Positions 1 to 64,000 of a stretch of 64,000 nt of DNA are shown here, piece after piece. The stretch is from Spiroplasma endosymbiont of Polydrusus cervinus (GTDB lineage: Bacteria > Bacillota_I > Bacilli_A > Mycoplasmatales > Mycoplasmataceae). Made by a program: the position numbers and the translations under genes. The notes below the pieces were generated by a model that was not told where the DNA came from, did no database searches, and was given only the letters and a program-made list of their open reading frames with translations. The stretch covers positions 496,001 through 560,000 of the forward strand of contig NZ_OZ026469.1 in assembly GCF_964019755.1 (NCBI RefSeq), in the 5' to 3' direction. How positions within the stretch are numbered: the first letter of the stretch is position 1; each line of letters opens with the position of its first letter.

Positions 1-850
1 CTAATGGTAAAATTATATTATGTGTTTTTTCACATTCTGCTTTTCCATCTTTAACAAATCATTGTAATAACGCAATTAAATCAGGCGCAGCATTATGTAA
101 CAAATCTCTAACTGTTCCTTTCCCTTTAATTGTTTTATTAAAAGAAATATCTTTATCAAGATAACTGTTAATATTGACTCCGATATTTTTGACACTATTA
201 GTAATAATTTCTAATACATTATCAAATTTTGAAATAAAATCAGATTCCGCAATTTTTATTAAATTAATTTTCATAATTTCTTCCTTTGGTAACGGAATAA
301 GCCCGATAAAACTATATAAGTCAGCAAAAGTTAGATTTATTCCTGCTTTAATCTGTAGAAATGGTAAATCAATTTTTTGTTTTATATCACTTGTGCTACT
401 AATCTTGTTAACAGCATTTTTTACATGTAATAATTCATTGACAACTCATTGAATTATTATATATAATTCTTCTTTATCTTTTCTTAAAATACTAACGCTA
501 GCAGTCCCATTAACAATTTCCAAATCGCCTTTGGCTTCTTGTTGTTCTGCGATAGCTAATGTATTAGATTGCTCATTACCACCGACAATTTTTGGTTGAA
601 CAAATGTTTTATCATTTTTAATCACTAATTTATAATTTTCTAAAGTATGGCGATTCCCTAACTCTTCAGCTAATTGTTCGTTTGTTATCATTAATGATGA
701 AGCTAAAAATGGTATTTCAGTATATTGTTCTAATTCCCGTTTAATAGTTTCAAGCGATGCATCGTTTTGTTTAGTATGGCATGTTGTCGTAGATATAGCG
801 CTGACTGCAATTATTAAAACAGATCCTAAAAAAGCTAATAACTTTTTCAT
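1..850 (-). CDS. Spiralin-like surface lipoprotein, 3' end beyond window
   Basis: Starts at an ATG at 850 with AGGAGG-type SD upstream. The N-terminus MKKLLAFLGSVLIIAVSA is a lipoprotein signal, with the acceptor Cys in TTTC-H (weak lipobox, Thr at -1). The frame stays open to the window edge if the TGA at 446-448 is Trp, so the piece shown is about 283 codons. The mature part is hydrophilic and starts with KQND. Length and layout resemble spiroplasma spiralin-type lipoproteins such as the gene at 49950-51110. It would be an anchored membrane-surface protein; no enzymatic motif is visible. The family call is inference from the signal peptide and composition. Confidence 0.6.
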
Positions 851-881
851 TTTCTTTCCTCCTCATTTTAATTTAGTTCTT

Positions 882-1059
882 GTATACTGTAAAACTAAAT
901 CATAAAAAGTTAATAAAATTATAACAAATTAAAAATAAAAAACAATAATTACAAAAAATATTAAATTAAAAATAATATTTTTAATATTTATTTTTAAAAT
1001 TATAAAATTAAACACAACAAAAAATAAATTTTACTAATCTTAACAAACACTAATTTAAT
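882..1059. repeat. R-end terminal region of IS30-type element
   Basis: Begins TGTATACTGTAAAACTAAAT, the R end found throughout this window, followed by about 150 bp of AT-rich sequence that also occurs inverted at 38444-38615. It lies at the 3' side of the IS30-type transposase remnant, so it is read as that element's long terminal region. Confidence 0.7.
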
Positions 1060-2037
1060 TTAAAAAATTTTTTTAAAATATTGTCTTGATGTAAAATTTT
1101 CCAAGCAAGGTCTAATTATGGTATTTAATATATCTAAAATAGATTTTAATCTACTACGAATATTAATTAATGGCTCATTTTGAGCCAATCAACGCCTTAT
1201 ATCTCTATTTATTCTTTCTACTAATCCTTTCTGGCGAGGTTTACCAGAATCACAAAAATAAACTCTTATTTTAAAGTGTTTTTCTATTGTTTTTCATCTA
1301 TAAAATTCTTTTCCTCTATCGGTTAAAATACAACTAAATTTACTAATACCAATTTATTTAATCATTTTCATTAAAATTGTTAATACAACACTTGCCTTTT
1401 TACTAAATAAAGTATGATAAAAAAGTATTTTTGATTTACGATTTACTAAAACTAACAAATAAAAATTATCACAATCAAGAGTATCCATTTTTCAAATTCC
1501 ACTAAAACTTAAATCATTTCCATAATCATTTAAAAATTGCTTATAATCTCTAATATTAAGTAATTTTCCACGATTATCATTTTGTTCCCCATTTTTTGTT
1601 TTTCTTTTTTTATTTTTAAAATATAACATTTCTTTTTTTAAATTAAAATAACCTAATTTAATATATTTATACATTGTTTTAAAACATACACCAAATTTTA
1701 CATTATATTGTAATTCATACGAAGTAATAATATTTTGTGGCGAACGACCAAAATTATTATATTCATTAGAAAAATGACTTAATTCTTGTGAATTTAACAT
1801 TGAATATTTACGACATTGTTTTTTATTTTTATCATGTATTTCTTTGTGCTTTTGCAGCATTATAATCATTAATATTATCAAACATATTTAACTCTTGCCA
1901 AATAGTTCTAGAATCTCTATTCATTTGCTTAGCAATTTTTCGAATATTAATTGTTCCATTTTTTTAAATAATTCATTATCTTTTAATTTTTCCAAATTTA
2001 CTCTTTCATTAAAATCTAATCTTTCATATTTTTTCAC
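1060..2037 (-). pseudogene. IS30-type transposase, decayed
   Basis: Starts at GTG 2037 behind AGGAGG (a related remnant at 31217 has ATG). The N-terminus MKKYERLDFNERVNLEKLK is followed by an HTH (INIRKIAKQMNRDSRTIW) and a DDE core ending in TDRGKEF and CDSGKPRQKGLVERINR, typical of IS30. Lesions are visible. The frame shifts in the A-run before the HTH and again near 1865, and a TAA replaces CAA at 1354-1356 (the copy at 38131 has CAA there). It should not make active transposase. An IS30-like ORF is known in SpV1 plectroviruses, so a viral origin is possible. Confidence 0.8.
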
Positions 2038-2099
2038 ACTTTACCTCCTAAAATATTTAAAATGTTATAATTATTGTACATAAATTATAACTGTAAATT

Positions 2100-2182
2100 G
2101 TAAAGAAAAAAACCGCATATGACGTTATTTGGTGTTTGGTATTTTAGCCTTGTTAATTATTATTATTGCAATTAAATTATAA
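2100..2182 (+). pseudogene. C-terminal tail of a lost membrane protein
   Basis: The open frame ends in RYLVFGILALLIIIIAIKL and TAA at 2180-2182, immediately before a rho-independent terminator. The peptide is a typical terminal membrane helix. Its 5' part is replaced by IS30-element sequence, so this looks like the surviving tail of a + strand gene. Identity unknown. Confidence 0.4.
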
Positions 2183-2187
2183 AAATT

Positions 2188-2217
2188 AACCACAATTGTG
2201 GTTTTTATTTTTTTTTT
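2188..2217 (+). terminator. Rho-independent terminator
   Basis: The perfect stem AACCACAATTGTGGTT is followed by a T-rich run to 2217. It closes the truncated + strand gene and separates it from dnaE. Confidence 0.7.
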
Positions 2218-2246
2218 CGTTAAAATGTAAGGAGAGCGAGGTAACA

Positions 2247-5200
2247 ATGATGACAACTCCCTATTTAAATGTTAGAACAAGTTATAGTTTATTATCATCT
2301 TTAATTACATTTGATAAATATTTTAATCATGCTATGACAACAGGTTTAACATCGTTAGCAATTTGTGACAGTAATATGTTTGGGATTTATGAGTTTCATC
2401 AACTTTGTCAAAAAAATAAAATTAAACCAATCGTTGGCTTAAATGTTACTATTTTATTTAATGATGTTACTTATAATATGAATTTATTCGCGCGTAATCA
2501 ACAGGGTTATTTTAATTTAGTTGAAATTTCATCCATCATGATGATTAATGCCGAACATAAAAAACTTTTAACATTAGATGAAATTAAACAATTTTTAACA
2601 GCTGATGTTAAGATTATTATTAATTATACAACGGATAATTATCAACGAGCCCTGTACCAAACGCTACAGAGTATTTTAAAACAAGAGACTGATTTATATG
2701 TAGGGATTAATAATGATAATTTATCGTTATTAACTTCTTTTCAAACATTACTAGCAGCGGAACAAATTATTTGAAATAATAAAGTGCAATATTTTACTAG
2801 TGAAGATTTTACTGCCTACAAAGTTGTTGATACGATTAAAACACAGACTTTATTTAAAGAGAGTAAATTGCAAGATTTCTATGGTTGAGTAGCGCCGTCA
2901 AACCTTTATCACCAATATTTTGATAATATTAATTCTTTTATTGCAACAATTGATTTTTTTCCATTGCATAAAGGTACTATTTTTGATAATTTATTACATT
3001 ATCCAATCCCGGATAATCAATCAGCGCAACAATTTTTACGAGAAATCTGTGAGACAGCCTTGGCACAAAAAAAGATTACAAAATTAAAAGCAACATATCT
3101 TGAACGATTAAATTATGAATTAACAGTTATTAATAAGATGGGTTTTAATGATTATTTTTTAATTGTCTGAGATTATGTTCGGTATGCTAAAGAACAAAAC
3201 ATCTTTGTTGGTCCGGGACGAGGAAGTGCTGCGGGTAGTTTAGTTAGTTATTTATTAGATATTACAACAATTGATCCAATTACTTATAATTTACTTTTTG
3301 AGCGTTTTTTAAATCCTGAACGAAAAAGTTTACCTGATATTGATATTGATTTTGAAGACGATAAGCGGGAAATGGTGGTTGAATATTTATTTGAAAAATA
3401 TGGTAGTGAGCATGTTGCTCATATTATAACTTTTCAAACAATTGGGGTGAAAATGGCCATTCGGGATATTTGTCGTATTTTTGATATTGCAATTGAAGAA
3501 GCGGACAAAATGAGTAAAGCAGTTCCATTAGAATTTAATTATCATTATGAGCAAGGAATTAGTGCTAATCCTCTTTTTGAAATTTATCAAAAAAAATACC
3601 CCCAAGTCTTTTTGCATTTAAAAAAAATTATTGGTTTACCACGGCAAACAGGAACCCATGCAGCAGGGGTTGTTTTAACCCAACAACGATTACAAACAAT
3701 TATTCCGATTAAAGAGGGATATAATGGCATTTATCAAACCCAATATTCAATGAATTACTTAGAAGAATTGGGAATTTTAAAAATGGATTTATTAGGATTA
3801 CGGAATTTAACTATTTTACATGATGTTGTTAATAATATTTATCAGGAAACAAAAGTAAAATTAGATGTTAATACCTTGCCGTTAAATGATCAAAAAACGT
3901 ATCAATTGTTAGCGCAAGGCGATACAAAAGGGATTTTTCAGTTAGAATCACCTGGTATGACAAAGGTTTTAATTGATATGGTTCCGGACCAATTAGAAGA
4001 TATTGTTGCAACTTCATCATTGTATCGTCCGGGACCGCAGGATAATATTCCTTTGTTTATTAAACGAAAAAAAAAATTAGCGAAAGTTACTTATATTGAT
4101 GAACGTTTAGCAGAAATTTTAGCCCCAACATATGGGATTATTGTTTATCAAGAACAAGTTATGTTAATTGCCCAGAAAGTTGCTAATTTTTCCCTAACGA
4201 AAGCGGATGTTTTTCGTCGTGCGATGGGGAAAAAAGATGCCACAATTATGAGCCAAATAAAAACAGAATTTATTGAAGAGGCAGTGAAAAATCATTATGT
4301 TGAGAAAACCGCTCAAGAAATATGAGAATTAATTTATAAATTTGCGGCGTATGGTTTTAACCGTAGTCATGCGGTTGCTTATTCATTATTGGGTTATCAA
4401 ATGGCGTATTTAAAAGCAAACTATCCTTCGCAATTTTTGGCTAGTTTGTTAACACATGTTATTGGTGATGAAAATAAGACTCATGATTATATTAATTTAG
4501 CAAAGAAAAATCATTTAACAATTGTCCCACCAAATATTAATGCCCCATATCGCCAATATTATACGGTTGATAATCAAATTTGTGTGCCATTATTAATTAT
4601 TAAACAAATTGGTTTTGCCTTTTTTAATAAAATTGCACAAGAATATCAGACGAATGGTTTATTTACCGATTTATATGATTTGTTTATTCGCTTGTATAAA
4701 AAGGGGTTAAACCGTAAAACTTATGAAGCATTATGTTTTTCGGGGGCGTTAGACTTTTTTAAATTAAATCGAATTACAGTATTTAATAATTATCAACGGA
4801 TTCTTACTTATATTGAACTAATTAAAACCCAAGAAGAAAATGAAAATTTAGTTGTTGACTTTTCATTAGCGGAAAAACCAGAATTAGTAATTGAACCAGA
4901 TGATGAAGTTGTTTGTTTGGAAAAAGAGTATGAATTTTTAGGATTTTATTTATCGAACCATCCTTTGAAATATCTTCGTGAAAAAGAGGGATACCAAGAT
5001 AAAATAACCTTAATTAGTAATTTACGATTAACATTGGGTTTAACAAATGTTTTAGTTTTAGTTAAACGGGTAAAAACAATTACGGATAAAAATAATAATA
5101 AAATGGCTTTCTTAGATTGTTACGATGAAAGTGGCGAAATTAGTATTACTGCTTTTGCCGGAATATATAAGGATTATGCAAATTTATTAAAAGTTAATAA

Positions 5201-5294
5201 TGTTTTATTATTAAATATTCGTTTAGGGACATATAATAATAAGATTAATGGTATTATTAATCGCATTAAATTTATTAGTGGGAAGCAAGAGTAA
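2247..5294 (+). CDS. dnaE: DNA polymerase III alpha subunit, DnaE type
   Basis: 1015 aa, read with TGA as Trp at several places; start ATG 2247 behind AAGGAGAG. It is a replicative family C polymerase, a second enzyme beside PolC in mollicutes. An N-terminal PHP domain is followed by the polymerase core with GPGRGSAAGS (about residue 321), the catalytic pair PDIDIDF (Asp364/Asp366) and the third Asp at about 514 (KMDLLGLRNL). THAAGVVLT and LYRPGP are also present, with an OB-fold region near the C-terminus. The PHP metal ligands are not conserved: the usual HxxVH-type start reads YLNVRTSYS, so no PHP nuclease activity is expected. A truncated membrane gene with its terminator precedes it and mobile DNA follows it. 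Length is normal for short DnaE forms. Confidence 0.95.
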
Positions 5295-5317
5295 ATCTTT
5301 ATTGAACTTATTACAAC

Positions 5318-5477
5318 TGTAAATTGTAAATACCAAATCATAAAAAGTTAACTATTAATTTAGTTAACTTTTTAAGTTAATTTTTAAGTTAATTATAGGG
5401 GGTTGAAATTATGCAAATAAAGCAATATTTAATTTTGCGGTCGTTAGTAAAAAAGTATGATAAAGATATTGTTTTAA
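5318..5477 (+). mobile_element. L-end mini-element with interrupted 36-codon ORF
   Basis: Starts TGTAAATTGTAAATACCAAA and continues through an AGTTAAC-rich palindrome and a GG-rich SD to ATG 5411 (MQIKQYLILRSLVKKYDKDIV). The ORF is cut by IS3 copy A. The uninterrupted version is at 31429-31648, and the same interruption recurs at 54018-54166. Confidence 0.7.
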
Positions 5478-5546
5478 TAGACTGCACCCAAAAAAGTAAG
5501 TAAAGAAAAAAAGTCTTTGCTAAACTTAAAGGAGGTGCATTTTTAT

Positions 5547-5810
5547 ATGGCAAGAAAAGGACAAAAATTTAATAAATATACAGCATATTTTCGAAAAATG
5601 ATAGTACAAGAGATTAAAAATAATAGTATAAGTTTTATTGCAAAAAAATATCAAATTAATAAAAAAACTGTTGTTTCATGGTATGAAAATTTTAAGAAAG
5701 GAATTTTAAACACCAATAAAGGTCCAAAAGAATCATTTGAAAAAAGAGATTTAAACTATTACAAAGTTAGGTATGAATTACTAAAAAAGCTTCATGACTT
5801 TTACAATTAA
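5547..5810 (+). CDS. IS3-family OrfA, HTH protein (copy A)
   Basis: 87 aa. The start ATG 5547 has AAAGGAGGTG nine bases upstream; the longer upstream frame has no SD. The helix-turn-helix ISFIAKKYQINKKTVVSWYE binds the element ends. The slippery heptamer A AAA AAG at 5783-5789 lies in the correct phase near the end of the gene, as in IS150. A fraction of ribosomes should shift to -1 and make OrfAB, the active transposase. OrfA alone probably represses. Confidence 0.88.
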   Translation: MARKGQKFNKYTAYFRKMIVQEIKNNSISFIAKKYQINKKTVVSWYENFKKGILNTNKGPKESFEKRDLNYYKVRYELLKKLHDFYN

Positions 5811-6670
5811 ATAAAAGAAAAATTGTATTTTTTATCAAAGAAAACATTAATAAATATCCACTAAATTTATTACTTGATATAACAGATTTAAAGCGTAGTT
5901 ATTGAGATAAATATAAAAATTATTCAAGTAATGGTAAGGATAGCGAATCATTAAAAAATATTGTAAAAGTCTATGAAGAAAATTTAAAACAATTTGGTTA
6001 TCGTCGAATTACCAAATATTTAAAAGAAGATTATGGCATTATTTATAATGCTAAGAAAGTATTGCGAATTATGAAAGAAAATAATATTCAAGCTGAATAT
6101 GTAAAGCGTATGCGTAGAAAAATATTAATAAAACAAAATAGAAATAAAAATATAATTAAATATCCTGATTTAGTAAATCGTAATTTTAATTATATTAAAG
6201 AAAGATTTTCAATTTTATTTACTGATGTAACTTATTTAATTTGAAATGGTAAAAAACATTATCAATCAACAATACTTGATGGATGATATACTAAAGAAAT
6301 TATTGATGTAAAATGATCAAAATTTAATAATAACAAACTTGTACTTGATAATTTAAATGATGCAATTAATAAAATTAAAAAAATAAAAAAAGATTTAAAT
6401 AAAATAATAATTCATTCAGATCACGGATATCAATATACATCTAAAGATTACAATAGTAAATGTTTAGATAACAAAATTATAATTTCAATGGGTAAAAATT
6501 ATCATTGTGCAGACAACATTATTATTGAAAGTTTTCATTCATTACTTAAAAAAGGAAGAATCCATAATAAAAATTATAAATCTCATAATGAATATATTAA
6601 TGATGTTAAAAAATGAAATAAATGATATTCAAACCAAAAAGAAAAATATATAATAAATGAAAGTTTGTAA
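5789..6670 (+). CDS. IS3-family OrfB, DDE transposase (copy A)
   Basis: The frame is entered by -1 slippage at 5783-5789 and runs to TAA 6668-6670, about 293 codons with several TGA as Trp. The DDE residues are recognisable in LFTDVTYLIW, HSDHGYQYTS and IIIESFHSLLKKG. It catalyses cut-and-copy of the IS. Relative to copies B and C it has one extra in-frame codon (DGWYTK against DGYTK). No internal nonsense codon is visible. An independent start is unlikely because no SD precedes a suitable ATG. Confidence 0.85.
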
Positions 6671-6708
6671 ACCTTTTTATTAATACTTACTAAACAGGGT
6701 GCAGTCTA

Positions 6709-6955
6709 GACTTAATTCTTTTAATTTTCTTTGTGGTCTAATTTCATTATAAAATTTAATATATTGTGGAATCATTATATATATATATATATATATATAT
6801 TCTTTGTTTCTAAAAATACGTTTTAATGTTTCAAAAAATTCAGTTTTAAAAGTTCCAAATCAAGATTCAGTATGACCATTATCTGGTGAAGATCCTCTTC
6901 GTGACATTGAAATTATTATTCCCAATTTTTTACACAAATTTGTAAATATAAAATT
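6709..6955 (-). pseudogene. 3' fragment of a second IS3-type transposase
   Basis: The reverse strand encodes SRRGSSPDNGHTESWFGTFK and later YIKFYNEIRPQRKLKE, the C-terminal E-region of IS3-group OrfB. This is a different lineage from copies A-C. An (AT)n tract at about 6774-6800 has expanded inside it. The 5' part is missing; it abuts IS3 copy A on one side and a palindromic repeat on the other. Confidence 0.75.
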
Positions 6956-7144
6956 TGTATACTGTAAAACTAAATCATAAAAAGTTAATAAGATTATAAC
7001 AAATTAAAAATAAAAAACAATAATTACAAAAAATATTAAATTAAAAACATTGTTTTTAATTTAATATTTTTTGTAATTATTGTTTTTTATTTTTAATTTG
7101 TTATAATCTTATTAACTTTTTATGATTTAGTTTTACAGTATACA
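6956..7144. repeat. 189-bp palindromic MITE-like element (R/R arms)
   Basis: A near-perfect inverted repeat. Each arm of about 92 bp starts TGTATACTGTAAAACTAAAT and contains the outward promoter-like TATAAT. It is the longest palindromic member of the family here and has no coding capacity. Confidence 0.85.
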
Positions 7145-7150
7145 AAAAAA

Positions 7151-7580
7151 TTATTTACCACATTTACTATCACCTTCATTGATAGTAAACCATTCATCAT
7201 CTATCTTTTGAATAACAAAACTACAATTTTCACACTTACTTAAATCTTCGCCTAAACTTATTAATTTATGCATAATATCTCTACTTTCTAATTTTTTATT
7301 ATATTTTATTTTATTTAAAATAACAATAACAATTATTGAAGAGGAAAATAATAAAGAAAACAAACTTGAAATATATATTTGTATTTGATTTGTTAAGACA
7401 CCATAAATAATTCAAATAATAGAATTTAAAAAAATAAAAAACAAGGTTATTTTTGATAGAGATTTTGTATTTTTTTGTATTAATACTTTAATTGTTTGCG
7501 GTAATAACGTTATTAAACTAGTAACAAAACCAATTCAAGCTATAATATCAATTAATATTTCTTTTATATTTTAAACTTCA
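7151..7580 (-). pseudogene. SemiSWEET / PQ-loop membrane protein, start damaged
   Basis: About 140 codons. Three membrane helices with WIGFVTSLITLLPQTIKVL (PQ-loop), KSLSKITLFFIFLNSIIW and a third hydrophobic stretch match the SemiSWEET half-transporter fold, whose members move sugars as dimers. A C-terminal cytosolic tail has paired Cys (CENC, KCGK). The ATG at 7580, just after the parA stop, runs out of frame unless one A is restored in the A-run at about 7570, so it is called broken; a non-ATG start cannot be excluded. It is the last gene of a plasmid-like par operon. Substrate unknown. Confidence 0.6.
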
Positions 7581-7581
7581 T

Positions 7582-8358
7582 TTATTTTATTTCTTTAATA
7601 AGTTCTTCGTATGCTTGTTTTTGTCGTCAATAATATTTACTGTCTCAATTACTTGCTAATTCGTTTTCGTTTGTTAAAAAAGTTTCAGAACTTTTTAATA
7701 TTATTTTAAAACAATAATTTAAAAATCCCTTTTCATCTAATCACTCATTAATTAATATTAAATTTTTATCACTTTTTATAGTATTCAATATTATTTTATA
7801 TTCTGGTATTTTTCTTTTTTCTCTTTTGCAAATATATTTTAAAGTATTAATTAAATCTAAAATTCCCTTAAATGCTCCCAAGCCTTCATTAATAGGAATT
7901 ATAATCAAGTCAGAAATAATTAATCAATTTAAACTTAATTCATCTACTGTTGGTGGATAATCAATTAAAACATAATCATAACTATCAAGTGTTTCTTTAT
8001 TAGTTAAATAAATATTTTCAGCAACAAAAAATTTATCATTATTCTCATAAAGTTTTTTTAATAAAAAATTTACTTTTTTTACTTTTTCTCTACCAACAAT
8101 ATAATCAATTTCTTTATATTTTGTATTTTGAATAACTTTTTTTAAAGAATTATTCTTGTTAAAAACAAAACAATCTGATATTGTTTTTTCTAAATTAACT
8201 TCTGTACCTTTTAATTCAAAAGTTATTGTTGCCTGTGGGTTTAAATCAATTATTAAAAATTTTTTATTTTCTAAAGCAAATTTATATGCGACATTTTTAC
8301 AGAGCGTTTTTTTCCCAACAACCCCAACCTTTTTATTATAAAAACTAATCATTTTCAT
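7582..8358 (-). CDS. parA: ParA-family partition ATPase
   Basis: 258 aa with TGA as Trp at 7924-7926. The deviant Walker A VGVVGKKTL lies near residue 15, LIIDLNPQATIT follows as the A' motif, and YDYVLIDYPP is Walker B. ParA/Soj-type ATPases segregate plasmids with a small DNA-binding partner. Its start overlaps the stop of the upstream CopG-like gene, suggesting translational coupling, and palindromes upstream could be operators or parS. The layout is like Spiroplasma pSci-type plasmids, so this is probably an integrated plasmid piece. The first Gly of the usual KGGVGKT is replaced. Confidence 0.8.
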
Positions 8359-8583
8359 TGTTGTTGTTTTCCCTTCTATATCTTTTTCTTAAAATTCTAT
8401 TCATAAGAGTTGTGTATTTTAACTCTTTTTTGCTGCTTCTTTTTTAAATTCTTTTACTAATTCTGAATCACATGTCATAGTTGACATTTTTTGATTTTAA
8501 TATTTATCATTTTCTTTTTTAAATGCTATTGTATCTTCAATTTTTTCTAATTTTTTTCTGTTTTTTTCACTTGTAATTGGCAT
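8345..8583 (-). pseudogene. CopG-like ribbon-helix-helix regulator, broken
   Basis: Starts at ATG 8583 (MPITSEKNRKKLEKIEDTI). Pieces KMSTMTCDSELVKEFKKEAA and LKYTTLMNRILRKRY match the strand and helices of plasmid RHH proteins. A TAA at 8497-8499 and a frame change near 8435 split it. The restored frame ends at TAG 8345-8347 inside the parA start. It would have been the ParB/CopG partner and autoregulator of the par operon. Confidence 0.65.
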
Positions 8584-8607
8584 TAAAAAAATTTCCTTTC
8601 TAATTTA

Positions 8608-8687
8608 GATTATTAATAATCTAAATAATCTAAGTTAATAATACCTTTATTTTATTAACTTTTCAATAAAATAATCTAAAGATTATT
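8608..8687. promoter_or_regulatory. AATAATCT/AGATTATT operator-like repeats
   Basis: Upstream of the copG-parA operon: palindrome AGATTATTAATAATCT (8608-8623), a further AATAATCT just after it, and AATAATCTAAAGATTATT (8670-8687). Spaced copies of one 8-bp half-site fit RHH operators or a parS site. The rest of the gap (8690-8990) shows no gene. Confidence 0.55.
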
Positions 8688-8993
8688 TTATATATAATAT
8701 TACATAATTAATTTTTGTTATGATTAAACTCATTAAACTAACTTTCAATGCGTTACAGACGATAATTTTATAAAAAACAATAAAAACCCTTATTTTATAA
8801 GGAATAATTAACTATGTTCGTTCATTTAAATATAAAAATGAAATTTTAGGTGAGCAGTTGATTTTCTGAAATTTTGTGATAAAATAATTTACAAGTTAAA
8901 AAGTTTTGAGGTTCTTTCAAATAAATTTGGATAACCTTTATAAAATTCTTCGCTTAACGATTATAATTTTTTCCAAGTATTTTAAAAAGGCTG

Positions 8994-9132
8994 TGTATAC
9001 TGTAAAAATAAATCATAAAAAGTTAATAAAATTAAACACAACAAAAAATAAATTTTACTAATCTTAACAAACATTTATTTTTTGTTGTGTTTAATTTTAT
9101 TAACTTTTTATGATTTATTTTTACAGTATACA
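8994..9132. repeat. 139-bp palindromic element (R/R arms)
   Basis: Near-perfect inverted repeat starting TGTATACTGTAAAAATAAAT and ending in its complement. Its inner sequence (TTAAACACAACAAAAAATAA) matches the inner part of the IS30 terminal region at about 1005-1060. The host bases CTG and CAG at its edges extend the palindrome. It lies just downstream of rpmF. Confidence 0.8.
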
Positions 9133-9148
9133 CAGCAGCTATTATTCC

Positions 9149-9325
9149 CTAATCAACTTTAATAACTTCTTTATCCTTATAATATCCACATTCACGACAA
9201 ACTCTATGTGATTTAATTGATGCTCCACAATTTTTACATGATATCAAAGTTGCTCCAACTAATTTAAAATGTGTTCGGCGTTTTCTTTTTGCCTGTTTGG
9301 ATGTTTTTCGAAATGGTACCGCCAT
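9149..9325 (-). CDS. rpmF: 50S ribosomal protein L32
   Basis: 58 aa, start ATG 9325 behind [27 protein letters not shown] is the L32 signature, followed by the four-Cys zinc ribbon (SCKNCG and VCRECG). Complete, of usual length. It follows the broken yceD as in the common yceD-rpmF pair. Confidence 0.95.
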
Positions 9326-9346
9326 TATTTTTCCTCCTCTGTTGTT

Positions 9347-9746
9347 TTAACTAATTTTTCCGTGTAATTGTTCTCATCGTGAATTCGCTTGAGCTGCTTG
9401 ATACGCTGCAAATTCTTCTTCGGAAAAAACTTGCCAAGTTGAATCACCACTAGTTATTTTATCACTATTTTTCGATAAGCTAATAGGACTATTCATAATT
9501 ATTTCATCTCACACATACTTTATTATATCAAAATTTTTCTCATTTAATTAATTAATATTGCTTTTTTTAAAAATTTAAAACTATATTTATCATTTCACTC
9601 TAAATTAACCGGAACAACAAAATGTTCCAATGTATGGGTATCTTCAACCACAATTTCGCCAATAATTGTTGCTGCAATATTAATTGCATTAAGATCACAG
9701 TGATAATTAATAACACCTTTCACCTGCCCTGTTTTAAGAGACTGTA
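9347..9746 (-). pseudogene. YceD/DUF177 protein, truncated and frameshifted
   Basis: The first segment ([20 protein letters not shown] ... HFVVPVNLEWNDKYSF) matches the middle of DUF177. The last segment (ISLSKNSDKITSGDSTWQVF) matches its C-terminus. They are in different frames, with the shift near 9540-9550, and the normal first 50 or so residues are absent. The remaining 5' end overlaps the rplA 3' end in another frame. DUF177 proteins sit before rpmF and act in 23S rRNA or ribosome assembly. A deletion joining rplA to mid-yceD explains the picture; sequencing error could account for the frameshift but not the missing start. Confidence 0.65.
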
Positions 9747-10435
9747 AATTTTAATTCAATTAAAACTTTAATTCCTGGCCCCATTGTTGTTGTTATAGCA
9801 ATATTTTTAATATATGCTCCTTTAACAGCAGCAGGTTTGACCTTACGAATTGTTTCATAAATTACATCGTAATTAGCTTTTAAATCTTCTGCTTTGAATG
9901 ATGCTTTTCCAATAATTGAATGAATGTTTCCATTCTTATCAACACAGTATTCAACTTTCCCTTTTTTAACATCACCAATTGCTTTAGTAACATCTGGCGT
10001 AACTGTTCCAGTTTTAGGGTTTGGCATTAGCCCTTTTGGTCCTAATAACTTCCCAATTTTTCCTAGTTCAGCCATAATATCTGGTGTTGCAATAATAACA
10101 TCAAAATCAAATCAATTTTCTTTTTTAATTTTTTCAATTAAATCTTTACCTCCAACAAAGTCAGCACCAGCTGCTTTTGCATCAGCTTTTTTACTATTTG
10201 TTAAAACTAAGATTCGTTGTGTTTTTCCAGTTCCTTTTGGTAACAGAACTGCCCCCCGAATTTGTTGGTCAGCATGACGAGGATCAACATTTAAGTTAAA
10301 AGCGACTTCAACTGTTGAATCAAATTTTGTTGTTGCAGTTTGTTTTGCTAATTCAATTGCTTCTACAATTGGGTATACCTTATTTTTATCAACTAACTCA
10401 GCAACTTTGTTATATTTTTTTCCAAATTTTGCCAT
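9734..10435 (-). CDS. rplA: 50S ribosomal protein L1
   Basis: 233 aa with one TGA as Trp at about 10109. [40 protein letters not shown] and [18 protein letters not shown] are L1 hallmarks; the family length is about 230. L1 binds 23S rRNA at the E-site stalk and its own mRNA. The last nine residues after MGPGIKV (LIELKFTVS) differ from the usual tail and overlap yceD sequence, so the 3' end may have been replaced by a deletion. The start is two bases after the rplK stop, consistent with an rplK-rplA operon. Confidence 0.93.
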
Positions 10436-10437
10436 CC

Positions 10438-10872
10438 TTAGTTTTTCTCCTTCTTACTTGGCATACCTTCAACAACAATTCCCATATTACGAGCAGTTCC
10501 TTCAATAATATGCATTGCTGCTTCAACATCATTTGCATTCAAATCAACAATTTTATATTCCGCAATTTTGCGAACTTCATCTGCTGAAATTGTTGCTACT
10601 TTTTCATCCTTTGCTTTTGCTGATCCTTTTTGGATTTTAGCTGCTTTTTTTAATAAAATGGCTGCTGGGGTTGTTTTTAATTCAAATTTAAATGTTTTGT
10701 CATCAAAAGCAGTAATAACAAAGGGAACAACATCACCCATACGGTCTTTTGTTGCATCGTTAAATTGTGTACAAAACTGCGGCATGTTAATTCCTAATGA
10801 AGCTAACTCTGGCCCTGGTTTTGCTTGTCCTGCGTTAAATTCTAATTTTGCAATTCTTGTAATTCTTGCCAC
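10438..10872 (-). CDS. rplK: 50S ribosomal protein L11
   Basis: 144 aa. GTG at 10872 is chosen because AGGAGG lies eight bases upstream; the TTG at 10878 is too close to it. N-terminal [20 protein letters not shown], then the C-terminal rRNA-binding domain with [15 protein letters not shown] and [15 protein letters not shown]11 forms the GTPase-associated stalk base with 23S rRNA and is needed for RelA activation. First gene of the rplK-rplA operon. Confidence 0.95.
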
Positions 10873-10977
10873 GAGCAATTCCTCCTTTTATTCAAATTCT
10901 CGCTGTGGTCCAAACGTAATGTTACCATTACTACCACATTTAAGCATATTCTAAAACTTAGAATAAATGCCTAGTTA

Positions 10978-11005
10978 ATTATAACAATAAACAACAAAAA
11001 AACAA
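10978..11005 (-). promoter_or_regulatory. Promoter of rplK-rplA
   Basis: On the reverse strand TTGTTT (11000-11005) and TATAAT (10978-10983) are 16 bp apart. A small palindrome TATTCTAAAACTTAGAATA lies in the leader at about 10948-10966. Confidence 0.6.
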
Positions 11006-11038
11006 CTTTATTTTAAAATATTACGCTGGAGTTACCCA

Positions 11039-11073
11039 AAAAATGATATTAAATTAAATTCAATATCATTTTT
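11039..11073. terminator. Hairpin, probable bidirectional terminator
   Basis: Stem AAAATGATATT / AATATCATTTT with flanking A and T runs, between azoR and the rplK promoter. Confidence 0.45.
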
Positions 11074-11090
11074 ATAATATTGTATACTGT

Positions 11091-11187
11091 AAAACTAAAT
11101 CATAAAAAGTTAGTAAAATTATAACAAATTAAAAATAAAAAAACACTTTATGAAAAATAAAGTGTTGCATTTGGTTTACAATATACA
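11091..11187. repeat. 97-bp mini-element (R/R ends)
   Basis: Starts TGTATACTGTAAAACTAAAT and ends GGTTTACAATATACA, a diverged inverted R end. The centre holds the azoR terminator hairpin (11142-11166). Confidence 0.65.
11142..11166 (-). terminator. Terminator of azoR
   Basis: Reverse strand reads AACACTTTAT, a short loop, then AAAGTGTT followed by a T-run. It lies 24 bases after the azoR stop, inside a mini-element. Confidence 0.65.
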
Positions 11188-11189
11188 TA

Positions 11190-11792
11190 TTAAAAAGTTT
11201 TAACAACTTTTTGAATTTCTTCATCATATTGGTCAATTAATTCATCTGGCGTTAGAGAGCTTGTTGGGGCCGCTTTTGTTCCTGCCACAAGGATTGGTTG
11301 ATTAACGCTTGCGCCAACAAATTCTCATATTCCTTTTAAATATTCAGTGTGATTTCCTCAAGGGTATCATCCAAAAGGTGCCCCTTGGGTTGTTAAAATT
11401 TGAACTTTTAAATGGGGTAATAACCCAATTGCACCCGATTTTTTCGAATATTTATAAGAAAATGTTTTATCAGCAACTAACACATGATCTAAATAATTTT
11501 TCATTAAGCCTGAAACATTAAAATTATTCATTGGACATACAATAATAACTTTTTGGACTTCTTTTAATTGGTTAATATAAACATCAGTATCCTCTGTATT
11601 AAAAAAAGTTCCAAAGTTATCTCGTGTAAGTGTTTTAACAGCCATTGGGGGCTCATTTAGATCTAAATGAATAATTTCATCTTTTGGGTTGTCAACTTGA
11701 TAATATTTAATAAAACGGGCTGCTAAAGCCTTTGAATATGATTTCTCATTTGGGCTAACGGTTCCATAAATTACTAATACTTTATTTACCAT
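11190..11792 (-). CDS. azoR: FMN-dependent NADH-azoreductase (AcpD/AzoR family)
   Basis: 200 aa with TGA as Trp. Flavodoxin-like: KVLVIYGTVSPNEKSYSKAL is the FMN phosphate loop, PMNNFNVSGLMKNYLDHVL the central helix typical of this family, and TQGAPFGWYPWGNH the second flavin loop. It reduces quinones or azo compounds with NADH in the cytosol. SD GAAAGG precedes ATG 11792. Usual family length. It is monocistronic, flanked by mobile repeats on both sides. Confidence 0.85.
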
Positions 11793-11857
11793 GATTATCT
11801 TTCCTTTCTGGTTTTATTTTATCATAATTTATAATCTAATCTGTTTGATAATAATAC

Positions 11858-11890
11858 TGTAAACTGTAAATACCAAATCATAAAAAGTTA
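11858..11890 (+). repeat. L-end fragment
   Basis: TGTAAACTGTAAATACCAAA followed by the shared TCATAAAAAGTTA; it breaks off into a long hairpin at 11895. Confidence 0.65.
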
Positions 11891-11894
11891 AGGC

Positions 11895-11967
11895 GTGTCC
11901 TGTACGATGAGCTGGCAAAAAACAATCTCACAAGAATTGTTTTTTGCCAGCTCATCGTACAGGACAC
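11895..11967. repeat. Perfect 31-bp hairpin with GTACGATGA core
   Basis: Arms 11895-11925 and 11937-11967 are exact reverse complements (start GTGTCCTGTACGATGAGCTG), loop 11 bases. The right arm recurs slightly altered at about 58120-58157. A related arm with the same GTACGATGA core is at 59655-59690. Possibly a strong terminator or a phage origin hairpin. Confidence 0.75.
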
Positions 11968-12105
11968 CAATAATTTATAGATTAATTAGACTGCACCCAA
12001 AAAAGTAAGTAAAGAAAAAAGTCTTTGCTAAACTTTAGACTGCACCCAAAAAAGTAAGTAAAGAAAAAAAGTCTTTGCTAAACTTTAGAGGAGGTGCATT
12101 TTTAT

Positions 12106-12369
12106 ATGGCAAAAAAAGGACAAAAATTTAATAAATATACAGCATATTTTCGAAAAATAATAGTACAAGAGGTTAAAAATAATAGTATAAGTTTTATTGC
12201 AAAAAAATATCAAATTAATAAAAAAACTGTTGCTTCATGGTATGAAAATTTTAAGAAAGGAATTTTAAACACCAATAAAGGTCCAAAAGAATCATTTGAA
12301 AAAAGAGATTTAAACTATTACAAAGTTAGGTATGAATTACTAAAAAAGCTTCATGACTTTTACAATTAA
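12106..12369 (+). CDS. IS3-family OrfA (copy B)
   Basis: 87 aa, start ATG 12106 behind GAGGAGGTG. Same HTH as copy A with small changes (MAKKGQ, FRKIIVQEVKN, TVASWYE). Slippery A AAA AAG at 12342-12348. The frame is intact. Confidence 0.88.
   Translation: MAKKGQKFNKYTAYFRKIIVQEVKNNSISFIAKKYQINKKTVASWYENFKKGILNTNKGPKESFEKRDLNYYKVRYELLKKLHDFYN
12226..12348 (+). other. placeholder: see orfB copy B entry at 12348-13226
   Basis: Coordinates invalid by clerical slip; the OrfB of copy B is annotated in the next entry. Ignore this line. Confidence 0.
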
Positions 12370-13226
12370 ATAAAAGAAAAATTGTATCTTTTATCAAAGA
12401 AAACATTAATAAATATCCACTAAATTTATTACTTGATATAACAGATTTAAAGCGTAGTTATTGAGATAAATATAAAAATTATTCAAGTAATGGTAAGGAT
12501 AGCGAATCATTAAAAAATATTGTAAAAGTCTATGAAGAAAATTTAAAACAATTTGGTTATCGTCGAATTACCAAATATTTAAAAGAAGATTATGGCATTA
12601 TTTATAATGCTAAGAAAGTATTGCGAATTATGAAAGAAAATAATATTCAAGCTGAATATGTAAAGCGTATGCGTAGAAAAATATTAATAAAACAAAATAG
12701 AAATAAAAATATAATTAAATATCCTGATTTAGTAAATCGTAATTTTAATTATATTAAAGAAAGATTTTCAATTTTATTTACTGATGTAACTTATTTAATT
12801 TGAAATGGTAAAAAACATTATCAATCAACAATACTTGATGGATATACTAAAGAAATTATTGATGTAAAATGATCAAAATTTAATAATAACAAACTTGTAA
12901 TTGATAATTTAAATGATGCAATTAATAAAATTAAAAAAATAAAAAAAGATCTAAATAAAATAATAATTCATTCAGATCACGGATATCAATATACATCTAA
13001 AGATTACAATAGTAAATGTTTAGATAACAAAATTATAATTTCAATGGGTAAAAATTATCATTGTGCAGACAACATTATTATTGAAAGTTTTCATTCATTA
13101 CTTAAAAAAGGAACAATCCATAATAAAAATTATAAATCTCATAATGAATATATTAATGATGTTAAAAAATGAAATAAATGATATTCAAACCAAAAAGAAA
13201 AATATATAATAAATGAAAGTTTGTAA
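12348..13226 (+). CDS. IS3-family OrfB transposase (copy B)
   Basis: Read after -1 slippage, ends TAA 13224-13226, about 292 codons. DDE motifs FTDVTYLIW, HSDHGYQYTS and IIESFHS are all present and no internal TAA/TAG is visible. It lacks the extra codon of copy A. Likely a functional enzyme although the element's right end is altered. Confidence 0.85.
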
Positions 13227-13295
13227 ACCTTTTTATTAATACTTACTAAACGGGGTGCAGTATAAATAACATAATTAAAACTTTTACTTGCTCAA

Positions 13296-14402
13296 TTATA
13301 AATCTTCATAGAAATCATCGGTAATTTTAAACGAACTACTATTTTTTAATTTTTGTAAAATTGTTTTCTCTTCTGGGGACAATTTTGTTGGAATTGTGAC
13401 AATCACATTAACAATTAAATCCCCCCGTTTTGTTGAAGTTGGTGATTTAAAAAAACCATGATTGGGAATATTAAAAATACTATTTGTTTTTGTATTTGGT
13501 GGTAATTTTAAATGAACATCACCATCAAAAGTTGGAACTTTAATTTCAGCTCCTAATAAGGCATCTAAATAAGAAACAGGTAAATTTAAATGTAAGTTGT
13601 CATTAACTCGTTTAAAGTATTTGTTCGGTTTAACTGAAATTTCAAGATACAAGTCACCTCGAGGACCATTATTTAAGCCATAGTTTCCTTTTTCACGAAT
13701 TCGGACTTGTTGATTTTCATAAATTGATTTTGGTAATTCAATTTCAACGGCTTCTTTACCACGATAATGTCCTTGCCCTTTACATTTTGAACATTTATTG
13801 GTAATAACTTTCCCCCGTCCTTTACAATCTGGACATGGTTGTTGCGACTGAATAATACCAAAAATGCTCCGTTGTTCAAGATTAACATAGCCATAACCAT
13901 CACAAGTTGTACAAGTATGAATGTCTTTTTTCAGATCTTTTGCTCCTGTTCCTTCACAACTTTCACATTTCTTATCAATATTTAAGTCTAATTTAACTGT
14001 TTTACCAAACATTTGTTCTTTTAAAGTTACTACAAAACGAGCGGCAATATTTTCCCCTTTAATCGATTGATTGCTAAAACCGCGTTGTTTCTTACCACCA
14101 CCAAAAAAATTTTCAAAAATATCGCTAAAACCACCAGAGAAAATATCTTCAAAATCAGCAGTTCCACCAAAACCATTATGATCAGTTTTGCCATACGGGA
14201 ACTGATCATAATTACGGCGTTTATTGGGGTCTGATAAAACTTCATAAGCTTCATTAACTTCTTTAAATTTTGCTTCGGCATCCTTTTCTTTTGAAACATC
14301 AGGATGATATTTTTTCGCTAATTGCCGAAAAGCACGTTTAATTTCATCATCAGTGGCATTACGATTAACACCTAATACTTCATAATAGTCTCGTTTTCCC
14401 AT
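13296..14402 (-). CDS. dnaJ: Chaperone DnaJ
   Basis: 368 aa. J domain at residues 1-70 with HPD ([10 protein letters not shown]); Gly/Phe-rich linker; zinc domain with four CxxCxGxG motifs ([32 protein letters not shown]); C-terminal substrate domains with [10 protein letters not shown]. Hsp40 co-chaperone that loads substrates onto DnaK. Last gene of hrcA-grpE-dnaK-dnaJ; IS3 copy B lies just downstream. Confidence 0.97.
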
Positions 14403-14470
14403 TTTACCATCTTTCTACTTTCTCTTTTAAAGAAAAGATAACTAAAATAATTTTAGTTATCATTATCGTC

Positions 14471-16929
<2,459 letters not shown>

Positions 16930-16945
16930 CCTCTCTCTCCTCTTT

Positions 16946-17959
16946 TTAATATGCTTCTTTAATCCGATATGCTAATCATTCTAAAACTTCATAAAGCTTA
17001 TCGTATTCTAAGCGCTTTGGTCCCACCAAAGCAATTCCTCCTTCTTGCACATCATCAACCTTATAAGTTGTTGTCAATAAAGCCATATCATCATTGTTAA
17101 ACCCTGTCTCATTCCCAATTTGAATTGAAACAAGATCTTCATTTGGATTATTTTGTTGTTTTTTAAAATAATCAAACGGAGAAATTGTTTCAATAAAACG
17201 AATAACTTGTTTAATTCGTTCGGGATTATTATATTCTGGATTTTGCAGCATATATTGAATCCCATGGGTTGAATAACTCGGTTTAACAATGCTTGTTAAA
17301 GCATTAACAAATTGTTTTAAAATATATTCATAGTGTTTTACTTGTTGTTCTAAAATTGGCCGAATTACCTCGAATTTCGTTGGAATATCAGTTATTTTAG
17401 TATTTTCCAACCGACTATTAAATAATTCAACTGAAATTTGTAAATCATCCATTGAACTATTTTCATCAATTGTAAACATTTTATTTTCAACATGACCATT
17501 TGCTAACACAAAGACAACAACTACTTGTGTTGCAGAAATTGGTAATAACTCAATTTTCTTTAATAATTCCTCTTTAAAATTTGGCCCAACAACAACTGTT
17601 GTTAAATTTGTCATCTCACTTAAAATTTGGCCAGTTTGATCAAGAATATCATTAATTGACATATTACGATTAACAAATAAAGCTTCAATACGGTTTTTAA
17701 TATCATCAATATTTTTTTCAACCATCAAATTATCGACATAATAACGATAACCTTTTGTTGATGGAATTCTTCCCGATGAAGTATGTTCTTTTTCTAAAAA
17801 ACCTTCTTTTTCTAAAATTGCACATTCATTACGAATTGTTGCAGAAGAAGAATCTATTAAGGATGAAGCAATAATAGCTTTACTTCCTACAGGTTGTGCT
17901 GTTTTTGTGTACTCTTCTACAATTATTTTTAAAATGCTTTCTTGTCGTTGACTTAACAT
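16946..17959 (-). CDS. hrcA: Heat-inducible transcription repressor HrcA
   Basis: 337 aa, ending WLAYRIKEAY after a TGA read as Trp at 16976-16978. ATG 17959 is chosen (GGAAGG nine bases upstream) over GTG 17968. N-terminal winged helix: SQRQESILKIIVEEYTKTAQ and SSATIRNECAILEKEGFLEK. HrcA binds CIRCE operators with GroE/DnaK-dependent control. It heads hrcA-grpE-dnaK-dnaJ, and operator-like palindromes lie before it and before clpB, so it probably regulates both units. Confidence 0.95.
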
Positions 17960-18001
17960 TATCAGCACCTTCCTTCTTCAATTCTAATAAATATTTGGCA
18001 A

Positions 18002-18058
18002 TTAACACTAAATAGTGCTAACACTTAATATTATAAATTTATCATTTATAGAATGCAA
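18002..18058 (-). promoter_or_regulatory. hrcA operon promoter with HrcA-like operator
   Basis: On the reverse strand TTGCAT (18053-18058) and TATAAT (18030-18035) are 17 bp apart. Just downstream is the palindrome TTAGCACTATTTAGTGTTAA (18002-18021), with CIRCE half-sites but a short spacer. A further TTAGCACTT overlaps the -35 side. Confidence 0.6.
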
Positions 18059-18061
18059 GTG

Positions 18062-20203
18062 CTAATTTAATTTTGTGCTATTTTTAATAACCATTTCATT
18101 CTTAACAACGTCAATTGTATAATAATTTCCCTCTTGCACTTTTTCAGCAATAATAGCATGAGCAATTAAAGATTCAAGGTTTCGTTGAATATATCGTTTA
18201 ATTGGTCGTGCCCCAAATTCGCGGTCATAGCCTTCATTTAAAATTTTCTCTAACACTTTTTCAGAATAACTAATGCAAATATTTTTCGCATCCTCAATCC
18301 GTTGTGTTAACTCAGATAATTCTTTTTCAATAATTTCTTTAATAACATCTTTTGATAAAGCATTAAAGGTGATAACATTATCAATTCGGTTTAAAAATTC
18401 TGGTTTGAATTTTTTCGCTAATTCTTTTTGAATCAATAACCCAGGGCCTTCATTATTTTCATTTAATAAATACTCTGATCCAATATTAGAAGTCATAATA
18501 ATAATTGTATTTTTAAAATCAACCGCTTTCCCTAATGAGTCTGTTAAACGCCCATCTTCTAAGATTTGTAATAAAATATTTAGAATATCAGGATGGGCTT
18601 TTTCAATTTCATCAAATAAAACTATTGAATAAGGATTACGGCGAACAGCTTCAGTTAATTGTCCCCCTTGTTCATGGCCAACATAACCTGGCGGGGCCCC
18701 AATTAATTTACTTACTGAATGGCGCTCCATATATTCTGACATATCTAAGCGACCCATTTGTTTTTCTGAGTTAAAAAGAATATCTGCTAAACTACGGACA
18801 ACTTCGGTTTTCCCAATCCCTGTTGGTCCTAAAAATAAGAAACTACCAATTGGTTTATTCGGATCTCTAATTCCACTGCGGCTACGAATAATAGCATCCG
18901 CAACAGCTTGAATTGCCTCACTTTGGCCCCAAACACGACGCCGTAAAATCTTATCTAGATTTAATAATTTTGTTTTTTCAGTTTCCACTAAGCGGTCAAC
19001 TGGAATTCCCGTTCATTTTGCAACAATCGCCGCAATTTCACGTTCAGTAACATCTTCTTTTAATAGTTGCGAACCAGATACTTGTTTTTCTTGTTCATGT
19101 AATTGTTGTTCTAATTTTGGTAACAAGGCATATTGAATTTCACCAGCACGATTAAAGTCGCCACTTAATTGCGCTTGTTCTAATTCTTTTTTTAACTGTT
19201 CAACTTGAGACTTTAAGTCTTTTAATTTTTTAATACTTTCTTTTTCTGAATTTCATTGAATATCTAATTTTTGTTGTTTTGTTTTCAATGGTTTTAACTC
19301 ATTCTCAATATCAACTAACCGTTCATTTGATGCCTTATCTGTTTCCTTCTGTAAAGCTGCTTTTTCAATTTCTAATTGAACAATTCGCCGATTTAAATTA
19401 TCTAACTCCGTTGGCACAGAGGCAATTTCTGTTTTAATTGTTGCAGAAGCTTCATCAATTAAATCAATTGCTTTATCTGGTAAAAATCGATCAGTAATAT
19501 AGCGTGACGATAAATTAATAGATGCAACTAAAGCACTGTCATGAATTTTAACCCCATGAAAGGTTTCAAAACATTCTTTTAAACCACGTAAAATTGAAAT
19601 ACTTTCATCAATTGTGTTTTCACTAACGACTACTTTTTGAAAACGGCGTTCTAAGGCAGCATCTTTTTCAATATATAAACGATATTCATCTAATGTTGTT
19701 GCTCCAATACAATGTAAATCACCACGAGCTAACATTGGTTTTAATAAGTTGCTAGCATCCATACTACCTTGGGTTTTTCCAGCCCCAACAATTAAATGTA
19801 ATTCATCAATAAATAAAATGATATCTCCATTTGACTCTTTAACTTTGTTAAACACTGCTTTTAGGCGTTCTTCAAATTCACCCTGAAATTTAGCGCCAGC
19901 AATTAAAGCCCCCATATCTAATTCATAAATTGTTTTATTTTGTAAATTACTAGGAATATCACCTTTAACAATTCGTTGGGCTAATCCTTCTACAATGGCT
20001 GTTTTCCCAACCCCTGGTTCACCAATTAAAACCGGATTGTTTTTAGTTCTGCGCGATAAAATTCGAATTACCCGATTAATTTCATCTTCACGGCCAATAA
20101 TTGGGTCTAATTTTCCGCCAATAGCTTCTTTATTAAGATTTTTGGCAAATTTTTCAAGCACCTTAGGATCTTTGCCTGGTTCATATTGTTGTGTTAAATC
20201 CAT
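18062..20203 (-). CDS. clpB: Disaggregase ClpB, N-domain-less form
   Basis: 713 aa with TGA as Trp at several sites; ATG 20203 with AGGAGG nine bases upstream (the longer GTG/TTG frame is ignored). AAA1: [20 protein letters not shown] and [13 protein letters not shown]. Middle coiled coil. AAA2: [19 protein letters not shown] and [17 protein letters not shown]. The usual 140-150-residue Clp-N domain is absent, as in other mollicute ClpB. It resolves aggregates with DnaK. Two CIRCE-type sites upstream suggest heat control by HrcA. Confidence 0.96.
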
Positions 20204-20223
20204 GATACCCTGCCTCCTTATTT

Positions 20224-20304
20224 TTAGCACTCTATGTGTTTATCTGCTAATTTTATATTTATATCTTATCATACTGCTTAGCAAAGTCAATTAAATAGTG
20301 CTAA
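20224..20304 (-). promoter_or_regulatory. clpB promoter with two CIRCE-type operators
   Basis: CIRCE 1 (20224-20250): TTAGCACTC, nine bases, ATCTGCTAA. CIRCE 2 (20278-20304): TTAGCAAAG, nine bases, TAGTGCTAA. Both are 27 bp as in the consensus TTAGCACTC-N9-GAGTGCTAA. On the reverse strand the -35 TTGACT (20285-20290) lies inside CIRCE 2, with TAAGAT 16 bp further, so a bound repressor would block the polymerase. Confidence 0.75.
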
Positions 20305-20391
20305 ATTTTTAAAAATAATTATAAAAATAAAAATATTAGATATAATAAGATATACAGGGATAAGAAACATAGCTTTTTAGAAAGGAGCCTC

Positions 20392-21255
20392 ATGAAATTA
20401 CAACACTTAAATAAAAAACGTTTAATTCTAATTGATTTAGATGGAACAACGTTAATGAATGATGGCAAAACAATCCATCCAAAAACACATGAAGCTATCA
20501 AAGAAGCTGTTCATGCCGGACACAAAGTATGTATTACAACTGGCCGTCCGCACCGGGCAAGCATTCGCTTTTATCGCGAATTAGGGTTAGACACCTTATT
20601 AACTAACTTTGATGGTGGCCATATTCACGATCCATTAAAACGAGAATTTAAACGATTAGTTTTCCCAATTTCTTATGATGTTATTATGAATATTATCAAC
20701 CATCCTGATGTTAAAAATATTGTTGCAAATGTTTTAATTGAACATTATGATAAGGCAATTTGTTGAAAAAAAGATGAAGCAATTGAAAATTACTTTCATC
20801 TTGATGATGTTGCTGATGATGAATATTTTGTCGCTAATCCTTATAATGCTTGAAAAGGCCCCGCTAGTAATATGGCATTATACTTAAATAATGCTAATGA
20901 AAAAGATCAAATATTGCGAATATTTGAAAGTTTCAAAAACTCTGTACAGGTTAACATTGGCCACTATAGTAGTGGTCAAACCCAAACAATGATTAATATT
21001 ACCAATAAACTTGTTTCAAAAGGATTTGCCGCTAATATTCTAGCACAATACTATAATGTTGACATTCGTGATGTTATCGCCTTTGGCGATGAAATGAATG
21101 ATTTAGAACTATTACAAAATGTTGGCTATGGAATAGCAATGAAAAATGGAAATGATAATTTAAAAACCAATGCGCGCGGAATTACGCATTTAGCAAATGA
21201 CAAAGGGGGAGTTGGCGATTATTTGAAAAAATTATTAAATGGAGAAAATGTCTAA
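20392..21255 (+). CDS. Cof-type HAD-family phosphatase
   Basis: 287 aa with three TGA as Trp; ATG 20392 behind AAAGGAG. Motif I is LILIDLDGTTLMND (nucleophile Asp), motif II CITTGRPHR, and motif IV VIAFGDEMNDLELLQNVGYG. The C2-type cap lies between. Such enzymes hydrolyse sugar phosphates, FMN or pyridoxal phosphate; substrate not inferable. It is divergent from clpB and ends one base before an L-end repeat fragment. Confidence 0.9.
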
Positions 21256-21256
21256 A

Positions 21257-21275
21257 TGTAAATTGTAAATACTAA
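21257..21275 (+). repeat. L-end fragment
   Basis: TGTAAATTGTAAATACTAA, starting one base after the HAD gene stop. The following 100 bases hold an open frame with one hydrophobic segment (to TAA at about 21420) but no start. Confidence 0.55.
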
Positions 21276-21375
21276 TCCCATTTTAGATATTTTTAATCTT
21301 GGTATATCAATCTTCATATCTACTTTTGGTTTACTATTAATTGGCATCATGTACGATGAAGCCATGCAAAGACAA

Positions 21376-21681
21376 CTAATGATGATAAGTAATACTAATA
21401 TTCTTTGATTTAATTTGTAAAGAATAACTTAATTCTTTCATAATTGCTTCATTAATTTCAGTGGTTAAATCATTTAAATCTTCTTTTTTGATTACTTTAC
21501 CACTAATATAAATATGTAATAATGCATTATCAAACATTCGACATTCAACTTTATCAACAAAATATTGGTGTGTCATATCATGGATTGCATATAAAATAAT
21601 TTTTTTAATTGTTAATAAACTGACAACAATTGTCCCCCGATGATTATTATCAACTGTTAATTCATTAAAATTATTATTCAT
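21376..21681 (-). CDS. Asp23/Gls24-family protein (YqhY-like)
   Basis: 101 aa, start ATG 21681 with GGAGAG upstream. The fold-type pattern GTIVVSLLTIKKIILYAIHD and INEAIMKELSYSLQ, plus its place right after efp (efp-yqhY in Bacillus), support an Asp23-type protein. Members are small cytosolic proteins tied to lipid or stress homeostasis. Similarity is weak by eye, so the call rests mainly on position. Confidence 0.55.
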   Translation of the reverse strand: MNNNFNELTVDNNHRGTIVVSLLTIKKIILYAIHDMTHQYFVDKVECRMFDNALLHIYISGKVIKKEDLNDLTTEINEAIMKELSYSLQIKSKNISITYHH

Positions 21682-21714
21682 TTTTAGTTACTCTCCTTTA
21701 TTTGTTGATGAAGA

Positions 21715-22272
21715 TTAGGCACGACCTGAATATTTCCCATCACTAGTTGAAACGATAATTACTTCCCCTTCTTTAATAAACAATGGTACTTGTAATTCTA
21801 AGCCAGTTTCTAACACTGCTTTTTTCATGGCTCCTGAACTCGTATCCCCTTTAACTGCTGCTTTGACTTCGGTAATTACTAAATCCACCTTATCTGGTAA
21901 AATAATTTCTAAAACTTCACCCTCATATTTTGTAACAGAAGCCATTACCCCTTCTTTTAAAAAGTTCTTTTCTCAAACTAGCTTAGTTGACGGAACTTCT
22001 AATTGGTCATAAGTTTGGATATCCATAAAGATAACATTGACCCTATCATCATATAAATATTGCATATCAACTTTATCAATAATTGCTTTCTCAACTTTAT
22101 CGCCACCAGTGAAAGTAATATTTGTTGTCGCATTACTGCGCAAATTTCTAACTTTTGTTTTAACATGTGCTTGGCCACGCCCTGATTTTGAATGTTGTGC
22201 TTCAATTACAACATAAATGTTGTCCGCATATTGAAACGTTAATCCGGGGCGAAAATCGTTTACACTAATCAT
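21715..22272 (-). CDS. efp: Elongation factor P
   Basis: 185 aa with TGA as Trp. VNDFRPGLTFQYADNIYVVI is domain I, SKSGRGQAHVKTKVRNL carries the tip of the KOW-like loop, and GDTSSGAMKKAVLETGLELQ and FIKEGEVIIVSTSDGKYSGR form the C-terminal OB domains. EF-P rescues ribosomes at polyproline. Start ATG 22272 behind GGAAGAAG. Complete. Confidence 0.96.
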
Positions 22273-22386
22273 CTTCTTCTTCCTTTTCTATTTTTCTTGC
22301 TTTAATTATATCTTAATTTTAACCAGAAAATTATTAAAATTAAGAAAAAGGGCAAATTCTTTTTAACTAAAATTTTTCTCAAACTG

Positions 22387-22403
22387 AAATTGTAAATTGT
22401 AAA
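22387..22403 (+). repeat. L-end fragment
   Basis: TGTAAATTGTAAATGTG in the efp-ktrB gap. A small hairpin CGTAAAA/TTTTACG follows at 22439-22461 and may terminate ktrB transcripts. Confidence 0.4.
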
Positions 22404-22516
22404 TGTGTACTAATCATACCGAATTTCTCCTTTTAAACGTAAAAAAACACTTTTACGCGGTATTATGCTAAATTCTTAAATGCATATGGCACCTTACAAA
22501 AAGACCGTTTTTTAAA

Positions 22517-24100
22517 CTAACCAATTAAAATATTTTCCTCAACATAACTATATTCTTTTTCACCGCTGCCACGAATTGAAACTGATAAAGTTGAAGAAAC
22601 TCCTGCTTGTCCAATAAACATTAATAAAATCAAGATTAAAGTACTTAAAACACCAAGATTATATATATCTTTAAAACCTAATGTATTTAATCCCGTTGTC
22701 CCAAAGGCACTACAAATCGTAAAAAAGATATTTAAGACATCAAGATTAGGATTTTCCGAACTAATGCAAATAACAGCAATGGCAATTAAGGCTCCCGAAA
22801 TAACGGTAACTCCTAGAGCTCGTTTTACTGTTTCATTTGGAATTTTCCGTTTAAAAACATTAACACTATTATTATTCCGAATAATGGACCAAATGGTAAT
22901 GATAATAACAGCTAATGTTGTAGTTCGAATTCCCCCCGCTGTTGAAGATGCGGCTGATCCAATAAACATCATAATTGACATTACAATCCGAGCCCCTGGT
23001 AAAAATTGCCCCATATCAACTGTTGAATAACCAGCATTTCTGGTTGACATTGTATTAAAGAAAATATTCATAAAACCATTCCAATTTGAAGTTGAATTTC
23101 GTAAAATACTTTCAATATAACCACCTTGGATATTTAACGTATTAATATTAGTAAATTCAATCAATCAAACACTAAAAACCCCAACAATTAATAAACCAAC
23201 ATAGGTAATTAAATTAATTTTTGTAAATAAAGTGAATTTAGCATGTTCTTTACGTCGTCATGCCACGAATTTACGTTTTAAGTCATAAAAATTTGGAAAT
23301 CCTAAACCTCCAATAATAAATTGAAATAAAAAGATAAATTGAATAAAATAATTGCTATTATAAGGCATTAATGATGAATTACCAATAATATCAAATCCAG
23401 CATTATTAATTGAAGAAATTGAGTGGAAAACCCCACTTCATAAACTTCGTCAAAAATTATGGTAAGTAACATTATCAATCATATATTTTCCTTCAATTGA
23501 TAATTCAGAAAAATAAAAATTAAAAAATAACAAAATTGCTCCAAAACACTCTAAAATAATTAAGAAAATAAAACTATTTTTAATTAAATCAATTATATGA
23601 CCAAAATTATTACTTCCCCGTTCACCTTGTACTAACATTTTATCTTTAATTGAAATTCGCCGTCCTAATCAAACAAAAATCATAATTTTAAAAGTAGCGA
23701 TCCCAAAACCACCTGTTTGAATCAAAATTAAGATTATTAACTGCCCTCAAAAACTATAATCAGCCGCTGGGTTACTAATCGTAATCCCCGTATCGGAAAA
23801 AGCACTTGAAGCAGTTAATAAACCAACTAAATAATTCCAACAAAAATCATAATGCCCTAGAATATCCCCTTTACGATCAAAAACAGTTCGACCACCATTA
23901 ACAACCCCAGGAATAGATAATAATAGTCCACAAAATAAAACAATTAAAATATAAACTAAAAATAATCTTCCCGATATTTTTGAGAAGGGTAACCAATAGC
24001 GGCGTCGTGTCAATGGCGCACTGGGGTCATTATTTCGTTGTTGTTGACTATCGCTTTTTCTTTTAAAAATATTTTTAAAATATAATTGAAAAAAAACCAT
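22517..24100 (-). CDS. ktrB: K+ uptake channel subunit, KtrB/TrkH family
   Basis: 527 aa with many TGA as Trp; ATG 24100 behind AGAGGG. Four pore-loop signatures appear in order: SAFSDTGITIS, SSINNAGFDIIG, STRNAGYSTVD and CSAFGTTGLNTLGF, each followed by membrane helices, as expected for the pseudo-fourfold superfamily of K+ transporters. An Arg-rich cytosolic N-terminus of about 40 residues precedes helix 1. It takes up K+ or Na+ together with a KtrA/TrkA subunit that is not in this window. Confidence 0.92.
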
Positions 24101-24168
24101 GTGCTTCCCTCTTTCATTAATATTATTATATACTACAAGTTACTAATTATTGCTAATATTATTGCTAA

Positions 24169-24225
24169 TGTATAATGTAAAACTAAATCATAAAAAGTTA
24201 ATAAAATTATAACAAATTAAATATT
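24169..24225. repeat. Degenerate R-end fragment
   Basis: TGTATAATGTAAAACTAAAT followed by the shared CATAAAAAGTTAATAAAATT. It borders the phage-derived block. Confidence 0.6.
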
Positions 24226-24234
24226 TATCTATTT

Positions 24235-24704
24235 ATTTACTACGCCACCGCTAACCTTCAAAGTGAAGTGGTGGCGATTTATATTTACAATTAACTACAA
24301 AGTACTATAATGTTCTACATTTTGTAGTTGTTTGTATATTTGCGACGCCATCTATATACACCTCTTCATCCGCACCATTTCAATTCAAAATGTTCAGTTT
24401 TTAAAATAAATTCACTAGCACCTTGAAGAGCCCCCCCAGTGCTGGCTTTGTGGTTTTTTAAACTGCTGCCACTTCTAAGAAGTAATATCTATCGCAAATT
24501 TATTTATAAAGTGACCATCTCAATATTTATTGTCGTTTGATGTTGACCTTGCACTTAGCACCACTATCGCTTAGTTATATAACCAACGCCGATTTACATA
24601 TTTCCTCATACACTATTTCAGTACTCTCCTAGGACGGCTCTGGAAAATGAATTATTTAATCCATTTAGTACTTAATTATTAATAAATAACCGTTCCACAC
24701 TACA
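24235..24704 (-). other. Phage-like non-coding block, inverted copy
   Basis: No gene is seen. The block is an inverted, diverged copy of 60197-60640 (shared TGTAGTGTGGAACGGTTATT, GCGATAGATATTACTTCTTA and CACAAAGCCAGCAC). It includes the hairpin CGCCACC...GGTGGCG at 24241-24275. Conserved non-coding DNA with hairpins would suit a phage replication origin or packaging signal. The donor may be a plectrovirus (SpV1 type), which I cannot confirm. Confidence 0.5.
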
Positions 24705-24944
24705 TTAAGTTGTTTTATAAAATTTAAGTTTTAAAGAACCAGTTTATCAATCAAAGATAATTTTTTCATTTTCTAAGCGTTGATAATATTTCTTTTGTTT
24801 TCAATTTTTAGTTTGATTTAATAAATCTTTGTATTTTTCACAAGTTCATAAAACTCTATTTGATATAAATTCTTCGGTAATAAAGGATATTGTTTTATAG
24901 TAATCATTAACATCGCAAATTTGTTGTTGCATATTAATTCCCAT
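24705..24944 (-). pseudogene. Phage-like small ORF, copy 1 (nonsense mutant)
   Basis: Starts ATG 24944 (MGINMQQQICDVNDYYKTIS) and ends at TAA 24705-24707. A TAA follows FDW about 15 codons before the end. The paralogue at 59957-60196 lacks that stop but has another one near its start. Short, polar, Cys-containing; function unknown. Confidence 0.6.
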
Positions 24945-24993
24945 TGCTTGCTCCTTTCATTGATATTATTTTTAGAGTTAATTTTTAAATAAA

Positions 24994-25023
24994 AAAATTG
25001 ACTCTTATTAAGGAGTCAATTTT
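24994..25023. terminator. Hairpin terminator
   Basis: ATTGACTC / GAGTCAAT stem with A-run and T-run on either side, usable in both directions, between the phage block and the R end before tkt. Confidence 0.65.
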
Positions 25024-25049
25024 ATCCTACTTCATTGTACATTATACAA

Positions 25050-25134
25050 TTTAATATTTTTTGTAATTATTGTTTTTTATTTTTAATTTGTTATAATTTT
25101 ATTAATTTTTTATGATTTAGTTTTACAGTATACA
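25050..25134 (+). promoter_or_regulatory. R-end arm with outward promoter upstream of tkt
   Basis: A complete long R arm ending GTTTTACAGTATACA at 25134. It contains TTGTTT (25070-25075), 16 bp, TATAAT (25092-25097), pointing to tkt whose ATG is 62 bases after the -10. No other promoter is evident between the terminator and tkt. Confidence 0.6.
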
Positions 25135-25158
25135 CTGTATAAAAAGGAAACAAATAGA

Positions 25159-27132
25159 ATGAAAAAATCGATTGATACAATTAAAATGTTGGGAGTTGAA
25201 GCAATTAATAAAGCAAATTCAGGTCATCCAGGAATTGTTCTTGGGGCGGCACCAATGGCCTATACTTTATTTACAAGACATTTAGTTGTTAATCCACAAG
25301 TAGATAAATGAACAAATCGTGATTGATTTGTTTTGGCAGCTGGGCATGGGAGTGTTTTATTATATAGTTTATTGCATTTATCAGGTTTTGATCTTAATAT
25401 TGATGATTTACGCAATTTTCGCCAAGTTGTCTCAATTACTCCTGGCCATCCTGAATCACATTTAACTCCCGGAGTTGATGTTACAACTGGTCCGCTTGGA
25501 CAAGGAATTGCAACGGCAGTAGGATTAGCCTTGGCAGAAACTCAATTAGCAGCAAAATACAATACAAAAAAATATCCGATTTATAATCATTATACTTATG
25601 TTATATGTGGTGATGGTGATTTACAAGAAGGTGTTACACAAGAAGCAATTTCTTTAGCGGGACATTGAAAATTAAATAAATTAATTGTTTTATTTGATTC
25701 AAATGATGTGCAATTAGATAATATGGTTAATGTTGCGCAAAGTGAAAATATTGGAAATCGTTTTAAAGCAGCGAATTGAAATTATCTTTTTGTTAAAGAT
25801 GGTAATGATGTTGAAGAAATTGACCAAGCAATTATTAAAGCGAAAAAAAGTGATAAACCAACTTTAATTGAAGTAAAAACTATTATTGGTTATGGTGCAA
25901 CTAAACAAGGAACACCGGCAGTTCATGGTGCCCCATTAGGAGCTGATATTGATACAATTCGCAAAATGCTAAAATGAAACTACAAACCATTTGAAGTTCC
26001 TAATGAAGTATATGATGATTTTGATGTTAATGTTAAACAACGGGGAATTAATAAGCATGATAAATGATTAAAAATGTATCAGGGATTTTGCAAAGAAAAT
26101 CCAGCCTTAGGGAAAGAACTTGATGATGCAGTTTATGGTAATTTTAATTTTAATCCGCAAGATTTGCGTGATTTAAAACCAATTAAAGCCCAAGCAACAC
26201 GGATTAGTAGTGGAGCAATTCTTGATCGTCTTTCAAATATGATTCCAAGTTTAATTGGAGGTAGTGCTGATTTAAGTGGCAGTACTAAAGCAAAAGGTGC
26301 TGATGGCGTTTATAGTGTTGAAAATCGTAAAGGGCGTAATTTAGCATATGGGGTCCGTGAATTTGCAATGGCCGCCATTAATAATGGAATTTGTCTTCAT
26401 CGCGGATTAACACCTTTTGCAAGTGGATTCTTTGTTTTTGCGGATTATATGAAACCAGCAATTCGGTTAAGTTCATTAATGGAAATCCCCGTTATTTATG
26501 TGTTATCCCATGATTCAATTGCTGTTGGTGGAGATGGACCAACTCATCAACCAATTGAACAATTGGCAATGTTGCGTAGTCAACCAAATTTAAATGTTTT
26601 TCGTCCCGCTGATTTTAATGAAACATTAGGGGCTTATCATACAGCTTTACAAACAAAGCATACGCCAAGTGTTATTTTAATTACTCGGCAAGATTTACCA
26701 GAATTAGAACATTCAAATGTTGAAATGGTTAAAAAAGGAGCTTATCAAGTCTATGGTGAAGATAATAACAATGATGTTGTATTATTAGCAACAGGTAGTG
26801 AAGTAAGCATGGCTATTGCTGTGGCGCAAAAATTGGAGCATGATAAAAAAATTAAAGTAAAGGTCGTATCAATGCCATGTTGAGAATTATTAGAACAACA
26901 AGATGCTGAGTATAAAACAAAATTATTAGAACCAAACGCTCTAATTGCTTCAATTGAATTAGGAACAACTTTTGGATGAGAACGTTATACTTCAAATAAG
27001 GGGTTAAATTTTGGAATTAATACATTTGGCCAATCAGGCCCATTCCAAGATGTTTTAGAATATTTTGGCTTTAATGTTGAAAATATTGTTAATGCTATTG
27101 TAAATTTTAAATACCAAATCATAAAAAGTTAA
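25159..27132 (+). CDS. tkt: Transketolase
   Basis: 657 aa with many TGA as Trp; ATG 25159 behind AAAAGGAAA. N-terminal [40 protein letters not shown], the thiamine diphosphate motif [14 protein letters not shown], then the pyrimidine domain [20 protein letters not shown] and [20 protein letters not shown]. It moves two-carbon units in the non-oxidative pentose phosphate pathway. The last ten residues (NFKYQIIKS) and the stop come from a palindromic repeat, so the native tail is lost or lay nearby. Length is normal. Probably transcribed from the R-end promoter. Confidence 0.96.
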
Positions 27133-27178
27133 CTATTAATTTAGTTAACTTTTTATGATTTGGTATTTAAAATTTACA
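27099..27178. repeat. 80-bp palindromic element (L/L arms)
   Basis: Perfect palindrome TGTAAATTTTAAATACCAAA ... complement, with a central TTAACTATTAATTTAGTTAA. It overlaps the 3' ends of convergent tkt and apt and supplies a stop codon to each. Confidence 0.85.
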
Positions 27179-27684
27179 AGTATGAAACTAAACCTTTTTT
27201 CCATTTAAATATGTTAGTTAAATCAATCACAAATGTTAACCCAACGACGGTTGCTTTTTCTTGCGTTATAAGTTCGTACATTGCACGAGCTGTTCCCCCC
27301 CTGATGCCTAAAACATCATCGACAATTAACACGCCGGCATTGGGTTGTAAACCACCCGCATGAATTTCTAATTAATTAGCCGCCGCATATTCATAACTAT
27401 ATTTCACATTAATAACTTGTCGTGGTAACTTCTCGGCCTTTCGAACAGGAATAAAACGCAAGTTAATAGCGTATAGCTAATAGCGCCGCCGGGACCAAAG
27501 AGAAAGCCACGCGCCTCAGGGGCCAATAATAACAGTTGCTTTTTTTGGGCCAACGCATAGGCTGCTAATTGATCAATCACTGTTTTAAAAGCAGCCGCAT
27601 TATTTAACAACGGCGTAATATCACGAAAAATAATACCTGGTTCGGGATAATTAGGAATATCAACAATAAATTTTTTAGATCCAT
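27174..27684 (-). pseudogene. apt: Adenine phosphoribosyltransferase, degraded
   Basis: The restored reading gives FIVDIPNYPEPGIIFRDITP, LLLLAPEARGFLFGPG and LRFIPVRKAEKLPRQVI, a clear Apt. Lesions: one base missing in the A-run after codon 4 (about 27670), a duplication of about 20 bases at 27463-27485, an in-frame TAA at about 27370, and the PRPP loop changed from DDVLATGGT to DDVLGIRGGT. The stop lies in the palindromic repeat. Adenine salvage by this route should be lost. Confidence 0.88.
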
Positions 27685-27709
27685 TTTTAAAAATTCCTTT
27701 CTTGATTAA

Positions 27710-30700
27710 TTAATCATTAATGCCAATGACAATTTGTTCATCAATTTCAACACGTTGTGAATCTAAGTAATTTTTAACACGGATTTTATTTAAAGCACGA
27801 TATTTTTCTAATGCTACTCAAATTGGAATTGCAACAAATAATGTTGCGAACATTCCCACAATTAAGCCAATTAAAACAACAAGATTAAAACCAAATCATA
27901 TTCCTGAAAAAGCCGCTAAGGTAATTAATAAGACTGCAAACATAATTCCTAAAGTTAGACAATGTTGTAACATTTGTTTAAATGTAACATTGGTAACTTT
28001 TTGTAAAAAGTTATGTTTATAATTATAAATTCGAAACTCTTTGCGAATTTCTCGAATTATTTTATGATTTTTACTTTTAATATCTTTTGCGACCATTTGA
28101 ATACGGTGCAATTGATCATGATATTTTTTTTTCAATTCTTTTAATTTTAAATCAGGATGTTTTAATGCTAATTTTTTTAATTCCTCTTGATAATAAACTT
28201 TATGCGCACGATGTAAGCGCTTCATTTGGACACGATGCTCTGACATATAGGCAAAAAATGTTTCATACTCTTGAATATTAATTGCTTTTTTATTTTGTTT
28301 CGCGCGGACCATCACCATTGTCCCAAAGGTAATGGTAAAACCAAAGATTGTTAAGAAAGCAATTGACATTTCAAAGGTAATTAAAATATGCGTAATAATG
28401 GCAATAGAAATTGTAACAATTAAGGTAAAAACAGCAGCTAATACCATCCCAACAAATTGAGCTCAATCTAAACGGAATAAAGTATAAACAAAAATACATG
28501 CTAAGCCAATTCCCAAACTAATGGCCGCCACTTTTAAAATATAACCCTCCATAACTGGATTCGTTTGTTGTAAGGACACTGTCGGGTCCTCCGAGCTTGC
28601 GCTATAGAATGTTGCAATAATTGCTTTTAATTCTCGTTCATAAGTTCCTTTGGTAATATTTGTACTAACAACTAAAATACGACTACTTGCGCCACTTTCT
28701 TGTTTCTTAATAATATAAATATTAAAACTAAAACTATAATTTTTGGTTTGACGGAAATTATCTATATGAGTTTTTAACTTTTCAATAGCTACTTCATCAG
28801 GAACTCGCTCAGATCCACTAGTTCCTCATAATTCCTCACTAATCGTAATATTAATTCCTGGTTTAATTGAATTAGCAATATTAGCTTTTCCTGCAAAACC
28901 AATTGCCAAGGCAATGATTAATAAAATAATTCCAATAATTAGGGTTCATTTTGTAATATTATAAAATGTTGATTTACCATGCTTTACCTTTTTATTTTTT
29001 TTACCTTCTATTGTTAAGATTGGTTCTATTGTTTCAACAGTTAGTGTCGGCTCTCTTTCTGAACTAGGAGCCATTGTTGCATTTAAAGCCGTTGTTTTGG
29101 ATGGCAAGGCGGCTGGGGGGGGGGTTACACGTTTTTTCAATAGGAATGTTCATAATGAAAAGCGTGAAACATCTAATCAACGATATTTCTCTTGTCAATG
29201 TAACTTAATTACAATTCAGTACATTAAACGGGCAACAGTAAAGACCATAATAATAGCAATAATTAAGCCCACTAATAAAATTATGGCAAAAGATTTAATA
29301 TTATTAGTTCCTGCTCAAAATAGAGATAATCCTAAAATCATTAAAACAACTAAAGCATCAACAAACACTGCGATTGTTTGTTTATTGGCAATTTTCATCG
29401 CCGGTTCAAACGGAATATTATTTTCATAGCGTTCCCGTTTATAACGAGAGAAGAAGAGTAAGTTTCCTTCTAATGATAAACCAAAGGCAATAATTAAGGC
29501 TGCAATACTTTCTGGGGAAATTTCAACCTTTAATAACGATGAGAAATAAAAGGTTGCAATAATTGTAAATAATAACGTTAAAACAGCAATTAAACCAAAT
29601 AAACGATAATAAATTAATAAAACAACAAAGATAGCTAAGACTAATATGCCTAAAATAATCATTGAAATTTTAAAGATATTACCTGAGACAACAGGTGGAA
29701 CAAAACGGTATCCATGAATAATAAATTCTAAACCACTTAATCCACCATTAATTAAATTACTAATTTGGCGGACTTCTGTTTCACTTGATGTTAAAATTTG
29801 GTTTGAATTTTTAGCTGCCCCTGTGCCACTTTTAATTGAACTTCAATTAATAATGTGTTGTTTATATATTTCAGTTAAAGTCTTATCATACTCAATAATT
29901 TTTTGTAATTGTGGGCGTAACGGGTCAATGTACTCATTTGTTATTGCCACTTTATCATTTGGGTCAATTATTAATTGACTTTGGGGTACTGTGGTAAAAC
30001 GAAAACGAACATCTTCCATTCATTCTCTAATTTGTAAAATTGGTACACCAAAATTATCTAATAAGTTTCCTGATTGCATTTGAGCAGAACTTTGATCATA
30101 ATATTCCATATCAAAAATTTTATTAATTTTTGTTCAATCACTTGAAGAAACACTCCTTTTAATCTCACTATTAAATAAGGTTTGAATTGATGACATATTG
30201 TCAATATCATGGCGTAAATCATCAATCATTTGGTCAATATCAGTTCAAATATATAATGGCTGTGCTTGACCGCCTCGTTCTGACGGTTTTAAACCATTAA
30301 TGATACTATCTCATTTTTGTTGATCTTTAATTTGTAAAGTAATAATTGGTCGACGGGTTTGGTCAACCCCTGTTATTGAACTAGAAATAACATCACTTAA
30401 TGGTGTTCGTTCTTTTGTACCATTATTATCACTAACTAATAAATCATTTCCTTTACTATCAGTTAAATAAATTGCTCCTAAGCGTTGAATTGCTTTCCTC
30501 AAGTCACTGTAAGATTTAAACATATCTTTTCCAACAACAACTTCGACTGAATTACGGCCTAATGTTTGCAAATACAAGTTTTGGTTTGATAATGGATCTA
30601 ATTTATTCCGTAATAATTCTAATCCCTTTTTACTGTCACCATTGGGCATATCAGAATCATGAACATAATTAGAAGCTCTTTTATCAAAAACATTAACTTG

Positions 30701-30916
30701 AACTTGATAACCTCCTGAATAAGCAATCCCTGCTCGATATGAATAACGAAAACCATCCGCTGAAAAAAAACCCCCAACAATCATTGCCACGACTAAAACA
30801 ATTAATGTTCCAATCCGAATAATTAATCGAGAAATTGCTTTTCTATCTTTTGGTTTTCTAATTTTTTTAACTTGTTCTTTTTTTCCCACTTTTGACACCA
30901 CTATTCTACTTTTCAA
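27710..30916 (-). CDS. secDF: Protein translocase SecDF fusion
   Basis: 1068 aa, open throughout with TGA as Trp. TTG 30916 behind AAAGGA is the likely start, though the spacing is short. SecD half: first helix GTLIVLVVAMIVGGFFSADG, a large extracytoplasmic P1 domain, then IAALIIAFGLSLEGNLLFFS. A basic, Pro/Thr-rich linker (KKRVTPPPAALPSKT) leads to the SecF half (LIVTISIAIITHILITFEMS). The cytoplasmic loop of about 120 charged residues is long. It uses ion gradient to pull secreted proteins. A C10/G10 homopolymer at 29115-29124 lies in the linker. Confidence 0.93.
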
Positions 30917-30964
30917 TGTTCCTTTATATATTGTACACTATTTATTATAAAATTAAAATCTGTA

Positions 30965-31127
30965 TTGGATGCAGTCTAATCCATAATAAAAATTATAAAT
31001 CTCATAATGAATATATTAATGATGTTAAAAAATGAAATAAATGATATTCAAACCAAAAAGAAAAATATATAATAAATGAAAGTTTGTAAACCTTTTTATT
31101 AATACTTACTAAACAGGGTGCAGTCTA
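30965..31127 (+). mobile_element. 3' fragment of the IS3 element
   Basis: An end-like GGATGCAGTCTA at 30967-30978 is followed directly by the last 110 or so bases of orfB, the stop, and the right end GGGTGCAGTCTA. Most of the element is deleted. Confidence 0.8.
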
Positions 31128-31217
31128 TATTCCATTTTCCTTTTTAAATAATTCATTATCTTTTAATTTTTCCAAATTTACTCTTTCATTAAAATCTAAT
31201 CTTTCATATTTTTTCAT
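31128..31217 (-). pseudogene. 5' fragment of the IS30-type transposase
   Basis: Encodes MKKYERLDFNERVNLEKLK as at 2037, starting ATG 31217 behind TAGGAGG, and breaks off into the IS3 fragment. Confidence 0.75.
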
Positions 31218-31224
31218 ACTTTAC

Positions 31225-31290
31225 CTCCTAAAATATTTAAAATGCTATAATTATTGCACATAAATTATAGCATTTTAAATATTTTAGGAG
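31225..31290. repeat. 66-bp palindrome with SD on both strands
   Basis: CTCCTAAAATATTTAAAATG and its exact reverse complement flank ATAATTATTGCACATAAATTAT. The arm is the leader of the IS30 transposase, so each side offers TAGGAG to its neighbour. The following 31291-31428 encodes a peptide (IGLKATSRTSLISCEKPNN) without a start. Confidence 0.65.
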
Positions 31291-31428
31291 CAATCGGATT
31301 AAAAGCAACAAGTAGAACATCATTAATTAGTTGCGAAAAACCAAATAATAGTGAAAACGGCAAGTAATAAACCAGAACCCAAACAACAGCAATCACCAGT
31401 TGGAAGTAATTGAAAGTTAATTGAAAAT

Positions 31429-31648
31429 TGTAAATTACACGGGATAATTTATTCTTTACTTTTTAATTTCAATATCATTTGCAATCTTATTGACAGTATT
31501 AATAACAATATCTTTACCATACTTTTTCACTAACGACCGCAAAATTAAATATTTCTTTATTTGCATAATTTCAACCTCCTATAATTAACTTAAAAAAAGT
31601 TAACTAAATTAATAGTTAACTTTTTATGATTTAGTTTTACAGTATACA
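31429..31648 (-). mobile_element. 220-bp mini-element carrying an intact 36-codon ORF
   Basis: On the reverse strand it begins with R end TGTATACTGTAAAACTAAAT, continues with the AGTTAAC palindrome, SD and ORF, and ends with an L-type TGTAAATTAC inverted at 31429. Two further copies (5318, 54018) are truncated by IS3. Confidence 0.7.
31456..31566 (-). CDS. 36-aa basic protein of the mini-element
   Basis: ATG 31566 behind TAGGAGG; the product runs from MQIKKYLILRSLVKKYG through VINTVNKIANDIEIKK to TAA 31456-31458. Small, basic and helical by composition. The same start region is kept at 5411 and 54099, which argues for selection or recent copying. Function unknown; could be a phage or transposon accessory protein. 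Confidence 0.5.
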   Translation of the reverse strand: MQIKKYLILRSLVKKYGKDIVINTVNKIANDIEIKK

Positions 31649-31691
31649 GAATATTTTACGCGCTCAAAAAAAATTTCATTTGAGATGTTTT

Positions 31692-32306
31692 TTATACTAA
31701 ACGATTGTATCATTCAACAATTAAAGCTTCATTAATATTACTATTTAGTTCTTCACGAAGAGGAAAACGAACATATGTTCCAGTCATTTTAGTTTTATTA
31801 AACTTAACAAATTCTAATGTGCTAACTTGACTATCTAAACTTTCTAAAATTTTAACATTTTTTTGTGAACTTTCTTTAACACTAATAACATCACCTGGTT
31901 TACAATTGTATGATGGAATATCAACTTTTTTACCATTAACAAGAATGTGAGCATGGTTCACTAATTGACGAGCTCCAGCTCTTGATTGTGATAGACCCAT
32001 ACGATGAACAATGTTATCTAAGCGTGATTCTAACATAATTAAGAAGTTTGTTCCGGTAATTCCTTTCATTTTTTTTGATTTACTGTAAGTATTACGGAAT
32101 TGACGTTCTGTTAATCCATACATATAACAAACTTTTTGTTTTTCATGTAATTGTAACCCATAGTTTGATAATTTTGTACGACGTTGTCCATGTTGACCAG
32201 GAGCCGTTGTTCTTTTCTTCCCTTTTGAAAACTCTTTGTCGTTTTCTAAGATACTAAAACCATATCTTCTTGCTTTTTTAAATATACTTCCACGATAACG
32301 TGCCAT
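31692..32306 (-). CDS. rpsD: 30S ribosomal protein S4
   Basis: 204 aa, last residues WYNRLV after a TGA as Trp. [40 protein letters not shown] and the S4 RNA-binding domain [20 protein letters not shown] with [11 protein letters not shown]. It nucleates 30S assembly on 16S rRNA and in many bacteria represses its own mRNA. SD AGGAGG; long leader upstream. Confidence 0.97.
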
Positions 32307-32480
32307 TAAAAAACCTCCTATATATCATTATGACATACAAAAAGATTCATTGAATTGCTCTAATAAAGGAAGTTTTTTGATTCACCCTAACAGCTAGGGT
32401 TACTTTAACATTAAATAGTACTTAATAAAAAACTAAGAACATTACTATGCAATTCTGCTGCTTCTCTGTGTTGTCTACAA
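32307..32480 (-). promoter_or_regulatory. Structured leader of rpsD
   Basis: No ORF. On the reverse strand it contains the stem ACCCTAGCTGTTAGGGT (about 32383-32400) and an upstream GC-richer stretch (ACAGAGAAGCAGCAGAATTG), downstream of TTATTATACAAT at about 32485. Candidate S4 autoregulatory site. The remaining gap to ezrA shows only promoters. Confidence 0.4.
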
Positions 32481-32597
32481 ATTATTGTATAATAAAATCC
32501 AAGATAATTCAATATTTTTTGGTAATTTTTAATGTAATATCTTTTGCAAGTGCTATAATTCAATTGATATATAGTAGTGATTAGGGGGCAAAGTAAA

Positions 32598-34313
32598 ATG
32601 GGTAATATTATTAATAATCCAGTTAAATTAACATTATTTATTCTGTTTTTTATCTGCCTTTTATTATTAATTATAACGCTAGTCTTGTGAGGGAAAAAGC
32701 GTCATTTAAAAACAATTAAAATTAAAGTTTTACAAAAGTTTGATATTTTAAAGCGGTTACCGTTAAAACATAAGCTTTTTCGGATTTCAGAAATTGCCCG
32801 TTATAATAATCGTTATGCAAAGAATCTTATTATATGACGAACAAAGTATGAAATTATTTATGAGAAAAAGTTAATAAGTTGTTTAGAAGTATTTCGAAAG
32901 TTAGATCAAACTAATAAAGCAGCAACAAAGAAATTGCCAAAGGTAACGACACAAAAAATTATTCCGTTATTGAGAGAATTAACGTTATTAGAAGCAGAAG
33001 CTCGTCGCTTATTAGATGAAATTAATAGTCAATTACAAATTGAATTATTACAACGAGATTATATTTTAGCGCATAAGAAAATGTTTAATTCATTATTAGA
33101 AGATGTGGTTAAATTGCAAATGAATGTTTCATTAGATACAAAAAAGATTAATGATTTTGAACAAAATATTGAAAGAATGTTTGATGAATTTGAGGATTAT
33201 TTAACAGCGGGAGATTTTGCTAAAACAGAACAAATTTTATCAAATATTATTACTTCATTAACTATTTTTATTGAGATTTTAGATAACATTCCGCAAATTA
33301 AAACATTATTAACAAAAGTGGTTCCGAATAAACTTTCGTTATTAAAAGATAAATATGTTCTTTTTAATAAAGATGAAAGTAGTCGGGATTTGTTAAAGTA
33401 TGGTTTTGATGAATTAGCACAGAATATCGATGTAACTAAAATTTTAATTTCAAAGTATATTGATAACTTGCAATATAAAAAAGCAACAAAAAAGACCATT
33501 GAGATTATTAATCAAATTAGTGATTTTGATCAAAATATTGAACAACAAAAAGCAATTATTTCGTGTTTTAAAACATACTACCAAGTTGTAATGGATTATA
33601 TAAATAAAATTGAACGAAGTTTTAATGCAATTTCGCGTCAAATTGAAGCATTACGAAGTTCATCAACATTAACGGCACAAGAAGAAAGTATTTATCGTGA
33701 AGCAATGGGGAAAACAAAAGATTTAACCCATGATACTAACCGGTTAGTCTTAGAAATTAACCGAAATGGGCAGGATTATGTTACCTTTAACCAAGAATTA
33801 GTTCGCTTATTAGAAAATGCGGTTGTGACACAAGAAGCATTAGAAAATGTTGTTAAAATTATTGAAAAACGGAATTTTGCTGAAACAGAAATTCGTCGGA
33901 CAATTCATTTACTAGAAGTAGTTTTATTACAAGCGGAAGTGCGGTTAAATCAATTACAATATAAAAAATTATTAGCAAAATATGAAAAACGAATTGCGGA
34001 TTATCGAGAATCCCTGGAAAAAATTAAACGAATATCATTTGATGTTAATAATCCTAGTGAAGTGGATGAAGTAATGGGGAAACTAAGCCGTTTAAAAACC
34101 GAAGTTTTAAAATTATTTGAAAAAATCAAAAACAATATTTTATTAGATTTATTATCACAAGAAACATTAGTTTATACGCAGAAATTTATTTTAACAAATG
34201 AAGATGTTGATGATCATTTACGGAATGCGCAAATTGCTTATCGTGATGGTGATTATGATGGTTCATTATTTTTAGCATTAAAAATTATTAATGGTGAGCA
34301 AGCAAAAAAATAG
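32598..34313 (+). CDS. ezrA: Septation ring regulator EzrA
   Basis: 571 aa with TGA as Trp; ATG 32598 behind AGGGGGCAAAG, and an extended -10 TGCTATAAT at 32551-32559. One N-terminal membrane helix (FILFFICLLLLIITLVLW, residues 11-28) is followed by basic residues and a long run of spectrin-like coiled coils with regular Leu, Ile and Glu. EzrA tethers and restrains FtsZ. Its position beside rpsD and thiI matches Bacillus. Sequence conservation is low, so the call uses topology and synteny. Confidence 0.8.
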
Positions 34314-34328
34314 GAAATGGAGTATAAA

Positions 34329-35525
34329 ATGAATTTTGATGTAATATTAGTCCGTTACGGAGAGTTAACAACAAAAGGAAAAAAACGGAATGATTTTACT
34401 AAGGTTTTAGTTAATAATATTAAAACAAAATTAATTGGATATGAGAAACAATACCAAATTAAAAAAGAATTTGATCGCTTATTTATTGAGTTATTAGATC
34501 CAAATATTAGCGTGGAGATTGTTGAAATTGTGAAAAATATTTTTGGTTCATCGTCATTATCATTAGCCAAAAAAGTAAGTTGTGATTTACCAACAATTGC
34601 TAATTGTGCGATTGAATTAGTAAAGTATTATCAACCGACTACTTTTAAATTAGAAGTACGTCGAAATGATAAAACTTTCCCTCTTACTTCAACGGAAATT
34701 AAACAGCAATTAGCCCCAAAAATTTTGCAACAAACAAATGTTAAAGTTGATGTACATCAGCCAATGTTGCAAATTGATGTTGAAGTTCGCCGCCAATTTA
34801 CTTATGTTTTTGTCAACAAAATTAAAACAATTGGGGGTTTACCAGTTGGAATATCTAGTCGTGGGGTTGTAATGTTATCAGGTGGAATTGATTCGCCAGT
34901 TGCGGCATTCTTAACAATGAAACGAGGAATGAATGTTGAATATTTACATTTTGCAACGCCACCTCATACGAGTGAACAAGCATTACAAAAAGTTAAAACT
35001 CTCGTGCAAAAGTTAAACTATTATGCTGGTCAACAGCAACAACGCTTGCATGTTGTTAATTTTTCAATGTTGCAACATGAACTAATGCATATTCCTGATG
35101 CTAGTTATCGAATTACAATTATGCGACGAATGTTCTATCGTATTGCTAATTTATTAGCAAAGGAATGAAAATGCCAAGCAATTATTACTGGTGAATCATT
35201 AGGACAAGTAGCTTCGCAAACAATTGAAAGTATTAATGTTATTAATAATGTTTCTACTTTACCAATTTTACGCCCAGTATTATGTTTTGATAAAAATGAA
35301 ATTATTGATTTGGCAAAACAAATTGATACTTATCAAACATCAATTTTACCATTTGAAGACTGCTGTAGTTTATTTGTTCCGAAGAATCCGGCTACAAAAC
35401 CAAAAATAAGTCAAGCAGAATTTCAGGAAAAAAATCTAATGTGAGCAGAAATAATTGATGTTATAATTAAGAAAAATATCAAGACATATTTGATTGGTAA
35501 GGACGAGATTTATGAAGAAAACTAG
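34329..35525 (+). CDS. thiI: tRNA 4-thiouridine sulfurtransferase ThiI
   Basis: 398 aa. ATG 34329 is preferred (GGAG six bases upstream) over ATG 34317. N-terminal ferredoxin-like and THUMP domains, then the PP-loop [13 protein letters not shown] and later [17 protein letters not shown]. The C-terminal rhodanese domain found in enterobacteria is absent, as in Firmicutes, where IscS passes sulfur directly. It makes s4U8 in tRNA. Follows ezrA by 15 bases, suggesting an operon. Confidence 0.94.
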
Positions 35526-35685
35526 TTTTTTTCAAAAAAAGGAAGCAACAAAACAATTAGTTAATGAATGTGAATTGCAAAAAGCTGAACAATCAAGGAC
35601 ACATTTATTAGACGAAGAAATTTTAATTGATGAATTATTTTTGTATACTGTAAAACTAAATCATAAAAAGTTAATAAAATTATAA
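35512..35685 (+). CDS. Small protein truncated by palindromic repeat
   Basis: ATG 35512 overlaps the thiI end and has AAGGA upstream. It runs [20 protein letters not shown] to DELF, then the repeat's own codons [13 protein letters not shown] and TAA at 35683-35685. The first 43 residues are host-encoded and highly charged, resembling a short linker protein of unknown family. The original gene probably continued past the insertion point. Confidence 0.5.
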   Translation: MKKTSFFQKKEATKQLVNECELQKAEQSRTHLLDEEILIDELFLYTVKLNHKKLIKL

Positions 35686-35763
35686 CAAATTAAAAATATT
35701 GCTTTTTATTTTTAATTTGTTATAATTTTATTAACTTTTTATGATTTAGTTTTACAGTATACA
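35642..35763. repeat. 122-bp palindromic element (R/R arms) before relA
   Basis: TGTATACTGTAAAACTAAAT arms around a short centre. The flanks AATTATTTTT and AAAAATAATT extend the palindrome by 10 bp on each side. The right arm carries TTGCTT (35699-35704), 16 bp, TATAAT (35721-35726) towards relA. Confidence 0.85.
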
Positions 35764-35795
35764 AAAATAATTATAAGAAAAAGGGGTTGTTTCTA

Positions 35796-38066
35796 ATGGA
35801 TCAAAATATTAAATACGACGAAGTATTAGCCCAAATTAAGCTATACATTAAAGACGAGACAACGTTAAAGGAAATTCAGAAAGCATATGAATATGCCGAA
35901 GAAAAACACCATGGTCAAGTTCGTAATAGCGGGGCAGCGTATATTATTCATCCCTTATGAACAACCTTTTTTTTGGCACAATGACGAATGGGGCCAAAAA
36001 CCTTAATTGCGGGTCTTCTGCATGATGTTTTAGAAGATACCCCAGCCACATTTGAAGAATTACAAAATTTGTTTGGGATTGAAATTGCTAATTTAGTTGA
36101 AGGAGTAACAAAAGTTAGTTATTTCGCGAAAGAAAATCGTACCCAAATTAAAGCTCAATATTTACGAAAATTATACTTATCAATGGCGAAAGATATTCGT
36201 GTTATTATTGTTAAGTTAGCCGATCGCTTACATAATTTAAAAACAATTGGTTATTTAAAACCAGAACGGCAACAAATTATTGCTCGTGAAAGTTTAGAAA
36301 TTTATTCTGCCATTGCCCACCGGTTAGGGATGAAAGCGGTTAAACAAGAAATTGAAGATATTAGTTTTAAAATTATTAATCCAGTGCAATATAATAAGAT
36401 TGTTTCATCATTAGAATCAAGTAATAAAGAGCTAGAAAATACTATTAATCAAAAGATTGAAGAGTTAAAACAAATTTTGATTACTGAAAAAAAGATGTCG
36501 GTCAAAGTTTATGGACGTAGTAAGTCAATTTATTCGATTTATCGGAAAATGAATCAATTTGGGAAAAACTTTGATGATATTCATGATATTTTAGCAGTCC
36601 GCATTATTACGAATAGTATTGATGATTGTTATAAGGTGTTAGGATTTGTGCATCAGCATTATACCCCCTTAAATAATCGTTTTAAGGATTATATTGCGAC
36701 ACCAAAACATAATTTATATCAATCATTACACACTACAATTGCGGCTGAAGATGGCCTTATTTTTGAAATTCAAATTCGAACTGAAGAAATGGATGAATTA
36801 GCAAAGCAAGGGGTTGCTGCCCACTGACGTTATAAAGAGGGCGAAAATTATGATATTGCGAAGAAACAAAAAGATATTGATGATCGCTTAGATATTTTTA
36901 AACGTATTTTAGATTTAGAAAATATCTCGGTCCAAGAACGCGATGAAATTCAACAAGAAGTTTATAAACCAGATCATTTAATGGAGCAAATAATTCAAAA
37001 TGATATTTTTTCATCATTAATTTATGTGTTAACACCAAATGGGAAAGTTGTGACATTACCGTTTGGCTCAACTGTTCTTGATTTTTCTTATAAAATCCAT
37101 TCCGAAATTGGCGAAAAAACAATTGGAGCGAAAATTAATGGGTTATTTTTACCAATTTCAACGGTCTTAAAATCGGGGGATGTTGTTGATATTAAAACAG
37201 CAGCGACCCAGAAACCAAATCATTCTTGATTAGTAGTTGCTAAAACATCATCAGCATTACAAAAAATTAAAAAATATTTGAAAAAAGAACTAGCGGAAGC
37301 AAGCAGCGATAGTAAGTCAATTAACTTAGAAAAAATTAAACAAACGAAAGTGAAAATTGAAGAGTATATTGCCAAAAAAGATTTAAAATGAAAACTAGTT
37401 GATACAAAAACCCAATTGGAACGGTTACATGCTATTAATTTTAATAATATTGAAGATTTCTTATTAGATGTTGCTAATGATGAATATACTTTAGAGGAAG
37501 CAATTAATTTAGTTTATCTTGATCATGAAACAAGTCAAAATGAAAAAATTCTTAAAAAATTACAGGATAAACAATATAAAAAAGCCCAATTAAAAGATGA
37601 CATTATTGTGCAAGGACTTTCGAGCATTAAGGTTATTATTTCCCAATGCTGTTTACCAATCCCCTATGAAGATATTATAGGTTATGTTTCAAAAGCAGAA
37701 GGAATTAAGGTTCATTTAAAAACATGTCGTAATCTTCAAACCGGCGATAAACAAGATCGACAAGTTGAAGTTAGTTGAAATGAAGTTGTTTGTAAAAATA
37801 AACAATATGATTGTGCCATTCGAATTGAAGCGATTGAGCGATCAGCCTTATTAGTTAATGTGACAAAAGTGTTAAGTCATTTAAATGCTTCTGTGCAAAT
37901 GATGACGGCTAATATTTCGACTGATTTAATGAATTTAATAATTAAAACAATTATTAAAATTAGTAATGCTGAGCGTTTACAACAAATTCGCTCATCATTA
38001 TTAGCGATTCCTGATATTAAAGTTGTTAAACGCATTATGATGGAAAATATCCCAGAAAGAAAATAA
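35796..38066 (+). CDS. relA: (p)ppGpp synthetase/hydrolase, RelA/SpoT homologue
   Basis: 756 aa with TGA as Trp; ATG 35796 behind AAGGGG. HD hydrolase: YIIHPLW, GLLHDVLEDT and VKLADRLHNLK keep the metal ligands. Synthetase: KVYGRSKSIYSIYRKM, NNRFKDYIATPK and YQSLHTTIAAE. TGS: VLTPNGKVVTLPFGSTV. Then a helical zinc-finger region (ISQCCLPIPYEDIIGY) and a C-terminal ACT domain. A complete bifunctional Rel. Promoter likely within the palindromic repeat. Confidence 0.96.
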
Positions 38067-38130
38067 AGTGCCATCTTCCTTATTTTCTTGGTATAATATA
38101 TTTATGCTTTGGCATTTACAATTTACAAAA

Positions 38131-38443
38131 ATGATTAAACAAATTGGTATTAGTAAATTTAGTTGTATTTTAACCGATAGAGGAAAATAATTTTATAGAT
38201 GAAAAACAATAGAAAAACATTTTAAAATAAGAGTTTATTTTTGTGATCCTGGTAAAACCTCGCAAGAAAGCATTAGTAGAAAGAATAAATAGAGATATAA
38301 GGCGTTGATTGGGTCAAAATGAGCCATTAATTAATATTCGTAGTAGATTAAAATCTATTTTAGATATATTAAATACCAGAATTAGACCTTGCTTGAAAAA
38401 CTTTACATCAAGACAATATTTTAAAAAAATTTTTTTAAGTTAA
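38131..38443 (+). pseudogene. 3' fragment of IS30-type transposase
   Basis: Starts inside the gene at IKQIGISKFSCILTDRGK; GAA is replaced by TAA, and an extra A in GGTAAAACC shifts the frame, after which VERINRDIRRWLGQNEPL follows. An inverted L end (TTGGCATTTACAATTTACA, 38110-38128) directly abuts its 5' side. Confidence 0.8.
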
Positions 38444-38615
38444 ATTAGTGTTTGTTAAGATTAGTAAAATTTATTTTTTTGTGTTTAATTTTATAATTTT
38501 AAAAATAAATATTAAAAACAATATTTTTAATTTAATTTTTTTTGTGATTATTGTTTTTTATTTTTAATTTGTTATAATTTTATTAACTTTTTATGATTTA
38601 GTTTTACAGTATACA
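38444..38615 (+). promoter_or_regulatory. IS30 terminal region with outward promoter
   Basis: Inverted copy of 882-1059. TTGTTT (38551-38556), 16 bp, TATAAT (38573-38578) point to the membrane-protein gene at 38640. The region ends ACAGTATACA. Confidence 0.6.
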
Positions 38616-38639
38616 ATTATTAGAAAAATGGAGGAAACT

Positions 38640-39875
38640 ATGGCATTAAAATCTTGACTAAAATTTAGTATTATTTGATTTTTAGCAGGAATTGTAATTA
38701 TTATTGTCGGGGCCGTTGTACCAACCTTAAATCAACAAGTACCGGCGCTAAAACAAGAAATTGTTAATTCATTAAGTGTTAAAGATTTTATTCCCAATCC
38801 GTTAGAATCTTTGAAGGGCGATAGTGCTTATAATATTTTAAATTTTTTATTATTATATGGATCGTTTAAAGCAATTTTTAGTTTAAATGGTTTTGCTCTT
38901 TTTAAATTTTGAGTAATTGATTTATATATTTTGGTCCCAATTTTTACCTTATTTGCTGTTGGAACAGCAGTTTTTGTTGCTGTGTTATTAACAAATGCGA
39001 CAACTGCCCATTGAAAACGAAATATTCGTTTATTAGTTGGAAAATGAATGACAACAATTAGCAGTTTTATTTTATATATTTCTTTATTTTTAGGATTATT
39101 TTTAATTGCAATTGCAGATGGCTTTTCTTTTGTCCAAGAGCAAGAAAGTCGTTGATATAATTTACCAGAGGGAGAGGGGCAAGGGTTAGTAACATGAATG
39201 AACAATGTCCAATTTCAACCGAATGTTTTTTCTGTTTTAGGTTTAATGATTAATCAAGAAGGGTTAGGACAATTTTTTGCCCAAGCACCAGGCGTAATGC
39301 AAGCCGGGGCTGGATTAGTTATTTTTGTGATGCCACTTGCTGTTGCTAGTGTTGTGATTGGTTTATCAATTCGCATTGCAATTGAATTGTTATTACCATC
39401 ATCATCTGGTCATCGCGGTGGCTTTGGTGCTAACTTTATCCAATGATTAGGCTATATTAATATTTCTTCGCGTCGTGAGTTACGCCAACGATTAGGAAGT
39501 AACATTGGCATGATTGTCTTAATGATTGGTTTTGTTATGATTATGATTTTTCCCGCTTTTACATCAACAACAAGATATGTAGCAGCAAATTGAATTATTT
39601 TAAGTGTTGCAATTGTGTTAATGGTCGTTAGTTTTATTCCGTTGTATTTTATGTTATTTTGTTTAGCACGTCTGCAAGAATTTTCATATAATTTATTAAT
39701 TTTTGTTCAAATGCTAACATGATTAGTAATTGGTTTACTTTGACAAATTTTAATGTGAACAGTATTTAAACAATACTTTCAATATCCAGCGGTAGTCCCA
39801 GTCATTACCACGTTCTTTTTTGTTAATATTTTATTAGGTTCGTTTTATTTATTGGTGCGTGGATATCGAAAATAA
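38640..39875 (+). CDS. Multi-pass membrane protein, unknown
   Basis: 411 aa with many TGA as Trp; ATG 38640 behind GGAGG. About eight hydrophobic helices: IIWFLAGIVIIIVGAVVP at the start, further ones near residues 70-120 and 130-160, and a C-terminal run ending LGSFYLLVRGYRK. A loop with Gly, Ser and Arg (SSSGHRGGFGANF) follows helix 5 or so. No transporter signature that I recognise. Alone between mobile fragments, with a possible IS-derived promoter. Confidence 0.75.
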
Positions 39876-39900
39876 GCTTTGAATAAGAACTTCTTTGAAC

Positions 39901-39960
39901 TGTATACTGTAAAACTAAATCATAAAAAGTTAATAAAATTATAACAAATTAAAAATAAAA
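39901..39960. repeat. Single R end fused to the lysS leader
   Basis: TGTATACTGTAAAACTAAAT through CAAATTAAAAATAAAA, immediately followed by AGGAG and the lysS ATG at 39973. The arm points away, so its TATAAT reads upstream. Confidence 0.75.
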
Positions 39961-39972
39961 AGGAGAATTAAA

Positions 39973-41475
<1,503 letters not shown>

Positions 41476-41529
41476 ATGATTCTATGGTATTAGGTATTGA
41501 AATTGGTTATAGCTCAAGTTCTTCTAATG

Positions 41530-41835
41530 TTACGAGAAACAGTCGAAGCGATTAGTTTAATTAAATGCGAATTAGTTCGTCGTTTTATTATTCAATTTAA
41601 TTTATTAAAAGTTGATGCATCTTTAATTACTCGTGAAGAAAAAGGTTTGAATGATGATTTTCGGATGACAGAATGACCAATTGATTGTAATATTTCACCG
41701 ATTAATTTAGTGGGCAAAATATTACAATCACATAATAAATAACGCCGAAATGCAATTAAACAATATGAATTGTTAGAAAACAAAGGAATTCTAACAACAG
41801 CAATGGTTTTACGCCGTGATATCAAACAATCAAAT
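41530..41835 (+). pseudogene. asnA: Aspartate-ammonia ligase fragment
   Basis: Encodes LRETVEAISLIKCELVRRF, FNLLKVDASLITREEKGLND and RRNAIKQYELLENKGILTTA, the N-terminal third of AsnA. A TAA (41740-41742) replaces Trp/Lys in the usual HSLAKWKR region (SHNK*RR). The 5' end is lost and the 3' end is cut by an R-end repeat. Asparagine would have to be imported unless a full copy exists elsewhere. Confidence 0.7.
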
Positions 41836-41866
41836 AACTTTTTATGATTTAGTTTTACAGTATACA
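41836..41866. repeat. R-end tip
   Basis: AACTTTTTATGATTTAGTTT then TACAGTATACA; it truncates asnA and lies just before the SD of the next gene. Confidence 0.7.
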
Positions 41867-41879
41867 GAAGAGGATGATT

Positions 41880-42668
41880 ATGATGATATTAGGAAATAGT
41901 GAAATTGCCTTTATTTTAATTGAATTTTTTATTGCGATTAATATTATCATATTGATTTTTTTAGTTATGTCTTATCGAAATATTTTAGTGCCAATTCCAA
42001 ATTTAAATAATACTCCTAGTGAAAGAATGATATCATTAGAAGTTATTGATCGCTATTTGACGAAAAAGAAAATTACTGGCTTAAAAGTTGTCCGTAAACC
42101 AGGACCAGTTTTAGTTACCCAGTCTTATAAAAAGAAAACATTTTATATTAATGATTTACAATTATTTAATCAGCCTTATTTTTTATCGGGAATAGGGTTA
42201 GATTATATTTTAGGACGAACATTTTTTGCAACGCAATTACATTTAAAAAATAAACATGTCCGAACAATGCATTTCTTATTATATCTTGCCCCACCATTAT
42301 TACTACTTTTATTTCTGATTGTCACTTTATTTACAATTATTTTTGTTGCATTAGTCAAAACTAATCCTAGTTTATTAGATCTTAAATTCTTTGCTTTTAT
42401 TGATCGCTATGGAATAATCAATTTATTATTAATTTTTATTATTGCTTCATATTTAATTTTATTAGGTTTTAATGGTTATTTTAAACAAAATTTAGAAAAT
42501 TTATATGAAACAGAAATGCGACCATTTGTTAAAAAACAATTTCCGGAATTATATGATGATTGAATTATTGCTCATAGTTATTCTCGTAGTATTCAGTTTA
42601 CATATTTATTTGGTTATAATTTTATTTTTAAAAAGATTTATAAATACACCGGACCATTTGGGCTGTAA
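41880..42668 (+). CDS. Membrane protein, possibly a degenerate YugP-type peptidase
   Basis: 262 aa; ATG 41880 with AGAGG upstream. One N-terminal helix (IEFFIAINIIILIFLVMSY), a soluble segment with VVRKPGPVLVTQSYKKKTF, and two or three C-terminal helices. The layout and the GLKV..PG...V.QSY.KKT..I pattern recall the YugP zinc-metallopeptidase family, but the HExxH motif is absent, so it would be inactive. That link is tentative. It precedes the dinB remnant by 18 bases. Confidence 0.5.
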
Positions 42669-42686
42669 CAGAGTAGGGGAGTTAGA

Positions 42687-43774
42687 ATGAAAGTTATTTT
42701 TCATATTGATATGAATAGTTTTTTTTGCTAGTTGTCATCAAGTTGCTAATCCACAGTTACAAGGTAAGCCACTGGTTGTTGCTAATTCATCACGTCGTGC
42801 AATTGTCACCACGGCCAATTAGGAATTAACAGTCCAATGCCACTATATCAAGCGAAAGAAATTTTCCATGACTTAGAGAAATTATTAAACAGGATTTTGG
42901 GTTATATGTTGACTTTGCCCAAAAGCTTTTTGACTTTATTAGTGTGCATTATACTGATCAAATTGAAGTTTCATCAATCGATGAATGTTATATTGATGTT
43001 ACTGATATTTATTTAAAATATGGTTCAGCGCAACAATTAGCACTTGACTTATAATAAATCGTTAGCTAGAATTGCTAGTGATATGCAAAAACCACTGGGT
43101 ATTATACTTTAATCCGTCCGGAAGATGTTCCTGATCTAGTACAACCATTACCAGTTAATAAATTATTTGGAATTGGCAAACAATAAACCCAATGCTTAAA
43201 TGCGATTGGGATTCATACTATTAAGGGCTTAGCTGTGTTTGAAGATATCACCTTATTAGAAACAATTTTAGGGAAACCCGCTCAAGCTTTTGTGGAACGA
43301 GCTAATGTTGGTGGTAATAATCAATTAAAACAAATTGGAAATGAAACAACCTTTGAATATGATTTAATTGATTATGAAGATATTAAAAATAAAATTTATT
43401 TATTAGAGAAGCATGTTAGTCAACGAGCTCATAAATGAACAATGCTCGGCAATGTCGTTTATGTTACCCTAAAAAATAATAATTGTCAACGCTTTATAAA
43501 ACAACAAACAATCCAAAAGTATACAAACCTAGTTGATGATATTTATTCAATCACCATTATGTTATTTGATCAATTTTGAACGGGTTATCCAATCCGGTTA
43601 ATTGGCTTTGGCTTACGAGGAATCATTAATAAATATGATTTAAAAGAACAAGTCTCCTTTGATTCGTTAGGAACTTTCCCAATTGAAACAGCAGCAAGTA
43701 AACTAATTAAAGAAATTAATAAACAATATCGTCAGGATGTTTTACATTATACAGGTAAAAAAGGAGTTTTATAA
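42687..43774 (+). pseudogene. dinB: DNA polymerase IV, multiply frameshifted
   Basis: ATG 42687 (MKVIFHIDMNSFF) is clearly DinB, then an extra T breaks the frame. Later pieces are LQGKPLVVANSSRRAIVTTA, VSSIDECYIDVTDIYLKYG, VQPLPVNKLFGIGKQ and a long intact tail from VFEDITLLETILGKP to HYTGKKGVL. TAG, TAA and several shifts separate them. Y-family translesion polymerase, now lost. It ends one base before mnmE. Confidence 0.9.
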
Positions 43775-43775
43775 A

Positions 43776-45125
43776 ATGTTTGAAGATACAATAATTGCCC
43801 CAGCAACTGCAATGGTTAAACAAGCAATTGCCATTATTCGTATGTCGGGAAGTGATAGTTATAAAATTATTAATAAAATTTTTTCAAAAAAGGTTACTCC
43901 CCATGGTAATCAAGTTTGTTATGGTTATTTAAAAGATGGTAACGAAATTATTGACCAGGTTATTTTAGTTTGTTTTGAAAAGCCTAATTCTTTTACTGGG
44001 GAAGATATTATTGAAATAAACTGTCATGGGGGTGTATTAGTTACAAACAATATTATTAAGTTATTGTTAAAAAATGGTGCGCGCTTAGCAAACAGAGGTG
44101 AATTTTCTCAACGAGTATTTTTGAATGGTAAGCTTAATTTAATTCAAACGGATGCTATTAATAATTTAATCAATGCAACAAATGATGCTAGTGCAAAAAT
44201 TGCTTTAAACAATTTACAAAATAAAAATACGCACTTAATCAGTACTTATCGTGATGAGTTATTAGATATTATTGCTAATATTGAAGTAAATATTGATTAT
44301 CCTGAATATGATGGCATTGGTGATTTGACAACGCAAGAATTAAACCAACAGTTATTAGGGTTAAAACAAAAGATTAATGATTTAGTTAATATTAGTAAAG
44401 TTGGGAAAATGATTAATGATGGAATTAATGTTTTAATTTTAGGGAAACCAAATGTTGGAAAGTCATCATTATTAAATGCCTTAATGAACGAGGATAAAGC
44501 GATTGTTTCGGATTTACCAGGAACAACAAGAGATATTGTTGAGGGAAAAATTAATTTGGGGGCCTTAACATTAAATATTATTGATACTGCTGGGTTACGT
44601 GAAACAGTTGATAAAATTGAACAAATTGGAATTGATAAAGCCCGCCAACAAGCTATTAATGCGGATTTAATTTTAATTGTTGCGGATAATTATGCGGATT
44701 TAATTAATTTAAATCCAGATCTTAAAGAATTAATTAAAGATAAGGAGTACTTGTTAGTTTTAAATAAAAGTGATTTACTTGTTCCACAAGCTCAAACTGA
44801 GAAGTTAGAGCAAAATATTCTTCTTATTTCAGCGTTAAAGCGGGATATTAAAGCATTAATTGACAAAGTTTTAAATTTATATAATACAGCTCAGATTACA
44901 AAAGATGATCAACTAGTTTTATCAAATATAAAACAAATTTCTTTATTAGAGAAGGTAGCAAATTCAATAAAAAATGCATATAATAATAATACGAGTGGAT
45001 TTCCGGTTGATATTATTAATGTCGACTTACATGAGGCTTGAGAAATATTGGGTGATATTCTAGGTGAAAACTATGAAGATGACTTATTAACAACAATTTT
45101 TAATAAGTATTGCCTAGGAAAATAG
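43776..45125 (+). CDS. mnmE: tRNA modification GTPase MnmE
   Basis: 449 aa with TGA as Trp. ATG 43776 has AAAAGGAG eight bases upstream. N-terminal formyl-THF-binding domain (EDTIIAPATAMVKQAIAIIR), helical domain, G domain inserted with GKPNVGKSSLLN, DLPGTTRDIV, DTAGLRET and NKSDLL, and the C-terminal catalytic FNKYCLGK. With MnmG it makes cmnm5U34 in tRNA wobble positions. Downstream tatD starts ten bases later. Confidence 0.97.
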
Positions 45126-45134
45126 GAGGAAAAT

Positions 45135-45905
45135 ATGCAAGGAATCTTTGATACACATTGTCATTTAATGTCCCATGAATATGAAAATGAAGAAACATCA
45201 GCAATAATTGCTGACGCTAAAATTAGTGGCGTATATTGACTTAATAACGTTGGATATGATTTAGATTCTAGTCAAGCAGCAGTACGTCATGCCCTGCAGT
45301 ATGACAATGTTTTTACAACAATTGGTTTTCATCCAACTGATGTTGCTAAATATGGTGTTTCAGATTTAGAAAAATTAGATCAGTTATTAAATAGTGATAA
45401 AGTAATTGCGGTTGGCGAAGTTGGTTTAGATTATTTTCATAAAACTGTTTCTTCAGATTTGCAAAAGCATTGATTTATTAAACAAATTGAATTAGCGAAA
45501 GAACATAAGCTTCCGCTTGCAATTCATTGCCGTGATGCATACGATGATTGTTATGAAATATTAAAAGAACAAAAAATAACACAAGGTTTAATGCATTGTT
45601 ATAGTGGATCAATGGAAATGGCACAAAAATTTTTAGATTTAGGATTTTATCTTTCATTTGCTGGTAATATTACTTTTAAAAATGCCGAGCAATTACGGGA
45701 AGTTGTAAAAATGGTTCCATTAAATAAAATTTTAGTGGAAACTGATGCACCATATTTAACCCCCGATCCATACCGCGGGAAAAAGAATTATCCTAAATTT
45801 ATTATGTATACAGTTAAAAAGTTGGCAGAATTAAAGAATATTCCAGTTGAGGAAATGATCCGTATTACTAATAAAAATGCTCGAAAACTATTTAAACTTG
45901 ATTAA
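45135..45905 (+). CDS. tatD: TatD-family metal-dependent deoxyribonuclease
   Basis: 256 aa with TGA as Trp; SD GGAGGA. Metal-ligand motifs in order: FDTHCHLM, GEVGLDYFHK, AIHCRDAYDD, HCYSGSMEMA and VETDAPYLTPDPYRG. TIM-barrel hydrolase of DNA ends, 3'-5' exonuclease in relatives. Complete; operon with mnmE. Confidence 0.95.
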
Positions 45906-45928
45906 TTTTTCAATTCAAAATATTAAAA

Positions 45929-45976
45929 ATTGAAACAAAAAAATATTAGGTTAACCTAATATTTTTTTGTTTCAAT
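45929..45976. terminator. Bidirectional terminator between tatD and mreB
   Basis: Perfect 48-bp palindrome around GGTTAACC with A-runs and T-runs, placed between convergent genes. It covers the last bases of the mreB stop region. Confidence 0.85.
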
Positions 45977-47033
45977 TTATTTTCTTTTTACCTAATGATG
46001 ATAATAATCCTTTTTCTTGGAAATTATATAAACCATTTTCGATGTTTTTCTTAATTGTTTTTTCGAAGATTTTTGTTCCTTCAATAACACAATTTAATGG
46101 ATCTGAAGCTGTTTTAGTTGGTAATTGGAAGATATCAAAGAAATATTTATCAATATTTCTAATTAAAGCTCCTCCGCCACAAACTGTAATTCCATTTCTC
46201 ATAATATCCCCAGCTAATTCTGGTGGTGTATTTTCTAATAATTCAATTAATAAGTCTGTAATTTTAGAAAATGCATTTAATAAAACATTTCTTATTTCTT
46301 CTGAAGAGATTTTTGCTTCTTTTGGTAATCCTGAAATAATATCACGTCCGTAGATTTGCATTGATCTTTCGTTATGGTATTTAACTAATGAACCAATTAA
46401 TTTTTTAACATCTTCAGCTGTTTTTTGCCCAATAGCAATATTATATTCTGAGCGAATGTATTTACGAATATCATCATCAAAATAGTTTCCGGCAACTTTA
46501 ATTGATTTTGAAACTACAATATCACCTGATGAAATAATAGCTAAATCACTTGTTCCTCCCCCAATATCAATGATTAAATGTCCTTGAGGTAATTCAATAT
46601 TAATTCCTGCTCCTAAAGCGGCCATTTTAGCTTCTTCTTCGATGATAACTAATTCAGCTCCCATTTCTTTAGCAACATTTTTTAATGCTTCTCTTTCAAG
46701 TTCAGTAACTCCACTTGGACATGCTAATAATACAATAGCATTTTTTCAAATATTAATCATTTTCATTCTTGAAAAGATATGTTTTAATAAATCTTGTGCA
46801 GCTTCCATGTCTGCGATAACTCCATCTATTAATGGTGTTACCATTCTGATATCTCCGTGTGTTTTTCCTACCATATCATAGGCAGCTTTTCCTAAAGCAA
46901 TTAAACTATTAGTTTTATTGTTATAAGCCATTAATGATGGTTCACTGTAGACTACACCTTGTCCTGAAACATATGCTAAGACATTAGCAGTTCCTAAGTC
47001 AAGAGAAATAAATGGTCTAGTTTCTGGTCTCAC
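45972..47033 (-). CDS. mreB: MreB-type actin, downstream paralogue
   Basis: 353 aa with TGA as Trp at 46744-46746. GTG 47033 has AAGGAGG seven bases upstream. Actin phosphate loops ISLDLGTANVLAYVSG and LIIDIGGGTSDLAIIS, and the adenosine motif ITVCGGGALIRNID. Catalytic Glu region is CPSGVTELERE. Spiroplasma has five MreB paralogues driving helicity and kink-based swimming. A tandem pair such as this one fits mreB4-mreB5, but I cannot assign the number. The C-terminal extension after EGTKIFEK is about 30 residues. Confidence 0.93.
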
Positions 47034-47087
47034 GTTTTTTCCTCCTTAACAAGTTAATAACTATATATAATCAAATGAATGATTCTT

Positions 47088-48131
47088 CTAGTAATTTAAT
47101 TCTTTAACATGCATTGATTCTAATCTTAAGATATCAAAGATGTCTGATTCGAATTTTTTAGTTCCATTAATAACAGCTAATAATGGCTGTTCTCCAATTT
47201 TTGATGGTAATTGTAATGTATCTGTAAAGTAACGGTCAATTCCTTTAATTAAGGCTCCCCCACCACAGAATATAATTCCATTTCTGAAGATGTCACCAGC
47301 TAATTCTGGTGGTGTTTCTTCTAACACTTGAACTGTCAAGTCAATAATTCTTGACACTGGTACTTTTAATACTTCTCTAATTTCTTCAGGTGTTACTTCA
47401 ATTTCTCTTGGTAATCCTGACACAACATCACGTCCGTAAACTTTCATTCTTCTTTCGTCAGGGTATTTTGATAATGACCCAATTTCGATTTTAATTTGTT
47501 CTGAAGTTTTTGATCCAATTTCTAGACCATATTGTGAACGAATGAATTTTTGTGCTTCATCATTTAAGTAGTTTCCAGCAACTTTAACTGATTTTGATAA
47601 TACGATATCTCCTGAGGCCATAACAGCAATATCTGTTGTTCCTCCCCCCATATCGATAACTAGGTTTCCAGCAGGTTTGTAAATATCAATCCCACCACCT
47701 AAAGCAGCCATTTTAACTTCTTCTTCAACGAAAACTTTAGATGCTCCTAAGTTCATTGCAATTTTTTTCAAAGCAGCTTTTTCTAATTCAGTAATTACTG
47801 ATGGACAAGCCAATAACATAATTGAATGTTTTAATTGTTTTGTAATACGTAGTTTTGTAAAGATATATCTTAATTGCGCTTCAGTAGCACGAATATCTGT
47901 AATAACTCCATCGACCATTGGTCTAACAATACGAATTGACTTATTTCCTTTTCCGATCATTTTGTAAGCTTCGGCTCCTACAGCAATAATTCTGTTTTCT
48001 TTAATTCTGTAAGCGACAATTGAGGGTTCATTGTAAACGATTCCTGAACCTGAAACATATACTAATGTATTAGCAGTTCCTAAATCCATTGAAACGAAAG
48101 CCGGTTTTTTTGCACTATTAAATAAAACCAT
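47088..48131 (-). CDS. mreB: MreB-type actin, upstream paralogue
   Basis: 347 aa, no TGA; ATG 48131 behind CAGGAGG. VSMDLGTANTLVYVSGSGIV, LVIDMGGGTTDIAVMASG and IIFCGGGALIKGIDRYF. The amphipathic or basic N-terminus (VLFNSAKKP) and tail RLESMHVKELNY could contact membrane. It shares most motifs with the downstream copy 54 bases away and is probably cotranscribed. A TATAAT lies on the reverse strand at 48252-48257. Confidence 0.94.
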   Translation of the reverse strand: MVLFNSAKKPAFVSMDLGTANTLVYVSGSGIVYNEPSIVAYRIKENRIIAVGAEAYKMIGKGNKSIRIVRPMVDGVITDIRATEAQLRYIFTKLRITKQLKHSIMLLACPSVITELEKAALKKIAMNLGASKVFVEEEVKMAALGGGIDIYKPAGNLVIDMGGGTTDIAVMASGDIVLSKSVKVAGNYLNDEAQKFIRSQYGLEIGSKTSEQIKIEIGSLSKYPDERRMKVYGRDVVSGLPREIEVTPEEIREVLKVPVSRIIDLTVQVLEETPPELAGDIFRNGIIFCGGGALIKGIDRYFTDTLQLPSKIGEQPLLAVINGTKKFESDIFDILRLESMHVKELNY

Positions 48132-48410
48132 GTAATTTTGTCCTCCTGTTTCTTGTTAAATTAATTAATTAGATTAATATAATTGATTAATCAGTAAAAT
48201 GAATTGCAAGTCTCTATTTTAATTTCAGACAGAGAATACAATACCTATTAATTATAACATAAATCCTACATTTTCTGAAAAATTATTTCGTATCTTAGGT
48301 TAATACCTGTTTGTATTGATACTTAGCGGAATTACGAAAGTAGGTAACATAATTGTTAAAATTCTAATTAAACTATTAACTAATTTTTAAATTCGTTGCT
48401 TTGCTTCATC

Positions 48411-48535
48411 TGTATACTGTAAAACTAAATCATTTCCATAATCATTTAAAAATTGGTTATAATCTCTAATATTAAGTAATTTTCCATGATTATCATTTTG
48501 TTCCCCATTTTATGATTTGGTATTTACAATTTACA
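48411..48535. mobile_element. Mini-element made by internal deletion of IS30-type element
   Basis: R end TGTATACTGTAAAACTAAAT at the left, inverted L end GGTATTTACAATTTACA at the right. In between are only about 80 bp that match transposase positions 1512-1592. The left junction lies in TAAATCAT, present both in the R end and in the gene, so microhomology deletion is likely. Confidence 0.8.
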
Positions 48536-48567
48536 TACTGGATTCTAACTTTAAAATAAAAATTGCA

Positions 48568-49397
48568 TTATTCTTGTGAACAATGCAATACATAAGTGTT
48601 GAAAAATAAATCTTGTGCTTCAAAACCTATTTTTTGATATCAAGCAACTTGTTCTTGAGGGACAACAATCCCAACATTTTCATAATTCGCTTTTTGTGCT
48701 TCATTTAATAAATGAATTAAAATTTTTTCTTTTGCTTCAGAATTATCTTCACTGTCAACGACCCTAATTACACCAATTGTTGCTTCAAAAAAGAGAATCC
48801 CAGTTGCAATTGTTGCTTCATCTTTAGTTAATGTTACCGCGTAACAAAGATTGTTAACTTGATCTAATGTGGAATTAGGTTGCGAAGTAGGTAAATCCTT
48901 TAATGGTAATTCAGCATCAGTGATAATTTTAAGATTTAGTGTCGTTGTTAGTTTTTCATTTTTTTGTTGCAAAACACTGAAAGATCAGTTATTTCATTAA
49001 ATTTTTCATTTGCTAATTGTTTATTTTTGGTAGTAAAAGTTTTCAAATTCATCATCATGGCAGTTCCTGTTTGCAAATGATTTAACCCATTTTTTTCAAA
49101 AAATGTTCGTTCCGCTTGATTATTGTCAATCGTAATTGTACATCAAATAAATGGTGTTTTTTCTGTATAATATTCATCAATAATTTCTCCAGCTCTAGAA
49201 AATTGTTCTGATGTTGCTAGATGCGAACTAATAACAGCATTAATACTATTTTTTAATTGACGAGTATCAATTTGATAAAATAAAATGCTACTGTCAAGTT
49301 TATTTTTTTGTTGCTCATCATCGTGTTTTAGGTCAACGGTATAGTTAATATAATTTACAACCAACTGGTTTAATTTTTCATTGTTAAAATTAAACAT
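48568..49397 (-). pseudogene. GNAT-like acetyltransferase, frameshifted
   Basis: ATG 49397 behind GAGGAGG. First part: DNNQAERTFFEKNGLNHLQT, a GNAT end-motif. The frame closes soon after FNEITDLSVF. If one T is restored in GTGTTTTGC (about 48975) it continues to KILIHLLNEAQKANYEN and QVAWYQKIGFEAQDLFF, a second GNAT end, and TAA 48568-48570. So about 276 codons with two GNAT-like halves. Substrate unknown. The stop lies in a terminator-like hairpin ATTGCATT/AATGCAAT. Confidence 0.6.
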
Positions 49398-49418
49398 TTT
49401 GAATCCTCCTCTTATTAG

Positions 49419-49462
49419 TTATAATTTTATTAACTTTTTATGATTTAGTTTTACAGCATACA
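49419..49462. repeat. R-end fragment
   Basis: TTATAATTTTATTAACTTTT then ...TTTTACAGCATACA, between the acetyltransferase remnant and rpmE. One base differs in the tip. Confidence 0.7.
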
Positions 49463-49471
49463 GTTCACTAA

Positions 49472-49777
49472 TTATTCTGCTTTTTGATTATCAGATTTTG
49501 GTTTCACTGTTTTTTTGTTAAGTTCTTTTTGTACTCTTGATGCTTTTTCTGTTTGTTTTACTAACTCTTCTTTTTTATTAAATTTAGATTTAAATCTTTC
49601 AACACGGCCAGCTGCATTAGCAAACTGTTTACTACCGGTATAGAAGGGATGGCATGAAGAACACGTATCAACTTTTAATTCTTCTCCTTTAGTAGAACCA
49701 CTTGTGTAATCTGTTCCACAAGTTGTACACATGATTTTAGTATCAAAATATTTTGTATGGATTCCTTCTCTTGCCAT
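49472..49777 (-). CDS. rpmE: 50S ribosomal protein L31
   Basis: 101 aa from ATG 49777 (GAGGTGAG upstream; the longer frame has no SD). MAREGIHTKYFDTKIMCTTC and VDTCSSCHPFYTG give the zinc-type Cys pairs, then GRVERFKSKF. A charged C-terminal extension of about 30 residues (KKTVKPKSDNQKAE) is longer than usual. Confidence 0.95.
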   Translation of the reverse strand: MAREGIHTKYFDTKIMCTTCGTDYTSGSTKGEELKVDTCSSCHPFYTGSKQFANAAGRVERFKSKFNKKEELVKQTEKASRVQKELNKKTVKPKSDNQKAE

Positions 49778-49883
49778 ATAACTCACCTCACTTTTAATAA
49801 TATGACTGCATATTATTTGCACATAAACAATGATAACACATATTTAAGTAAAAACAAAGATTATTAAATAATCTTTGCAAATT

Positions 49884-49961
49884 TGTATACTGTAAAACTA
49901 AATCATAAAAAGTTAACTAAATTAATAGTTAACTTTTTATGATTTAGTTTTACAGTATACA
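49884..49961. repeat. 78-bp palindromic element (R/R tips)
   Basis: TGTATACTGTAAAACTAAAT arms around AGTTAACTAAATTAATAGTT. It overlaps the end of the lipoprotein gene and provides its stop. A separate hairpin AAAGATTATTAAATAATCTT lies at 49856-49876. Confidence 0.85.
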
Positions 49962-51110
49962 AAAAGTAATATTTAATTTGTAATTTGGAACGTATGTCAT
50001 TTCAGATGCTAAAGCATCAGAGACAGCCAAAATTTTTGAACCTGGTTTAGCACTAACAATTGCTCCTGCTCCATTATTTGTAAAAGTTACTAAAATTTCA
50101 TCATATCAAATTGCGTTATATTGATCAGCAAATTCTTTTCCTAATAATTTAGTAACAAGTTCATAACGAAGTTCATCTTCATTTTCTTTTGTATAAGTCT
50201 TATCTAATTTAACGACATTTTCTTTCGTTCCTGTTGGATCTGCATTATCTTGATTTAAAAACTTACGCGGTGTTGTATAAATTTTAAAATTAGCTGATAA
50301 TGTCGATAAATTAATAATACCTTCAACTTCAGTCTTGATTTGTAATATTCCTTCTCCGTTTTCATTAATTTCTAACTTAATTCCGCCTTTCACAATTGCA
50401 TTAAACATTGCATTAAACATTGCTGTTTTATATAAATTAGCAAAACGATTTCGATCCCCAACAAATTCCATAATAGCTGCTGTCATGGACGCTTTTCCAT
50501 CTGTTGGTTTATTTTGATATTCTGCCCAAAGTTTCTCAGTAATATAAATATCCCCTACGTTACTCAAAGGGAATGCCTCTGGAAATGTAACTGGCTCATC
50601 AACAATTTCAACTGCTGATCCAGTAAAGTTACCATCAACTTTTGGGGTAATTATTCATTGTTGAGTATTATCTTGATCAAATTTTACATCAACATCGTCA
50701 AAAGTAAAATTTATTCCATTTAAATTATTAACAACCATTAATACTTCTGCTGCTTCTAATTTTACCTTAACGTTATTTTTTTGTTCACCATTCTCATATG
50801 GTAGTGAAGTAAAAGTAATAATTTTACTAATATCATTTGTGGATCATTTTAAATTGATTTCTTTTGTTAAAAAAGGACGGTTTGGTGCATCCGGCATAAA
50901 ACGAATTGTTGCTTTTTTCATACCTGGTGCTAAGTCAACATCCAAGTTATCAACATTATAACCTTGTTTCTTTAAATTTGCTTTAATAGCTGCAATAGTT
51001 GGAACCCCAGTACCTTCATCTCCTTTATCAATGTTATGACACACTGTAATTGTGCTAGCAATTGGGGCTGTTAGTGCAAAAGATGTTAAAATTATCATTA
51101 ATTTTTTCAT
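49950..51110 (-). CDS. Spiralin-like lipoprotein with repeat-derived C-terminus
   Basis: 386 aa with TGA as Trp; ATG 51110 behind AAAGGAG. Signal MKKLMIILTSFALTAPIAST then ITVC-HN, lipidated Cys at about 24. The mature region is polar and beta-rich with an AxMTAAIMEF-type alanine segment. It ends NITFCIL and TAA, the last four codons being the repeat's TGTATACTGTAA in frame. So its natural C-terminus is missing or slightly changed. Surface lipoprotein, role unknown, spiralin-like by organisation only. Confidence 0.75.
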
Positions 51111-51176
51111 TATTTTATTCTCCTTTAATTTTATTTTAATAAATTTTTGCTAAATAAGCAGTAGCAAAATTGGTAA

Positions 51177-51195
51177 TTTAGTTTTACAGTATACA
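51177..51195. repeat. R-end tip
   Basis: TTTAGTTTTACAGTATACA, between ysxC and the lipoprotein promoter region. Confidence 0.55.
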
Positions 51196-51238
51196 TAGCA
51201 ATAGTTTTAATAATTTTTCTAATCCCTTCCATTTTATA

Positions 51239-51838
51239 TTATTCATTAAAATTTAATAATTTTGTAAATAATGTTCAACATTCATTGCGGGAAATTTTAT
51301 TCCGACTTGATGTTTTAATAAAATAATCACTATCAGCAAAATTTAATTTCGCTTTAATAATTTTTTCTTGTTTTTGAATATCATTCTTTTTTACCTTATC
51401 AAGTTTTGTTCCAATTAAAACTGTTAAAATATTAAAATGTTTTAAATACTGATACATTTCATAATCATCTTGTGTTGGTGGGTGCCGTAAGTCAACTAAT
51501 AGACAAACAAATTTTAAATTATTACGTTGTGTTAAATATTCCTCCATCATTTTGGCAAAACTAGTCTTATGTTGATCATTCACTCTTGCAAAACCATAGC
51601 CCGGAGCATCAACAATGCGAAATTGATTATTATTAATTGCAAAAAAATTTAACATTCTTGTCTTTCCAGGCGTTTGCGAAACTTTTGCTAATTGACGGTG
51701 ATTTATTAACATATTTAAAAAACTTGATTTACCAACATTACTTTTCCCTAAAAAAGCAATTTCCAATAAATCATCATTAATTCAACCCGCCTTATTAACC
51801 GCTGAGGTAATATAATTTGCATTCTTAAACTTAAACAT
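51239..51838 (-). CDS. ysxC: Ribosome biogenesis GTPase YsxC/EngB
   Basis: 199 aa with TGA as Trp; ATG 51838 overlaps the rlmB stop by one base (TAATG), so coupling is likely. G1 FLGKSNVGKSSFLNML, G2 QTPGKTRMLNFF, G3 VDAPGYGFARV, G4 GTKLDKV and G5 KTSSRN. Needed for late 50S assembly. Complete. Confidence 0.95.
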
Positions 51839-52620
51839 TATTTCTCCTCCATCTGACGATTAATTTCATACATTAAAATTGTTCCTGCTTGGGCAACATT
51901 TAATGATTCAAACTGAGGATTAATTTTAATTTGGACATTATAATCACTAATCGCTTGCAAAGTGGTTAAAAGACCATGCCCTTCATTTCCTAAGGCTAAT
52001 ATATAGTGTTCATTTGGATTAAACTGACAATCTTGCAACAAAATTCTTTCTTGTTTTAACCCCGTTGTAATTATTTTATACTGTTTTAATTGTAATGTTT
52101 TAATTTCATTTAAATTGACTTCTTTAATAGCCGTTTTAAAAATAGCGCCTTGACTAGCCCGTAAGACTTTGTCATTAAAAAGGTCAACAGAATGATTATA
52201 TAAAATAATATTAGTAAAACCAAAACCAAGGCCAGTTCGGATTAATGTCCCTAAATTACCAGGATCTTGAATGTTTTCTAATAAAAGAATATTTTGACTA
52301 AAGTCAAAATTATTTTGTTGACTAAGTTTCTGTAAATCAATTACGCCAATAATATTTTGGCTGTTTTTACTTTGACTTAATTTCGCTAAAATCGGCTCGG
52401 AAGATATTGTTAATAAAACACCCTTCAGATTTTTTAATTTTAGGTGCTTTGTTTTTGTTGTTAAAATTTCAACCAAAAGACCACGCTGTAATGCTTCATC
52501 AATAATGTTTCAACCTTCAATTAAGGCTAAATTAAACTCTTTCCGATATTTTTTTTCTTTTAATTTCGCTAATAATTTAATATGTTCATTTTGGGTCGAA
52601 TTAATTTCGCGATAATCCAT
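51838..52620 (-). CDS. rlmB: TrmH/SpoU-family 23S rRNA 2'-O-methyltransferase
   Basis: 260 aa with TGA as Trp at about 52511; ATG 52620 behind AGGA. N-terminal substrate-binding domain, then SPOUT motifs ENIQDPGNLGTLIRTGLGFG, LALGNEGHGLL and FESLNVAQAGTILMYEI, forming the SAM knot. The target is probably G2251 or a similar 23S site; the exact family member is not certain. Coupled to ysxC. Confidence 0.85.
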
Positions 52621-52639
52621 AGGTCCTGTTCTTTCTCTT

Positions 52640-53341
52640 TTAATTAACATACATAAAACCAACTAAATATTTTTTCGTTTTGGGATCATCCCATTTTTGT
52701 TTTGTTTTCATTGTTTCCCGCATTACCACAGCCATTGCCCGGGGGCGTTTTGGTGGGTCTTGCATTTTCCCTAATAAAACTGCTAAAGCAGTTTTATTAC
52801 TAGCTTCTTTATTATAATCTTCAGCATCCTTAATCCCAACTTGTTTCGCCATAATTTTAACCTTATTTTTTTCATATCATCGTTGAAACTTTTGATATTT
52901 TTCAAAAGGTCATTCTTTTTCTTCTCAAGTTAAAAAGATCCGTTCTTTTTTTTCATCTCAACTAGATAAATAATCGCGGAAATTGGTTTGGGAAGTTGGT
53001 CCTTGTTCCATCATTTTAAAAGTTTGGTCGATTGTTACTTCTAATGTATCATAGCCATAACCAATAAAAGCATTTCCAATTCAATGATGTTTATAAATTG
53101 GTTTTAATGGATTAAGAGGTTCAGTAAAAGTAACGGCATATGATCAATACTTATCATCCGCTTTGCTACGAAAAATTTCATAACCAAATTTGTGGTGTTT
53201 AATTACAACTGAATCTTTTTTAACTTTACAAACTAAATGCTTAAAAGCTTTTACAATAAGATTAATTTCTAACTCCGTTAAGGGTGCTTTTAATCTTGGC
53301 TGCTTTAATTTTAAAATTTGCTCTGTATAATATGACGGCAT
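52640..53341 (-). CDS. Conserved-looking hypothetical protein
   Basis: 233 aa with many TGA as Trp; ATG 53341 has AAGGAGG eight bases upstream. Soluble, rich in Lys, Trp and aromatic residues: PSYYTEQILKLKQPRLKAPL, HWIGNAFIGYGYDTLEVTI, WDEKKERIFLTWEEKEWPF, and a basic tail KRPRAMAVVMRETMKTKQKW. No family recognised. It starts the rlmB-ysxC unit, 19 bases ahead of rlmB. Confidence 0.7.
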
Positions 53342-53437
53342 AAACGAAACCTCCTTTACAATTAAAATCAATTACTATCTATCATTTTATCTTGGATAAT
53401 TTAGTAAGTAGCGGCATAATTCAAAAATGGTATACTG

Positions 53438-53560
53438 TGTATACTATAAAAATAAATCATAAAAAGCTAATAAAATTATAACAAATTAAAAATAAAAAAC
53501 AATAATCACAAAAAATATTAAATTAAAAATATTTTTTTAATATTTATTTTTAAAATGGCG
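53438..53560. repeat. R-end terminal region, diverged
   Basis: TGTATACTATAAAAATAAAT followed by the AT-rich long arm as at 882-1000. From 53560 to 53727 no gene is seen. Confidence 0.7.
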
Positions 53561-53727
53561 TTGTGTAGATACAAACGGCAAATTTATATCTTGTTAAATT
53601 AATAATAAAATATTTTTAATAAATTACAACCATTTTCTCAAAAAAAAATAAATTTTTGTTATTTTATTTTATTTTAAGTATATTTAAGCACACTGAAAAA
53701 TAATTTATTAATTTTAAACTAATAAAT

Positions 53728-54017
53728 TTATTTAATATTTTGTAAAAACATTGCTTTTGCACTTATTCAATTCAAACACGGTCGGAGTTTATCATTTATA
53801 ACATTAACTACTCAATCTATCATTTTTTGACTAACATTATTAAAATCTGTTCCCTTGGGAAGTCAATATCTAAATTCGCCATTCATATGTTCAATTAATG
53901 GTTTTTGTTGTGGTTTACCAGGATCACAAAAATAAACTTGTGTTTCAGAAAATATTTCCATTTCTCTCCATTTACTAAATTCTTTCCCGCGGTCTGTTAT
54001 TATTCCTTTCATTTTCC
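53728..54017 (-). pseudogene. IS30-type transposase 2, 3' part
   Basis: Reverse strand encodes KGIITDRGKEFSKW, VYFCDPGKPQQKPLIEHMN and a C-terminus ending MFLQNIK, TAA 53728-53730. It is a different subfamily from the remnant at 1060-2037. It is separated from its 5' part (55397-56076) by 1379 bp of inserted DNA. Confidence 0.8.
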
Positions 54018-54166
54018 TGTAAATTGTAAATACCAAATTATAAAAAGTTAACTAAATTAATAGTTAACTTTTTAAGTTAATTATAGGAGGTTGAAATTAT
54101 GCAAATAAAGCAATATTTAATTTTGCGGTCGTTAGTAAAAAAGTATGATAAAGATATTGTTATTAA
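54018..54166 (+). mobile_element. L-end mini-element, interrupted 36-codon ORF (second case)
   Basis: TGTAAATTGTAAATACCAAA, AGTTAAC palindrome, SD TAGGAGG and ATG 54099 (MQIKQYLILRSLVKKYDKDI). Cut at GTTATTAA by IS3 copy C, the same point as at 5477. No right half follows the IS. Confidence 0.75.
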
Positions 54167-54237
54167 TAGACTGCACCCAAAAAAGTAAGTAAAGAAAAAA
54201 AGTCTTTGCTAAATTTTTATAGGGGGTGCATTTTTAT

Positions 54238-54501
54238 GTGGCAATAAAAGGACAAAAATTTAATAAATATACAGCATATTTTCGAAAAATGATAGTACAA
54301 GAGGTTAAAAATAATAGTATAAGTTTTATTGCAAAAAAATATCAAATTAATAAAAAAACTGTTGCTTCATGGTATGAAAATTTTAAGAAAGGAATTTTAA
54401 ACACCAATAAAGGTCCAAAAGAATCATTTGAAAAAAGAGATTTAAACTATTACAAAGTTAGGTATGAATTACTAAAAAAGCTTCATGACTTTTACAATTA
54501 A
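54238..54501 (+). CDS. IS3-family OrfA (copy C)
   Basis: Same protein as copy A, but the start is changed to GTG (54238, VAIKGQKF) with AGGGGGTG upstream. HTH intact; slippery A AAA AAG at 54474-54480. Confidence 0.82.
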   Translation: MAIKGQKFNKYTAYFRKMIVQEVKNNSISFIAKKYQINKKTVASWYENFKKGILNTNKGPKESFEKRDLNYYKVRYELLKKLHDFYN

Positions 54502-55358
54502 ATAAAAGAAAAATTGTATCTTTTATCAAAGAAAACATTAATAAATATCCACTAAATTTATTACTTGATATAACAGATTTAAAGCGTAGTTATTGAGATA
54601 AATATAAAAATTATTCAAGTAATGGTAAGGATAGCAAATCATTAAAAAATATTGTAAAAGTCTATGAAGAAAATTTAAAACAATTTGGTTATCGTCGAAT
54701 TACCAAATATTTAAAAGAAGATTATGGCATTGTTTATAATGCTAAGAAAGTATTGCGAATTATGAAAGAAAATAATATTCAAGCTGAATATGTAAAGCGT
54801 ATGCGTAGAAAAATATTAATAAAACAAAATAGAAATAAAAATATAATTAAATATCCTGATTTAGTAAATCGTAATTTTAATGATATTAAAGAAAGATTTT
54901 CAATTTTATTTACTGATGTAACTTATTTAATTTGAAATGGTAAAAAACATTATCAATCAATAATACTTGATGGATATACTAAAGAAATTATTGATGTAAA
55001 ATGATCAAAATTTAATAATAACAAACTTGTAATTGATAATTTAAATGATGCAATTAATAAAATTAAAAAAATAAAAAAAGATTTAAATAAAATAACAATT
55101 CATTCAGATCACAGACATCAATATACATCTAAAGATTACAATAGTAAATGTTTAGATAACAAAATTATAATTTCAATGGGTAAAAATTATCATTGTGCAG
55201 ACAACATTATTATTGAAAGTTTTCATTCATTACTTAAAAAAGGAACAATCCATAATAAAAATTATAAATCTCATAATGAATATATTAATGATGTTAAAAA
55301 ATGAAATAAATGATATTCAAACCAAAAAGAAAAATATATAATAAATGAAAGTTTGTAA
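54480..55358 (+). CDS. IS3-family OrfB transposase (copy C)
   Basis: -1 frame to TAA 55356-55358. DDE motifs are present, but the second reads HSDHRHQYTS where copies A and B have HSDHGYQYTS, and NFNDIKERF replaces NFNYIKERF. These changes near the catalytic Asp may reduce activity. Confidence 0.8.
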
Positions 55359-55396
55359 ACCTTTTTATTAATACTTACTAAACAGGGGGCAGTCTA

Positions 55397-56076
55397 TTTA
55401 AATTTTGTTACAATTTCGCTAGCACTATGATTTTTTAATTTCACTGCAAAGTAATTGTTACTTGACTGTTCAACTAATACCAAACAACTAGATTGGTAGT
55501 GTTTTCCCACAACAGTATCCATTTCAAATCAACCAACATCAGTCTCTTTATTTTCAATATCTCATATTGATTTAAAATTAATTAATTTTCCACGATTATC
55601 ATTTTGTTTTGTTTTATATTTTTTACCACGATGAGGAAAATTTTCTTTTCTTAACCCTAATTTTCCTAAACGAATTAATTTATATAAAGCTTTAACACAA
55701 ATAGGAAATTTAACACCAAATTTTATAAAATAACGATAAATCAATTATTGGGGTGTATCGTGGTATTTATTAAATCTTGTTTTAATAAAATCTAACTGAT
55801 CTTTTGTAAATTCAGGTATTTTTTTAATACATTTTTTACGCTTTTGTTTATAATCTTTGTGAGCATCTGATGGCTTATAATCTTGTATATTTTTAAATCG
55901 CTTAATTTCTCTTTTAACAGTATTAATCCCGCGACCCATTTGTCTTGCTATTTCAGATAAATTAATCGTGCCATTTTTCTTTTTACAAGTATCAGATAAT
56001 AATAAATCCTTAAAAAATCTCGTTCATCAAATATTAAATGTTTAAATTTTTTTATTTTTATACAAATTACCTTCAT
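55397..56076 (-). pseudogene. IS30-type transposase 2, 5' part
   Basis: ATG 56076 (MKVICIKIKKFKHLIFDERD), then a frame change before the HTH (INLSEIARQMGRGINTVKRE). A TAA at 55745-55747 follows YHDTPQ. The sequence runs to WFEMDTVVGKHYQSS and EIVTKFK, where the insertion begins. Broken in three ways. Confidence 0.8.
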
Positions 56077-56121
56077 TTTTTCTTATAATGTATTATATAT
56101 AAAATAAAGAGGTTAATAAAT

Positions 56122-56687
56122 ATGCAAGAATTTAGTAAATTTAACAACAAAAAACGAATTATTAGTTATGAACATTTAAATAAAAAATATGATTTAAATT
56201 TTAGTGACTATAATTTTGGTTTTGATTGAGAAATATTTAAAAATTTTGTTGGTGATAGTTATGCTCGATATTTTACTTTGCCAAGTTTTTTTAAATTTGT
56301 TTCAGCCGGAAGAGGCACTAATAAAACATGAAATCACCTAGCAGAAAATTTATTTTATGCTTGCAATTTTACCGATGCTTCGTCAAACATTTTACGACGA
56401 TACGCCAACACACACGAAGATACTACATTTGGTGATACAATTAATGTATGTAATTATTTATATGATAAATATGGGGTTGATATAGGGCCTGATAATGAAA
56501 ATGGTGTTGTTTGACCTAAAAATATTAAATAAGGTGGCGAAATTTTTTTCCTAGTTGTATTCGCATATCTTTTGTTGGTTATGCGAATGGTAATAAAATT
56601 ATGGGGAAAGTTAATAAAGGGAGTGGTATTATATCGGTATGAACAGACAAAATGATCCACACCAAAGAAAAAAATCTTAACTGATAA
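56122..56687 (+). pseudogene. Phage terminase large subunit, 5' part, frameshifted
   Basis: ATG 56122. A P-loop-like SAGRGTNKTWNHLAENL, then ILRRYANTHEDTTFGDTINV, is the PBSX-type TerL pattern. The first frame stops at TAA 56530-56532. A shifted frame continues with IRISFVGYANGNKIMGKVNK and GIISVWTDKMIH, the Walker B and adjacent region. In the P-loop the usual GSGKS is GTNKT. Remnant of a tailed dsDNA phage, not of a filamentous one. Confidence 0.65.
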
Positions 56688-56812
56688 AGAATTAGATAAA
56701 AGATATAATAATTTAAGAATTTCAATGTTTCGTTCTAAAATTTTAAAGGTATCTTATCAAAAATAAACGGATGAAAATAATAATGAACAATATAATTTAG
56801 ATAATCCTATTC

Positions 56813-56844
56813 TGTATACTGTAAAACTAAATCATAAAAAGTTA
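56813..56844. repeat. R-end tip
   Basis: TGTATACTGTAAAACTAAAT plus CATAAAAAGTTA. It truncates the 5' side of the repeat-protein remnant. Confidence 0.7.
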
Positions 56845-57604
56845 TTATTAAAACGAATGGTTGAATTGCTTCTTCTGGTGTAGTTTTCAACAATAAATTA
56901 TATTTTGGATCAGGAGATAATAATGTTTATGAATATGATCCAGTAACAAAACAACAAAAAGTTGTTATTAAAACAGAAAAAGCGGAATTTTTTTGATCTT
57001 CAGGGGTGGTTTTAAATAATAAAATATATTTTGGTTCAGATGATAAAAATTTTTATGAATATGATCCTAATTATTATAATTTAGGACAAATTAATAATAA
57101 TTTTGATAGTGTAATTTTAAATGAATTAAATTATTTAAATCCTGAATTAGATATTTCACAATTAGAAATTATTAACAAAACAAATAATTCAGCTATAGTA
57201 AAAGAAAAAATAATAGTAATAAATATTTTTCTAAAAATAATAAAATATATTATATAATTAATCAACAAAATAAAATTGTTAATTTAAATGAATTAATTAA
57301 AAAAGCAGTATTTTTTAAATTTCGAGATGAGAATCCCAATTTAAAATTTAAAAAAATAAATTATATTAATACTAATAATTTAAATTTTGGAAATATTGAA
57401 GCAAAAAGAAACGAAGATTTAAATTGGGGTGTTAATTATAAAAGTGTTTGTTTTACTATAAAAGAACGGAAAAACAATTCTTCAATTATAAAAATACTTT
57501 TAATACCTAAATGTGAGTATAATCAGAAATTAAAATTTATGTTTCAAGTTACAAAAGGAATAAATAAAAATGGGCAAGATAATACAAAAATGGCTGAATT
57601 TTAA
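56845..57604 (+). pseudogene. Beta-propeller-like repeat protein, 5' truncated
   Basis: Two repeats of about 42 residues: SSGVVFNNKLYFGSGDNNVY-EYDP and SSGVVLNNKIYFGSDDKNFY-EYDP, separated by VVIKT. The pattern resembles PQQ/kelch-type blades of spiroplasma surface proteins. The frame is lost at the A-run in AAAGAAAAAATAAT (about 57205) and recovered as SNKYFSKNNKIYYIINQQNK to MAEF and TAA 57602-57604. Probably a former surface lipoprotein or adhesin. Confidence 0.5.
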
Positions 57605-57606
57605 AT

Positions 57607-58062
57607 ATGGATAATGAAAATAAATTAGTAGACTTTGTAAATATTAATTATCGAGATGAAATAAAAACACATACTTTATCAAATAATTTTGATTTATCAA
57701 ACACAAATAAACAAGAATAAGAAATAATTTTATATCCATTTAATGAGCCAGAAGTTGAAATAGAACTTGCCCCCCCCATGAAAAAATTAACAATTCTTTA
57801 TTCAGTCAGAGAAAGAAAATATGAATCTATATTAAATTTAAAACAAAAAATTACCGGAACTATTACTGCCAAAATAATTAATGATAATAATGAAGAGCAA
57901 ATAGTTACATTATCAATTAAAGAAGCACTGCAAATATTACAAAAATATAATTTATTGCCAAATAAAATTATTATCAATGAAGATAATAGCATAACTTTTA
58001 ATGGAAAAGCATTTATTTCATTAATAAGAGATGATAAACCAAAGTTAATTTTAAACGTGTAA
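57607..58062 (+). pseudogene. Unknown gene with one nonsense codon, ending in L-end repeat
   Basis: ATG 57607 (MDNENKLVDFVNINYRDEIK), TAA at 57718-57720, then the same frame goes on to VEIELAPP and MKKLTILYSVRERKYESILN ... KLILNV. The stop TAA 58060-58062 belongs to the L end. The part from ATG 57778 (95 codons) could be translated alone but lacks an SD. A C8 tract precedes it. Function unknown. Confidence 0.45.
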
Positions 58063-58280
58063 ATTGTAAATACCAAATGTTTTTTATTTTATGTCTACTT
58101 TTTGGGCATCGTTCCATCACACAAGAATTGTTTTTTTGCCGGTTCATCGTACAGGACGTCATTTTAAAAATAAATATTAAAAACAATATTTTTAATTTAA
58201 TATTTTTTGTAATTATTGTTTTTTATTTTTAATTTGTTATAATTTTATTAACTTTTTATGATTTAGTTTTACAGTATACA
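58058..58280. mobile_element. 223-bp composite element upstream of hpt, with outward promoter
   Basis: L end TGTAAATTGTAAATACCAAA, a piece of the GTACGATGA hairpin arm (about 58120-58157), then the IS30 terminal region and R end ...ACAGTATACA. TTGTTT (58216-58221), 16 bp, TATAAT (58238-58243) point to hpt. Confidence 0.75.
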
Positions 58281-58308
58281 CTGGATTATTAATAAGTGAG
58301 GCAGAAAA

Positions 58309-58896
58309 ATGAAGATACATCCCCTTGTGAAAGAAGTTTTAATTACTACTGAAGAAATTTACCAAAAATGTTTTGAATTAGGTCAAAAAATTAGCCATTA
58401 TTATTTTAATGAACATCCAGCTCAAGATAATACGATTTTATGTTTAGGTCTATTAAAAGGATGTATACCTTTTATGGCGAAACTTATTCCTCAATTAGTT
58501 GGCGTTGAATGTGAAACTGAATATATGGTTGTTTCATCTTATTTTGGCGGGGTTAAAAGCAATGACACACCACAAATTTTACTTGATTTACCAATGCCGA
58601 TAACAAATCGTGATATTTTATTAGTCGAAGATATTATTGATAGTGGTAAAACAATTAAAATGATAAAAGACTACTTATATCTCAAAGGAGCACGAAGTGT
58701 TAAAGTTGTTACTTTATTAGATAAGAAAGCCGGTCGTAAAGTAGACTTAGTTGCTGATTGGTATGGGTTTGATGTTCCACCGGCTTTTTTAATTGGTTTT
58801 GGATTAGATTACCAAGAACGATTACGAAATTTACCATATATTGCGATTGCTAATCAGGATAAAATAAAAAACTGAAAATGAACAACAAAAAGATAA
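58309..58896 (+). CDS. hpt: Hypoxanthine phosphoribosyltransferase
   Basis: 195 aa with TGA as Trp at the end (NWKWTTKR); GTGAGG upstream of ATG 58309. LCLGLLKGCIPFMAKLI, the flexible loop SSYFGGVKSN, and the PRPP motif ILLVEDIIDSGKTI, then YGFDVPPAFLIGFGLDYQER. Converts hypoxanthine or guanine with PRPP to IMP/GMP. With apt broken at 27174-27684 this is the purine-salvage enzyme kept here. Normal length. Confidence 0.94.
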
Positions 58897-58940
58897 CTTA
58901 AAAAATGTATGATAAAAAGAATCAATTATTGGAGGAATAA

Positions 58941-59591
58941 ATGAAAAAACTAACGACAAGAATGATTACAATTAATAGTATTATTATTGCAATTTTTTTA
59001 TTGTTTGTCCTAGTTTCTTATTTAGGCTATATTACTATTGGACCAGTTAGTTTAACATTAATGCATATTTTATTTTTAATTGGGATGTATGCCTTATATA
59101 TTACAATGAATTTAAATTTAATTTGAGCAGGTTTAATTTATGGCCTTATTTTTGGGTTATCATCATTAATTCAAACACTTATTTCGCCAGGGATAACTAA
59201 CTTTATTTTTCTTAATCCATTATTTTCCGTTGTTCCACGTGTTTTAATGGGACTTTGTATTGGGGTTTTAGCTTATTTATTAACAAAAGTTTCAGTTAAA
59301 ATTGAAACAAAGATTTATTCTAACGAGATTACCGAGTTAACTTGATATCAGCGTCATTATTTAAAAATTTATAATATTATTATTGCTTTTACGGCGGCAA
59401 CTTTAAATACTATTTTTGTGTTAGGATTTATGTATTTTATTGGTCCTTTAATTTATACTAAGCCAGATCAACAAGCTTTCTTTCAAGCTTTTACTTGAAT
59501 TATTTTAGCAACTAATTACTTACCAGAAATGTTATTAGCTATGGCAATTTTCCCTCCGGTGGCATACGCTTTAAAGAACCTTTATATGTAA
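58941..59591 (+). CDS. ECF transporter S component
   Basis: 216 aa with TGA as Trp; TGGAGGA upstream. Six predicted helices; TIGPVSLTLMHILFLIGMY and FSVVPRVLMGLCIGVLAYLL fit substrate-binding S components (FolT/other vitamin type), which work with EcfA1A2T. The substrate cannot be told. A charged loop NEITELTWYQRHYLK sits between helices 4 and 5. Possibly cotranscribed with hpt. Confidence 0.75.
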
Positions 59592-59654
59592 TAAATTAAT
59601 TGACTTTATTCAAAATATGATTAAGATTGCATTCTTTATTAGAAAATTAAAAAA

Positions 59655-59715
59655 GGCATCATGTACGATGAAGCTCCAAAAAACAACTCTTGTTAAATAA
59701 AAAGAGTTGTTTTTT
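59655..59715 (+). terminator. Terminator hairpin preceded by GTACGATGA sequence
   Basis: GGCATCATGTACGATGAAGC (59655-59674) is followed by stem AAAAACAACTCTT / AAGAGTTGTTTTT (59678-59715) and T-rich DNA. The same 20 bases occur at 21343-21362. Confidence 0.7.
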
Positions 59716-59744
59716 ATTTATAAAACAAAAATTATTAATTGATT

Positions 59745-59900
59745 CAGAGAAAGGACAGCATCTTAAATTTTAAAATAGAAACTTTTTATCACAATTTTTG
59801 TTACCGTATTTAATTTGTGTTAGACATTTATTAAAAATCTTAGAAATCTTTACAAAGTGTAACTGTTTTTCTTCTATTTTACGGTGTTGTCCTTTCTCTG
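59745..59900. repeat. 13-bp inverted repeat flanking 130 bp
   Basis: CAGAGAAAGGACA (59745-59757) and TGTCCTTTCTCTG (59888-59900). On the reverse strand the interior is open for about 45 codons (LTKTEKGQHRKIEEKQLHFV) without a start: perhaps an IS fragment. Confidence 0.5.
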
Positions 59901-59956
59901 TTTTAGTTAATTAATTTGCTAATAAATAAAAAAATTAATAAAGAAAGGAGTAAGTA

Positions 59957-60196
59957 ATGGCAATTAATAAGCAACAATAAATTTGCGATATTGATAACTG
60001 CTATAAAACAATATCGTTCATTACCGAAGAATTTGTATCAAATAGAGTTTTATGAACTTGTGAAAAACATAAAGATTTATTAAATCGAACAAAAGATAAA
60101 AAACAAAAGCGGTTTTATAAATGCTTAGAAAATTCAAAAATTATCTTTGATGATAAAACTGGTTCTTTTAAACTTAAATTTTATAAAACAACTTAA
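59957..60196 (+). pseudogene. Phage-like small ORF, copy 2 (nonsense mutant)
   Basis: ATG 59957 behind AAAGGAG. TAA replaces CAA at codon 8 (59978-59980). The rest reads ICDIDNCYKTISFITEEFVS to KLKFYKTT, paralogous to 24705-24944, which is intact at this point. So the two copies carry different nonsense codons. Confidence 0.6.
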
Positions 60197-60764
60197 TGTA
60201 GTGTGGAACGGTTATTTATTAATAATTAAGTACTAAATGGATTAAATAATTCATTTTCCACAGCCAGCCGAGGCAAGTACTGAAATAGTGTATGAGGAAA
60301 TATGTAAATCGGCGCTGGTTATATTTAACTAAGCGATAGTCGTGATAAGTGTATGGCCAACATCAAACGACAATAAATATTGAGATGATCACTTTATAAA
60401 TAAATTTGCGATAGATATTACTTCTTAGAAGTGACAGCGGTTTAAAACAAACCACAAAGCCAGCACCAGACTTTTCAAGGTGCTAGTGAATTTATTTTAA
60501 AAAATGAACGTTTTGACCTGAAATGGCGCGGATGAAGAGAGAGAATTATCTGACGTAAACAATAAAAAACAACTGTCGATTATTGAATAATATACCGCAA
60601 CCGCTCACCCTCAAAGTGAAGCGGGCGGCGAAGTAAGTAAATAGATAAATACCTTAATTATATAACTAATTCTCGCTTTGGTACTTTCACTTGGGAGTGG
60701 GTGCCAGCGAGTTAAAAAAAGAGAATTAAAACAATTAATAAAATAATTTAACGAAGGGATATAT
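60197..60764 (+). other. Phage-like non-coding block
   Basis: No gene. Shares long stretches with the inverted block at 24235-24704, including the hairpin region at 60598-60632 (CTCACCCTCAAAGTGAAGCG). Nothing recognisable as tRNA. Candidate phage or plasmid replication region. Confidence 0.5.
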
Positions 60765-60890
60765 ATGAAAAAGAAAAAGTTAAATAAATACATAATTAAT
60801 AAATTAAATCAAATAATGCTTAGAAGTTACCCTGTATCACTTGATGATATTACTGATGAACATTGAGCATTAAACAATAAAAAGAATTAG
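60765..60890 (+). CDS. Small phage-like protein, 41 aa
   Basis: ATG 60765 behind GAAGGGA. MKKKKLNKYIINKLNQIMLR then YPVSLDDITDEHW. Basic first half, acidic second half; TGA as Trp. Part of a tight row of short genes. Function unknown. Confidence 0.5.
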
Positions 60891-60903
60891 GAGGAATAAG
60901 AAA

Positions 60904-61194
60904 ATGTCATATTGTATTAGGGATTACTTAAATGAAAAATGAATTAATAATAAAGCATTAAAAATTAGTAATAAAGATATTATTTATGCACAAATTGATA
61001 GTGATTATGATATGAGTTGAGAATTAAATTTATATCTTAAATTTGGTAATGAAGAAAGATATATAGGTAATGTTTTATTGTCAACAGATTTTGACTTAAA
61101 TTTAAAATGATATGAAATTGATGAAGTTAAAGGTTTAATAGATGATTATTTAGAAGATGAAGAAGCAGATTACGAGGTGATAAATTATGAATAA
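60904..61194 (+). CDS. Small acidic phage-like protein, 96 aa
   Basis: ATG 60904 behind AGGAGGAAT. MSYCIRDYLNEKW, later IDSDYDMSWELNLYLKFGNE and a very acidic tail DDYLEDEEADYEV. Four or more TGA as Trp. It overlaps the next gene by eight bases, suggesting coupling. Not recognised. Confidence 0.55.
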
Positions 61195-61333
61195 TATGTG
61201 AAAAAATGAGGATGGTTATGTTTATACAGAAGAAGATTTATTTAATATAGCATTAGAAGAATGTCATTCAGAAGAGAGTGCTTATGAAGATATTGATAAT
61301 TTAATTGAAGAAATGCAATTAGAGGAAATTTAA
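61187..61333 (+). CDS. Small acidic protein, 48 aa
   Basis: ATG 61187 with GAGGTG upstream inside the previous gene. MNNMWKNEDGYVYTEEDLFN to IEEMQLEEI. Highly acidic and probably helical. Same operon. Confidence 0.5.
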
Positions 61334-61335
61334 TA

Positions 61336-61771
61336 ATGGCAGATTTAATATTAAATAATCAAATTAAAAATATTACTTATCCATTTTATTTAAAGGTAAT
61401 GATTTTAAAAAATTAAGTTTAAAAGCATTACCAATTAAAAATTGAATTGATAATCATGGTCAAGAATTAACAGAGTTTATCTATCGTCACCTTAATCATT
61501 ATACATTAAATGGTTATCAAGATATACATTTAAAAGATATACCCAGTGCTATTAGTAAAATTGATTTTGTTTTTAGAGAACCATTAGAATTAATAAAAGA
61601 TTTTAAAGATGAATTAAATCGAATTAGAGTTAATATTATTAATTTAGAAAAAATACTTCAAAATAATAAAATTTAAATTAAAAATAGCCTAATACAAGTT
61701 CAATATTTAAAACAACAACAGTTTATTCAAACGAAAGTTTTTTACCATGAAGTATTGCCAAAGATTATATA
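61336..61771 (+). pseudogene. Phage-like protein, frameshifted
   Basis: ATG 61336 (MADLILNNQIKNITYPF), then a shift near 61390 into FKKLSLKALPIKNWIDNHGQ and a coiled-coil-like NIINLEKILQNNKI with TAA 61674-61676. The frame stays open behind that stop (SLIQVQYLKQQQFIQTKVFY). Looks like a structural or tail-associated protein remnant; not identified. Confidence 0.4.
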
Positions 61772-63355
61772 AAAGGAAAAGATATTTTAGGTTTATTGGG
61801 TGTTAAAGAATTAAATATTGTTTTATTAAATTATCTGACTTATCGTTATAATTATGATCGCAAATTTCAAGGTGCAAAATATGATGAAAAAGGTAATCCT
61901 ACCAATAAAGCAGCAGAATTACGTCAAAAATTTGAAGGACAAAAATCCGAAGATGTTATTGATGGTTTATTTGAAAACTGAAAATTAGATAATTCAACAT
62001 CTATTAACGAAAATGCTGTCAAAACATTTAAGCAAATTATCTATATGCTTTCAAATTATACATATAGTAAATACGCCATTAATAAAGGTTATAATGATGA
62101 TGTTAAATTAATTGCTCCATATTATTTTTAATTAATTTCAACTCCCAATAAAATAGAAGAGGGTTATTGAGAATTTAAAGATTGCAATGTTAAATTGTTT
62201 TCATCTTATTTTGAATTTTATGGTGGTAACAATCCTATTATAAATTATTGAAAAGAAGTTTATGCAAATGATAAAGTATTTAATCAAGTAGATAATAAAT
62301 GATATTTTGCTGTTTGACGCGGTATTTATAAGAATAATATAACTAATTGAAGAATTATTAAATTTAAACACAATGAATTAAAAAATAAAACTGTAGATAG
62401 TTATGATACGTATAAATTAAATTTAATTTGAATTTGATACCCTTTTTCTTGGTGATATGATATTGGAATAGAAACTAAACAAGGGGGATTTAGTGCGTGA
62501 TGATTTGAAACATACCCAAATATTAAATCTGTTTATCGCTGAGATGGTGATGGCGAACCAAATACACCAGAAATTGATTTTAAAACAGTAAAAATTACAG
62601 ATTGAAATTTAAAAAATCAAAATAATATAATTAACAATAATGATGAAATTAAAGTAACCGTTAAAAACAAAGATATTTCAGAAAATCCTATTTATCAATT
62701 AGAAAGCAATTATTTTAATTGATTATCAATGACAAATGAATTAGAAACAAATAATATATCTTCACTTATTCCGGCAGAAATTAAATTATCTGATGGTGAA
62801 TATGGTAAATATTTAACTAATTTAATTGTTTCTAATTACAAAATAAAAAAATTATTAAATTTATTTTCTACAATAAAAAATAGTCTTTATTCTAAATTAA
62901 AATGAATAAATTTAATTAATCACGTAAATGAGAACTTTGTTAAATTATCTTTTTTACAAAGCATTAATATTTTAAATCAAATTGAAATATCAGCAATATG
63001 AGGTTATGGAAATTATGATATAAATATTTTTATTGAAAAACCAAATGAAAAAATTATTGCAGGAAAAGATATAAATTTAGAATTAATTAAAAGTTGTCCT
63101 ATTGGAACCAAAGTTAGTGGAGTTAAGGATAGAAATACATATCTTATATTAATTGAAGATGATATATGATATTTATATAAAAATGGTATTGAAGATGAAA
63201 AATCTTATTCAAATAAAGCGGTTGCTGATTTTTTAAAACAATCAAATAGTGTAATATTTTCTTATTTGCCAAAAAAAGAACAAATTGAAATTAATAATTT
63301 AAAACTATTTAATAAGAATAACGAAAAATTATCATTGATTACATTAGAAATATAA
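61688..63355 (+). pseudogene. Large phage/surface-type protein with internal stop and lipoprotein-like domain
   Basis: Open from 61688 but without a clear start; possibly fused originally to the preceding frame. First part SNESFLPWSIAKDYIKGKDI and NYLTYRYNYDRKFQGAKYDE. A TAA at 62129-62131 follows APYYF; then ISTPNKIEEGYWEFKDC. Residues encoded at 62279-62588 (WYFAVWRGIYKNN, WIWYPFSWWYDIGIETK) are nearly identical to the convergent lipoprotein at 63384-63905. The rest, about 255 codons to TAA 63353-63355, is polar and Asn/Lys-rich. Function unknown. Confidence 0.45.
62279..62588 (+). repeat. 310-bp inverted repeat, left copy
   Basis: Matches 63410-63719 in reverse orientation with only a few mismatches (for example GACGCGG against GACGTGG). 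Both copies are coding and in the same reading frame. Confidence 0.85.
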
Positions 63356-63356
63356 A

Positions 63357-63384
63357 AAGAAGTTAATAAAATATTTAACTTCTT
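63357..63384. terminator. Bidirectional terminator
   Basis: Stem AAGAAGTTAA / TTAACTTCTT with T-run on each strand between the two convergent genes. Confidence 0.75.
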
Positions 63385-63905
63385 TAATTATTTTGATTTA
63401 TAATTTTTCCTGTTTTAAAATCAATTTCTGGTGTATTTGGTTCGCCATCACCATCTCAGCGATAAACAGATTTAATATTTGGGTATGTTTCAAATCATCA
63501 CGCACTAAATCCCCCTTGTTTAGTTTCTATTCCAATATCATATCACCAAGAAAAAGGGTATCAAATTCAAATTAAATTTAATTTATACGTATCATAACTA
63601 TCTACAGTTTTATTTTTTAATTCATTGTGTTTAAATTTAATAATTCTTCAATCAGTTATATTATTCTTATAAATACCACGTCAAACAGCAAAATATCATT
63701 TATTATCAACCTTATTAAATTGTTTTTCTTGTGATGATATTCATTCTAAAGCACCATCTTTTGTTTTTATATTGTTTTTATCTTTTAGTTCTTTTAATTG
63801 TTCTTCGGTATAGGTATATTGTTGTGGTTTATTACAAGCAATTAAACTTGTTGTACTTGTTCCAATTAAAGTGATAGTTCCTAAAAAACTTAATATTTTT
63901 TTCAT
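63384..63905 (-). CDS. Lipoprotein with Trp-rich domain
   Basis: 173 aa; ATG 63905. Signal MKKILSFLGTITLIGTS... with a good lipobox LIAC-NK (Cys about 24). A short Lys/Glu-rich segment (YTEEQLKELKDKNN) is followed by the Trp/Tyr-rich domain DNKWYFAVWRGIYKNN ... YRWDGDGEPNTPEIDFKTGK. Many TGA codons are Trp. The domain is encoded by the right 310-bp repeat (63410-63719). Membrane-anchored surface protein; role unknown. Confidence 0.75.
63410..63719 (-). repeat. 310-bp inverted repeat, right copy
   Basis: Inverted partner of 62279-62588, separated from it by 821 bp. Confidence 0.85.
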
Positions 63906-63908
63906 ATT

Positions 63909-64000
63909 TTAATCATTATATAATCTAATACCATTGCCGATTTTCATTCAAAGTGCACCCCCAGAAAGAGAGGCGGCAGGATCTCCTTTTTGAGCACAAA
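63909..64000 (-). CDS. 3' end of an upstream gene, truncated by window edge
   Basis: Reverse strand frame CAQKGDPAASLSGGAL, then WMKIGNGIRLYND and TAA 63909-63911. Only about 29 codons are visible; it stops three bases before the lipoprotein ATG, so the two may be cotranscribed. Not identified. Confidence 0.4.

Follow-up and report, generated by a model that had tools for sequence, protein, structure and literature searches.

Single-end palindromes derived from a plectrovirus-type provirus, and their position at rearrangement joints, in a Spiroplasma endosymbiont

The 1.12-Mb chromosome of the Spiroplasma endosymbiont of Polydrusus cervinus (G000) carries, at 6956..7144 of the 64,000-nucleotide stretch analysed here (the window; chromosome positions 496001-560000, translated with code 4), a 189-bp palindrome with arms that are identical across 60 nt, and the question raised by this locus is how such palindromes arise. 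An earlier note had read them as a MITE family mobilised by an IS30-type transposase or by an SpV1-borne relative. The elements are built from two kinds of end, R (TGTATACTGTAAAACTAAATCATAAAAAGTTA) and L (TGTAAATTGTAAATACCAAATCATAAAAAGTTA). An exhaustive mismatch scan counted 31 ends of type R or L in the window, with an end at every coordinate where that note had placed one, and 232 ends (155 R and 77 L) in the 475 kb sampled out of the 1121 kb of this genome, on which the palindrome anatomy is based; the same scan yielded zero ends in a base-shuffled control of 164 kb. The 12-mer CATAAAAAGTTA, common to R and L, occurs 28 times versus 3.5 times expected (≤1 mismatch), and the 20-nt R tip occurs 234 times genome-wide (≤2 mismatches) versus 0 times for reversed controls. 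The part shared by L and R, i.e., the terminal inverted repeat, measures about 33 bp, and the remainder of the R arm is R-specific; a remark that the ends, at about 90 bp, are unusual for IS30 falls because the true inverted repeat is this short. Relatives used for comparison include G012, G003, G013 (a Spiroplasma phoeniceum MAG of 2.18 Mb) and G001.

The arm classes in the window are mixed, as had been proposed. In addition to 6956..7144, R/R palindromes are located at 8994..9132 (139 bp, with 4 bp of symmetry past the tips; both from the mismatch scan and arm comparison) and 35642..35763 (122 bp, with symmetry 9 bp past the tips), and an L/L palindrome of 80 bp is located at 27099..27178. 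The palindrome at 49884..49961 (78 bp) is real as well and is a hybrid, in which an L-type core carries R tips. These elements, like a 125-bp unit of R tip, transposase piece and L tip at 48411..48535 (mismatch scan), are given without strand. Solo tips are found at 881, 5318, 11081, 11858, 24169, 25134, 31648, 38615, 39901, 41866, 49462, 51195, 53438, 54018, 56813 and 58280. Larger remnants include an R end with the R-side part of a provirus-derived element, which lacks an L end and has a broken IS30-type transposase gene (881..2091, plus strand; 88% to the G012 provirus at 760764-761981, transposase match with 2 TAA), an L end fragment that retains its hairpin and is truncated by an adjoining rve-type IS (5318..5479, plus; matching G012 766535-766686, tip exact), an R end with a diverged element interior (53438..53997, plus) and an L end fragment (54018..54168, plus), the last two from G012 alignment and the mismatch scan. 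Two further fragments are on the minus strand, one an L-side piece that spans the internal deletion junction described below and has an R tip on an L body (31130..31648), the other an L fragment plus an R-side fragment at a locus that is contiguous in G012 and G003 (38106..38615). Smaller pieces comprise a solo R arm truncated on its inner side (11081..11150, plus) and, from the mismatch scan, a solo L tip (11858..11890, plus), a solo R arm (24169..24220, plus) and solo R tips at 49431..49462 (minus), 51164..51195 (minus) and 56813..56844 (plus). R tips on L cores were observed at window 31617-31648 and 49884-49961 and at G000:C1 748853, and this tip exchange apparently ran through the shared AAATCATAAAAAGTTAA box. 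An rve-type IS distinct from the R/L element, with ends TAGACTGCACCC, is present in three near-identical copies adjoining L ends (window 5480-6717, 12025-13265 and 54156-55405). Outside the R/L family, window 62265-63733 contains a 344-bp inverted repeat pair (96%) spaced by 781 bp.

R and L bound a provirus of the Spiroplasma plectrovirus type, which uses its own IS30-family transposase and, in relatives, is flanked by 3-bp target duplications. Proviruses of the relatives measure 5.9-7.7 kb; in G013, R/L tips bound a 7.7-kb provirus in tandem (GAA-R..L-GAA-R..L-GAA), and a 5.9-kb copy in G012, with an L-like tip on its R end, has AAG at either side (AAG-R..L-AAG). Genes of the G013 provirus include those for a protein resembling Spiroplasma phage ORF1, for the plectrovirus ORF9 capsid family and for DUF2649 and DUF3627, and its transposase passes the NCBIfam transpos_IS30 (NF033563) cutoff (E 3.1e-42) and also matches Pfam rve. 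The earlier attribution of the ends to an IS30-type transposase and a plectrovirus relative was thus correct, with SpV1-family genes alongside that transposase. The same protein families and an IS30-type transposase in a Spiroplasma filamentous phage are found in Vespertiliovirus (Plectroviridae; SpV1-R8A2B and relatives), from which the element differs in that its transposase is only about 35% identical to that of SpV1-R8A2B and in that the sampled G000 copies lack every phage gene but the transposase. A similarity search of phage records with the R arm returned zero matches, probably due to low complexity and divergence. Sharing of the tips with SpV1-R8A2B was considered and found unsupported, the tips being absent from the 5.7 kb of its genome examined. 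In the G013 tandem, the L and R tips are 3 bp apart (L-GAA-R), i.e., abutted ends with a spacer as in IS30, which agrees with a circular transposition intermediate, as the encapsidated circular genome of Vespertiliovirus has been described (PMC8295915). With IS30-family IS the element shares the transposase family, the 3-bp target duplication, the inverted repeats of about 33 bp and the spacing of the tandem tips; unlike them, it is phage-derived through deletion, has inner hairpins by both ends and yields single-end palindromes. Two MITE-like R-L copies of about 535-555 bp in G001 (L009 and L014) have perfect 3-bp duplications, ACC and ATA; the R/L end pair is therefore mobile in a non-autonomous form as well, and to this extent the idea of mobilised mini-elements holds.

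In the sampled half of G000, one deletion was followed by spread of an R-transposase-L unit. Copies align to G012 760764-762187 fused directly to 766468-766687, and at least 21 copies in the 475 kb have the identical junction of this 4.28-kb internal deletion, after which a unit of about 1.6 kb remains. The deleted phage interior gave 0 matches in the same 475 kb, and no phage structural genes were found there between ends; together with the common junction, this indicates that one ancestral deletion took out the phage genes. Most copies are broken, with at least one retaining an uninterrupted transposase frame in code 4. Few retain 3-bp duplications (ATA in L050 and one further agreement in the mismatch-scan set), and among full R-L copies the target duplication is kept in about 1 of 12.

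The palindromes show an anatomy of their own. Among 36 clean palindromes analysed in the 475 kb, L/L forms measure about 80 bp (one of 186), R/R forms about 100-351 bp, and three are 78-bp forms in which the L core is bounded by R tips or by shortened tips. Arms compared with each other differ at 22 of 1735 nt, with 17 of the 22 mismatches within two atypical palindromes, and private variants are common to both arms of one palindrome. At G000:C1 463991 and 472736, which have near-identical flanks, one palindrome has T in both arms and the other A in both; this is direct evidence that arm-to-arm copying followed duplication of the locus. A third near-identical flank context is found at G000:C1 478654, the three R/R palindromes differing symmetrically and by a central deletion, and this trio represents a natural test of arm conversion. 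In the R/R palindrome at G000:C1 340950-341300, both arms contain a 37-nt unit repeated three times in tandem, with no difference between the sides. L/L palindromes are centred on a 14-bp hairpin immediately internal to L. Folding of the L end is stronger than that of shuffles (z -3.0), the R-end hairpin did not exceed shuffles in the same comparison, and R/R centres vary among inverted repeats of the AT-rich R arm.

Two readings of this anatomy have to be weighed, namely that single ends gave rise to the palindromes secondarily, by fold-back copying, which we favour, and that they are true MITEs with two functional ends, inserted in IS30 fashion, whose duplications were erased by homologous recombination among hundreds of copies and whose arms are kept identical by conversion. 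The palindromes are short and non-coding and carry the terminal inverted repeats of a known transposon, as MITEs do; the MITE reading is further favoured by their complete ends with respected tips, by the R-L elements of G001, by the location of elements generally at breakpoints and by identical L/L copies at several loci. Against it, a 3-bp target duplication was found at 0 of 34 palindromes (0.55 expected by chance), although this count alone does not exclude transposition followed by recombination, because full R-L copies have mostly lost their duplications too. Copies of the 189-bp R/R form differ mutually in outer haplotype and/or centre, contrary to the notion of one palindrome family. 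Flank symmetry past the tips also speaks against it, averaging 2.8 bp versus 0.66 bp permuted, with 0 of 10,000 permutations as high. The inverted copy nearly always reaches the tip, the two exceptions being a nested L/L palindrome and a spurious match, and it often overshoots (by 4-13 bp in many palindromes, 13 bp being the maximum). Distribution across the genus also argues against MITEs. The R tip is present in 4 of 13 other Spiroplasma members (2-11 copies, ≤3 mismatches), with no R/R-forming pair among the listed R-tip copies of these 13 species, and the L/L core, which occurs more than 30 times in G000, has only three matches elsewhere in the 13 species, all ordinary L ends. Since no comparable palindromes were found in the 13 species, including those with the transposase, palindromisation would be specific to the G000 lineage, to which palindrome formation appears limited from these sequence comparisons. 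We regard the MITE reading as unlikely, albeit one that deserves real weight: a random template switch should sometimes stop inside an arm, yet the copy essentially never does, which hints that the tip itself, and thus the transposase, matters. The tip-respecting arms are thereby also compatible with participation of the transposase, or with true palindrome transposition followed by recombination.

SpV1-associated rearrangement has been the topic of earlier work, and the location of the ends relative to chromosome breakpoints was assessed by comparison with G012; G003 has the same adjacencies at the places checked. At 70 of 155 G000 block edges, an outward-facing R or L tip is no further than tens of bases away. 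In the window, an R arm at 39901..39962 (plus; ORF start at 39973) links two blocks that are separate in relatives, an R tip at 41835..41866 (minus) stands at a block edge, and several synteny block edges are also capped by the TAGACTGCACCC-ended IS. The palindromes behave likewise: the flanks of the L/L palindrome at 27099..27178 map to G012 716.8 kb and 773.6 kb, those of the R/R palindrome at 35642..35763 to 1028.4 kb and 773.6 kb, and those of the hybrid at 49884..49961 to 33 kb and 1007.6 kb. Altogether, of the 14 palindromes with both flanks mapped, 13 connect loci that lie at a distance from each other in two relatives, a result that loses some weight because this genome is scrambled as a whole and R-L elements are often at breakpoints too; the remaining one (829646-829723) sits within a colinear locus that lacks about 57 bp. 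Comparison of orthologous loci, which the earlier note had suggested, thus pointed to breakpoints more than to empty-site insertions and, with the missing duplications, does not support its view that the palindromes spread as MITEs by transposition.

The broken sides of lost adjacencies bear on a further possibility, i.e., inversion between two directly oriented R-L elements broken at their end hairpins, from which R/R and L/L palindromes would arise together, with two elements per palindrome. The lost G012 adjacencies 773586|773636, 744443|744517, 1192814|1192947, 769960 and 1237514|1237554 have one side capped by R and the opposite side by L, the pattern expected if an R-L insertion was later torn apart, and at the first of these an R/R palindrome stands on one broken side and an L/L palindrome on the other, as inversion predicts; the R|L pairs at the four others are similar. 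However, other lost adjacencies have R at both sides, and the shared private variants are unlike two independent ends unless conversion was complete, so that we consider inversion improbable. With R|R alongside R|L caps, the caps leave the mechanism undecided, and there are too few cases for partner-cap statistics to separate the models. At 138241, the left flank is ancestral up to the tip, and the right flank matches its relative as far as TCCT, beyond which it repeats the left flank in inverted orientation; fold-back copying plus a microhomology join would be expected to leave such a scar.

With regard to genes, R tips favour upstream regions far more than L tips do, and L tips favour gene 3' ends. 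An ORF start lies within 120 nt outward of 52 of 155 R tips versus 7 of 77 L tips (Fisher p 3e-5), and of about 5% of random positions; window examples are the R arms at 25048..25134 (minus), which points at a transketolase start at 25159 and has a synteny block edge as its outer flank, and at 58161..58280 (minus), which points at an ORF start at 58309. Four R/R palindromes lie between two gene starts and four L/L palindromes between two gene ends. An outward TTGnnn-(15-19)-TATAAT motif is present in 92 of 154 R arms; when 6900-7200 was scanned with a more stringent consensus, promoter-like sites were no more frequent than in shuffles. These sequence features are consistent with R ends as putative promoters and L hairpins as putative terminators. 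The bias might also suggest that the palindromes originated as host regulatory repeats, i.e., bidirectional promoters or terminators with no tie to mobility, but the relatives carry the same ends as exact provirus termini with target duplications, and copies are very numerous in G000 versus none to few elsewhere; we therefore rejected this origin as most improbable, with a co-opted role being possible.

Taken as a whole, the account that we favour, from provirus ends through one deletion and spread to single-end palindromes, rejoining and arm copying, seems to us reasonably probable. The provirus integrates via its own IS30-family transposase, making 3-bp target duplications, as the relatives show; in this lineage, the 4.28-kb deletion stripped the remaining phage genes, and the 1.6-kb unit multiplied in the manner of an insertion sequence and then mostly decayed, as the sampled half of the genome shows. 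During replication or repair, a strand may fold back on a hairpin or inverted repeat adjacent to R or L on the inner side, so that this end is copied outward, across the tip plus 0-13 bp of the flank; the copied end would be rejoined, often at microhomology and usually to a distant locus, and later arm-to-arm copying would hold the two arms nearly identical. We infer the fold-back and microhomology steps from the anatomy, counting in their favour the identical arms, the shared private variants, the symmetry past the tips, the scar at 138241 and the distant joins of 13 of 14 palindromes. R, with its outward promoter-like motif, may be tolerated or useful before genes, and L, with its hairpin, after genes, and the junctions may persist partly for this reason; the positional bias is observed, and a regulatory function is what it suggests. 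Fold-back inversion with microhomology template switching is likewise a hairpin-primed inverted duplication joined to a distant site (PMC3907307, PMC7467729), and the examples found are eukaryotic and large, unlike the bacterial forms of about 80-350 bp at phage ends found here.

Palindromic MITEs of other bacteria include Correia/nemis, RUP and the Cardinium MITE, which are likewise small, non-coding, present in high copy number and made of transposon ends; by contrast, the palindromes described here duplicate one end only, without target duplications, and stand at rearrangement joints. In the accessible literature, with most subscription journals outside its scope, we found no description of the transposase-only derivative, of recurrent single-end palindromes or of the bias of R to gene starts and L to gene ends. 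The link between phage and scrambling in Spiroplasma is not new because rearrangement by plectrovirus repeats was already suspected in a study that reported reduced recA in S. citri and S. melliferum and blamed plectrovirus fragments for the scrambling (PMC3563533). Our findings bear on an open puzzle, namely how Spiroplasma genomes become scrambled despite the reported reduction of recA: many breakpoints are located at phage ends, and their anatomy suggests a route possibly independent of homologous recombination. One clade displays a fossil series that is rarely seen, from whole phage through transposase-only transposon to bare ends, and suggests a simple path by which phage ends become host regulatory sequence. 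Tentatively, hairpin-bearing phage termini might be recurrent generators of fold-back, microhomology-joined chromosome rearrangements in a bacterium, with the joints kept as suppliers of promoters and terminators.

Follow-up and report, generated by a model that had tools for sequence, protein, structure and literature searches.

The stretch of DNA analysed here (the window, 64,000 nucleotides, positions 496001–560000) belongs to a single chromosomal contig of 1,120,781 bases from the Spiroplasma endosymbiont of Polydrusus cervinus, in whose genome TGA encodes tryptophan (code 4). A cassette on the minus strand lies between two genes that we take, from reading their translations and not from a family search, to be dnaE (2196–5294) and rpmF (9149–9325). 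It is composed, in this order, of a CopG-like gene (8345–8583), parA (7582–8358) and a gene with a PQ-loop domain (7154–7570), which confirms the single operon described in the initial annotation. A pSci-type operon is therefore found inside the chromosome, with dnaE and rpmF on its flanks, and not on an autonomous replicon.

The gap between dnaE and rpmF also contains mobile DNA. A plectrovirus-like fragment (5318–5479, plus strand), present in many copies in this genome, adjoins the 3' end of dnaE, and its portion 5362–5479 is 82–84% identical to the Spiroplasma phages SkV1CR23x, C74 and R8A2B. The plectrovirus query piece gave 74 scored matches in the genome, most of those listed being to the 5318–5479 fragment. 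It is followed by an IS3-family element (5479–6711, plus strand) whose transposase (5517–6670) has broken frames (rve Pfam, 3.7e-12; NCBIfam IS3, 7.9e-36, yet under the family cut-off), and by an IS3-type transposase fragment in the opposite orientation (6711–6937, minus strand; rve_3, 7.3e-7). A palindrome is placed on either flank of the cassette, the first at 6956–7144 (arms spanning 6942–7158) and the second at 8994–9132 (arms spanning 8990–9136).

The CopG-like gene and parA

The CopG-like gene, which probably encodes a ribbon-helix-helix protein, begins with an ATG at 8583 and is then interrupted by in-frame stops and a frameshift; that the gene is damaged had been noticed in the initial annotation. 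Its final 14 bases overlap parA and, once the two frames are joined, its product matches the homolog of the Spiroplasma kunkelii plasmid pSKU76 at 73%. The family lies below every Pfam cut-off, with weak sub-cut-off matches to BrnA (8/18) and CopG antitoxin (5/18), and a search of the PDB with the alignment gave no match.

The parA frame is open over 258 codons under code 4. The protein is short (258 aa), without an N-terminal DNA-binding domain, its P-loop begins near residue 9 (AAA_31, 1.9e-30), and it is 85.7% identical to the ParA of pSKU76. The earlier statement that parA remains open is correct for the frame but not for the function, since both the Walker A and the A' motifs are wrecked. 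The deviant Walker A motif (KGGxGKT), intact in the 21 plasmid ParAs compared (that of pBLH13-3 was excluded because its N-terminus is missing), is broken in the window by a G to V and a T to K change plus one extra codon within the motif. In the A' motif a D is replaced by N, and near the C-terminal end an I is replaced by N. The window protein departs at 4 of the 63 columns invariant among the 21 plasmid ParAs, a count that is not unusual on its own given that leave-one-out departures of the other 21 range from 0 to 5; it is the location of the changes in the motif that is unusual. The dN/dS ratio with respect to the pSKU76 gene (0.18, 257 codons) suggests that parA was under constraint until recently and fits a recent loss after long constraint. 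An intact copy of parA could persist on a plasmid outside the one-contig assembly.

Repeats and a conserved element upstream of copG

The initial annotation had described repeated half-sites before the operon. The sequences AATAATCT/AGATTATT occur 12 times in the 64 kb, five of them at 8607, 8615, 8624, 8670 and 8680 (8607–8687), while the next-densest 100-bp stretch of the window holds two. None of 2000 dinucleotide shuffles of 8595–8700 reached five. Diverged repeats are placed at the corresponding position in pSKU76. A ParA match was present in 40 Spiroplasma plasmid records, and for a wider comparison 22 operons were taken from 21 of them (pSPh535 was used twice). Counting the window, 20 of 23 operons carry significant repeats before copG (at most 2 of 200 shuffles), the exceptions being pSPh535a, psAtri1 and pBLH13-3. 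These repeats are candidate centromeres of pSci-type operons, and the five half-sites of the window a candidate centromere or operator. On an intact plasmid the CopG-like protein would bind them and ParA would move the resulting complex using ATP, a type Ib-like arrangement suggested by the anatomy of the operon.

The repeats are closely shared only by pairs of operons with similar CopG and ParA proteins, and a Mantel test relating the similarity of the repeats to CopG identity gave r = 0.144 (p = 0.086), or 0.05 (p = 0.31) when allowing for ParA; co-variation beyond close pairs is thus not shown. According to Saillard et al. 2008 (PMC2386487), the partitioning of coexisting pSci plasmids must be specific, and hairpins and direct repeats lie upstream of soj in pSciA. 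The presence of upstream repeats in 20 of 23 operons offers a testable reason for the coexistence of many such plasmids in one cell.

A second feature, at 8741–8806 on the minus strand, consists of a terminator-like hairpin with a sequence of the type CTGTGxxGCATTGAA behind it. This element is conserved upstream of copG in 20 of the 23 operons, being missing in pSKU76, psAtri1 and psAtri7, and might be an origin, a nick site or a regulator. An Rfam search on two plasmid loci returned only sub-threshold miRNA families.

The half-sites of the window are intact and clustered, and decoy centromeres require no protein encoded at the locus. It could accordingly be proposed that the cassette still acts in the chromosome, either in partition or as a repeat decoy that confers incompatibility with pSKU76-type plasmids. 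This seems highly improbable, considering that CopG and ParA are broken and that the one-contig assembly contains no plasmid of pSKU76 type.

The third gene and its SemiSWEET domain

The PQ-loop frame (7154–7570, minus strand) begins 11 bases past the parA stop and stays open for 139 codons, continuing into a C-terminal tail of about 45 residues (7154–7288) that is common to plasmid genes. It has no in-frame ATG, GTG or TTG start, in agreement with the start damage noted previously; the ATG directly 3' of the parA stop belongs to another frame. Together with the lesions in the CopG-like gene and in the ATP-binding motif of the otherwise open parA, this leaves all three genes of the cassette broken, and the segment consequently most likely does nothing now.

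The domain matches PF04193 with 25.5 bits (cut-off 22), and scores under the cut-off with MtN3_slv (20.2 against 23.7) and with the NCBIfam SemiSWEET_2 family (1.1e-9). A profile of its homologs finds the PDB entries 4qnc (1.6e-20), 5uhs, 4x5m and 4rng, and the predicted model (pLDDT 82, pTM 0.51) superimposes on 4qnc in Foldseek with a TM-score of 0.86 by target length. A three-helix PQ-loop fold is therefore predicted for the third gene. The window gene has the PQ motif and, as predicted (TM by target length up to 0.86), the fold in common with the SemiSWEET transporters 4qnc, 4x5m and 4rng, but differs from them in its fusion to a plasmid tail, in the lack of an in-frame start and in the replacement of the TM3 asparagine by serine. 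This asparagine, which is conserved in the SemiSWEET family and has a role there, is found in each of the 19 aligned homologs. No publication on SemiSWEET in Spiroplasma was found in a literature search.

PQ-loop or tail matches were obtained in 36 of 148 genomes of the order, mostly as stand-alone PQ-loop genes. Both parts together were seen only in the own genome among these 148, and a further scan of genome contigs gave no match to the combination. Related genomes often carry a SemiSWEET gene on its own, and the third gene might accordingly have belonged to the chromosome ancestrally, with plasmid DNA arriving next to it later. We regard this as quite improbable, since the PQ-loop frame is fused to the plasmid tail and lies 11 bases after the parA stop. 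In the tree, moreover, the window domain groups with SemiSWEETs from other genera of the Spiroplasma family (93/92), apart from the copy of its own genus in G005, although the long branch makes this placement unsure.

A tail shared by variable genes after parA

The tail is rich in cysteine and is defined by the motif HxL...CxxCSFxIQKxDxxWFTxNxGxxxCGK. It is present in 25 Spiroplasma plasmid records, and neither Pfam nor a PDB search gave a match. The window tail is 85% identical to one of the same subtype in the congener G008, where the tail frame lies directly behind a parA remnant; in pSKU76 a truncated frame of that subtype lies behind a lipoprotein gene. Some tails are proteins by themselves, and others form the C-terminal end of proteins that are not related to one another. 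The slot after parA holds a 50-aa tail-only protein in pSci2, pBLH13-5, pScpC5-4 and pSNTEN2, and a 172-aa soluble protein with the tail at its end in pBJS-O and pSci3. A small Cys-rich protein is found there in pSPh535a and pSPh387, with a tail frame behind it, and in pSPh245, pSci1, psm1, psHy5 and pSKU226 without one (the pSKU226 stretch stops 170 bases past parA, at the end of the record). The slot is filled by a lipoprotein in pSKU76, pSNTEN1, pSNTEN3 and pSNTEN4, and by other genes in the remaining operons. Plasmids with the same repeat type differ in their slot gene (pSci1 and pScpC5-4; psm1 and pSNTEN1), so the occupant of the slot does not follow the partition type.

A SemiSWEET occupies the slot only in the window, out of 23 operons. 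The proposal that a SemiSWEET travels as a regular part of pSci partition modules was rejected, as none of the 22 plasmid operons has one after parA. The third gene would rather be a swappable passenger. One speculative extension, to which we give little credence, is that cargo of different kinds, in the window a membrane protein, is tethered by the Cys-rich tail to the partition machinery or to some other partner that all share, and that plasmid-specific upstream repeats set which plasmids can coexist.

Plasmid origin of the segment

The DNA between 7140 and 8760 matches 43 of 72,556 plasmid records, all of them from Spiroplasma, in support of the integrated Spiroplasma plasmid segment proposed initially. 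The best match is S. kunkelii pSKU76 (NZ_CP012425), with 88.1% identity over window positions 7554–8688. The adjacent DNA at 8790–8993 matches 18 plasmid records, again all from Spiroplasma, so that plasmid-like DNA extends from the stop of the tail at 7151 to 8989. The outermost part of it, unannotated plasmid DNA at 8836–8989 (plus strand; 18 Spiroplasma plasmid records), is inverted relative to copG in comparison with pSci2 and pScpC5-4.

The copG-parA order is shared by the annotated plasmid operons inspected, save pSKU205, whose stretch begins at parA, and the window has the traits of pSci-type operons: a copG-like gene overlapping parA, a third gene, upstream repeats and the conserved element. 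pSKU76 shares the CopG-like (73%) and ParA (86%) genes with their 14-base overlap (3871–4110 and 4097–4870), related repeats and a tail frame that belongs to the same subtype but is truncated; it differs from the window in having a lipoprotein gene in place of the SemiSWEET after parA, and in its intact genes and ParA motif. The soj/parA regions of S. citri pSci1–3 and pBJS-O have the same copG-parA order and the conserved upstream element, and pSci2, pSci3 and pBJS-O also have a tail-bearing slot gene, but their partition types are different (ParA 47–50%), their repeats are unrelated and they contain no PQ-loop. In the parts of the literature available (PMC2386487, PMC1318496, PMC8140453), soj/parA is described on all pSci plasmids, with poorly conserved surroundings between plasmids, and plasmid and viral DNA as either free or integrated. 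In the same portions of these three papers, the copG-like gene is not presented as a partner in partition, nor are its repeats as centromeres, and the shared tail is not described. The locus is a relic of a plasmid whose novelty lies only in its details.

The 532-aa hypothetical protein of pSKU76 was not found in the own genome, in a search made without a positive control, and integration of a whole plasmid is therefore unsupported. No target duplication could be established around the segment.

The palindromes belong to an IS30-family expansion

The palindrome reported on each side of the cassette is present, with 108-nt arms that are 95% complementary in the first and 67-nt arms that are 99% complementary in the second. 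Both derive from the terminus of the IS30-family element at 881–2095 (about 1.2 kb), whose transposase fragment matches NF033563 (4.9e-15; 55.9 bits, under the 80-bit curated cut-off). One half of palindrome 1 is 98.9% identical to this terminus. Palindrome 2 is a folded-back and internally deleted version of it, one half matching at positions 1–59 (91.7%) and 122–159 (100%).

Half-sites of the terminus number 108 and 104 in the own genome (0 for the reversed control) and 0–12 in each of 13 congeners, only four of which have any. In the window they form palindromes or half-sites at 6956–7144, 8994–9132, 35642–35763 and 49884–49961. An inverted partner lies within 420 bases in 14 of the 37 forward half-sites examined (30 loci elsewhere and 7 in the window). 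Complementarity continues into the flanks of the palindromes for a mean of 3.4 bases and up to 13, whereas flanks paired across different copies give 0.6 (permutation p = 0.0002), an excess indicating that some half-sites lie within inverted repeats or that the end was copied along with its flank. An element known to insert at inverted repeats is IS1630 of Mycoplasma fermentans. Compared with IS30-family elements, whose terminus forms the arms, the copies here are mostly solo or folded-back ends. No publication on these palindromes was present among the literature matches listed.

The bracketing palindromes are part of a genome-wide IS30 expansion, in which the terminus of an IS30 element multiplied within one lineage and gave rise to many palindromes that are almost perfect. 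Their role as cassette-specific boundaries was ruled out by the genome-wide half-sites, 14 of 37 being palindromic. Recombination between palindromes, invoked earlier to bring the segment in, is possible and unproven, and the palindromes themselves are not part of the module.

Palindromes and cassette could nevertheless make up one composite mobile unit, in which two IS30-derived palindromes carried the plasmid block into the dnaE-rpmF gap. They do lie right beside the plasmid-derived DNA, at 7144/7151 on one flank and at 8989/8994 on the other, and the terminus is multicopy (212 half-sites). Against such a unit, the own genome shows no second copy of the block in a DNA search, the gap also contains the plectrovirus fragment and IS3 elements, and half-sites are spread throughout the genome, with 14 of the 37 examined palindromic. 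It appears unlikely on balance.

The chromosomal junction and other plasmid captures

Both dnaE and rpmF are present in the 13 congeners but adjacent in none, and the distance between their best matches is never under about 114 kb. The cassette is hence not at the same locus in all Spiroplasma, as a chromosomal origin would have implied. The gene directly 3' of dnaE in relatives, recognized as what is presumably cutC, follows it in 8 of the 9 relative loci shown (G008 differs); the neighbour of rpmF is also different. No cutC was found in the own genome in a search without a positive control. The former rpmF neighbour is found at genome positions 661372–662711, and behind it come another copy of the plectrovirus fragment, pieces of IS30 and the IS3 element in inverted orientation with 99% identity. 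No one simple inversion accounts for the orientations, and more than one event probably took place. Judged by the gene orders compared, the site is a lineage-specific rearrangement junction.

The cassette is very probably a decayed pSci-type plasmid partition segment, captured in the chromosome at a point of mobile-element rearrangement, and a relic without a working system. A pSKU76-type pSci plasmid would have entered the chromosome within this lineage, most likely through recombination or replicon fusion at multicopy elements (IS30 family, IS3 family, plectrovirus pieces), and the same elements would also have rejoined dnaE to rpmF. What remained would be the partition operon with some adjoining plasmid DNA, bracketed by folded-back IS30 ends. 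The locus is mainly a cautionary case: a chromosomal parA and the transporter gene next to it are here the remains of a plasmid, left where the chromosome was rearranged.

A DNA search of the own genome with the cassette gave, besides short pieces, only a par sequence of another type, at 299976. This sequence belongs to a second decayed par relic (299503–300800) of another plasmid type, closest to pSNTEN4 (79%), with a tail gene and a Cys-rich slot gene. A 59-base parA scrap is also present at 168.1 kb of the genome, and these two remnants show that plasmid capture took place more than once here. Tail sequences are found on megabase contigs of G008 (one) and G009 (four), so such captures are not uncommon among Spiroplasma.
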